From: a virus
Reading direction: 5' to 3' (one strand)
IMG/VR virus record: IMGVR_UViG_3300007363_002055
Location: 1 to 29,200 of that record
DNA length: 29,200 bases
Below are positions 1-29,200 of the stretch, piece by piece; position 1 is the first letter of the stretch; every line of letters begins with the position of its first letter. The notes beneath the pieces were generated by a model. That model was not told where the DNA came from. It searched no databases and saw only the letters and a list, made by a program, of their open reading frames with translations. Both the position numbers and the translations under genes were made by a program.

Positions 1-1
1 T

Positions 2-358
2 GTCGGTAAGACTAATAGTGCTGTTGGTATTAATGATTACCTAGCATCACGAGAATTAATTAAACATACTCTATCTAATCTAAATTCTCTCAGGAAATCT
101 GTGCCACAATTAACACCAGAGGAATTGGAAAGTAAAATTCAATTCATCAAAAGTAGTGATACTACTTATAATAAAAATTCCGCAGTTCAAGTTAATCTGC
201 TAACTAAGGAAGATATTGACTTTCTAGAGGAAAAGTATAACTATCTGAAAGATGATCTAGTAACAGTTGAAGATGAACTATTGCGCCTGAATATGACTAA
301 TAATATCATTATTGATGATTATGATTATAATTATTTAAAAGAATTACATCTGGTATAG
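2..358 (+). CDS. Hypothetical phage protein, 5' end outside window
   Basis: The frame is open from the first bases of the window, so this is the C-terminal 118 residues of a longer gene. An in-frame GTG at 101 exists but has no ribosome binding site, and the frame reads straight through it, so I do not take it as the start. The visible part is charged and probably helical, rich in Glu, Lys, Leu and Asn, with a heptad-like stretch near the middle (LTKEDIDFLEEKYNYLKDDL) that could form a coiled coil. It ends in an acidic, Tyr-rich tail. I do not recognise the family. The stop codon lies inside a perfect 6-bp hairpin. Confidence 0.7.
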   Translation, partial: VGKTNSAVGINDYLASRELIKHTLSNLNSLRKSVPQLTPEELESKIQFIKSSDTTYNKNSAVQVNLLTKEDIDFLEEKYNYLKDDLVTVEDELLRLNMTNNIIIDDYDYNYLKELHLV

Positions 359-367
359 TTTCTATAC
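353..367 (+). other. Hairpin at the stop codon of the first gene
   Basis: GTATAG-ttt-CTATAC is a perfect 6-bp inverted repeat with a 3-nt loop, and it contains the TAG stop of the upstream gene. G-U pairs could extend it by two. No T-run follows, so it is not a standard intrinsic terminator. It may protect the 3' end of the mRNA or act as a weak pause. Confidence 0.4.
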
Positions 368-464
368 TGGTTGTGATACTACTATTATGATTATGATAGA
401 AGTATAATTTAAAAAACCAGGACAGGCATTTAGCCAAAAATATATCTTGATCTTTTCTTACTCC

Positions 465-483
465 ATTCTAATTATATTAGAAT
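465..483. other. Perfect 8-bp inverted repeat in the 359-623 gap
   Basis: ATTCTAAT-tat-ATTAGAAT is a perfect 8-bp inverted repeat with a 3-nt loop. It lies in the longest non-coding stretch of the plus-strand left arm. It could be an mRNA hairpin or a dimeric protein-binding site. No T-run follows on the plus strand. Confidence 0.4.
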
Positions 484-535
484 TTGTCAGTTGATGAAAA
501 GTTATGATTTTTTGTTGGTTGTTCTTTGTCAGTTG
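483..535 (+). repeat. Pair of 11-bp direct repeats TTTGTCAGTTG
   Basis: TTTGTCAGTTG occurs at 483-493 and again at 525-535, 42 bp apart start to start, which is about four helical turns. Both copies lie upstream of the candidate promoter at 547-575. The spacing would put both on the same face of the DNA, as for a regulator operator pair, but no protein can be named. Confidence 0.35.
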
Positions 536-546
536 TCTATTGTTTT

Positions 547-575
547 TTGTCCAAAATTATATTATATTGTATCAT
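547..575 (+). promoter_or_regulatory. Candidate sigma70-type promoter for the RlmN-like gene
   Basis: TTGTCC (547-552), a 17-nt spacer and TATCAT (570-575) match the -35 and -10 consensus at 4/6 and 5/6. It lies 48 nt before the RlmN-like start codon in a 265-nt gap. It would also serve the tRNA and following genes. The region is AT-rich, so chance matches are possible. Confidence 0.45.
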
Positions 576-623
576 AATAGTAGTAACTACCATTGTTTAA
601 TTTACATATAGAGGAATTATATT

Positions 624-1583
624 ATGCAAGTTTGGGATAACGTAAAACGTATTGATGATGAAGCTGAACGTGTAGCTAAATTTATTTTCACCAAGGATAA
701 TGCAGTAGCAGAGGCGGTATTATATCGCTATCCCACATATGAGGAACGAACGGTAATCTGTTGTTCTACTCAATCTGGTTGTCCTGTTGGTTGCCGTTTC
801 TGTGGTGCAGGTGACTATTTCGTTCGTTCCCTGACAACCGAAGAAATTGTTAATCAGGTATCATATCTATTAGATGAAACCGGCTGCAATCCAGCTTCAA
901 TTGGTCGTCTACAAATTATGTTTATGTCAATGGGTGAACCATTACTAAATCTTAAAAATCTAATTCCTGCATTACATATTTTATATAACATGTATCCTAA
1001 TGCAGCATTATTAATTTCTACATCGGCTCCATGCATTTCAGAGGATGCTCGGAAGTCTCTTATTGAAGTATCGAAGGAAATTCCAACAATTGGACTGCAA
1101 TTTTCAGTTCATGAATCCACAGATATTGAGCGGGATAAATTAATCCCATTCAAACAGAAATTGACATTAGATGAAATCGTAGATTTTGGAACAGAATGGT
1201 ATTGCCAAACAGGTAGGAAACCATTTTTTAACTATTGTGCTCACGATAAAAATTCATCCGATGTCAATGCAGATGAAATTTATTTTAACTTTAATCCATT
1301 CGTATTCAATGCAACTGTATCTGTTGTATGCGAACGTAATGATGGTATGGCTGCAAGTAACCAGCATCAGCGAGATTTAGCTGTTGACTTCGCCGCCAAA
1401 TTAGTAGAACGTGGCTATGATGTTCGTGTATTTGATCCCGCCGGCCAGGATACTATTGGTGGTGGTTGTGGACAACTGCATTATGTTCAACAGTGGTTTA
1501 AGGATAATCCACATAAAACTAAACATTCTATTGGATATGGCAAAGATGTTGTTCATGCACCAAGGGAATTGGAATTAGCATAA
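624..1583 (+). CDS. RlmN/Cfr-like radical SAM RNA methyltransferase
   Basis: Predicted radical-SAM enzyme of the RlmN/Cfr family, which methylates C2 or C8 of an adenine in 23S rRNA (A2503) and, for RlmN, A37 of some tRNAs. The CxxxCxxC iron-sulfur motif is Cys53/57/60 (GCPVGCRFC). A GEP SAM-binding motif is at 104-106 (MGEPLLNL). The second catalytic Cys is Cys282 in GCGQL, matching E. coli Cys355. Cys46 sits seven residues before the cluster, where E. coli Cys118 lies. At 319 residues it is shorter than bacterial RlmN (about 350-400). The loss is at the N-terminus, so much of the accessory RNA-binding domain is missing. The start has a good Shine-Dalgarno (GAGGAATT). A tRNA gene follows directly. 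The family call is strong; the RNA substrate is inference. Confidence 0.88.
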   Translation: MQVWDNVKRIDDEAERVAKFIFTKDNAVAEAVLYRYPTYEERTVICCSTQSGCPVGCRFCGAGDYFVRSLTTEEIVNQVSYLLDETGCNPASIGRLQIMFMSMGEPLLNLKNLIPALHILYNMYPNAALLISTSAPCISEDARKSLIEVSKEIPTIGLQFSVHESTDIERDKLIPFKQKLTLDEIVDFGTEWYCQTGRKPFFNYCAHDKNSSDVNADEIYFNFNPFVFNATVSVVCERNDGMAASNQHQRDLAVDFAAKLVERGYDVRVFDPAGQDTIGGGCGQLHYVQQWFKDNPHKTKHSIGYGKDVVHAPRELELA

Positions 1584-1601
1584 ACTATATACTATTATAA
1601 T

Positions 1602-1682
1602 GCGGTTATTTCGGCCGAAGGGTGGTCACTAGGCTTCCAACCTAGCCTTTAATTAGACGGAGTTCGATTCTCCATAACCGCT
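1602..1682 (+). tRNA. tRNA-Gly(UCC)
   Basis: A 7-bp acceptor stem (GCGGTTA with TAACCGC) closes the gene. The 5-bp anticodon stem CTAGG/CCTAG encloses CTTCCAA, giving anticodon UCC at 1636-1638, which reads GGA. The T loop is TTCGATT on GGAG/CTCC, and the discriminator base is U. The Gly identity elements known from E. coli are all present (G1-C72, C2-G71, G3-C70, C35, C36, U73). CCA is not encoded. Two features are odd: a 12-nt variable region (1646-1657) where 4-5 is usual, and a D stem (GGCC/GGTC) that starts four rather than two bases after the acceptor stem. Confidence 0.75.
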
Positions 1683-1722
1683 TATTTTCCTATTTCATAA
1701 AATTTGAATAAAGGGTGTTGCC

Positions 1723-1776
1723 ATGAGTTCACATATGAGTGTATACTTAATGTATGGCTTTATGATGAGAGGATAA
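1723..1776 (+). CDS. Possible 17-residue leader ORF
   Basis: ATG at 1723 opens a 17-codon frame (MSSHMSVYLMYGFMMRG) with an AAGGG seven bases upstream. It ends at TAA 1774-1776, one base before the ATG of the next gene. Its position suggests translational coupling or a leader. It is too short to judge by composition and may be chance. Confidence 0.25.
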   Translation: MSSHMSVYLMYGFMMRG

Positions 1777-1777
1777 A

Positions 1778-2257
1778 ATGAATATTTTTTATGTACATAG
1801 TGATCCATGGATTTCGGCTGTATCATTAGTCGATAAGCATATAATAAAAATGATTTTAGAGTCAGCCCAGATGTTATCAACATCCCATAGAGTTATTGAT
1901 AATGTAGATAATGATGTATTATATAAGGCTACTCATGTAAATCATCCATCTAATAAATGGATTCGTGAAAGTAAGTCTAATTATAATTGGTTATATAATC
2001 ATTTCTGTTATCTGGGAATGGAATATAAATTTCGGTATGGTAAAGTCCATAAATCTATTTCTAGGTTATCCGACGTTCTAAGATTTGCTCCTAAGAATTT
2101 AGAGGATGTAGGATTAACTAAAATGCCCTGCGCTATGCCCCAGGAATATATTATTTCCGATGATTCTATTGTCAATTATCGTAATTATTATAATCATGGC
2201 AAGAAGCATATTCATAAATGGACTAAACGTCCCCAACCGGAATGGATTTTAACATAA
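1778..2257 (+). CDS. Conserved phage protein of unknown function (DKHxxKMxLESAQ family)
   Basis: 159 residues, starting after a strong GAGGA ribosome binding site. I recognise the sequence pattern from aquatic T4-like phages, where homologues are annotated as hypothetical. The conserved blocks are an N-terminal NIFYVHSDP, then DKHIIKMILESAQMLSTSHR (residues 19-38), YKATHVNHPSNKWIRES, NYNWLYNHF, and a C-terminal NYRNYYNHGKKHIHKW followed by RPQPEW. The many conserved His, Asp, Trp and Arg residues suggest an enzyme or nucleic-acid-binding protein, but no catalytic motif can be assigned. It overlaps the next start by one base (TAATG). Confidence 0.75.
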   Translation: MNIFYVHSDPWISAVSLVDKHIIKMILESAQMLSTSHRVIDNVDNDVLYKATHVNHPSNKWIRESKSNYNWLYNHFCYLGMEYKFRYGKVHKSISRLSDVLRFAPKNLEDVGLTKMPCAMPQEYIISDDSIVNYRNYYNHGKKHIHKWTKRPQPEWILT

Positions 2258-2475
2258 TGTATTATATTAAGTTGAAGTTTAAAAGCACATTCGTATTATT
2301 TGAGGTAGAACGTAATATAACAAAATTTAAACGGCGATTAGCTAAATTCCAAGAGGGTAATGAACTAATCGAAAATGATATTATGAAATATGAATTATTT
2401 AGAAATTTTATCGTTGAGTCTCAGCAGGAATATATTCAATTAAGTTTCGAGACATATTGTAAGCTGATGGAGTGA
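2257..2475 (+). CDS. Small hypothetical protein
   Basis: 72 residues if the ATG at 2257 is used; it overlaps the previous stop as TAATG, a common re-initiation arrangement. An in-frame ATG at 2242 would add five residues but has no ribosome binding site. The protein begins with a beta-like YYIKLKFKSTFVLFEVE and continues as a charged, probably helical segment. I do not recognise a family. Confidence 0.6.
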   Translation: MYYIKLKFKSTFVLFEVERNITKFKRRLAKFQEGNELIENDIMKYELFRNFIVESQQEYIQLSFETYCKLME

Positions 2476-2509
2476 ATATATACATCTTTAAAACATAAGG
2501 ATTATTAAT

Positions 2510-2860
2510 ATGGTTCCTCCCGGCGGAAAGCATCTATTAGTTGATTATTGGGGCATTCTAGAAGATTTGCTAGATGATGAAGAACGAATTAAGCAAATAT
2601 TAATTGATGGTGCTATTCTGGGCGGTGCAACTATTCTATCATCACATATGCATCATTTTGGGGAGAATTATGGAGTTAGTGGGGTAATAGTGCTTGCAGA
2701 AAGTCATGTTTCATGGCATTCTTGGAAAGTGGAAAATTACTGTGCCATAGACATCTTCATGTGTGGTAATTGTGATCCTGAAAAAACAGAAGAATATTAT
2801 AGAGATACGTTTCAACCATTGCAGAGTAAAGTTAAAATGCACATTAGAGGGAATTTTTGA
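2510..2860 (+). CDS. speD: S-adenosylmethionine decarboxylase proenzyme (SpeD)
   Basis: Pyruvoyl-dependent S-adenosylmethionine decarboxylase, which makes decarboxylated AdoMet, the aminopropyl donor for spermidine synthesis. At 116 residues it has the short bacterial class 1B length. The self-cleavage site Glu64-Ser65 lies in LAESHVSWHSW; Ser65 would become the pyruvoyl group. His70 (processing) and Cys85 (catalytic, IDIFMCG) keep the spacing of the Thermotoga enzyme (Ser63, His68, Cys83). The N-terminal HLLVDYWGI and the glycine-rich YGVSGVIVLAES strand are typical. speD is a known auxiliary gene of T4-like cyanophages. The start follows AAGGA. The adjacent gene is a divergent paralogue. 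Confidence 0.93.
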   Translation: MVPPGGKHLLVDYWGILEDLLDDEERIKQILIDGAILGGATILSSHMHHFGENYGVSGVIVLAESHVSWHSWKVENYCAIDIFMCGNCDPEKTEEYYRDTFQPLQSKVKMHIRGNF

Positions 2861-2862
2861 TT

Positions 2863-3261
2863 ATGAGTGATAGTGATAATAAGTATTGGGGATATCATGG
2901 CATTTTCGATTGTTATAAAGGTGATATTTTATTAATTACATCACCAGAAAACATTAAGAATTTTATTGTTGATCTGGTGGAAACTATTGATATGGTTGCA
3001 TATGGTGAACCTATTATTGAGCATTTTGCAACACATGATCCTGAGAAGGCTGGATATTCATTGGTTCAATTGATTGAGACTTCCTCAATCACTGGCCATT
3101 TCGTGGATAAGACTGGTGAATTTTATATTGATGTATTCTCATGCAAGCCATATGATATTCAATTAGTTAGAAATTGTATTCAGGAATATTTCAATCCAGA
3201 ATCTATTAGTGCAATTACATTAAATAGACAGGCTAATTTTCTAGTTCAAGATAATTGGTAA
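2863..3261 (+). CDS. SpeD-like paralogue with altered cleavage site
   Basis: 132 residues, start taken at ATG 2863; a TTG at 2857 sits closer to the AGAGGGA site and is possible. The C-terminal half aligns with SpeD: ETSSITGH (72-79) against the SES-type site of SpeD, and FYIDVFSC (87-94) against AAIDIFMC. Ser74, His79 and Cys94 keep exactly the Ser-His-Cys spacing (5 and 15) of the gene just upstream. The residue before the cleavage Ser is Thr instead of Glu, and the residue after it is Ser instead of His. Such a protein could be a decarboxylase with a changed substrate, as described for some bacterial SpeD homologues acting on ornithine or arginine. It could also be a regulatory partner of the upstream SpeD, or inactive. 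The homology is clear by motif; activity is unknown. Confidence 0.7.
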   Translation: MSDSDNKYWGYHGIFDCYKGDILLITSPENIKNFIVDLVETIDMVAYGEPIIEHFATHDPEKAGYSLVQLIETSSITGHFVDKTGEFYIDVFSCKPYDIQLVRNCIQEYFNPESISAITLNRQANFLVQDNW

Positions 3262-3283
3262 TATTGGACTATATAAAATAGAA

Positions 3284-3300
3284 CCTTGATTTCAACAAGG
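3284..3300 (+). other. 5-bp hairpin upstream of the terminator
   Basis: CCTTG-atttcaa-CAAGG is a 5-bp inverted repeat with a 7-nt loop, 18 bases before the intrinsic terminator. A TATAAAATA stretch at 3272-3280 precedes it. Together they could form a short leader in front of the RlpA-like gene. The stem is weak. Confidence 0.3.
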
Positions 3301-3317
3301 CGTCATGTTAAACTATC

Positions 3318-3343
3318 AGGCGGGCGTTTGTCCCGCCTTTTTT
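3318..3343 (+). terminator. Strong intrinsic terminator
   Basis: AGGCGGG (3318-3324), loop CGTTTGT and CCCGCCT form a 7-bp GC-rich stem followed directly by TTTTTT (3338-3343). This is the clearest rho-independent terminator in the window. It ends the tRNA-SpeD transcript, yet lies only 7 nt before the Shine-Dalgarno (3351-3356) of a gene on the same strand. Confidence 0.92.
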
Positions 3344-3362
3344 ATTGATAAGGAGAAGTATT

Positions 3363-3764
3363 TTGAAAAAGTTTGGAGCAATTACTTTGCTCATTATGGG
3401 GATGTTAACATTCAATAATGAGCAAGTGTATGCTACATCAACTAATTCTGGTGATAGTAATAAGTTAAATATCGTAAAGACATATAATGCCAAAGTATCC
3501 TGGTATAAACATGGTAGAAAAACTGCCAATGGTGAAAAATTTAATCCCAACAATTTCACGGTAGCACATAAGGACCTACCATTCGGAACCCTGGTTAAAT
3601 TCACCCATCCTGCCACCGGGAAGACCATCATAGCCCGTGTAAATGATCGGGGACCCTATATCAAGGGTCGAGAGTTTGACGTGACTCTGGGCTGTGCTGT
3701 ATACCTTGGCATTAAGGATGTTGGGGTAACTAAAATGAAGGTTGAAATTCTGAAATCTCAATAA
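3363..3764 (+). CDS. Secreted RlpA-like double-psi beta-barrel protein (possible peptidoglycan lyase)
   Basis: 133 residues from a TTG start placed seven bases after AAGGAG. Residues 1-24 form a signal peptide (KK, hydrophobic core FGAITLLIMGMLTF, cleavage likely after VYA). Residues 41-130 match the RlpA double-psi beta-barrel: SWY, TANGEKF (Glu58), VAHKDLPFGT (His69) and ARVNDRGPY (Asp95). The equivalent acidic residues are needed for lytic transglycosylase activity in Pseudomonas RlpA. In a phage it may loosen cell-wall peptidoglycan at lysis, or act outside the inner membrane during infection. Positions 3601-3720 are 52% G+C by count (63/120), well above most neighbours, which suggests recent acquisition of the domain. 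It follows a strong terminator with little room for its own promoter. Confidence 0.85.
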   Translation: MKKFGAITLLIMGMLTFNNEQVYATSTNSGDSNKLNIVKTYNAKVSWYKHGRKTANGEKFNPNNFTVAHKDLPFGTLVKFTHPATGKTIIARVNDRGPYIKGREFDVTLGCAVYLGIKDVGVTKMKVEILKSQ

Positions 3765-3777
3765 TAGGAGATATATT

Positions 3778-4392
3778 ATGAGTGAAGTTTATACAAATGG
3801 GTTTAACGTCCATGACCATCTAAAGAATAATACATTAGAAGAATTGCAGGAAATTTCCACTAAGGATAGATTGAATTTTTCTGTGTGTCTTTTCAATCTG
3901 GACTATGATAACAATGTCGGAAATTGCGTTCGCACCGCTCATATTATGGGTGCAAAGAACGTTTATATTTTTGGTAAACATCGGTTTGATTCTAGGTCTA
4001 CTGTTGGATGTAAAAATTATACAAATATTATTCGTCACACAATTCCAATTGATTTATCTGAGAATGATCTAAGAAAAGAATTTAATAAGATGATGGTTAC
4101 TAATAAAATTGTTCCATTATTCATTGAAAAAACTGAGAATTCTATTTCCATTGACGAATTACCAAAATGGATGAATGATGATAATTTTGAATATTGGTAT
4201 CATTATTGGGATGGATCACCTAATTTTACTTTAGTGTTTGGAAATGAAAATAAAGGTATCCCTGATAGTATTGGTAATAATTGCCATAGATTTCATATTC
4301 CACAATTAGGTGTAATTCGGTCCCTAAATGTTGCATCTGCTGCGGCTATTGCAATGTATGAAATGAATAAATACTTTAGTCAACATCAATAA
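3778..4392 (+). CDS. SpoU/TrmH-family RNA 2'-O-methyltransferase
   Basis: 204 residues of the SPOUT superfamily, which binds SAM in a trefoil knot and methylates ribose 2'-OH in tRNA or rRNA. All three SpoU motifs are present: motif 1 NNVGNCVRTAHIMGA (45-59, Arg52), motif 2 LVFGNENKGIP (152-162, Glu157) and motif 3 IPQLGVIRSLNVASAAA (174-190, Asn184). The length fits a single-domain TrmH-like enzyme without the N-terminal RNA-binding domain of larger members. The start follows AGGAG. With the RlmN-like enzyme and the tRNA nearby, this suggests an RNA-modification theme in the left arm. The RNA target cannot be read from sequence. Confidence 0.88.
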   Translation: MSEVYTNGFNVHDHLKNNTLEELQEISTKDRLNFSVCLFNLDYDNNVGNCVRTAHIMGAKNVYIFGKHRFDSRSTVGCKNYTNIIRHTIPIDLSENDLRKEFNKMMVTNKIVPLFIEKTENSISIDELPKWMNDDNFEYWYHYWDGSPNFTLVFGNENKGIPDSIGNNCHRFHIPQLGVIRSLNVASAAAIAMYEMNKYFSQHQ

Positions 4393-4405
4393 TAAGGATT
4401 AAATA

Positions 4406-4645
4406 ATGCATATTTTAATTTACACTAAATCTGATTGTCCCTATTGCGTGAAGACCAAGCAATTTCTGCGAGATAAAAATTTAAATTATAATGAGAAAGT
4501 TATTGGTGTAGACATCACATCAGAAAAATTCACTAGAACAATTCAAGCTACTGTTCCAGCTATTTTTATTGATGATAATTTCATTGGTGGATATGATCAG
4601 TTAATGATGCTCAATACTGTGGCACCAGAAATATTAAATGGCTAA
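4406..4645 (+). CDS. grx: Glutaredoxin
   Basis: 79 residues, a minimal thioredoxin-fold glutaredoxin. The redox site is Cys11-Pro-Tyr-Cys14, the cis-proline is in TVPAIFID (Pro51), and the GSH-binding GGYD is at 61-64. It would reduce disulfides with glutathione, most likely regenerating the phage ribonucleotide reductase, which is encoded on the opposite strand to the right. The start follows AAGGA. The last eight bases overlap the next gene (ATGGCTAA). Confidence 0.92.
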   Translation: MHILIYTKSDCPYCVKTKQFLRDKNLNYNEKVIGVDITSEKFTRTIQATVPAIFIDDNFIGGYDQLMMLNTVAPEILNG

Positions 4646-4883
4646 TAAAATTATTGACTACTCTTTATTAAAGGGATATGCCTTAGCTATCTTCTATAAG
4701 AAAGATGGATCATATCGTAGAGTAGTTTGCACCACTAATTTAAAATTAATCCCAAGGGATAAATGGCCAAAAACCAATATCCCCTGGGATGATAATGTTA
4801 GAATTTTTGACTTAGATGAAAATAAATGGAAGTCTTTTAAGAAAATTAATTTTATTGGTTTAGTTGAATTACAGAAACGATAG
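4638..4883 (+). CDS. Small SH3-like beta-barrel protein (WYL_2/DUF2693-like)
   Basis: 81 residues, overlapping the glutaredoxin stop. The pattern (YRRVVCTTNLKLIPRDKWP, then VRIFDLDENKWKSFKKINF) resembles the small phage family annotated as WYL_2, Sm-like SH3 beta-barrel fold, found across T4-like phages. The family function is not established; nucleic-acid binding is a guess from the fold. It ends four bases from the convergent minus-strand gene, and no terminator hairpin is visible between them. Confidence 0.6.
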   Translation: MANKIIDYSLLKGYALAIFYKKDGSYRRVVCTTNLKLIPRDKWPKTNIPWDDNVRIFDLDENKWKSFKKINFIGLVELQKR

Positions 4884-4887
4884 GTTA

Positions 4888-5133
4888 TTATACTTTCTCG
4901 AAATGATATCCCCAGAATATTTTCATTAATATTCTTTTCCATCGGGCAATATCATATCTCACAGTATAGAAAAATTCCTCATCTTTACCTAAAGGATAAA
5001 TTTTCCATTTAATAGATTCTTGATCACGAGTAGTGTATAGTAATATATTTTTTGGTAAATCTAACTCATAAATATATTCCATACTCATATCAGTGATTTC
5101 ATTATTTGCACTATTTTTATTATTACTATTCAT
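4888..5133 (-). CDS. Small hypothetical protein
   Basis: 81 residues when started at ATG 5133, which lies about nine bases after AAAGG and overlaps the stop of the upstream gene by eight bases (ATGAATAG). A GTG at 5145 would add four residues. The protein has a polar Asn-rich N-terminus, then alternating hydrophobic and charged residues that suggest a small beta-rich domain. It is the last gene of the long minus-strand block. I do not recognise a family. Confidence 0.6.
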   Translation of the reverse strand: MNSNNKNSANNEITDMSMEYIYELDLPKNILLYTTRDQESIKWKIYPLGKDEEFFYTVRYDIARWKRILMKIFWGYHFEKV

Positions 5134-5569
5134 CACTATTATCACCTTTTTTCTTTTCGATTATATTAGATTTTACTATTCTACAGAAAATCCATTCATT
5201 ATAGTAATCTTCTTTCTCTAGGACTTTTCTAGAGAATTGTTCCCTGGCTTCATGATAGGTGGCCAGGGATTTTTTATGACATAAATGTAAAATTTGTCTA
5301 CTAAAATTCTCCTTACCATATTCCTTAACATCTGCTAATAAAGATTTGGACGATCCATAGTATTTCTTCCAATCACTTTCTTTTTTCACGGTCTTCTTTA
5401 ATTTTCTCGTTCCCTGCTTAACCCGAAGAATATTAACAAAGGTTTTCTTACCAATATACTTTTTATTGTTGATAGTATTAGTGATGATATAAACAAAACA
5501 TAGACTATTCTTTATATCATCACTCGTAAAATTTTTATTTTTATACGTCCAGGGATTATCATAGTCCAT
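5126..5569 (-). CDS. SegE-like GIY-YIG family putative endonuclease
   Basis: 147 residues. The GIY-YIG core is CFVYIITNTINNKKYIGKKTF (first strand VYI, second YIG), followed by the spaced block ESDWKKYYGSSKSLLADVKEYGKENF and ARE(Q)F. This pattern matches the phage family named after T4 SegE, found in T4-like phages as a free-standing gene. In T4, SegE is a homing endonuclease; many family members are untested. A catalytic Glu could be Glu110 in HEAREQF. It begins six bases after the zinc-ribbon gene and is translationally coupled to the gene downstream. Confidence 0.78.
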   Translation of the reverse strand: MDYDNPWTYKNKNFTSDDIKNSLCFVYIITNTINNKKYIGKKTFVNILRVKQGTRKLKKTVKKESDWKKYYGSSKSLLADVKEYGKENFSRQILHLCHKKSLATYHEAREQFSRKVLEKEDYYNEWIFCRIVKSNIIEKKKGDNSDE

Positions 5570-5575
5570 AATTAA

Positions 5576-5731
5576 TTATTCGTCTAAATCTTCATCTAAA
5601 TCTTCATCATAGAAATCTTCATCCAAATCCTCACCACAATATGGGCAATAATTTACCGAATCTCCATCATTCCCTTCTTCATTAAGAAGAACACTAAATT
5701 CGGCATAACAATGATTACATGTAATATTCAT
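5576..5731 (-). CDS. Small zinc-ribbon protein with acidic repeat tail
   Basis: 51 residues from ATG 5731, which follows AGGAG at good spacing. Two CxxC knuckles (Cys5-Asn-His-Cys8 and Cys29-Pro-Tyr-Cys32) would hold one zinc. From residue 34 to the end nearly every residue is Asp, Glu or Leu, built from near-repeats of DED(L/F), which makes the tail strongly acidic. Zinc ribbons with acidic tails can bind nucleic acid or polymerase subunits or mimic DNA, but no function can be assigned. It fits tightly between the glycosyltransferase and SegE-like genes in the same strand. Confidence 0.8.
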   Translation of the reverse strand: MNITCNHCYAEFSVLLNEEGNDGDSVNYCPYCGEDLDEDFYDEDLDEDLDE

Positions 5732-5742
5732 GACTTCTCCTA

Positions 5743-6732
5743 TTAAATTTTAAATACTAGAAAATCTTTCTCTAGTTTTCTTGATTCTACTGTGTCATAT
5801 TTAGATAGTAGATTTCTCATTACCCATTCCCATTGATTTGAAATTTTTGTAATGTTATACCTAGTATCTGTATATGTCTTAACATAATTTAAATAATTAT
5901 CTAATTTTTTCTCTTTGATTTGCATAATAGCAGAATGAAGGGACTGTAGAAAAATGTTTGCATGAATGCTATGGTCACTATCTCCCTGATACATGAGATT
6001 AAGCCCACCAGACGTGTCAGGAAGGGCCGCAAAGTTCGGATGGACACAAAGTAGCCCCGCGCTCATTGCCTCGATCAGCGCCCTACAGGAAGTCTCCTGC
6101 CATATGCACGGATATGCGAAGATATCTGACGTTGACAAATATTCTCGCACGGTTTCATATTGAGCAAATCCATGATAGGTAATATCTTTATGATCATTAC
6201 ATTTATCATAGAGCGCCTGAAAATGTTTATCAGAATCTTCCCAACCATAAATTTTAAAACTAGAAAATACATGCAGATGAATATCATCAGAAAAATGTTC
6301 TGCTAATTTTTCAAATACTGGAACAAGAATACCTAATCCTCTCTGGGGAGTTGATGTGTAAATAATATTTACTTTCTTGTTCATATGTAATGATTTGTCT
6401 AATGGTGTAATACCATTCTCAATTACAATGTCATTCTCACTATATGGAATGCCTAATTTTTCACGAAACATATTATATTGCCAATTACTGACATATACAA
6501 TCTTGTGAAATTTACTTCTAAAATTATGATCCTTTAGTTTATTACATTCTGGATCATCTGGTAAATCATGAACCCAATAAATCCTAATCTTAGATTCATC
6601 TAATTCCCGAACCCGAGAACAAATAATTTGAAATTCAGATTGCAAATCCTGGGGCAGTAGCCTAGCTAGGTGGCGCTTTGCAAGTTCAGTGCCGCCATTA
6701 GCATTGATAGAAATTTCGTTTTCTTCAAACAT
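5743..6732 (-). CDS. Glycosyltransferase, family 4 type (GT-B fold)
   Basis: 329 residues. The C-terminal nucleotide-sugar domain shows the GT4 signature: IIYTSTPQRGLGILV (123-137), a Rossmann strand LHVFSS, and the E-x7-E motif (Glu213 and Glu221 in ETSCRALIEAMSAGLL). The N-terminal part has NGGTELAKRHL, as in acceptor-binding loops. It transfers a sugar from a nucleotide-activated donor; the acceptor is unknown. It overlaps the dCMP deaminase stop by eight bases (ATGTTTGA), so the two are co-translated. That placement in a nucleotide-metabolism operon makes DNA-base glycosylation worth considering, though a capsid or surface-glycan role is equally open. Bases 6001-6120 are 57% G+C, an island in an AT-rich gene. 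Confidence 0.85.
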   Translation of the reverse strand: MFEENEISINANGGTELAKRHLARLLPQDLQSEFQIICSRVRELDESKIRIYWVHDLPDDPECNKLKDHNFRSKFHKIVYVSNWQYNMFREKLGIPYSENDIVIENGITPLDKSLHMNKKVNIIYTSTPQRGLGILVPVFEKLAEHFSDDIHLHVFSSFKIYGWEDSDKHFQALYDKCNDHKDITYHGFAQYETVREYLSTSDIFAYPCIWQETSCRALIEAMSAGLLCVHPNFAALPDTSGGLNLMYQGDSDHSIHANIFLQSLHSAIMQIKEKKLDNYLNYVKTYTDTRYNITKISNQWEWVMRNLLSKYDTVESRKLEKDFLVFKI

Positions 6733-7162
6733 AAGTGTCTAATACCTTTTCATAACTTAAAATTGGAATATCGCATTTTCGGAGGAAATTAATTCCTCCC
6801 TGGGATCGGTATGGATGTTTGTATATCACTTTACTTACCCCTGCTTGGTATATAGCCTTGGCACATTCAATACATGGTGAATGTGTAGTGAATAAAACCG
6901 AATTCTTTGAACTGTCATTTGACTGCGCCAGTTTCATGAGGCAATTCATTTCCGCGTGCATGACTTCCGGTTTAGTAACTAAATTACCATCAATTAATTC
7001 TTCACATGCATTATCCCAGCCACTTACAGTGCCATTATATCCAATACTAAGAATTCTATCATTATTTACTGCAATACAACCAACTTGTAATTTAATAGCT
7101 GAGGAAAGTTTTGATGTTTCCTCAGCTATATTCATAAAATATTTAATAAATTTTAACTTCAT
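6725..7162 (-). CDS. dCMP deaminase
   Basis: 145 residues of the cytidine/deoxycytidylate deaminase fold. The zinc and catalytic residues are His69-Ala-Glu71 (MHAEMNC) and Cys97/Cys100 (SPCIECAK). The N-terminal half has VGCIAVNNDRILSIGYNGT and a substrate-side WDNACEE, as in phage dCMP deaminases. It converts dCMP to dUMP, feeding the ThyX encoded upstream in the same block. It is shorter than T4 Cd (193 residues). It starts four bases after the ligase stop and overlaps the glycosyltransferase start. Confidence 0.9.
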   Translation of the reverse strand: MKLKFIKYFMNIAEETSKLSSAIKLQVGCIAVNNDRILSIGYNGTVSGWDNACEELIDGNLVTKPEVMHAEMNCLMKLAQSNDSSKNSVLFTTHSPCIECAKAIYQAGVSKVIYKHPYRSQGGINFLRKCDIPILSYEKVLDTYV

Positions 7163-7166
7163 TATA

Positions 7167-8075
7167 TTATCCTAAATCTTCAATATCCCTAATTCCTTTA
7201 TATGAGGGATGGCGAGGTAAATCCTTCATTCCAACTGGAAAATAACGATAATTTAAAATGAGTTTGGAAACTTTATCTCTATTTTCCCAGAACCATTTTC
7301 TCTCATCATCATTAAATCCAGTCCCTAACCCAAATTCTAATCCAGAATGAATATCCTGAACATGCAATACTCCCATTGTATCCATTGGAATTAGATCAGC
7401 TTGGGCAGATGATCTTGCTGTTCTGCCTAATTCATTTTCAAATGATGGATTGGCATTATGATATTTGCATTCCATTGAAATAATTCTCGCCTCAGAATCA
7501 ACAAATCGTTTCAGTTTACCTAATTCACCTTGTTTAGCTGTAGATCGTCCATATTTATATTGTGTATATGGACTTCTTACCATTACACCTTCATAACCTA
7601 ATTGAGTATAATAAATTTCAGTTTCAGTTAATTCTTCTATTGAATGGATTATTTTATTAGGAAGAATTGATACATTTGTCTTAATTTTTAGATTATCGTC
7701 ATTATTAATGAAATACATTCTGTCTAAAAATTTATAATCTGTTAATTTAAAATTATCGAAAATATAAAATGTAGTATATTCTTCACCATCAAAAGACATT
7801 ACATTTGATGTGGTTTTATTAAATACATTTGGGTCAGTAAGATTTCCTGTAATTAATTCTCCATCATATCCAATCAATTCTTTAAAATTGAATTTTTGTT
7901 GAACCATTCTATTTCTAATAGGTTTCAATGATCGTGATAATACTCCATCCTCCGTAATAGCTGCGCGAATGCCATCAATCTTTGGACTTACATATAGAAA
8001 TCCATCTCTTTCCAGTAATTTTTCAAAAATCTCCAAATCACCACTATATGCAAGCATAGGTTTAAATGTCTTCAT
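7167..8075 (-). CDS. ATP-dependent DNA ligase
   Basis: 302 residues, a compact ligase with only the adenylation domain and OB domain. Motif I is Lys32 in SPKIDGIRAAI (KxDG), the lysine that is adenylated. Motif III is YDGELI (70-75), motif IV is YEGVMVRS (161-168) and motif V is LGKLKRF (185-191). The OB domain follows, with VLHVQDIHSGLEFGLGTGF. It is closer in size to T7 ligase (359) than to T4 gp30 (487). It would seal nicks during replication and recombination. The start follows GGAG. It lies downstream of the methyltransferase gene on the same strand. Confidence 0.92.
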   Translation of the reverse strand: MKTFKPMLAYSGDLEIFEKLLERDGFLYVSPKIDGIRAAITEDGVLSRSLKPIRNRMVQQKFNFKELIGYDGELITGNLTDPNVFNKTTSNVMSFDGEEYTTFYIFDNFKLTDYKFLDRMYFINNDDNLKIKTNVSILPNKIIHSIEELTETEIYYTQLGYEGVMVRSPYTQYKYGRSTAKQGELGKLKRFVDSEARIISMECKYHNANPSFENELGRTARSSAQADLIPMDTMGVLHVQDIHSGLEFGLGTGFNDDERKWFWENRDKVSKLILNYRYFPVGMKDLPRHPSYKGIRDIEDLG

Positions 8076-8100
8076 TATTTAATCTCCATAATATTATAAT

Positions 8101-8718
8101 TTAAATTAACCAATCTAAAACTACTGGACCATTATAATCATTTTCAAAAATATACCAAAAATACTCACTATTATCAAAATTTATATTATCCATTCCATCT
8201 AGTTCCCATTTAGGTCTATTAGGGATTACTAAAATTTGTTTTAATTTTTTTAAATTATTAAACCAAATAGTTCGTTTTTGTGTGCCTATCCAAGAAGATT
8301 TTTGTAAAATGATAACCCTATCTGAGTATAATAATCCTTTTTCTACAAAATGACAAGCCAGACTAAAAGGAGGATTTGTTATAATAGAATTATATTTTTC
8401 TTGTATTTCTTCCAATAAAAAATCTCCAATTATACAATTGTTTTTACCTAAAATATTCAAAATTCCATTATTATTCCAATTATCGTATTCTTCGACTCTA
8501 ATATCAATTATTTTATGTTTGTTGATATTAGATTTATTTTCTATAATATATTTAATCATTCTACCATCACCCGCTGACGGGTCCAATATTTTCCCAGAAA
8601 AGTATTCGGGGTAATTATCTATTAATTTTTTATAAACATATAGTGGACTTCTAAATACTTCATATTGTTTATGTTCTAATTTTAAATTAGATTTGATTGT
8701 TCTTTTATCTATTTTCAT
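8101..8718 (-). CDS. Class I SAM DNA adenine-N6 methyltransferase-like protein
   Basis: 205 residues from ATG 8718, which has GGGA nine bases upstream and overlaps the homing endonuclease stop by 14 nt. A longer frame from 8751 lies wholly inside the upstream gene. Motif I is ILDPSAGDGRM (44-54), the SAM loop, and motif IV is ITNPPFSL (113-120), the NPPF form of N6-adenine and related amino-methyltransferases. No restriction endonuclease accompanies it, so it may be an orphan methylase that protects phage DNA. The gene is very AT-rich, like the endonuclease gene beside it, and the pair may have arrived together. Confidence 0.75.
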   Translation of the reverse strand: MKIDKRTIKSNLKLEHKQYEVFRSPLYVYKKLIDNYPEYFSGKILDPSAGDGRMIKYIIENKSNINKHKIIDIRVEEYDNWNNNGILNILGKNNCIIGDFLLEEIQEKYNSIITNPPFSLACHFVEKGLLYSDRVIILQKSSWIGTQKRTIWFNNLKKLKQILVIPNRPKWELDGMDNINFDNSEYFWYIFENDYNGPVVLDWLI

Positions 8719-10198
8719 TATTATATTCCCATTTAGTATTTCCACAATCATAAATTTTCATATATCCATTTTCTTTCATTATCTGAAATTCAGTTAAATG
8801 TTTATTAGTTTCATTGGATATTTTATGTTTTTGAAATTGTGTTCTATGGTATCTTTTATTATTTTCTGTTGGTTTAAAATAATAATATGATACTGGTGTT
8901 ATTCCTAAATCCACAAATCCAGATTTAGAATATCCTACACCATTACCCCATCTATTGCAACTATATGATATAATTTTATTATAATTTAAATTTTTCATTA
9001 TCTTACTAAGGCCACCTACAACTGCACAATTTTTAGTGCAAAATCTCAATAATTCTAAATTATATTCTTTATTATATCTAGGAGAATTAAGTGTAGCTAC
9101 AGCTACTAAATCATTTTCAAAATATAGTCCTTTATTAATTGAGCCAGTTTTGGATGACTGTATATGATATTTTTGAAGGAACAATTTAGCAGTTTCCTTA
9201 TCTATATCTAATAATTTACATTTTCTGGCATATATTTTATTTAAATTTTTCTTAAATTGGTATAATAACCGATTTTTAACTATATCTGGTTTATTTAATA
9301 TCTCATCCTCAAAAATAGTAATAAGTTTTATATTTTTACTTTTAGCTAATAAAAATTTATTTTGATGATAATTTTTATCTGTTCTACTCCCACTTAATAA
9401 TTTATTATCAATACTATGCCAATATAGCCCACATAATTCAATTCCTATATTATATTCTGGACAATAAAAATCTATCTCAAATTCTTTTAGTGATTTTCTA
9501 TCATTTTTAATATAATTAATTTCATTTAATTTCAACCAATCTTCGATAAAATTTTCTATTTGTGTTGAATTTTTACCAATTCTTTTTTCTATATTATGTC
9601 TACGTAAAGCTGAATATATTACAGTATCAGATACTCCAACTTCATTAGCAATAATTATTATTCCCTTTTTCTTCAATACATATTCATCGTATAAAAATTC
9701 ATAACTAAGTAAATTATATTTTTCTTCGCCTATTATATTTCTACTTATTATATTGCCCAATTCCCCAGGAGAATATTTTTCTTCAATAGTTTTTCGTATT
9801 TTAGATTTTATTATATTCTTATCATCTTCACTTTTATTAAGATACGCCATTTTAATAGAATTTTTTGTTTTTGACGATATTTCATCATTTAGATATGCAT
9901 TTTTAAATGATTTATTATACTTTGCTCTACAACTACATCCACAAAATTGTGCATATCCTCGGATAAAATTTCTTTCATAAAATTTAGTATCAGTTCCACA
10001 TTCTAAGCATTTTCTATTTACATCTATAAAAATAGAATTATATAATTTTTCATTAAACGTTTTTCCATATTCATTTTGAGTTAATCTTACAATCCAAGAA
10101 ACATATGAAAGATGTATTGGGCGTATACCATTATTATACGCCTCCTTTATAGTTTCTATATTCTGATCGGTATGATATAGTAAATATCTATAATTCAT
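8705..10198 (-). CDS. Free-standing Vsr-like (EDxHD-type) homing endonuclease
   Basis: 497 residues. The N-terminal part has a zinc-finger-like set (Cys64, Cys67, Cys86, Cys88, Cys90). A segment around 165-205 looks like a winged or helix-turn-helix DNA-binding region (IANEVGVSDTVIYSALRR). The nuclease core runs from about 213 to 310: FEIDFYCPEYNIGIELCGLYW with Asp243, Glu254 and His261, then YHQNKFLLAKSKNIKLITIFEDE. This is the Vsr-related EDxHD pattern of phage homing endonucleases. The remaining region (YARKCKL, LRFCTKNCAVVGGLSK, GYMKIYDCGNTKW) is conserved in large phage members of this type. It sits directly downstream of nrdB and near an intein-bearing nrdA. It is markedly AT-rich, a sign of an invading gene. 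Its ribosome binding site lies in a hairpin. Confidence 0.87.
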   Translation of the reverse strand: MNYRYLLYHTDQNIETIKEAYNNGIRPIHLSYVSWIVRLTQNEYGKTFNEKLYNSIFIDVNRKCLECGTDTKFYERNFIRGYAQFCGCSCRAKYNKSFKNAYLNDEISSKTKNSIKMAYLNKSEDDKNIIKSKIRKTIEEKYSPGELGNIISRNIIGEEKYNLLSYEFLYDEYVLKKKGIIIIANEVGVSDTVIYSALRRHNIEKRIGKNSTQIENFIEDWLKLNEINYIKNDRKSLKEFEIDFYCPEYNIGIELCGLYWHSIDNKLLSGSRTDKNYHQNKFLLAKSKNIKLITIFEDEILNKPDIVKNRLLYQFKKNLNKIYARKCKLLDIDKETAKLFLQKYHIQSSKTGSINKGLYFENDLVAVATLNSPRYNKEYNLELLRFCTKNCAVVGGLSKIMKNLNYNKIISYSCNRWGNGVGYSKSGFVDLGITPVSYYYFKPTENNKRYHRTQFQKHKISNETNKHLTEFQIMKENGYMKIYDCGNTKWEYNNENR

Positions 10199-10200
10199 TT

Positions 10201-10255
10201 CTGTCCTTTATTCTATGTTCAAAGAAGTTCATACAAGTATATAGTATAAGGACAG
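10201..10255 (-). promoter_or_regulatory. Hairpin sequestering the homing-endonuclease ribosome binding site
   Basis: In the minus-strand RNA, CTGTCCTT (10255-10248) can pair perfectly with AAGGACAG (10208-10201) across a 39-nt loop. The 3' arm contains the Shine-Dalgarno AAGGA, five bases before the ATG at 10198. Pairing would block translation from nrdB read-through transcripts. This layout is known for T4 I-TevI, where an early-transcript hairpin hides the site and a later promoter in the loop frees it. No clear late promoter match is visible in this loop. Confidence 0.6.
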
Positions 10256-10273
10256 TTTAGGTGAAAATATCCT

Positions 10274-11242
10274 TTATTTCCATACATCTCCCCACGATCC
10301 TTCTAAAGCACCTTTAGAATAATCTGTAATATTCGTTTCAAAGAAATTACCGTGGGTTTTTACATTGATCATATACTCTACCCAAGGCAAAGGATTTTTC
10401 TTAATTTTGAATATTCCTTTTAGTCCCAATGCAATTAATCTACGATCACAGATATAGCGAATATATTGTTTAACTTCATCTGCTGTCAAATTCTTCATTG
10501 GTCCCATCTTGAAGGCAAGATCAATGAAGTTATCTTCCAATTCAACAATTCTAGTCGCCATACTATAAATTTCAGATTTCAGTTTGTCTTTCCAAATATG
10601 TCTATTTTCCTCAATGTATGCACGGAACAATTTAATCATATTATCACAATGATGCGATTCGTCAACAATGCTCCAGACAATAATTTGTCCCATCCCCTTC
10701 ATCATACCATTGCGCTGAAAATTAAGCAACATAACAAAACTGCTGAATAGCTGAACACCCTCGGTAAATGCTGAGAATGCTGCAATTTGTTGTGCCAATG
10801 AATTTTCATCAGATGATGCAATGTTTTCAAAGAAATCATGCTTATCGGCCATTTCTTTATATTGATTAAATTCCTGATATGTTACTTCTGGCATACCAAG
10901 ACTTTCAATCAAATGTGAATATCCTGCAATATGAATTGACTCTCTATTAGCAAAGGATAATAACATCATTCTGATTTCTGGTTGGGGGAAATATGGAAGA
11001 TATTTTGTTACGTATCCCTCTGATACGTCTATATCTCCCTGTGTAAAGAAACGAAAGATTTGTGTTAGAAAATATCTCTCACTATCATTTAATTTATTAT
11101 TCCAGTCTTTAACATCGTCAATCATAGAAACTTCTGTATGAAGCCAATGTGACTGTTCTGATTCTAGAAAAGCATCATACGCCCATGGATATGAAAAGGG
11201 GCGAAAGTAATTTCGTTTATCAGTCAATTTAAGTTGTTTCAT
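10274..11242 (-). CDS. nrdB: Ribonucleotide reductase class I, beta subunit
   Basis: 322 residues. NrdB houses the di-iron centre and tyrosyl radical that starts nucleotide reduction in NrdA. The metal ligands are Asp70, Glu101 and His104 (ESIHIAGY), Glu161 (FTEGVQ), and Glu195 and His198 (DESHH). Tyr108 lies four residues after His104, where the radical Tyr122 of E. coli is found. The C-terminal tail that docks on NrdA is present (TDYSKGALEGSWGDVWK). It starts five bases after the nrdA stop. No intron or intein interrupts it. Confidence 0.95.
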   Translation of the reverse strand: MKQLKLTDKRNYFRPFSYPWAYDAFLESEQSHWLHTEVSMIDDVKDWNNKLNDSERYFLTQIFRFFTQGDIDVSEGYVTKYLPYFPQPEIRMMLLSFANRESIHIAGYSHLIESLGMPEVTYQEFNQYKEMADKHDFFENIASSDENSLAQQIAAFSAFTEGVQLFSSFVMLLNFQRNGMMKGMGQIIVWSIVDESHHCDNMIKLFRAYIEENRHIWKDKLKSEIYSMATRIVELEDNFIDLAFKMGPMKNLTADEVKQYIRYICDRRLIALGLKGIFKIKKNPLPWVEYMINVKTHGNFFETNITDYSKGALEGSWGDVWK

Positions 11243-11247
11243 ATTAA

Positions 11248-13479
11248 TTAACCCTCACATTGGATGCATTCGTTATCGTCACTATTCATTTGTAATTCTG
11301 GAATTTCATCAATTACATTCCTCTCGATTTGTTCAGATAGATTATCTGCTCTTTTTAACTTCTCACTTCTACAATAATACAATGATTTAATCCCAAACTT
11401 CCAGGCCAGAAAATGTGTATTATGTAATTTTTGTATTTTGACATTTGGCGGAAGAAATATATTAATAGATTGTCCCTGATCAATATATTTTTGTCTCATT
11501 GCTGCTAATAGAATAATCCAATTCTGATCAAGTTCCATGGCAGTTTTAAATACATTTTTCTGATGTTTAGTTAGAAAACTTAGATGTTGAACTGATCCAT
11601 TATTTGAAGCAATATTTCTCCACATGTCCTCAATATCTAAATTCATTTCGGCACATTTTTTCATTAGAATTTTATTCAGAAATTTATTCTTATTTAATCC
11701 CGCACCAGATAATGTATCTTGTCTATATGCATTAGCTGAGAATGGTTCGATAGATGGTGAGGTATTGCCCATAATAATAGATGTAGATGCATTAGGAGCA
11801 ACACTCATTACATGTGATAATCTATTACCTGTTCCCTCTGCATCTGGGGCTTCTCCACGTTCCTTACCTAATCTTTTATTAGCAATATCACATTGTTCCC
11901 TAATATGTTTAAACATTACATTATTAATATTAATCGCTGCTAGACTTTCAAATACAATATTATTTTTTTGAAGATATGCATGGAATCCTAATGCACCTAG
12001 ACCAACTGATCTTTCTCTTGTAGCAGAATAAATTGCTCTAGAAATCGCTTGTGGCGCATCATCAATAAATGTCTGTAATACATTATCCAACATTTCCATA
12101 ATATCAGAAATGAATAATTCATTATTTTTCCATTCATCAAAATATTCTAATCCTACTGATGATAGGCAACATACCGCTGTTCTATCTTTATTAGTTGGCA
12201 ATTCTATTTCGCTACAGTTATGTAATAATATCCCATTACCAAAGAAATTATGATTTCCTTCAACTGTAATATCATATACTGAAATTTCCTCCTCAAGATA
12301 TTCTAAAATATTATTTTTTGTTTTTACTTTTTTATCCTCTTTATATGAATTTTCCTTGAAATGGCAAAATAATTTATCAGTTTCTAATAATTCTTTAGCC
12401 ATAACATATTCTCTATTAGTTGTATAAATTTTATGTTCCGGCGTGCAAATTATATAATTTCCATTTTCCATAGTTATTTTCATAACTTTAGCTTTTGGGT
12501 TAGTTAATGAAAAATGAGTTACAGGTTTAAATTCGAGTTTATTTGTAGTAATGTCATATGAATAAACTTTTATCATAGATTTATTCATATAATTTCCTAG
12601 TTCACTCATTTTTACATCTATAATATTTTCATTTTCGTCCAATATGGTAATTATTGTATCACCAGATACACAAAGATTGGACTGTTGAATCTTTAATCCT
12701 TTGTCCTTTAGCCAATATGGTAAACCTTTATTGGCAGTATCAATAAAATGAAGATATGGTTCACCTGTCTCAATTCTAGTAGTCATAATTTTCTGCCATA
12801 ATTGTTTAGCAGAAATGGTATTTCTTACCTTACCATTAGGGTCCTTCAATTGCCACGAATCATCATAATCTTCATATTTCATACAATTTTCAATAATTCT
12901 CATGAAATCGTCAGTAATATTGATGCCATGATGAATGTTAGGCGCCCGCATTCGGGGATCGCCTGTTGTTCTACGCATATCAATAAACATTTCGATATCA
13001 GGATGATCAATATTTAGATATGTGGCAAATGATCCACGTCTACTTGTTCCTTGTTTATATGCCAATGTTGCAGCATCATAAATTTTAAGGTGTGGCATAA
13101 TGCCTACAGACAATTCATCTGCTGATCTAATATCAAAACCAATTCCAACACCACCACCAAGCATTGATAACCAATTCGTCTCTGATAGGGTATCTACTAA
13201 CCCCTCTTTACTATCATGTAAATAGGGCAGATAGCAAGAAATAGGGAGTCCATTTTTTGTTCTTCCATATGATAGAACCGGCGTAGCATATGATAGCCAA
13301 TGTTTGGAACTGTAATCATATAGTCTTTGTGCATGTTCTGGATTTGAACCAAATTTCTGTGAAACGTATGCGAATCGTTCTTGTGGGGAGGTTTCCTCCG
13401 GTCGCATATATGATTCTTTTAATCTTGTAATACCTAATTCATCAAATAAATTGTCACGAGTTTTATCAATTTTAATCAT
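11248..13479 (-). CDS. nrdA: Ribonucleotide reductase class I, alpha subunit, with mini-intein
   Basis: 743 residues as translated, about 591 after removal of a 152-residue intein. NrdA reduces ribonucleoside diphosphates. The extein parts carry ISCYLPYL with a redox Cys, the catalytic QSNL-C-SEIELP block (thiyl Cys, the residue directly after the intein, with Asn and Glu at the right spacing), AVCCLSSV with the second redox Cys, the radical-transfer pair in SLYYCRS, and a C-terminal ECIQCEG tail that would accept electrons from glutaredoxin. The N-terminal ATP-cone of E. coli NrdA is absent, which suggests loss of overall activity control by dATP. The gene precedes nrdB and follows thyX in the same direction. 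Confidence 0.95.
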   Translation of the reverse strand: MIKIDKTRDNLFDELGITRLKESYMRPEETSPQERFAYVSQKFGSNPEHAQRLYDYSSKHWLSYATPVLSYGRTKNGLPISCYLPYLHDSKEGLVDTLSETNWLSMLGGGVGIGFDIRSADELSVGIMPHLKIYDAATLAYKQGTSRRGSFATYLNIDHPDIEMFIDMRRTTGDPRMRAPNIHHGINITDDFMRIIENCMKYEDYDDSWQLKDPNGKVRNTISAKQLWQKIMTTRIETGEPYLHFIDTANKGLPYWLKDKGLKIQQSNLCVSGDTIITILDENENIIDVKMSELGNYMNKSMIKVYSYDITTNKLEFKPVTHFSLTNPKAKVMKITMENGNYIICTPEHKIYTTNREYVMAKELLETDKLFCHFKENSYKEDKKVKTKNNILEYLEEEISVYDITVEGNHNFFGNGILLHNCSEIELPTNKDRTAVCCLSSVGLEYFDEWKNNELFISDIMEMLDNVLQTFIDDAPQAISRAIYSATRERSVGLGALGFHAYLQKNNIVFESLAAININNVMFKHIREQCDIANKRLGKERGEAPDAEGTGNRLSHVMSVAPNASTSIIMGNTSPSIEPFSANAYRQDTLSGAGLNKNKFLNKILMKKCAEMNLDIEDMWRNIASNNGSVQHLSFLTKHQKNVFKTAMELDQNWIILLAAMRQKYIDQGQSINIFLPPNVKIQKLHNTHFLAWKFGIKSLYYCRSEKLKRADNLSEQIERNVIDEIPELQMNSDDNECIQCEG
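12217..12672 (-). other. Mini-intein in NrdA (152 residues, no endonuclease domain)
   Basis: The insertion spans residues 270-421 of the precursor. It starts with CVSGDTIITI (block A, Cys1) and has TPEH in block B (TxxH). It ends with VYDITVEGNHNFFGNGILLHN (blocks F and G, penultimate His, terminal Asn) before Cys+1. All residues for protein splicing by the standard class 1 route are there. The 152-residue length leaves no room for a LAGLIDADG or HNH domain; a lysine-rich linker (about 104-128 of the intein) fills the usual endonuclease position. The +1 Cys is also the catalytic thiyl cysteine, so the enzyme is inactive until splicing. Confidence 0.95.
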
Positions 13480-13519
13480 CTATTTTCCTATTACTATTTT
13501 TATTGTAGAGTATCTATTA

Positions 13520-14224
13520 TTATTCAATAAAGGAAAAATGCTTCTTTATTTCTTTTTTTATTAAATCAGAAATAATTCTATGTTCTTTCTGGGAAGCCAT
13601 TTCACTACGAATATCAGTATAATGAATGAACGATCTCAATGTTCCACTAAAATACATTCTAGTCATTAGATTACCCTCTGGTAATACACTTCTAGCATTT
13701 TCTTTTGCAATACCCAATTCAATTGCTCTATTATATTTCGATTCGGCAAATTCAATTACTTCTACTTGAATTTTATACCATTCTTCATTAATAGGATCGT
13801 TATCATCAACAATTTCAATTGAATTTTGTCTATTTTTACTATCCTGTAGTCTTGCCTCTCTGGAAACAAATCCTAATTCTTTTGTTGGATCAGAATATCT
13901 TCCGCTAAACTCTTGAATCGAAAAGGATTTATGTCGAATAATTTGCCTTCCGATATCTCTTGTAGTATTAATTTCAAAACATAATGATACAATTTCAAAT
14001 ACTGACCAATGTTTATTTTTGATACAATAATTTAACAATTTTCCACTAGTTAATGTATTCATTTGATTACTAGGATTCGATACTCTAGCAGTATACGCCA
14101 GAAATTCCTCTGGTGTCAATCGACAATTTGTTAGAGGATTGATTTTTAGTGGTTCAGTTAATGCAATTAATTCTACTGATGCGTAATCACTATAGTCTTT
14201 ATATTTTTTATTTTTATCAATCAT
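13520..14224 (-). CDS. thyX: Flavin-dependent thymidylate synthase
   Basis: 234 residues. ThyX makes dTMP from dUMP using FAD, NADPH and methylene-tetrahydrofolate. The ThyX signature RHRxxSxxxxSxRY appears as RHKSFSIQEFSGRY (97-110), with Lys for the third Arg. Downstream, ENARSVLPEGNLMT and FIHYTDIRSEMASQKEHR match the substrate-binding helices. ThyX rather than ThyA is common in aquatic phages. With the dCMP deaminase and NrdAB, it completes a dTTP supply line. Its start overlaps the upstream small gene by eight bases (ATGATTGA). Confidence 0.93.
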   Translation of the reverse strand: MIDKNKKYKDYSDYASVELIALTEPLKINPLTNCRLTPEEFLAYTARVSNPSNQMNTLTSGKLLNYCIKNKHWSVFEIVSLCFEINTTRDIGRQIIRHKSFSIQEFSGRYSDPTKELGFVSREARLQDSKNRQNSIEIVDDNDPINEEWYKIQVEVIEFAESKYNRAIELGIAKENARSVLPEGNLMTRMYFSGTLRSFIHYTDIRSEMASQKEHRIISDLIKKEIKKHFSFIE

Positions 14225-14420
14225 TATTTTCTGATTTCTCCCATGCCCAATTTACAACAACCCAATCATCTACACAATAATTTTCCGTGATCCATTCATG
14301 ATCGGGACCGAATTTTTCTATCATCCGTTTACTCCACCAGGGCCAATATGTTTTCAATATTTCTTCTCTGGTAATTTCTAATGGATGGTCTTCGCCTAAT
14401 TCATTATATAAGTATATCAT
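14217..14420 (-). CDS. Small conserved phage protein, Trp-rich
   Basis: 67 residues from ATG 14420, chosen because GGAGG lies eight bases upstream and the ATG overlaps the primase stop as TAATG. Upstream in-frame TTG and ATG codons lie inside or before the ribosome binding site. The sequence is rich in Trp (TYWPWWSKRM, HEWITENY, DDWVVVNWAWE) and acidic residues. Similar small proteins ending in a VVNWAWE-like block occur in cyanophages, as far as I recall, without known function. It is coupled to both primase and thyX. Confidence 0.7.
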   Translation of the reverse strand: MIYLYNELGEDHPLEITREEILKTYWPWWSKRMIEKFGPDHEWITENYCVDDWVVVNWAWEKSENND

Positions 14421-15451
14421 TAACATTTCCTCCAATATTTCAATCTAAGTAATCCATCTAATGATGAATGAATATTATTCTTAATAATTACTTTAATTTC
14501 ATTCTCACTCATACCGAACATCACCATATCATTTATGTCTTTATGGTGTAGATTATCTGGCCAGATTACCACTTTTACACCACGTTTTATACAATTTTCT
14601 ATTTTATGCACAATCTCTTTATTGCGTGGTTCATTATCGTATATTACAATTCCATTAGTATATAAATTTGGAAGTATATTGTCATTAAATACGAAATCTG
14701 ACCCACCCATTGCAATAGAATTATTAATAAACATAGAGTCAAATGGACCCTCGGTTATATAATATTCTTTATTGAAATTGATTGTATCCAGACCAAATAT
14801 TTTAGGATAATCTTCATTGAGAACTATTGAAAAATATTTTGGTTCTATTTTTGGATTGAATGCCCTACCCTGGACAACAAACACTTCTTTCTTTTTATTG
14901 AAGAATGGAATTACTAACCTAGGTTCATCAGAATTAGGGCTGAATTTTTCGGGAAGTAAAGTATTGATCCATTCTCGAAATTTAGGAGCATAATATAATT
15001 TATGATGATATTGGGTGGGAATTTTTCTATTCCCCACATATAATTTAGCAGAATGATTATGTTTCAATTGTGAAATTTTCTTTAAACCATTCATGATGGC
15101 ATCAACACCAATAAATTTAGGCTTATTCATCACAATATCTGGCGGTTTAGTATTATTCCGATGAACTTCTGTTGTTATTTCTAGAAATAATTCCTGGCAA
15201 TACTCATCATATAATGTGGTATTGTATTGTTTTAGAAAATTCTTGAAGGACATACTCGCACTACAATTATGACAATAGAGGAAATATGAACTCCCTTTCT
15301 CAAAGAAATAACATCTAGCCTTCAATTTATTGGATGAACTATCTCCACATATTGGACATGAACAATTAGCTAGATTATTAGATTTCCATCTAAAATTTCT
15401 TAGTGCAGAACTATTTAAATTTACATATTTTTTATCTAACCATATACTCAT
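14420..15451 (-). CDS. 61: DNA primase (T4 gp61-like)
   Basis: 343 residues. It makes RNA primers for lagging-strand synthesis with the gp41 helicase. The N-terminal zinc ribbon is Cys32/Cys35 (CPICGDS) and Cys60/Cys63 (CHNC). A TOPRIM domain follows, with YITEGPFDSMF (Glu234) and IVIYDNEPRN (Asp272, Glu274) as metal-binding residues, then a DINDMVM block. The length matches T4 gp61 (342). A consensus sigma70-type promoter lies in the 63-nt gap upstream. It is the first gene of the minus-strand replication and nucleotide block. Confidence 0.93.
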   Translation of the reverse strand: MSIWLDKKYVNLNSSALRNFRWKSNNLANCSCPICGDSSSNKLKARCYFFEKGSSYFLYCHNCSASMSFKNFLKQYNTTLYDEYCQELFLEITTEVHRNNTKPPDIVMNKPKFIGVDAIMNGLKKISQLKHNHSAKLYVGNRKIPTQYHHKLYYAPKFREWINTLLPEKFSPNSDEPRLVIPFFNKKKEVFVVQGRAFNPKIEPKYFSIVLNEDYPKIFGLDTINFNKEYYITEGPFDSMFINNSIAMGGSDFVFNDNILPNLYTNGIVIYDNEPRNKEIVHKIENCIKRGVKVVIWPDNLHHKDINDMVMFGMSENEIKVIIKNNIHSSLDGLLRLKYWRKC

Positions 15452-15485
15452 ATATTATAGAACCCTACATTATCATAGACCCCAC

Positions 15486-15514
15486 ATTATATCAGTATAT
15501 GGTTAGGTTGTCAA
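15486..15514 (-). promoter_or_regulatory. Consensus sigma70-type promoter for the primase block
   Basis: On the minus strand, TTGACA (15514-15509), a 17-nt spacer and TATAAT (15491-15486) match the bacterial consensus at every one of 12 positions with ideal spacing. Transcription would begin near 15478, about 27 nt before the primase ATG. The -35 box starts directly after the stop codon of the upstream lysis gene, at the border between the late module and the replication block. It is probably a host-polymerase early promoter. Confidence 0.88.
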
Positions 15515-15853
15515 CTATAGTTTGAGGATAAACTTGTAGACGAAGGGCATAATGAACATGAGAACGGCTAAAATTCCTGTGGCATACCATTTAAATTGCT
15601 CTAAATGTGTTACTCTTTTACTAATTTCCTTGACATTTTCAATATCAACAATTTCAGATTTTTCCTGAGTAGCTAATTTTAGATCATGCATAATAATTGT
15701 TTCCTTAAGGGAGGACAATACTGTTGATAGTTTATCCATGGTCGATTCTAATCTAGATAAAAATTGTGTCAACTGCTGCTGTTCCCGTTCGATAATAGCC
15801 AATCTAGTGTGGAACGAGGTTGCTAATTTATCCGTAGTATCAGTATTATCCAT
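15515..15853 (-). CDS. XhlA-like coiled-coil protein with C-terminal membrane anchor
   Basis: 112 residues. A polar, Gln/Glu/Leu-rich helical region (about 15-88) with heptad spacing precedes one hydrophobic segment (WYATGILAVLMFIMPFVY, 89-106) and a short Lys-tipped tail. The order of coiled coil then single TM resembles the XhlA/hemolysin-like proteins encoded beside holins in other phages. It overlaps the holin stop as TAATG, so the two are translated together. It could be a holin partner or lysis regulator. Identification rests on layout and context, not on a signature motif. Confidence 0.6.
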   Translation of the reverse strand: MDNTDTTDKLATSFHTRLAIIEREQQQLTQFLSRLESTMDKLSTVLSSLKETIIMHDLKLATQEKSEIVDIENVKEISKRVTHLEQFKWYATGILAVLMFIMPFVYKFILKL

Positions 15854-16392
15854 TATTTTTTATCTCCTATTAGAGCATCTATTTGTTTCGTTTTCATAAA
15901 TGATCCGCTACTCGATCCAAAATAGTAACTAAAAATGACACCTATAATAGCATCAAGCGTTCCTAAAGTCCTCATAATAATTTCCCGCATTTCAGCAGGT
16001 AATGTTTGTCCTGATACTACTAACCATATTTGAATAAATGCATATACTAATAGAATAGAATATGCCAAATATTTGTTTGTATTATCTTTTGTATTTATCT
16101 CTCTACTTCTTGCACTATCTCTATCATTATTATCAAGAGCAATTACATCTATTTCCAATTTTTTCATTTGTAGTTTAAAATTGGTTTCTAATTCTTTTAA
16201 TTTTAATAGAGTTTCTGGATTAGCCTTAGCGATTTCTTCATATACTTTTTCTTCCGAAGTATCTTCACTTAATCCTAATACTCCGGCCAGTGACCTAACA
16301 GCCATTCCAGCCAATGGTCCACCTAATGCTGTAGCTATAGTTGGAGCCACCGTTCCTAATATATTTTTAGCTGCTTTCAGTAATTCGTCCAT
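15853..16392 (-). CDS. Holin, 3-TM superfamily type
   Basis: 179 residues. There is an N-terminal Gly/Ala-rich hydrophobic stretch (about 11-40: ILGTVAPTIATALGGPLAGM), a charged helical middle (50-105) with DNNDRDSAR, then two TM segments (about 108-127 and 139-160) ending in SYYFGSSSGS. The D-x-x-SAR and YYFGSS-GS signatures match the family called holin of 3TMs, known from gene-transfer agents and marine phages. It would form the membrane lesion that starts lysis. No endolysin gene is adjacent; the RlpA-like protein at 3363 is the only wall-active candidate in the window. Confidence 0.8.
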   Translation of the reverse strand: MDELLKAAKNILGTVAPTIATALGGPLAGMAVRSLAGVLGLSEDTSEEKVYEEIAKANPETLLKLKELETNFKLQMKKLEIDVIALDNNDRDSARSREINTKDNTNKYLAYSILLVYAFIQIWLVVSGQTLPAEMREIIMRTLGTLDAIIGVIFSYYFGSSSGSFMKTKQIDALIGDKK

Positions 16393-16849
16393 CTTCCTTA
16401 TCCTTTTTCTTTATTTTCCTATTTTTTATACGAGACAATAAAGAAACGGACAGAAGTATATCTTTCTGTGCTATGGCAGGGCCGGTAACATTTACAGGAA
16501 CTTCAGATTCTTGAACTAATAAAGATGTTTTAGTATGTAGAGGTAAATTTTTATTCATGAACATTTCAGAATTATTTTTCTCTAGAGATTTTTTAATTTT
16601 TAATACAATCATGTCAAATTGAGTAAAATACTTTAAATGATTTCTATCCATATGTTTTCTAGAAATTAAGATATTTCCATTTTCATCAATAACCTTACAT
16701 TTACACGCCGGCCAATCTTTAAATGGAACTAATAATCTACTTAATAACTCATATGAATAAACATTGTTTAAATCTATTCTATCATTATAAAGTGGATTTT
16801 TAATGACTCCATTCACTCTTAATGTATTTTCTACTGATCTATTATTCAT
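16367..16849 (-). CDS. Hypothetical protein of the late module
   Basis: 160 residues. Its last 26 bases overlap the holin start. The N-terminal half contains NNVYSYELLSRLLVPFKDWPACKCKVIDENGNILISRK, which looks like a folded alpha/beta domain. The C-terminal third is less ordered and ends in a very basic then acidic tail. I see no TM segment and no recognised motif. Lying between a conserved phage gene and the holin, it is probably a late-expressed structural or assembly protein. Confidence 0.6.
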   Translation of the reverse strand: MNNRSVENTLRVNGVIKNPLYNDRIDLNNVYSYELLSRLLVPFKDWPACKCKVIDENGNILISRKHMDRNHLKYFTQFDMIVLKIKKSLEKNNSEMFMNKNLPLHTKTSLLVQESEVPVNVTGPAIAQKDILLSVSLLSRIKNRKIKKKDKEDGRITESS

Positions 16850-17253
16850 CTTTTAATCGTCCTAAGAACCCTAATTACTCCTTCATCCATTTCTATATCA
16901 TTAATATAAATATTATTATTATTTATATTAATGACAACTTCCGGTAGTGTGTTTAACATAACTAAAAATGGCTTTAGGATTGTATGGTATTTATCTAATT
17001 TTAGAAACAATATTCTATTGATTGCAGTTCGGTTAAAGACATTATACAATACAGTTAAATGATTTAGTATTAACCTATATTGTAATTCATTGGTTTTCAA
17101 ATATTTATTGAAGACTCTCTTAATATAAATTATTCTCTCTAAATCTTCATAGAACTCTTTAGTCCCCATAGAATTAATATTTTCATAATTTTTTGCTGCA
17201 TATAATAGATAATTATCGTTAGTTAATATTTCATTGTGTAAATTATTATTCAT
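16846..17253 (-). CDS. Conserved T4-like phage protein (DUF7207-like)
   Basis: 135 residues. The pattern NDNYLLYAAKNYEN, EFYEDLERIIYIKRVFNKY, LILNHLTVLYNVF and the ending MDEGVIRVLRTI resembles a family that recurs in T4-like phages near virion genes, which I recall as DUF7207. It looks mostly helical. No function is established. The stop overlaps the next start by four bases (ATGA). Confidence 0.7.
   Translation of the reverse strand: MNNNLHNEILTNDNYLLYAAKNYENINSMGTKEFYEDLERIIYIKRVFNKYLKTNELQYRLILNHLTVLYNVFNRTAINRILFLKLDKYHTILKPFLVMLNTLPEVVININNNNIYINDIEMDEGVIRVLRTIKR
16920..16927 (-). promoter_or_regulatory. Possible T4-type late promoter before the lysis genes
   Basis: On the minus strand 16927-16920 reads TATAAATA, the exact T4 late promoter core, 71 nt upstream of the gene that precedes the holin. 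It lies inside a coding region. In DNA this AT-rich several such matches are expected by chance, so this is only a candidate. Confidence 0.25.
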
Positions 17254-17264
17254 AATAGTCTCTA

Positions 17265-17552
17265 TTAAAATGTGTCTAGAGAAATTCTTCGTAATGTATT
17301 ATCTGCTATTGATAAGTAAAGATAATTGGCATCGTAAAACATTTTACCCTTACTAATAGTAATAGTGCTATTGCTAGGTGTAGTATTATTTGTAATAATA
17401 AAATTATTAACTGTCAATATTTCTACATTGCTGAAAAAGTTGTTGACGGTCACTTTTTTCGTGACCGCCAAAGTAGCAGGATTTGTAACCATTACCAAAT
17501 AATCAGAACTTAATACTGAATTTGCTGTCGTTAATTCCGTAATTTTTGGCAT
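17265..17552 (-). CDS. Small probable virion-associated protein
   Basis: 95 residues, starting after AAGGA. The N-terminal KITELTTANSVLSSDYLVMV, followed by TKKVTVNNFF, resembles the short repeats found near tail-fibre and neck proteins, where a domain of the form ITEL-x-DYL-x-TKKVT recurs. The rest is beta-rich with many Asn, Thr and Ser and no Cys. The position between two late genes supports a structural role. No specific assignment is possible. Confidence 0.6.
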   Translation of the reverse strand: MPKITELTTANSVLSSDYLVMVTNPATLAVTKKVTVNNFFSNVEILTVNNFIITNNTTPSNSTITISKGKMFYDANYLYLSIADNTLRRISLDTF

Positions 17553-17574
17553 ACTATATCCTTATGGTTAATTA

Positions 17575-18423
17575 TTAGGTATCAGGATATATAGTATCGT
17601 CCGAACCATCACTACCAATTGTTCCCATGGCAACTAATACCTCAGTTTGAACACGGCCCGCTCTATTGCCTGTTCCAACACTACGTAAAACCCACCCAGC
17701 ATGAGCCACGCCGGTATTTTTACCACCACCGACCACAGCAGCGCCAGTAGCCTGAATGCCTTGTAGGGCATGTCCAGTTTGTGTTAAACCCTTGGTTAAA
17801 GTGATACGATCCCCTGCCTTAGTTTCAGTTAATGCGAGAACGGTTGAATTGGCAAATTGAATGTAATAATAATTTCCACTTGTTAATCCAGAAATTGCAG
17901 TATTAGTAGAACTACATTCATATTTAACTAGATCATTGGCCTGAAAGAATGCGGCAGATGAAATAGTAATAACACTATTTGCACCACCATTTAGGCCGGC
18001 AGTTACAGCAGAATTACTATTAAATGTGGTATTTGCAGGTGCAGCAATTGAAACTGTTGGGGGAAGTTTATAACCACTTCCGGCAGTTGAAATATTTAAT
18101 GCGCTAACTTTACCAATTGAATTTGCAGTAGCATTGGCAACGGCAGAGGTTCCACCATTTACGGCAGTTAAAGTAACTACGGCATTTGCTGTATATCCAG
18201 TTCCGGTATTAATTACAATACCCTGGATTACTCCACCAGAATCAATTCCTACTTCCGTATTATCAACGGCAAATTGACCAACTGATTTACCAGTTACGAT
18301 TCCATTTACGGTAACGTTACCGTATAATGCAGTCCTATTTGCGGCATTTGCAGTTACACCAAATTGTGCTGGTGCGTAAAAAACTGAATTCGCTGCGTTA
18401 TCTGTATTGCTCCATTGAGACAT
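17575..18423 (-). CDS. Virion structural protein (marine T4-like type)
   Basis: 282 residues with a composition typical of phage structural proteins: rich in Ala, Gly, Thr, Asn and Val, one Cys. The N-terminus SQWSNTDNAANSVFYA, two repeats of the form INTGTGYTANAVVT and ISTAGSGYKLPPTVS, and the C-terminal AGWVLRSVGTGNRAGRVQ, then EVLVAMGTI, match a protein that I recall as widely found in T4-like cyanophage genomes and annotated as a structural protein. The GxGY repeats suggest beta-solenoid or Ig-like units. It begins one base before the stop-side boundary of the upstream VAKP-repeat gene and is presumably co-transcribed with it. Confidence 0.8.
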   Translation of the reverse strand: MSQWSNTDNAANSVFYAPAQFGVTANAANRTALYGNVTVNGIVTGKSVGQFAVDNTEVGIDSGGVIQGIVINTGTGYTANAVVTLTAVNGGTSAVANATANSIGKVSALNISTAGSGYKLPPTVSIAAPANTTFNSNSAVTAGLNGGANSVITISSAAFFQANDLVKYECSSTNTAISGLTSGNYYYIQFANSTVLALTETKAGDRITLTKGLTQTGHALQGIQATGAAVVGGGKNTGVAHAGWVLRSVGTGNRAGRVQTEVLVAMGTIGSDGSDDTIYPDT

Positions 18424-18424
18424 A

Positions 18425-19591
18425 TTATTTTCTCCTTGCTACGTCTAAAAATTGTTTGAATGATGATCGCATCATTTTGGCTGCTTGTGCTTTTTCAAAT
18501 GCACTTAACCCGTTATAATATCTTAATGCTAATTTTGCTAATGCAGGAGAAATATTCATAGTAGTTTTATTCTCGAAATTGAATGGCACTTCAACATCAT
18601 TTTCAGATGCTTTTTGTAATGCTTTAACTATTCTAACACTAGATGCGATTTTACCTGTATGTGTGGCATTACCCTCTGATTCACTTAATGCATCAAAATC
18701 AATTTCTTCTTCCTCGTTAACTGTAGGGGAAATTTCTTTCATTCTATTCTTAATTCGATCAACTGCACTTTCTTTTTCTTTTTTAAGTGGTTCTGCAACA
18801 GCCGGAGTATTACCTTTAACTAAATCAAGAGAAATACTATTTAAATCATCGGCAGATAATTCAGGTTTAGATGCAGATTTAGCAACTGGTTTAGCAACAG
18901 GTTTAGCAACAGGTTTAGCAACAGGTTTAGCAACAGGTTTAGCAACTGGTTTATCAGCAGGCATTCTGCTATTACTAGATGATCCATCGGGCATTGTTGG
19001 TTTATCAGCAGGCGTAATAGGATCAGATGCTTTAGCTGTATCTTTACTTAGTAATAATGGAGCAGCTAAAATTGATGGAATTGCAGCTTTCTTAACAACT
19101 GCCGGAACATTAGATTTAGGAGTAGTTGGAGATACATCAGGTAAATTACTATCATTAGCAGCAGCAGATGCACTATCCATTTTTCTAGTTAATGATTTTC
19201 CTGGTGGTGGTGTTCCTGGGGGACTAATTTTAGGAACGTCAGGAGTGGCATCTTTTGCAACTGATGGAGTAGGTGGTTTAGATGGGGTAACTTTTGGAGC
19301 AGCACTAGAAGCGGCGGCAGTAGCCTTGTCTTTAGCTTTTTTAGCTAAAAATTTCAATACATTAAAAGCTACACCAACAGGACTTTTGGGAATAAATTCT
19401 TCACCAACTATATCAGATACTTCTTTTTTATTTTCAATCATATCATCTTTATCGTCCTTATCGGAACCTTTTTTATGTTTATGTTTATCCTTAGATTTAC
19501 TTTCATCTAAAGATTCTCTATTAAAAATACTTCTTACAATATCCATTTCTGCATCAGAAACGCCTAATTTACTTTGTAATGTTACTGACAT
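18425..19591 (-). CDS. Disordered Pro/Ala/Lys-rich late protein with VAKP repeats
   Basis: 388 residues from ATG 19591, which has GGAG six bases upstream; a TTG at 19603 lies inside that site and is less likely. A short helical N-terminus (TLQSKLGVSDAEMDIVRSIF) is followed by a Lys/Asp-rich patch, then a long low-complexity region of Pro, Ala, Ser and Thr, with six tandem VAKP units near residues 215-238. The last 60 residues are again ordered (SPALAKLALRYYNGLSAFEK, AAKMMRSSFKQFLDVARRK). Ends that fold, joined by a disordered linker, fit a scaffold, tether or virion-internal protein. Its place at the head of the late operon supports that. I do not recognise a family. Confidence 0.72.
   Translation of the reverse strand: MSVTLQSKLGVSDAEMDIVRSIFNRESLDESKSKDKHKHKKGSDKDDKDDMIENKKEVSDIVGEEFIPKSPVGVAFNVLKFLAKKAKDKATAAASSAAPKVTPSKPPTPSVAKDATPDVPKISPPGTPPPGKSLTRKMDSASAAANDSNLPDVSPTTPKSNVPAVVKKAAIPSILAAPLLLSKDTAKASDPITPADKPTMPDGSSSNSRMPADKPVAKPVAKPVAKPVAKPVAKPVAKSASKPELSADDLNSISLDLVKGNTPAVAEPLKKEKESAVDRIKNRMKEISPTVNEEEEIDFDALSESEGNATHTGKIASSVRIVKALQKASENDVEVPFNFENKTTMNISPALAKLALRYYNGLSAFEKAQAAKMMRSSFKQFLDVARRK
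18878..18949 (-). repeat. Six tandem 12-bp units coding VAKP
   Basis: The plus-strand unit TTTAGCAAC(A/T)GG is repeated six times without interruption from 18878 to 18949. The four inner copies are identical; the outer ones differ by one base. A decayed copy, TTTATCAGCAGG, follows at 18950-18961 and recurs at 19001-19012. The units encode Val-Ala-Lys-Pro on the minus strand. Near-identity at the DNA level points to recent slippage expansion, so copy number probably varies between relatives. Confidence 0.92.
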
Positions 19592-19599
19592 ACCATACT

Positions 19600-19646
19600 C
19601 CAAATTACATTTATTTATTCTTTTATATATTATTTATGTAATTTGG
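19600..19646 (-). promoter_or_regulatory. Hairpin with late-promoter boxes upstream of the late module
   Basis: CCAAATTACAT (19646-19636 in minus-strand RNA) pairs perfectly over 11 bp with ATGTAATTTGG (19610-19600), whose last two bases belong to the GGAG ribosome binding site of the next gene. Two late-promoter-like boxes read on the minus strand lie in this segment: CATAAATA (19638-19631) and AATAAATA (19619-19612). Transcripts from further upstream would hide the site. Transcripts started at these boxes would lack the 5' arm. T4 gene e uses the same logic. Confidence 0.55.
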
Positions 19647-19655
19647 ATTGGTATA

Positions 19656-20075
19656 TTACAAATAATTATACTCATTATTATCACAGGTATAAACAACCTT
19701 CCGAACATCATAAGTAGCGATGGCCCTAATACAGCCGCTACAAGGCCGACTGAGGCCCCAGACCAGTTTCCGCTCCAATGTATCATGATGCTTCACACGG
19801 CAGACGTAGAGCGTAGATTTGGCCACTTCCTCTAGTGATACGACGCGCAGGGCATTCTTCAGACAATCAGTTTCGGCATGAAGGTAAATGCTCTCAATAT
19901 TCTTAGAAAATTTTGCCTGAAACGGATGTGACTTCATTTGATTTACACCAACAGCGACAATATCGTTCTTATAAACAAGACAAGCCGCCAACCTTGCACG
20001 ATTGGCGGACTCAGAATTAATTGCAATTGCGATCTTTTCCAAATAGGAAAGATACTTATGCTCACGCGACTTCAT
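19656..20075 (-). CDS. Second cytidine/dCMP deaminase-family protein
   Basis: 139 residues. The zinc-binding and catalytic residues are His66-Ala-Glu68 (YLHAETDC) and Cys112/Cys115 (RPCSGCIRAI). The N-terminal half, ARLAACLVYKNDIVAVGVNQ, followed by KSHPFQAKF, differs from the dCMP deaminase at 6725 and resembles a deaminase paralogue seen in cyanophages. The substrate could be a free or modified cytosine or guanine nucleotide; nothing in the sequence decides. Bases 19741-19860 are 55% G+C (66/120), unusual for this genome. Its start follows AGGA, 11 bases after the metallopeptidase stop. Confidence 0.8.
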   Translation of the reverse strand: MKSREHKYLSYLEKIAIAINSESANRARLAACLVYKNDIVAVGVNQMKSHPFQAKFSKNIESIYLHAETDCLKNALRVVSLEEVAKSTLYVCRVKHHDTLERKLVWGLSRPCSGCIRAIATYDVRKVVYTCDNNEYNYL

Positions 20076-20086
20076 TTTATAAAATC

Positions 20087-20599
20087 CTATATGGTCACTT
20101 TGGTTATATTAGCATATATTTCAGGATAGTCAAGTTTAAAGACTGAAAGATTCAAATTATAGTCTTTTCTTAGCATGTTGAAAATTGAAATTTCATATCC
20201 ATTAGCTTCGATTTCCCAGGGAAGTAACCAATACTCATCTTTGTCTATATTATATAAATTATTATTCCATATAAACTGAGAATTCTCATCTAGGTCCATC
20301 AACTCTTTTTTAAAAAATTGTTTTACATGGACCATTTCATGAATGATTGTTTGGGTTAATATTTTTTTATTCTTAATGTATGTTATGTAAATTTTACATT
20401 TCTTAGGATCGTAATTATTATCATCCCAGGAAGTTTCCGCATATATCTTAGATTCGATTTCATCTACGAATACTAATTTTACTGAATGTTCCGGGGATTT
20501 TAATACTTCTGGCATTGTAATTAATAAAGTATATTCCATAATAAATTTGACATACTTGGTCATAATTCTGCTTTCAGAATTTTCCACTATAAATTTCAT
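20087..20599 (-). CDS. Zinc metallopeptidase-like protein (HExxH)
   Basis: 170 residues from ATG 20599, which has AGGTGA nine bases upstream; a GTG at 20611 overlaps that site. The zinc site is His87-Glu88-x-x-His91 in TIIHEMVHVKQFF, with a likely third ligand in LPWEIEANGYE (Glu129 or Glu131). This is the layout of small phage gluzincin or SprT-like putative metallopeptidases. It could process a phage or host protein, but no substrate is known. The N-terminal part is beta-rich, with no signal peptide or TM segment. It is transcribed away from the plus-strand replication block through a shared promoter region. Confidence 0.72.
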   Translation of the reverse strand: MKFIVENSESRIMTKYVKFIMEYTLLITMPEVLKSPEHSVKLVFVDEIESKIYAETSWDDNNYDPKKCKIYITYIKNKKILTQTIIHEMVHVKQFFKKELMDLDENSQFIWNNNLYNIDKDEYWLLPWEIEANGYEISIFNMLRKDYNLNLSVFKLDYPEIYANITKVTI

Positions 20600-20631
20600 T
20601 TTGACATTCACCTAAAATAATGTGAGTATTA

Positions 20632-20661
20632 AATATAAACTTTAATTTTAATGCTTGACAA
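20632..20661 (-). promoter_or_regulatory. Minus-strand promoter for metallopeptidase and deaminase genes
   Basis: On the minus strand, TTGTCA (20661-20656), an 18-nt spacer and TATATT (20637-20632) each match 5/6 of the sigma70 consensus. The -35 box overlaps, on the other strand, the TTGACA of the divergent promoter, so the two would compete. Confidence 0.5.
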
Positions 20662-20683
20662 ATGCATTTTTTCTTGTCATACT
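20655..20683 (+). promoter_or_regulatory. Plus-strand promoter for the DUF6433-PhoH-gp33-gp59 block
   Basis: TTGACA (20655-20660), a 17-nt spacer and CATACT (20678-20683) give a perfect -35 and a 4/6 -10. The box lies in the 146-nt divergent gap, 62 nt before the first plus-strand gene, and would drive the long run of overlapping genes to gp59. Confidence 0.6.
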
Positions 20684-20745
20684 GAGGATGTCCGAAACAG
20701 ATAATATATATTATATAGTTAATAACAGGGAGAATAAAAATTATT

Positions 20746-21156
20746 ATGAAATTAAGTATATCTGAGATTTTGAAAAAAGCCAATGAAATTGATGAGTCTG
20801 ATGATAGGATTGAATTTATCCGAAAAGAACGTAGCACGGCATTAGAGACTGTTCTACAATATTGTTATCATCCAAGTGTAAAATGGTTATTACCAAAAGG
20901 TCCAGCACCATTCAAACCATCTGAATATCCTGATGCTCATGGTATGTTGTATTCAGAAGCTAGAAAATTATATTTGTTCGTTGAAGGTGGGAATAATAAT
21001 CTTACTAAAACTAAGAGGGAACAAATTTTCATTAATATGCTAGAAAGTATTGACAAGGATGATGCTGCTCTGCTAGTATCAATTAAGGATGGCGTTATGC
21101 CATATCGACGTATAACCAAAAAATTTGTAGAAAAGGCATTTCCAGGTTTAGTATGA
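20746..21156 (+). CDS. Conserved T4-like phage protein (DUF6433-like)
   Basis: 136 residues. MKLSISEILKKA, LETVLQYCYHPSVKWLLPKG, GMLYSEARKLYLFVEGGN and the ending KFVEKAFPGLV match a protein family conserved in T4-like phages, annotated as DUF6433. It looks mostly helical, and its function is unknown. The purine-rich GGGAG lies 13 bases before the ATG, a long spacing. It is first in the plus-strand operon and overlaps the next gene by four bases (ATGA). Constant association with replication and late-transcription genes suggests a core phage role. Confidence 0.8.
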   Translation: MKLSISEILKKANEIDESDDRIEFIRKERSTALETVLQYCYHPSVKWLLPKGPAPFKPSEYPDAHGMLYSEARKLYLFVEGGNNNLTKTKREQIFINMLESIDKDDAALLVSIKDGVMPYRRITKKFVEKAFPGLV

Positions 21157-21350
21157 GCAAGACATTCAAAAAAAATAGAACTAAGTTCGATGATGATTAT
21201 CTAGATTATAATGACGAGTCAAATCGTAATAGAGATAAACAGAAGTGGAAGATTGAACGTAGAAAGCAATCCCGTAAAGATAATATGATATCAGATAAAT
21301 TTGATGATAGTGAAGGTGATAATAATGGTAATGAAAAAGATTACATTTAA
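21153..21350 (+). CDS. Small highly charged phage protein
   Basis: 65 residues, overlapping the previous stop as ATGA. More than half of the residues are Lys, Arg, Asp, Glu or Asn, and almost none are hydrophobic, so it is probably disordered. A basic middle (KQKWKIERRKQSRKDN) is flanked by acidic stretches. Comparable small basic proteins occur at the same place, after the DUF6433 gene, in cyanophages as far as I recall. Nucleic-acid or ribonucleoprotein binding is plausible but unproven. Confidence 0.65.
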   Translation: MSKTFKKNRTKFDDDYLDYNDESNRNRDKQKWKIERRKQSRKDNMISDKFDDSEGDNNGNEKDYI

Positions 21351-21636
21351 TGAAAAGCCAATTATCGTTAATTCTCATATCCTATATGATCATATTGATT
21401 TTTGCAGCAATATACCTATAGGAAAATATATTCTAAAGATTATTCATTCTTATGTCGGAATAGGCATGAGTGATAGATACTTTCAGGAATCATTTATAGA
21501 GATATATTTGGGAGAAGAAAATGTAACAAAATCACTTCTTAGGAAATGGGCATATGAGAATGAGTCTATTTTCCCAATTTCCGCCACAACAGAAAATCTT
21601 AGAGATATTTTAAATCTATTACATAGCATTGGATAA
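21325..21636 (+). CDS. Hypothetical protein
   Basis: 103 residues from ATG 21325, which has GAAGG eight bases upstream; ATG 21331 is nearly as good, and upstream codons lie within the previous gene. It overlaps that gene by 26 nt. The sequence has hydrophobic and aromatic residues spread evenly (HILYDHIDFCSNIPIGKYIL, IHSYVGIGM), consistent with a small globular fold. No TM segment and no known motif is seen. Confidence 0.6.
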   Translation: MVMKKITFNEKPIIVNSHILYDHIDFCSNIPIGKYILKIIHSYVGIGMSDRYFQESFIEIYLGEENVTKSLLRKWAYENESIFPISATTENLRDILNLLHSIG

Positions 21637-21638
21637 AA

Positions 21639-21878
21639 ATGCCAAATTATACATTTACAGATACAAAGACAAATGAACAATTTTTAGAATTCATGTCTAT
21701 GTCTGAGAAAGACGAATATTTAAAAAACAATCCACATATTTTACAGACATTAATTACTCCAATTGGATTAGTTGATTCAGTTAGAATTGGAGTAAAAAAA
21801 CCAGATAATGGTTTCCGGGATGTTCTGAAAAAAATTAAGAAGGCTAATCCATTAGCAAAGGGAATTAATATTCATTAA
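21639..21878 (+). CDS. Small phage protein with a degenerate FmdB-like fold
   Basis: 79 residues, two bases after the previous stop. MPNYTFTDTKTNEQFLEFMS, SEKDEYLKNNPHI and GVKKPDNGFRDVLKKIKKANP follow the pattern of phage proteins derived from FmdB-type zinc ribbons. The cysteines that would bind zinc are replaced (TDTKTNE where CxxC is expected), so the metal site is lost. Homologues are common in T4-like phages upstream of phoH. Function unknown. Confidence 0.65.
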   Translation: MPNYTFTDTKTNEQFLEFMSMSEKDEYLKNNPHILQTLITPIGLVDSVRIGVKKPDNGFRDVLKKIKKANPLAKGINIH

Positions 21879-21904
21879 TCATACAAGACGAAAGGATATG
21901 TTGT

Positions 21905-22636
21905 ATGGCATTATCTGCTACTAAAAAAATCAGAAAAAGATCAAGAGTAGATTTAGAAGAACAGGAACAATTTAAGTTAAAGACTAAGGAAATAAATCCA
22001 TTAACGTTATCTCAGGAAGATGCATTTGATTATTATGATGATGGAAATCATCTAGTTTTTCATGGTATAGCTGGAACAGGTAAAACTTTTATATCACTAT
22101 ATTTGGCACTCAATGATATATTAGATGATAAAAGTAAGTATGATAAAATTCTGATTGTTAGATCAGTAGTGCAGTCGAGAGACATTGGATTTCTCCCTGG
22201 AAATGTCAAAGACAAAATTTCCATTTATGAAATGCCATATGAAAATATTTGTAATGAACTATTCACAATGAAAAATTCATATGCATATCTAAAAAATAAA
22301 AACAAATTGGAATTCCAATCTACATCATTTATTCGTGGGTTGACGTTTGATAATACCATTCTCATTATTGATGAAATGCAAAATATGACATCAATGGAAT
22401 TACATTCAATTCTCACTAGGATTGGTAAAAATAGTAAATTCATTATGTGTGGTGATTATCGTCAGAATGATTTATTGGATAAAAAACATGGACAATCATC
22501 AGGATTAAAGGAAATTTTAAAAGTATTAGAAATAGTTAAATCTGTTAAGATAGTTGATTTTGGTATTGATGATATTGTCAGATCAGGATTTGTGAAAGAA
22601 TATATTATAGCAAGAGATAGACTTGGATTATCATAA
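21905..22636 (+). CDS. phoH: PhoH-like ATPase
   Basis: 243 residues. The P-loop is GIAGTGKT (54-61) and Walker B is TILIIDEMQN (151-160). VRSVVQSRDIGFLPG and MCGDYRQNDL are further PhoH blocks. The family is very common in marine phages. PhoH proteins are predicted RNA-linked ATPases or helicase-like enzymes; in E. coli phoH responds to phosphate, but its role in phages is unresolved. A basic N-terminus (KKIRKRSR) may bind nucleic acid. The gene overlaps the nuclease start by 14 nt. Confidence 0.92.
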   Translation: MALSATKKIRKRSRVDLEEQEQFKLKTKEINPLTLSQEDAFDYYDDGNHLVFHGIAGTGKTFISLYLALNDILDDKSKYDKILIVRSVVQSRDIGFLPGNVKDKISIYEMPYENICNELFTMKNSYAYLKNKNKLEFQSTSFIRGLTFDNTILIIDEMQNMTSMELHSILTRIGKNSKFIMCGDYRQNDLLDKKHGQSSGLKEILKVLEIVKSVKIVDFGIDDIVRSGFVKEYIIARDRLGLS

Positions 22637-23330
22637 TAGAAAAAAATTCAATTTCATAAGTGATTTTGATCAATCTAAATTAGATGTAGTAAGCTCTATT
22701 GATACTGATGTTGGTAGAGTTTACTCAAATCCAATCACCGGGGAAAAATATCCATCTGTAACTACAGTTATGTCATTTCTTGCAAGACCAGGAATTGAGA
22801 AGTGGAAGAAATCTATAGGGGAAGAAGAATCATCAAAGGTCATGTATCGAGCCTCTATTAGAGGAACAGCTATTCATGATGCGTGTGAAAGATATATTCT
22901 AGGTGAAGAAAACTACATTGATAATAAGGATTATATTCTCCATCAAAACTTTCAGGACATAAAGAAAGTCCTTGACAATAAGGTGGATAATGTATATGCT
23001 CTAGAAAGATCGTTATACAGCAACTTTCTGGGATTAGCCGGAAAAACTGATTGTATAGCTGAATATGATAGGAAACGTTCTATCATAGATTTTAAGACAT
23101 CCCGTAAGATTAAGCAGAAAAAATATATTACGGGATATCTTATGCAGGCCACAGCATATAGTATTATGTTTGAGGAATTGACAGGTATCGGAATCCCACA
23201 AATTGTCATTATAATAAGTGTGGATAACGAGGGACCATCAGTTTTTATTGAAAAACGTGATAATTATGTTGATGAATTATTGTCTACAATTAAAAAATAT
23301 AAAAAAGCACATGGAGATATTAGTGAGTAA
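22623..23330 (+). CDS. PD-(D/E)XK (RecB/Cas4-like) exonuclease
   Basis: 235 residues from a TTG start at 22623; no ATG lies near the expected N-terminus. The nuclease core is complete: His85 (RGTAIHDACERYI), Asp143 (LAGKTDCIAEY), Asp156-Phe-Lys158 (SIIDFKTSRK) and Gln175-x3-Tyr179 (LMQATAYS). This matches phage exonucleases related to Cas4, AddB and mitochondrial MGME1. It probably acts in recombination or in breakdown and processing of DNA ends. KYPSVTTVMSFL near the N-terminus is typical of the family. It is embedded between phoH and the gp33-gp59-gp32 set. Confidence 0.87.
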   Translation: MDYHNRKKFNFISDFDQSKLDVVSSIDTDVGRVYSNPITGEKYPSVTTVMSFLARPGIEKWKKSIGEEESSKVMYRASIRGTAIHDACERYILGEENYIDNKDYILHQNFQDIKKVLDNKVDNVYALERSLYSNFLGLAGKTDCIAEYDRKRSIIDFKTSRKIKQKKYITGYLMQATAYSIMFEELTGIGIPQIVIIISVDNEGPSVFIEKRDNYVDELLSTIKKYKKAHGDISE

Positions 23331-23529
23331 TAATATTACAGCAAATTCACATCTAATTAATATTAGAGAAATTTCAACGAATAATTCAATTTTATTGATT
23401 GATGCCGTTGAACATTATGTAGAATATAATGGGCTTGATCCATATTTTGTAGCTGATATAGTTCATTCAGATAGAGAATTTTTATCAGAAATTCAAAAGG
23501 AAGCAAAATCACTTAATCTATTAAAGTAA
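23323..23529 (+). CDS. 33: Late-transcription co-activator, T4 gp33-like
   Basis: 68 residues from GTG 23323, which has GGAG six bases upstream; a longer frame from 23218 lies mostly inside the nuclease gene. The core NNSILLIDAVEHYVEYNGLDPYFVA and the ending FLSEIQKEAKSLNLLK match gp33-type proteins of T4-like phages. These bind the host RNA polymerase flap and link it to the sliding clamp for late transcription. Position directly before gp59 and gp32 is conserved in the group. The sequence is short, so context carries part of the weight. Confidence 0.78.
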   Translation: MSNNITANSHLINIREISTNNSILLIDAVEHYVEYNGLDPYFVADIVHSDREFLSEIQKEAKSLNLLK

Positions 23530-23534
23530 TATGC

Positions 23535-24110
23535 ATGACTGATTATGATGCATATTGTTTATTTTCAAGTATGAAAATGCATTTTAATAATAAAGATTAT
23601 GATTATTTTAAATATAATGGAAAAATAAAAAATACTCATATTCTATATAAAAACAATCCTAACAAATTACTTTTCAGTAGATTGTCCAAGAAACCCGATC
23701 CCAAAAATTTGATATTGTCTAATCTATTAGTTAATAAAAAAATATGGGTTACTGATTGTTTATCCAATGAAGGTGAGACAATCAGAAAAAATTGGGATAA
23801 GATCAACCAATCATTAACATATAATTATAAGAAAGATTTATTGAATCTTAATGATAATTTCAATGACAATTTTATAATTGATAATGATAATCAATATCCA
23901 TTGATAGTCAATCTTTTAAATCATAAAAAGATCACATTGGAGACATTTATTATATTAGATAAGCTAGTAAATTTTCTTCCAAAGATCAATAAAGTAATAA
24001 AAGATACTATCATTTGGCCGGAACTTTATTTCAAGATTCTCAAGTATTCTCCGTTTATTCAGGTGGATAGGGAGATATATAGAAAGGTAACTGTAGATAC
24101 TTTCAGTTAG
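23535..24110 (+). CDS. 59: Helicase loader (T4 gp59-like)
   Basis: 191 residues. gp59 loads the gp41 helicase onto gp32-coated forks. Matching blocks with T4 gp59 are the N-terminal CLFSSMKMHFNNKDYDYFKYNG, the central LLFSRLSKK, LILSNLLVNKKIWVTD, and the C-terminal half with LLNHKKITLETFIILDKLVNF, then IIWPELYFKILKY. T4 gp59 is 217 residues, so this is slightly shorter. An Asn/Asp-rich insert lies at about 102-120. No strong ribosome binding site is visible, so it may rely on coupling to gp33, which ends five bases upstream. Confidence 0.9.
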   Translation: MTDYDAYCLFSSMKMHFNNKDYDYFKYNGKIKNTHILYKNNPNKLLFSRLSKKPDPKNLILSNLLVNKKIWVTDCLSNEGETIRKNWDKINQSLTYNYKKDLLNLNDNFNDNFIIDNDNQYPLIVNLLNHKKITLETFIILDKLVNFLPKINKVIKDTIIWPELYFKILKYSPFIQVDREIYRKVTVDTFS

Positions 24111-24136
24111 ACTAAACAGACTATACAACATATAAT
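24108..24136 (+). promoter_or_regulatory. Candidate promoter for gene 32
   Basis: TAGACT (24108-24113), 17 nt and TATAAT (24131-24136) give 4/6 and 6/6 matches to the sigma70 consensus, in the 59-nt gap before gene 32. The -35 overlaps the gp59 stop. A second TATAAT occurs at 24150. AT-rich context makes the call moderate. Confidence 0.45.
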
Positions 24137-24169
24137 AACATACAATAGATATAATAAGGATATAAAAAT

Positions 24170-25078
24170 ATGGTAGATTTCGCTACACTAAAAAACAATA
24201 GATCAAAATCTATTGAGAGTTTAACAGAAGAGTTAAACAAAATCAACACAAAATATCAAAATGATGACGACAAATACTGGCAACCAACTGTTGACAAAGC
24301 AGGTAATGGTCAAGCTATTATTCGTTTTCTTCCACCACCAGGGGATGAAAAGGCTCCATTCATTAGATATTGGGAACATGGGTTCAAAGGTCCTGGTGGC
24401 TGGTATATTGAGAAATCATTAACTACTCTTGGTGAAAATGATCCATGTGCAGAACATAATAATACATTATGGGAATCTGGTAGAGAATCTGATAAGAAAA
24501 TTGCGCGTGATCAGAAACGTAAACTATATTATGTCAGTAACATTTATGTGGTTAGTGATCCTGCAAATCCAGAAAATGATGGTAAAGTATTCCTATTCAA
24601 ATATGGCAAAAAAATCTTTGACAAAATCAATGATCTAATGAATCCAGCATTTGAAGGTGATGAAAAAATCAATCCTTTCGATCTATGGGATGGTTGTAAT
24701 TTCAGATTACGTATTCGGAAAGTTGAAGGATACCGTAATTATGAGAAATCAGACTTCGCAGGTCAGACTCCATTACTAGAAGATGATGATGAAATGAAAG
24801 TTGTTTGGGAATCGGAAAATCCTCTACAGCCAATCATTGCACCAGATAAGTTCAAAACTTATGATGCATTAAAGGCCAGACTTGATAAAGTATTAAAAAT
24901 CAATACTGCAACAAAATCTGATACCTCTGATTCAAAACCAGATAGTTCATCTAAGTTTAAATCTACTAAAGCATCAAGTCCTCCATGGGAATCTAGTAAT
25001 CCAGAGGATGATGAAGATGATAGTGAAGACACTACTAATTTCTTCAAAAAACTCCGTGATGGGGATGATGAGGATTAA
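24170..25078 (+). CDS. 32: Single-stranded DNA-binding protein (T4 gp32-like)
   Basis: 302 residues, close to T4 gp32 (301). The order is a basic N-terminus for cooperativity (LKNNRSKS), an OB core with AGNGQAIIRFLPP, APFIRYWEHGFK and DGKVFLFKYGKKIFDKIN, then a Ser/Lys linker, then a strongly acidic tail (EDDEDDSEDTTNFFKKLRDG) that recruits partner proteins. T4 zinc ligands His64, Cys77, Cys87 and Cys90 correspond to His70, Ser83, Cys93 and His96, so one ligand is lost and one changed; cyanophage gp32s also lack the full site, as far as I recall. The start follows AAGGA. Confidence 0.95.
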   Translation: MVDFATLKNNRSKSIESLTEELNKINTKYQNDDDKYWQPTVDKAGNGQAIIRFLPPPGDEKAPFIRYWEHGFKGPGGWYIEKSLTTLGENDPCAEHNNTLWESGRESDKKIARDQKRKLYYVSNIYVVSDPANPENDGKVFLFKYGKKIFDKINDLMNPAFEGDEKINPFDLWDGCNFRLRIRKVEGYRNYEKSDFAGQTPLLEDDDEMKVVWESENPLQPIIAPDKFKTYDALKARLDKVLKINTATKSDTSDSKPDSSSKFKSTKASSPPWESSNPEDDEDDSEDTTNFFKKLRDGDDED

Positions 25079-25086
25079 TACTGAAA

Positions 25087-25734
25087 ATGTATGTAGTAGG
25101 ATCATTTAATAATGAATCTTTTGAAGAACTTGCTGATGTTACCGATTCTACTAAAATAGAATATGGTAACATCCATGGATACAAAGTATATTTAAAAAAG
25201 AATAACTGGCGAAGTTCTGATATGGGTTTCGCCAGAATTCATTATGTAAAAGAAGTGTTTGAATTATTTCCAGAAACCGAATGGCTATTTTTAGTTGATT
25301 GTGATGCAATCATAACTAATTATACGATTAAAATAGAAGATATGGTTGACAACAACTATCATCTGATCTATACTGTATATCATAATGGCTTTAATGTTGG
25401 TAATGGATTATTTAGAAATAGTCCAGAGGGTAGAGATTATATTGACTACATTCTTTCATTAGAAGGAAAATATTTACCTCATCCCTGGAAAGAACAACAA
25501 GCTATCATTGATACTTATGAAAAATACAAGAGCATCATTAAAGTTGTTCCTGCTAGATTTATGAATAGTCTTCAACGTCAAGTCTATGATAGGAATCAGC
25601 TTCCAACTGAAATTGATCTATTAGGACATAATATGATATGGCAACCGGGAGATTGGGCTTTACATTGGCCTGGGGCTGATCATAAGGGACGAATTGAACA
25701 AGCTAAGGTTATGTTAAATAATATTGTGAGGTAA
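25087..25734 (+). CDS. GT34-type (GMA12/MNN10-like) glycosyltransferase
   Basis: 215 residues. A DxD motif (Asp71-Cys-Asp73) in TEWLFLVDCDAIITN would bind Mn and the nucleotide sugar. FNVGNGLFRNS, HPWKEQQAI and the C-terminal WALHWPGADHK follow the pattern of GT34 galactosyl/mannosyl-transferase-like proteins. It starts a run of sugar genes right after gene 32. The acceptor is unknown and could be a phage or host glycan. The upstream gap is eight bases, with a poor ribosome binding site. Confidence 0.82.
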   Translation: MYVVGSFNNESFEELADVTDSTKIEYGNIHGYKVYLKKNNWRSSDMGFARIHYVKEVFELFPETEWLFLVDCDAIITNYTIKIEDMVDNNYHLIYTVYHNGFNVGNGLFRNSPEGRDYIDYILSLEGKYLPHPWKEQQAIIDTYEKYKSIIKVVPARFMNSLQRQVYDRNQLPTEIDLLGHNMIWQPGDWALHWPGADHKGRIEQAKVMLNNIVR

Positions 25735-25737
25735 GTT

Positions 25738-27060
25738 GTGCAAAAAATACTTGATTCGGTATCTGATTATATTTTCGATAAAGAAAATAATAAAGTATGG
25801 AAAGAAGGTGATCAGATCAATTATTCTGGTCCTTTTTTTAATGAAAAAGAATATGTTGCAGGAGTGAAATCATTACTTGATGGTTGGTTAGGTTTAGGAA
25901 AAGCAGGTTCTCATTTTGAATCTATGTTTCCTAAACAACTAGGTAAGAAATTTGGTATTCTAACAAATAGCGGATCATCTGCTAATTTGTTAATGTATTC
26001 TGCATTGAAAAGTAGACGGTTATATAATCTACCAGAGGGAACTAAAATCCTGACTCCCGTGGCAGGATTTCCAACTACAATTAATCCAATTATTCAATTA
26101 GGGTTTGAACCAGTATTTGTGGATATTGAATTAAATACTCTTAATCTGGATTTAGATGCATGTGAAAAGATAATTCAACATGACCATGATATTAAAGTTA
26201 TATCATTTGCTCATGTATTAGGTAATCCACCTAATATGGAAAGAGTAATGTATCTTATTGATAAGTATAAATTAATACTATTAGAAGATTGTTGTGATGC
26301 ATTAGGGTCAACCTATAATGGAAAACTATTAGGTAGTTTTGGTCAAATGGCTACTTGTAGTTTCTATCCGGCCCATCATATTACTATGGGTGAAGGTGGG
26401 TTTGTAGCTACAAATTCTACTGATGAACATACTGTATTAAAATCATTTCGTGATTGGGGTAGAGGATGTTATTGTCAGGGATCGGCAGCAAATAATTTAA
26501 AATGTGGAACTTGTGGGAAGAGATTTTCAAATTGGATGCCAGAAATGCCCAATGAGATTTTTGACCACAAATATATCTATGATGAAATTGGATATAATCT
26601 AAAACCGATTGAATTACAGGCTGCTATTGGTCTAGAACAATTGAAAAAATTAAGTCAAATAATTAGACTTAGAAGAATGAATTTTTTCGGAATGTATAGT
26701 ATGTATTTTCTCTATGAAAAGTATTTTATTCTTCCCGAGTCTACTGATTATTCTCTTCCATCCTGGTTTGCATTTCCATTAACTATTAGACCAACTGCTC
26801 CATTTACTAGAGAAGAAATAGTAAATCATATGGAAAATAATGGAATTCAAACAAGACCTTATTTTGGTGGCAATATTCTGTTACAGCCTGGATATGTAGA
26901 TGTAGCGAAGAAATGTTCTAATAATCCATTAACAGATTTTCCAAATGCCACATATGCGACTAGGAATACATTTTTTCATGGGGTATCTCCTAACCTAACT
27001 GCGGAACAGATGGAATATATTAAGAAAACATTGGATAAGTTTATGGAGAAATATTCATGA
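25738..27060 (+). CDS. rfbH: CDP-4-keto-6-deoxyglucose 3-dehydrase (E1, DdhC/RfbH-type)
   Basis: 440 residues from GTG 25738 after AGGTAAG. Fold type I PMP-dependent enzyme of the DegT/DnrJ/EryC1/StrS group. The motif CSFYPAHHITMGEGG (207-221) has His (214) at the position where aminotransferases have the PLP lysine, the mark of sugar 3-dehydrases (E1, ColD). A [2Fe-2S] set is present: Cys186, Cys244, Cys246 and Cys256 (C-x57-C-x-C-x9-C, against C-x57-C-x-C-x7-C in E1). ColD lacks this cluster, which favours E1. Further blocks are TNSGSSANLLMYSAL and GYNLKPIELQAAIG. E1 removes the C3 hydroxyl on the route to 3,6-dideoxyhexoses and needs an E3 reductase, not seen in the window. The following genes fit a branched-sugar pathway. 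Confidence 0.88.
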   Translation: MQKILDSVSDYIFDKENNKVWKEGDQINYSGPFFNEKEYVAGVKSLLDGWLGLGKAGSHFESMFPKQLGKKFGILTNSGSSANLLMYSALKSRRLYNLPEGTKILTPVAGFPTTINPIIQLGFEPVFVDIELNTLNLDLDACEKIIQHDHDIKVISFAHVLGNPPNMERVMYLIDKYKLILLEDCCDALGSTYNGKLLGSFGQMATCSFYPAHHITMGEGGFVATNSTDEHTVLKSFRDWGRGCYCQGSAANNLKCGTCGKRFSNWMPEMPNEIFDHKYIYDEIGYNLKPIELQAAIGLEQLKKLSQIIRLRRMNFFGMYSMYFLYEKYFILPESTDYSLPSWFAFPLTIRPTAPFTREEIVNHMENNGIQTRPYFGGNILLQPGYVDVAKKCSNNPLTDFPNATYATRNTFFHGVSPNLTAEQMEYIKKTLDKFMEKYS

Positions 27061-28115
27061 GAGTATGTGACTATATTGCCAATCAATTAAATAATATTGG
27101 CATAGAGCGAATCTATGGATTAATGGGCGGTGGCGCATCAGGATTAAATGATGGATTTATCAAACATCCTGGATTAGATTATATTTGTTTTCATAATGAG
27201 CAAGGGGCAGGACATGCAGCAATCGGGGAGTCAAAGACTAGAAATTTTCTGTCTGTGGTTAATCCTACTACTGGCTGTGGGGGAACTAATTGCATTACCT
27301 CTGTTCTAGATGCATGGCAAGATAGTGTCCCAGTATTATTCATTTCTGGTAACGTGAGACAAGATCAAACATCCTATATGTATAATAAAAACATGAAGGA
27401 TAAAGATCATCTTTTCATCAGGAAACATGGTATTCAGGAAAATAATATTATTCCAATTATTGAGAGTATTACGAAATATTCTAAATTTATAGACAATGCC
27501 GATTTAATTAGAGGCGTATTACAGAATGCAGTAAATGAGGCATTATCTGATAGAAAAGGTCCAGTTTGGTTAGACATTCCTGCTGATGTTCAGACTGCGG
27601 AAATTCCAGATGATACTAAGGATATTGAAATTCGACTAACATTTTCTGGTAATGAAAGTATTGAATCTGATTTCGTAGATAGATTTCTATCATATAAACA
27701 GTATAGTAGACCATTATTTTTAGTTGGTAATGGTATTAGACAAAGTGGTAATGTAGATAGATTCCTGCAATTAGCTAAACAATATGATATTCCCTATGTG
27801 TCTACTTATGGAGCAAGAGACTTCTCAGATTTTTATTATAAATTAAATCTTGGATGTATTGGCGTCAAGGGATCGCGATTAGGGAATATGGCAATGCAAA
27901 ATTGTGATCTTCTAATGATCCTAGGAACCTCCCTAAATGTATCTCATGTGGGGTATGATGCAAGTAAATTCTCACCAAATTCATTTAAAATTTTAATTAC
28001 TAATGATAAAAGTGAAATGTATAAGAATATCATTCCATTAAATTACATTAGATATATGGATTTGACTGAATTTTTCTGGCAAATTAAGAAATTTGGAGAT
28101 GATAATAATGCATAA
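27057..28115 (+). CDS. Thiamine-diphosphate enzyme, N-terminal and central domains
   Basis: 352 residues with the PYR domain and the central domain of an acetolactate synthase-like enzyme. The catalytic Glu48 lies in CFHNEQGAGHAAIG. VNPTTGCGGTNCITSVLDAW and the GPVWLDIPADVQ block follow. The central domain has RPLFLVGNGIRQSG and DLLMILGTSLNVSH. The C-terminal ThDP-binding domain is missing here and is encoded by the next gene, eight bases overlapping. Beside an RfbH gene, the closest functional model is YerE, the ThDP enzyme that adds a two-carbon unit to C4 of CDP-3,6-dideoxy-4-ketoglucose in yersiniose synthesis. That role is inference. Confidence 0.85.
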   Translation: MRVCDYIANQLNNIGIERIYGLMGGGASGLNDGFIKHPGLDYICFHNEQGAGHAAIGESKTRNFLSVVNPTTGCGGTNCITSVLDAWQDSVPVLFISGNVRQDQTSYMYNKNMKDKDHLFIRKHGIQENNIIPIIESITKYSKFIDNADLIRGVLQNAVNEALSDRKGPVWLDIPADVQTAEIPDDTKDIEIRLTFSGNESIESDFVDRFLSYKQYSRPLFLVGNGIRQSGNVDRFLQLAKQYDIPYVSTYGARDFSDFYYKLNLGCIGVKGSRLGNMAMQNCDLLMILGTSLNVSHVGYDASKFSPNSFKILITNDKSEMYKNIIPLNYIRYMDLTEFFWQIKKFGDDNNA

Positions 28116-28920
28116 AAATGAAGTATTGTGGTTTGGTCTAATTAATGATTGGCGAGATGAATTTTTTGAGCATGATGAAATATCTGACCAAAATTCAATT
28201 TATACTAGGATGGATATGATTTCAGATGTAGCCAGATCAAGTGATACTATATTTGTAATTGATGCAGGATCACCATCATATACATTTCCTGCAAGGTATT
28301 CTTTTAAACTTAATCAAAGATTAATTTCTAGTCCTAGTCAGGCTGACATGGGTTGGGCTATTCCGGCTTCTGTTGGTGTAGCTCTATCGGAACCAGATAA
28401 AAATGTAATTGTAGTAGTTGGTGATGGTAGTTTTATGTCTAATATTCAGGAACTTGCAGTAATTAAACAACATAATCTTCCAATTAAAATTATAGTATTT
28501 AATAATAATGGATATCTATCAATTAAAAATACTCAGAATAATTTTTATAATAATAGAGTTCATGGTGTAGATGATAAGTCTGGATTATATTTCCCGGATT
28601 TAGAAAATATTGCAAAATCATTTGGCTTCAATTATGTAAAATTTGATATAATAACTAAATTAGTAAATATATTAGCATCTGATGTTGACCGTTTGGATAA
28701 ATGTATTAATGAGAATAATGAACCAACTATTATTGAAATGATGTGTCTGGAAAATGAGGAAATTATCCCCTCACAGAATTTTAAAATTGGTCTAGATGGC
28801 AAAAAAATTCAGGCAGGATTGGATGATATGTATCCATTCTTACCAGAGGAAACTATGGAATATTTTAATACTCTAAATCAAGATTATAAAATTCTAGATA
28901 TTAGTGAGAAATTTAGATGA
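28108..28920 (+). CDS. Thiamine-diphosphate enzyme, C-terminal ThDP-binding domain
   Basis: 270 residues from ATG 28108, which has GGAG at good distance and overlaps the previous stop (ATGCATAA). The ThDP/Mg motif is GDGS (105-108) followed by Asn132-134 in VFNNNGYLSI. SQADMGWAIPASVGVAL is the conserved preceding block. Together with the gene upstream it would make one complete enzyme of about 620 residues, close to single-chain acetolactate synthase-like enzymes. The overlap and clear ribosome binding site argue for a real split, not a sequencing error. The C-terminal 50 residues extend past the usual domain end. Confidence 0.85.
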   Translation: MHKNEVLWFGLINDWRDEFFEHDEISDQNSIYTRMDMISDVARSSDTIFVIDAGSPSYTFPARYSFKLNQRLISSPSQADMGWAIPASVGVALSEPDKNVIVVVGDGSFMSNIQELAVIKQHNLPIKIIVFNNNGYLSIKNTQNNFYNNRVHGVDDKSGLYFPDLENIAKSFGFNYVKFDIITKLVNILASDVDRLDKCINENNEPTIIEMMCLENEEIIPSQNFKIGLDGKKIQAGLDDMYPFLPEETMEYFNTLNQDYKILDISEKFR

Positions 28921-29200
28921 AAAATAGAACATATTATATTTTAGGATCAGATGGATTTATCGGTTCTGTATTAATGCGAGAATTACCAAAATATTGTGAT
29001 AGCGTTATTGGAGTAAATAGAAACACTATTAAAGATTTCACTGACTTAAATGAAATGCAAAAATATTTCAAATCCATGGATCAATATAACAGTTATGTCA
29101 TCAATTGTGCAGCATCCGGTGGCAAGGAAAAAGTTGGTGAGTATGACAAATATGAACTTTGGAATAATATAAAGATTAATGATAATATTATGTCACTTAG
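28917..29200 (+). CDS. NAD-dependent sugar-nucleotide epimerase/dehydratase (SDR), 3' end outside window
   Basis: The first 94 codons only; the frame is open at the window end. The start overlaps the previous stop as ATGA. YYILGSDGFIGSVLMREL carries the GxxGxxG-like Rossmann motif as GSDGFIGS, followed by VINCAASGGKEKVGEYDKYE, the strand with NCAA that contacts NAD. This is the N-terminus of an extended SDR enzyme. In the yersiniose pathway the step after YerE is a reduction by the SDR YerF, so this gene may fill that place. The catalytic YxxxK lies beyond the window, so the reaction cannot be judged. Confidence 0.8.
   Translation, partial: MKNRTYYILGSDGFIGSVLMRELPKYCDSVIGVNRNTIKDFTDLNEMQKYFKSMDQYNSYVINCAASGGKEKVGEYDKYELWNNIKINDNIMSL

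Follow-up and report, generated by a model that had tools for sequence, protein, structure and literature searches.

A candidate phage cassette for a C4-branched 3,6-dideoxyhexose, with a YerE-like ThDP enzyme encoded by two genes

We have examined the right end of a 29.2-kb linear virus record, IMGVR_UViG_3300007363_002055 (the whole stretch of 29,200 nucleotides is called the window here), and propose, with a probability that we put at roughly 0.7, that this region is a phage nucleotide-sugar cassette for a C4-branched 3,6-dideoxyhexose. The genes lie on the plus strand in the order GT34-like glycosyltransferase, RfbH-type dehydratase, two ORFs that share a ThDP enzyme between them, and SDR, with tiny gaps or overlaps from one to the next. 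Its genes mark the window as part of a T4-like phage genome: there are gp32-like, gp59-like and PhoH marker genes, and it also encodes ribonucleotide reductase, ThyX and DNA ligase. The nearest relatives of the window gp32 were those of Sinorhizobium phages (59% identity), followed by those of cyanophages. A near-identical sibling record (L051) stops within the ThDP gene, and a search by SDR sequence for a sibling reaching past position 29200 found none.

The dehydratase gene (25738 to 27060, 440 aa) was assigned by NCBIfam score, similarity to 3bcx and individual residues as an RfbH/DdhC(E1)-type NDP-4-keto-6-deoxyhexose 3-dehydratase that uses PMP and a [2Fe-2S] cluster. The protein scored 455 bits against the NCBIfam RfbH equivalog NF011936 (cut-off 423), and its nearest solved structures were 3bcx/3bb8, CDP-6-deoxyhexulose 3-dehydrase (E about 1e-96). 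Alignment to 3bcx showed that the Fe-S cysteines C193, C251, C253 and C261 (3bcx numbering) are all kept and that His occupies the PLP-lysine position, which upholds the first-pass annotation of this gene as a DdhC/RfbH-type dehydrase with these features. The four Cys and the His are also kept in nearly all other viral copies of the cassette; in L032 the first Cys is Asn. The window dehydratase contains, in addition, a phage-type insert with an extra Cys. This five-residue insert is common to most viral RfbH copies that adjoin ThDP genes; L006 and L016 retain the bacterial form. Shorter, ColD-like paralogues occur in L008, L015, L034 and L044, and are without the cluster motif.

The acetolactate-synthase-like ThDP enzyme noted previously is indeed present, as judged from its TPP_enzyme_N, TPP_enzyme_M and TPP_enzyme_C matches in Pfam, but it is divided between two ORFs and is not the one protein as which it had been read. 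Subunit 1 (27057 to 28115, 352 aa; TPP_enzyme_N and TPP_enzyme_M) comprises the PYR domain, in which E48 is the activating Glu, and the central TH3 domain; subunit 2 (28108 to 28920, 270 aa; TPP_enzyme_C) comprises the PP domain with the GDG...NN motif for ThDP-Mg. The ATG at 28108, which lies nine bases downstream of a GGAG at 28095-28098, gives an 8-base overlap of subunit 2 with the end of subunit 1; other in-frame starts are located upstream at 28099 and 28093.

Viral relatives were gathered by a search with the second half, which yielded 49 viral loci, and with a first-half profile, which yielded 121 relatives, 80 of them kept; a single-sequence search of genome contigs returned one relative only (L052). 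When near-copies were merged, 64 viral loci could be scored, and we observed a split pair in 60, whereas in 4 one fused gene encodes the whole enzyme in about 600 aa. In the tree, the fused viral genes nested inside the split clade (join 99/89; deeper nodes 96/98 and 100/98), and a single split with a single re-fusion would be the simplest history of the viral genes. The ratio of split to fused loci, together with the nested position of the fused genes, is strong evidence from sequence that the two halves function as one enzyme. A frameshift or sequencing error behind the split was rejected, since it recurs in all 60 of these loci, 48 of which have an identical 4-base overlap between the halves. 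Also rejected was the idea that the split had been fixed already in bacteria, as the nine best Bacillota matches read as enzymes of about 600 aa. In one of these nine, G208, the raw reading frame is broken by two in-frame stops but still leaves a 579-aa ORF. It should be noted that the known YerE-like lyases are single polypeptides of about 560-620 aa, in contrast to the two polypeptides of the window and of most viral relatives; the reaction itself does not require a single chain.

Phylogeny and active-site residues indicate that the ThDP pair is YerE-like, belonging with JanthE, PpYerE and the bacterial enzymes of rfbF-rfbG-rfbH operons, and is neither an acetolactate synthase nor a sulfopyruvate decarboxylase. 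The best sequence matches were 5ahk and 8rph for subunit 1 and JanthE (8rph) for subunit 2; the structure title of 5ahk is acetohydroxy acid synthase Pf5, and we take it to be PpYerE. An AF2 model of subunit 1 (pLDDT 82) matched the folds of 6lpi, 5ahk and JanthE, and AlphaFold models of both halves fit the matching parts of JanthE and AHAS, with JanthE as the top match of the second half. The phage ThDP enzymes formed one clade (100/100), grouped with JanthE and fused bacterial enzymes. PpYerE joined this group, apart from IlvB, IlvI and another AHAS, in two trees (98/91 and 100/99), so that the kinship with YerE for which the first-pass annotation had sought a phylogeny is borne out; the branches of JanthE and PpYerE are long, which makes the nearest bacterial relative and the finer placement unsure.

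All three domains of the YerE-like lyases (PYR, TH3 and PP) are present across the two polypeptides, and the activating Glu and GDG...NN are both kept, so that the phage enzyme resembles YpYerE, PpYerE, ErwE and JanthE in domains, these residues and clade; JanthE differs in having CDG where the phage enzyme has GDG. In AHAS, an active-site Arg and Trp have acceptor-side roles. The acceptor-carboxylate Arg (DDR motif) is Ser in the phage enzyme, and the Trp position (QWQ) reads KNTQ, as it also does in a bacterial relative (L080). PpYerE retains the AHAS Arg, so loss of this residue is supporting and alone not diagnostic. ComD/ComE, the sulfopyruvate decarboxylase, likewise consists of two subunits and has no central TH3 domain; this class was ruled out by the TPP_enzyme_M match of the phage N-half (E 9e-22).

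Close ThDP matches occurred in nine genomes of a 398-genome Bacillota sample, and in the bacterial relatives found the ThDP gene is fused. Among eight Bacillota stretches that were read, rfbG and rfbH were nearby in five (L080, L082, L084, L085 and L086; four of these also have rfbF), L081 had rfbF and rfbH, L083 had rfbF only, and L087 had rfbG with transketolase-type genes. The presence of rfbF, rfbG or rfbH near most of the fused relatives fetched links enzymes of this class with the synthesis of 3,6-dideoxyhexoses. We found no true relative in a collection of 50,697 deposited phage records; the matches had at most 38% identity, were acetolactate synthases where annotated, and in many unannotated records look like host DNA. 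Plasmid matches, at about 34% identity or less, were also set aside. Transketolase-type branching beside RfbH, seen in Methylovirgula and Desulfobaculum plasmids, involves a different enzyme class, and no gene for it was found in the viral loci.

The 2 genes that flank the dehydratase and ThDP genes were confirmed as described earlier. The SDR (28917 to 29198, candidate branch-ketone reductase) follows the ThDP genes, matches Pfam Epimerase (E 4e-8) and is cut by the window end, which leaves 94 aa visible. Its best viral match was in L103/L104 (46% identity over 87 aa); next came the SDRs encoded after the ThDP pair elsewhere among the viral loci. The GT34-like gene (25087 to 25734, 215 aa; Glyco_transf_34, E 4.5e-18), a candidate sugar transferase, is directly upstream of the dehydratase. 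Of the 63 distinct viral loci compared, 11 encode a GT34-like relative at most 6.5 kb from the ThDP gene, and this recurrence fits, without proving, a synthesis-and-transfer cassette.

These 63 loci, all bearing the ThDP N-half, were also used to count the other cassette genes, with RfbH and GT34 scored up to 6.5 kb from the ThDP gene. RfbH was present in 54; in 7 of the 9 loci that had none nearby, the ThDP gene is near a locus end. The arrangement of RfbH with the ThDP gene is thus not due to chance. An SDR reductase was found in 53 of the loci, an RmlB-like dehydratase with an STDEVYG-type catalytic motif in 49, and a class I aminotransferase in 25. As a matter of speculation, the aminotransferase might supply the 2-oxo acid donor.

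The yersiniose pathway named in the first-pass annotation, with its CDP carrier and with DdhA, DdhB or DdhD expected past position 29200, was not borne out by sister viral records. The window itself ends within the SDR, so that any RmlB-like gene of its own would lie outside it. No DdhA-type nucleotidyltransferase (PF00483) and no DdhB CDP-glucose 4,6-dehydratase (TIGR02622) scored over cut-off in 25 related viral records, some of them fragments, and no DdhD, sought as Fer2 (PF00111), was found in 26 records including the window, a search that a reductase without Fer2 would escape. With an RmlB-like dehydratase usual in place of these families, a CDP carrier appears unlikely, and the cassette context argues for a dehydratase substrate with some other nucleotide. 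The viral RmlB-like proteins share about 36% identity with an annotated RfbB but just about 25% with RfbG; the dTDP-glucose dehydratase model is the nearest to them, yet they score about 292-307 bits against its cut-off of 365. For this reason dTDP is only the likeliest carrier: probably the sugar is dTDP-linked, with dTDP-glucose drawn from the host. There is a precedent in SpnQ, a PMP and [2Fe-2S] 3-dehydratase that uses dTDP sugars and works with general ferredoxin or flavodoxin reductases (PMC8987622); SpnQ differs in its 2,6-dideoxy sugar substrate, in serving synthesis of the antibiotic spinosyn and in having no ThDP branching afterwards.

What the sequences themselves show is the enzyme families, the catalytic residues, a conserved operon, the split and one re-fusion; from these we infer a pathway, including its substrates, nucleotide carrier and donor acid, the sequence of its steps, its target and what the phage gains from it. 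In this pathway the host would provide dTDP-glucose as well as electrons to reduce C3. The nucleotide would probably be dTDP, as sister cassettes have an RmlB-like 4,6-dehydratase and no cytidylyltransferase. The RfbH-type enzyme would take the C3 hydroxyl off an NDP-4-keto-6-deoxyhexose. The two-subunit YerE-like enzyme, its ThDP active site presumably lying where the PYR domain of subunit 1 meets the PP domain of subunit 2, would then decarboxylate a 2-oxo acid and put the acyl unit on the C4 ketone; the SDR would reduce the ketone of the newly added side chain, and attachment of the branched sugar would fall to the GT34-like enzyme or to some other transferase. The order of C3 deoxygenation, acyl addition at C4 and reduction, as proposed earlier for this DNA, is supported, as is the kinship with YerE. 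The likely product would be an NDP-3,6-dideoxy-4-C-branched hexose, destined for the surface of the host or for the virion. In the reaction of YerE, pyruvate yields the activated acetaldehyde that is added to CDP-3,6-dideoxy-4-ketoglucose, but donors differ among YerE-like enzymes, with pyruvate used by YerE, 4-hydroxy-2-oxo acids by ErwE and several by JanthE (PMC12247030); acetyl as the added unit is therefore not a given. As a tentative extension, to which we give somewhat less than even odds, RmlB-like, phage-type RfbH and YerE-like enzymes (the last with one split and one re-fusion) may constitute a widespread viral pathway for a dTDP-linked C-branched dideoxysugar not known from cells.

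Yersiniose A synthesis in Yersinia pseudotuberculosis is similar in its 3-dehydratase, YerE-like C4 acylation and subsequent SDR. A true CDP-yersiniose A pathway (DdhA-D, YerE, YerF) with the missing steps contributed by the host would draw on the RfbH equivalog score and on the bacterial ThDP relatives that adjoin rfbF and rfbG, and a host with its own DdhA and DdhB could provide CDP-4-keto-6-deoxyglucose. Yet the RmlB-like dehydratase found in most cassettes would be pointless were the CDP intermediate made by the host; with no DdhA or DdhB family member over cut-off in the 25 viral records, we regard this pathway as quite unlikely. The viral cassettes also differ from the Yersinia system in that no Fer2 reductase was found in the sister records and that a class I aminotransferase often stands between the RfbH and ThDP genes. 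We think it highly improbable that the two ThDP subunits make up an acetolactate synthase of branched-chain amino acid or central metabolism, with RfbH an incidental neighbor. Acetolactate synthase models do rank first for both halves in family libraries, and such genes can carry the ilvB annotation in viral surveys; but the halves score far under curated AHAS cut-offs (each is part of a model, which lowers its score), and the lost acceptor residues, the tree position and the linkage to RfbH speak against it as well.

Another alternative, which competes on target only, has the identical sugar chemistry directed to phage DNA or virion protein and not to host surface polysaccharide. DNA glycosylation is known from T4-like phages, and the cassette has replication genes around it, namely gp32/gp59 in the window and, near the L008 cassette, those for clamp and clamp loader. 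Against this, none of the window genes that were scanned was recognisable as base-hydroxylating or base-modifying, and similar sugar gene sets in cyanophages are as a rule attributed to LPS (PMC2984593), itself an unproven reading. We consider such a target somewhat unlikely. Phage-borne LPS genes have been interpreted as altering the infected-cell surface against other phages (PMC2984593), and such a surface change is plausible for the branched-sugar cassette; virion or DNA glycosylation is plausible also.

We found no literature report of phage-borne yersiniose or YerE. Ketone-accepting ThDP enzymes are rare and wanted as catalysts, and viruses are mentioned in a review of 2025 as a place where they have yet to be explored (PMC12247030); the present clade, with members in no fewer than 60 loci of uncultured viruses, offers natural split and re-fused forms for comparison. 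Our observations also suggest that a phage "ilvB" in viral surveys may serve surface-sugar synthesis and not amino acid metabolism, and they point to branched sugars that phages may deploy against competitors or host receptors. The LPS/polysaccharide sets of cyanophages (P-SSM2, with 24 LPS genes; PMC2984593) are comparable in that T4-like phages there carry nucleotide-sugar enzymes and glycosyltransferases. No YerE-like enzyme was seen in the cyanophage stretch examined. Synechococcus phage RN05-S does have an RfbH relative; with the cyanophage RfbH proteins, the window enzyme shares only some 37% identity.

The window copy of the 3-dehydratase RfbH (25738-27060, plus strand) carries an insert of five residues, which includes an extra cysteine and lies adjacent to the Fe-S cysteines of the protein. 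We observed this cysteine-bearing insert in most viral copies of RfbH, and it was absent from the bacterial copies that were compared.

Related viral loci carry further genes within and upstream of the branching cassette. In L019, a viral record of 337 kb, a class I aminotransferase gene of the aspartate-aminotransferase-like type (L019:7831-8997) is located between RfbH and the ThDP genes, and such a gene occupies the same position, flanked by RfbH and ThDP genes, in about 25 loci. To the 5' side of RfbH in the same record is a gene for a conserved protein of ~241 aa (L019:5788-6522), which is also found upstream of RfbH in 19 other loci; the protein gave no Pfam match, and its GADT motif recalls GT-A transferases. 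The cassette of L019 is followed by QueE-like, NAD-synthetase-like and UDP-glucose-dehydrogenase-like genes (L019:13108-16261).

A different set of sugar genes adjoins the cassette in the related locus L008. Within L008:3-3126, a gene for a GDP-mannose 4,6-dehydratase (534 bits, above the cut-off) is accompanied by one whose product resembles GDP-fucose synthase and by one for a ColD-like 3-dehydratase; this trio is likely a GDP-colitose set. Such genes also occupy parts of L015, L034, L043 and L044.

Among the matches to the ThDP enzyme in the deposited phage collection (H1-H36), several phage-labelled records (Listeria, Staphylococcus, Salmonella and others) contain acetolactate synthase genes that resemble host DNA. 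Away from the cassette, the minus strand of the window encodes a group 1 glycosyltransferase (5743-6732) and a homing-endonuclease-like protein (8705-10198). Also on the minus strand (18425-19603) is a gene for a protein with a series of PVAK repeats within a low-complexity stretch.
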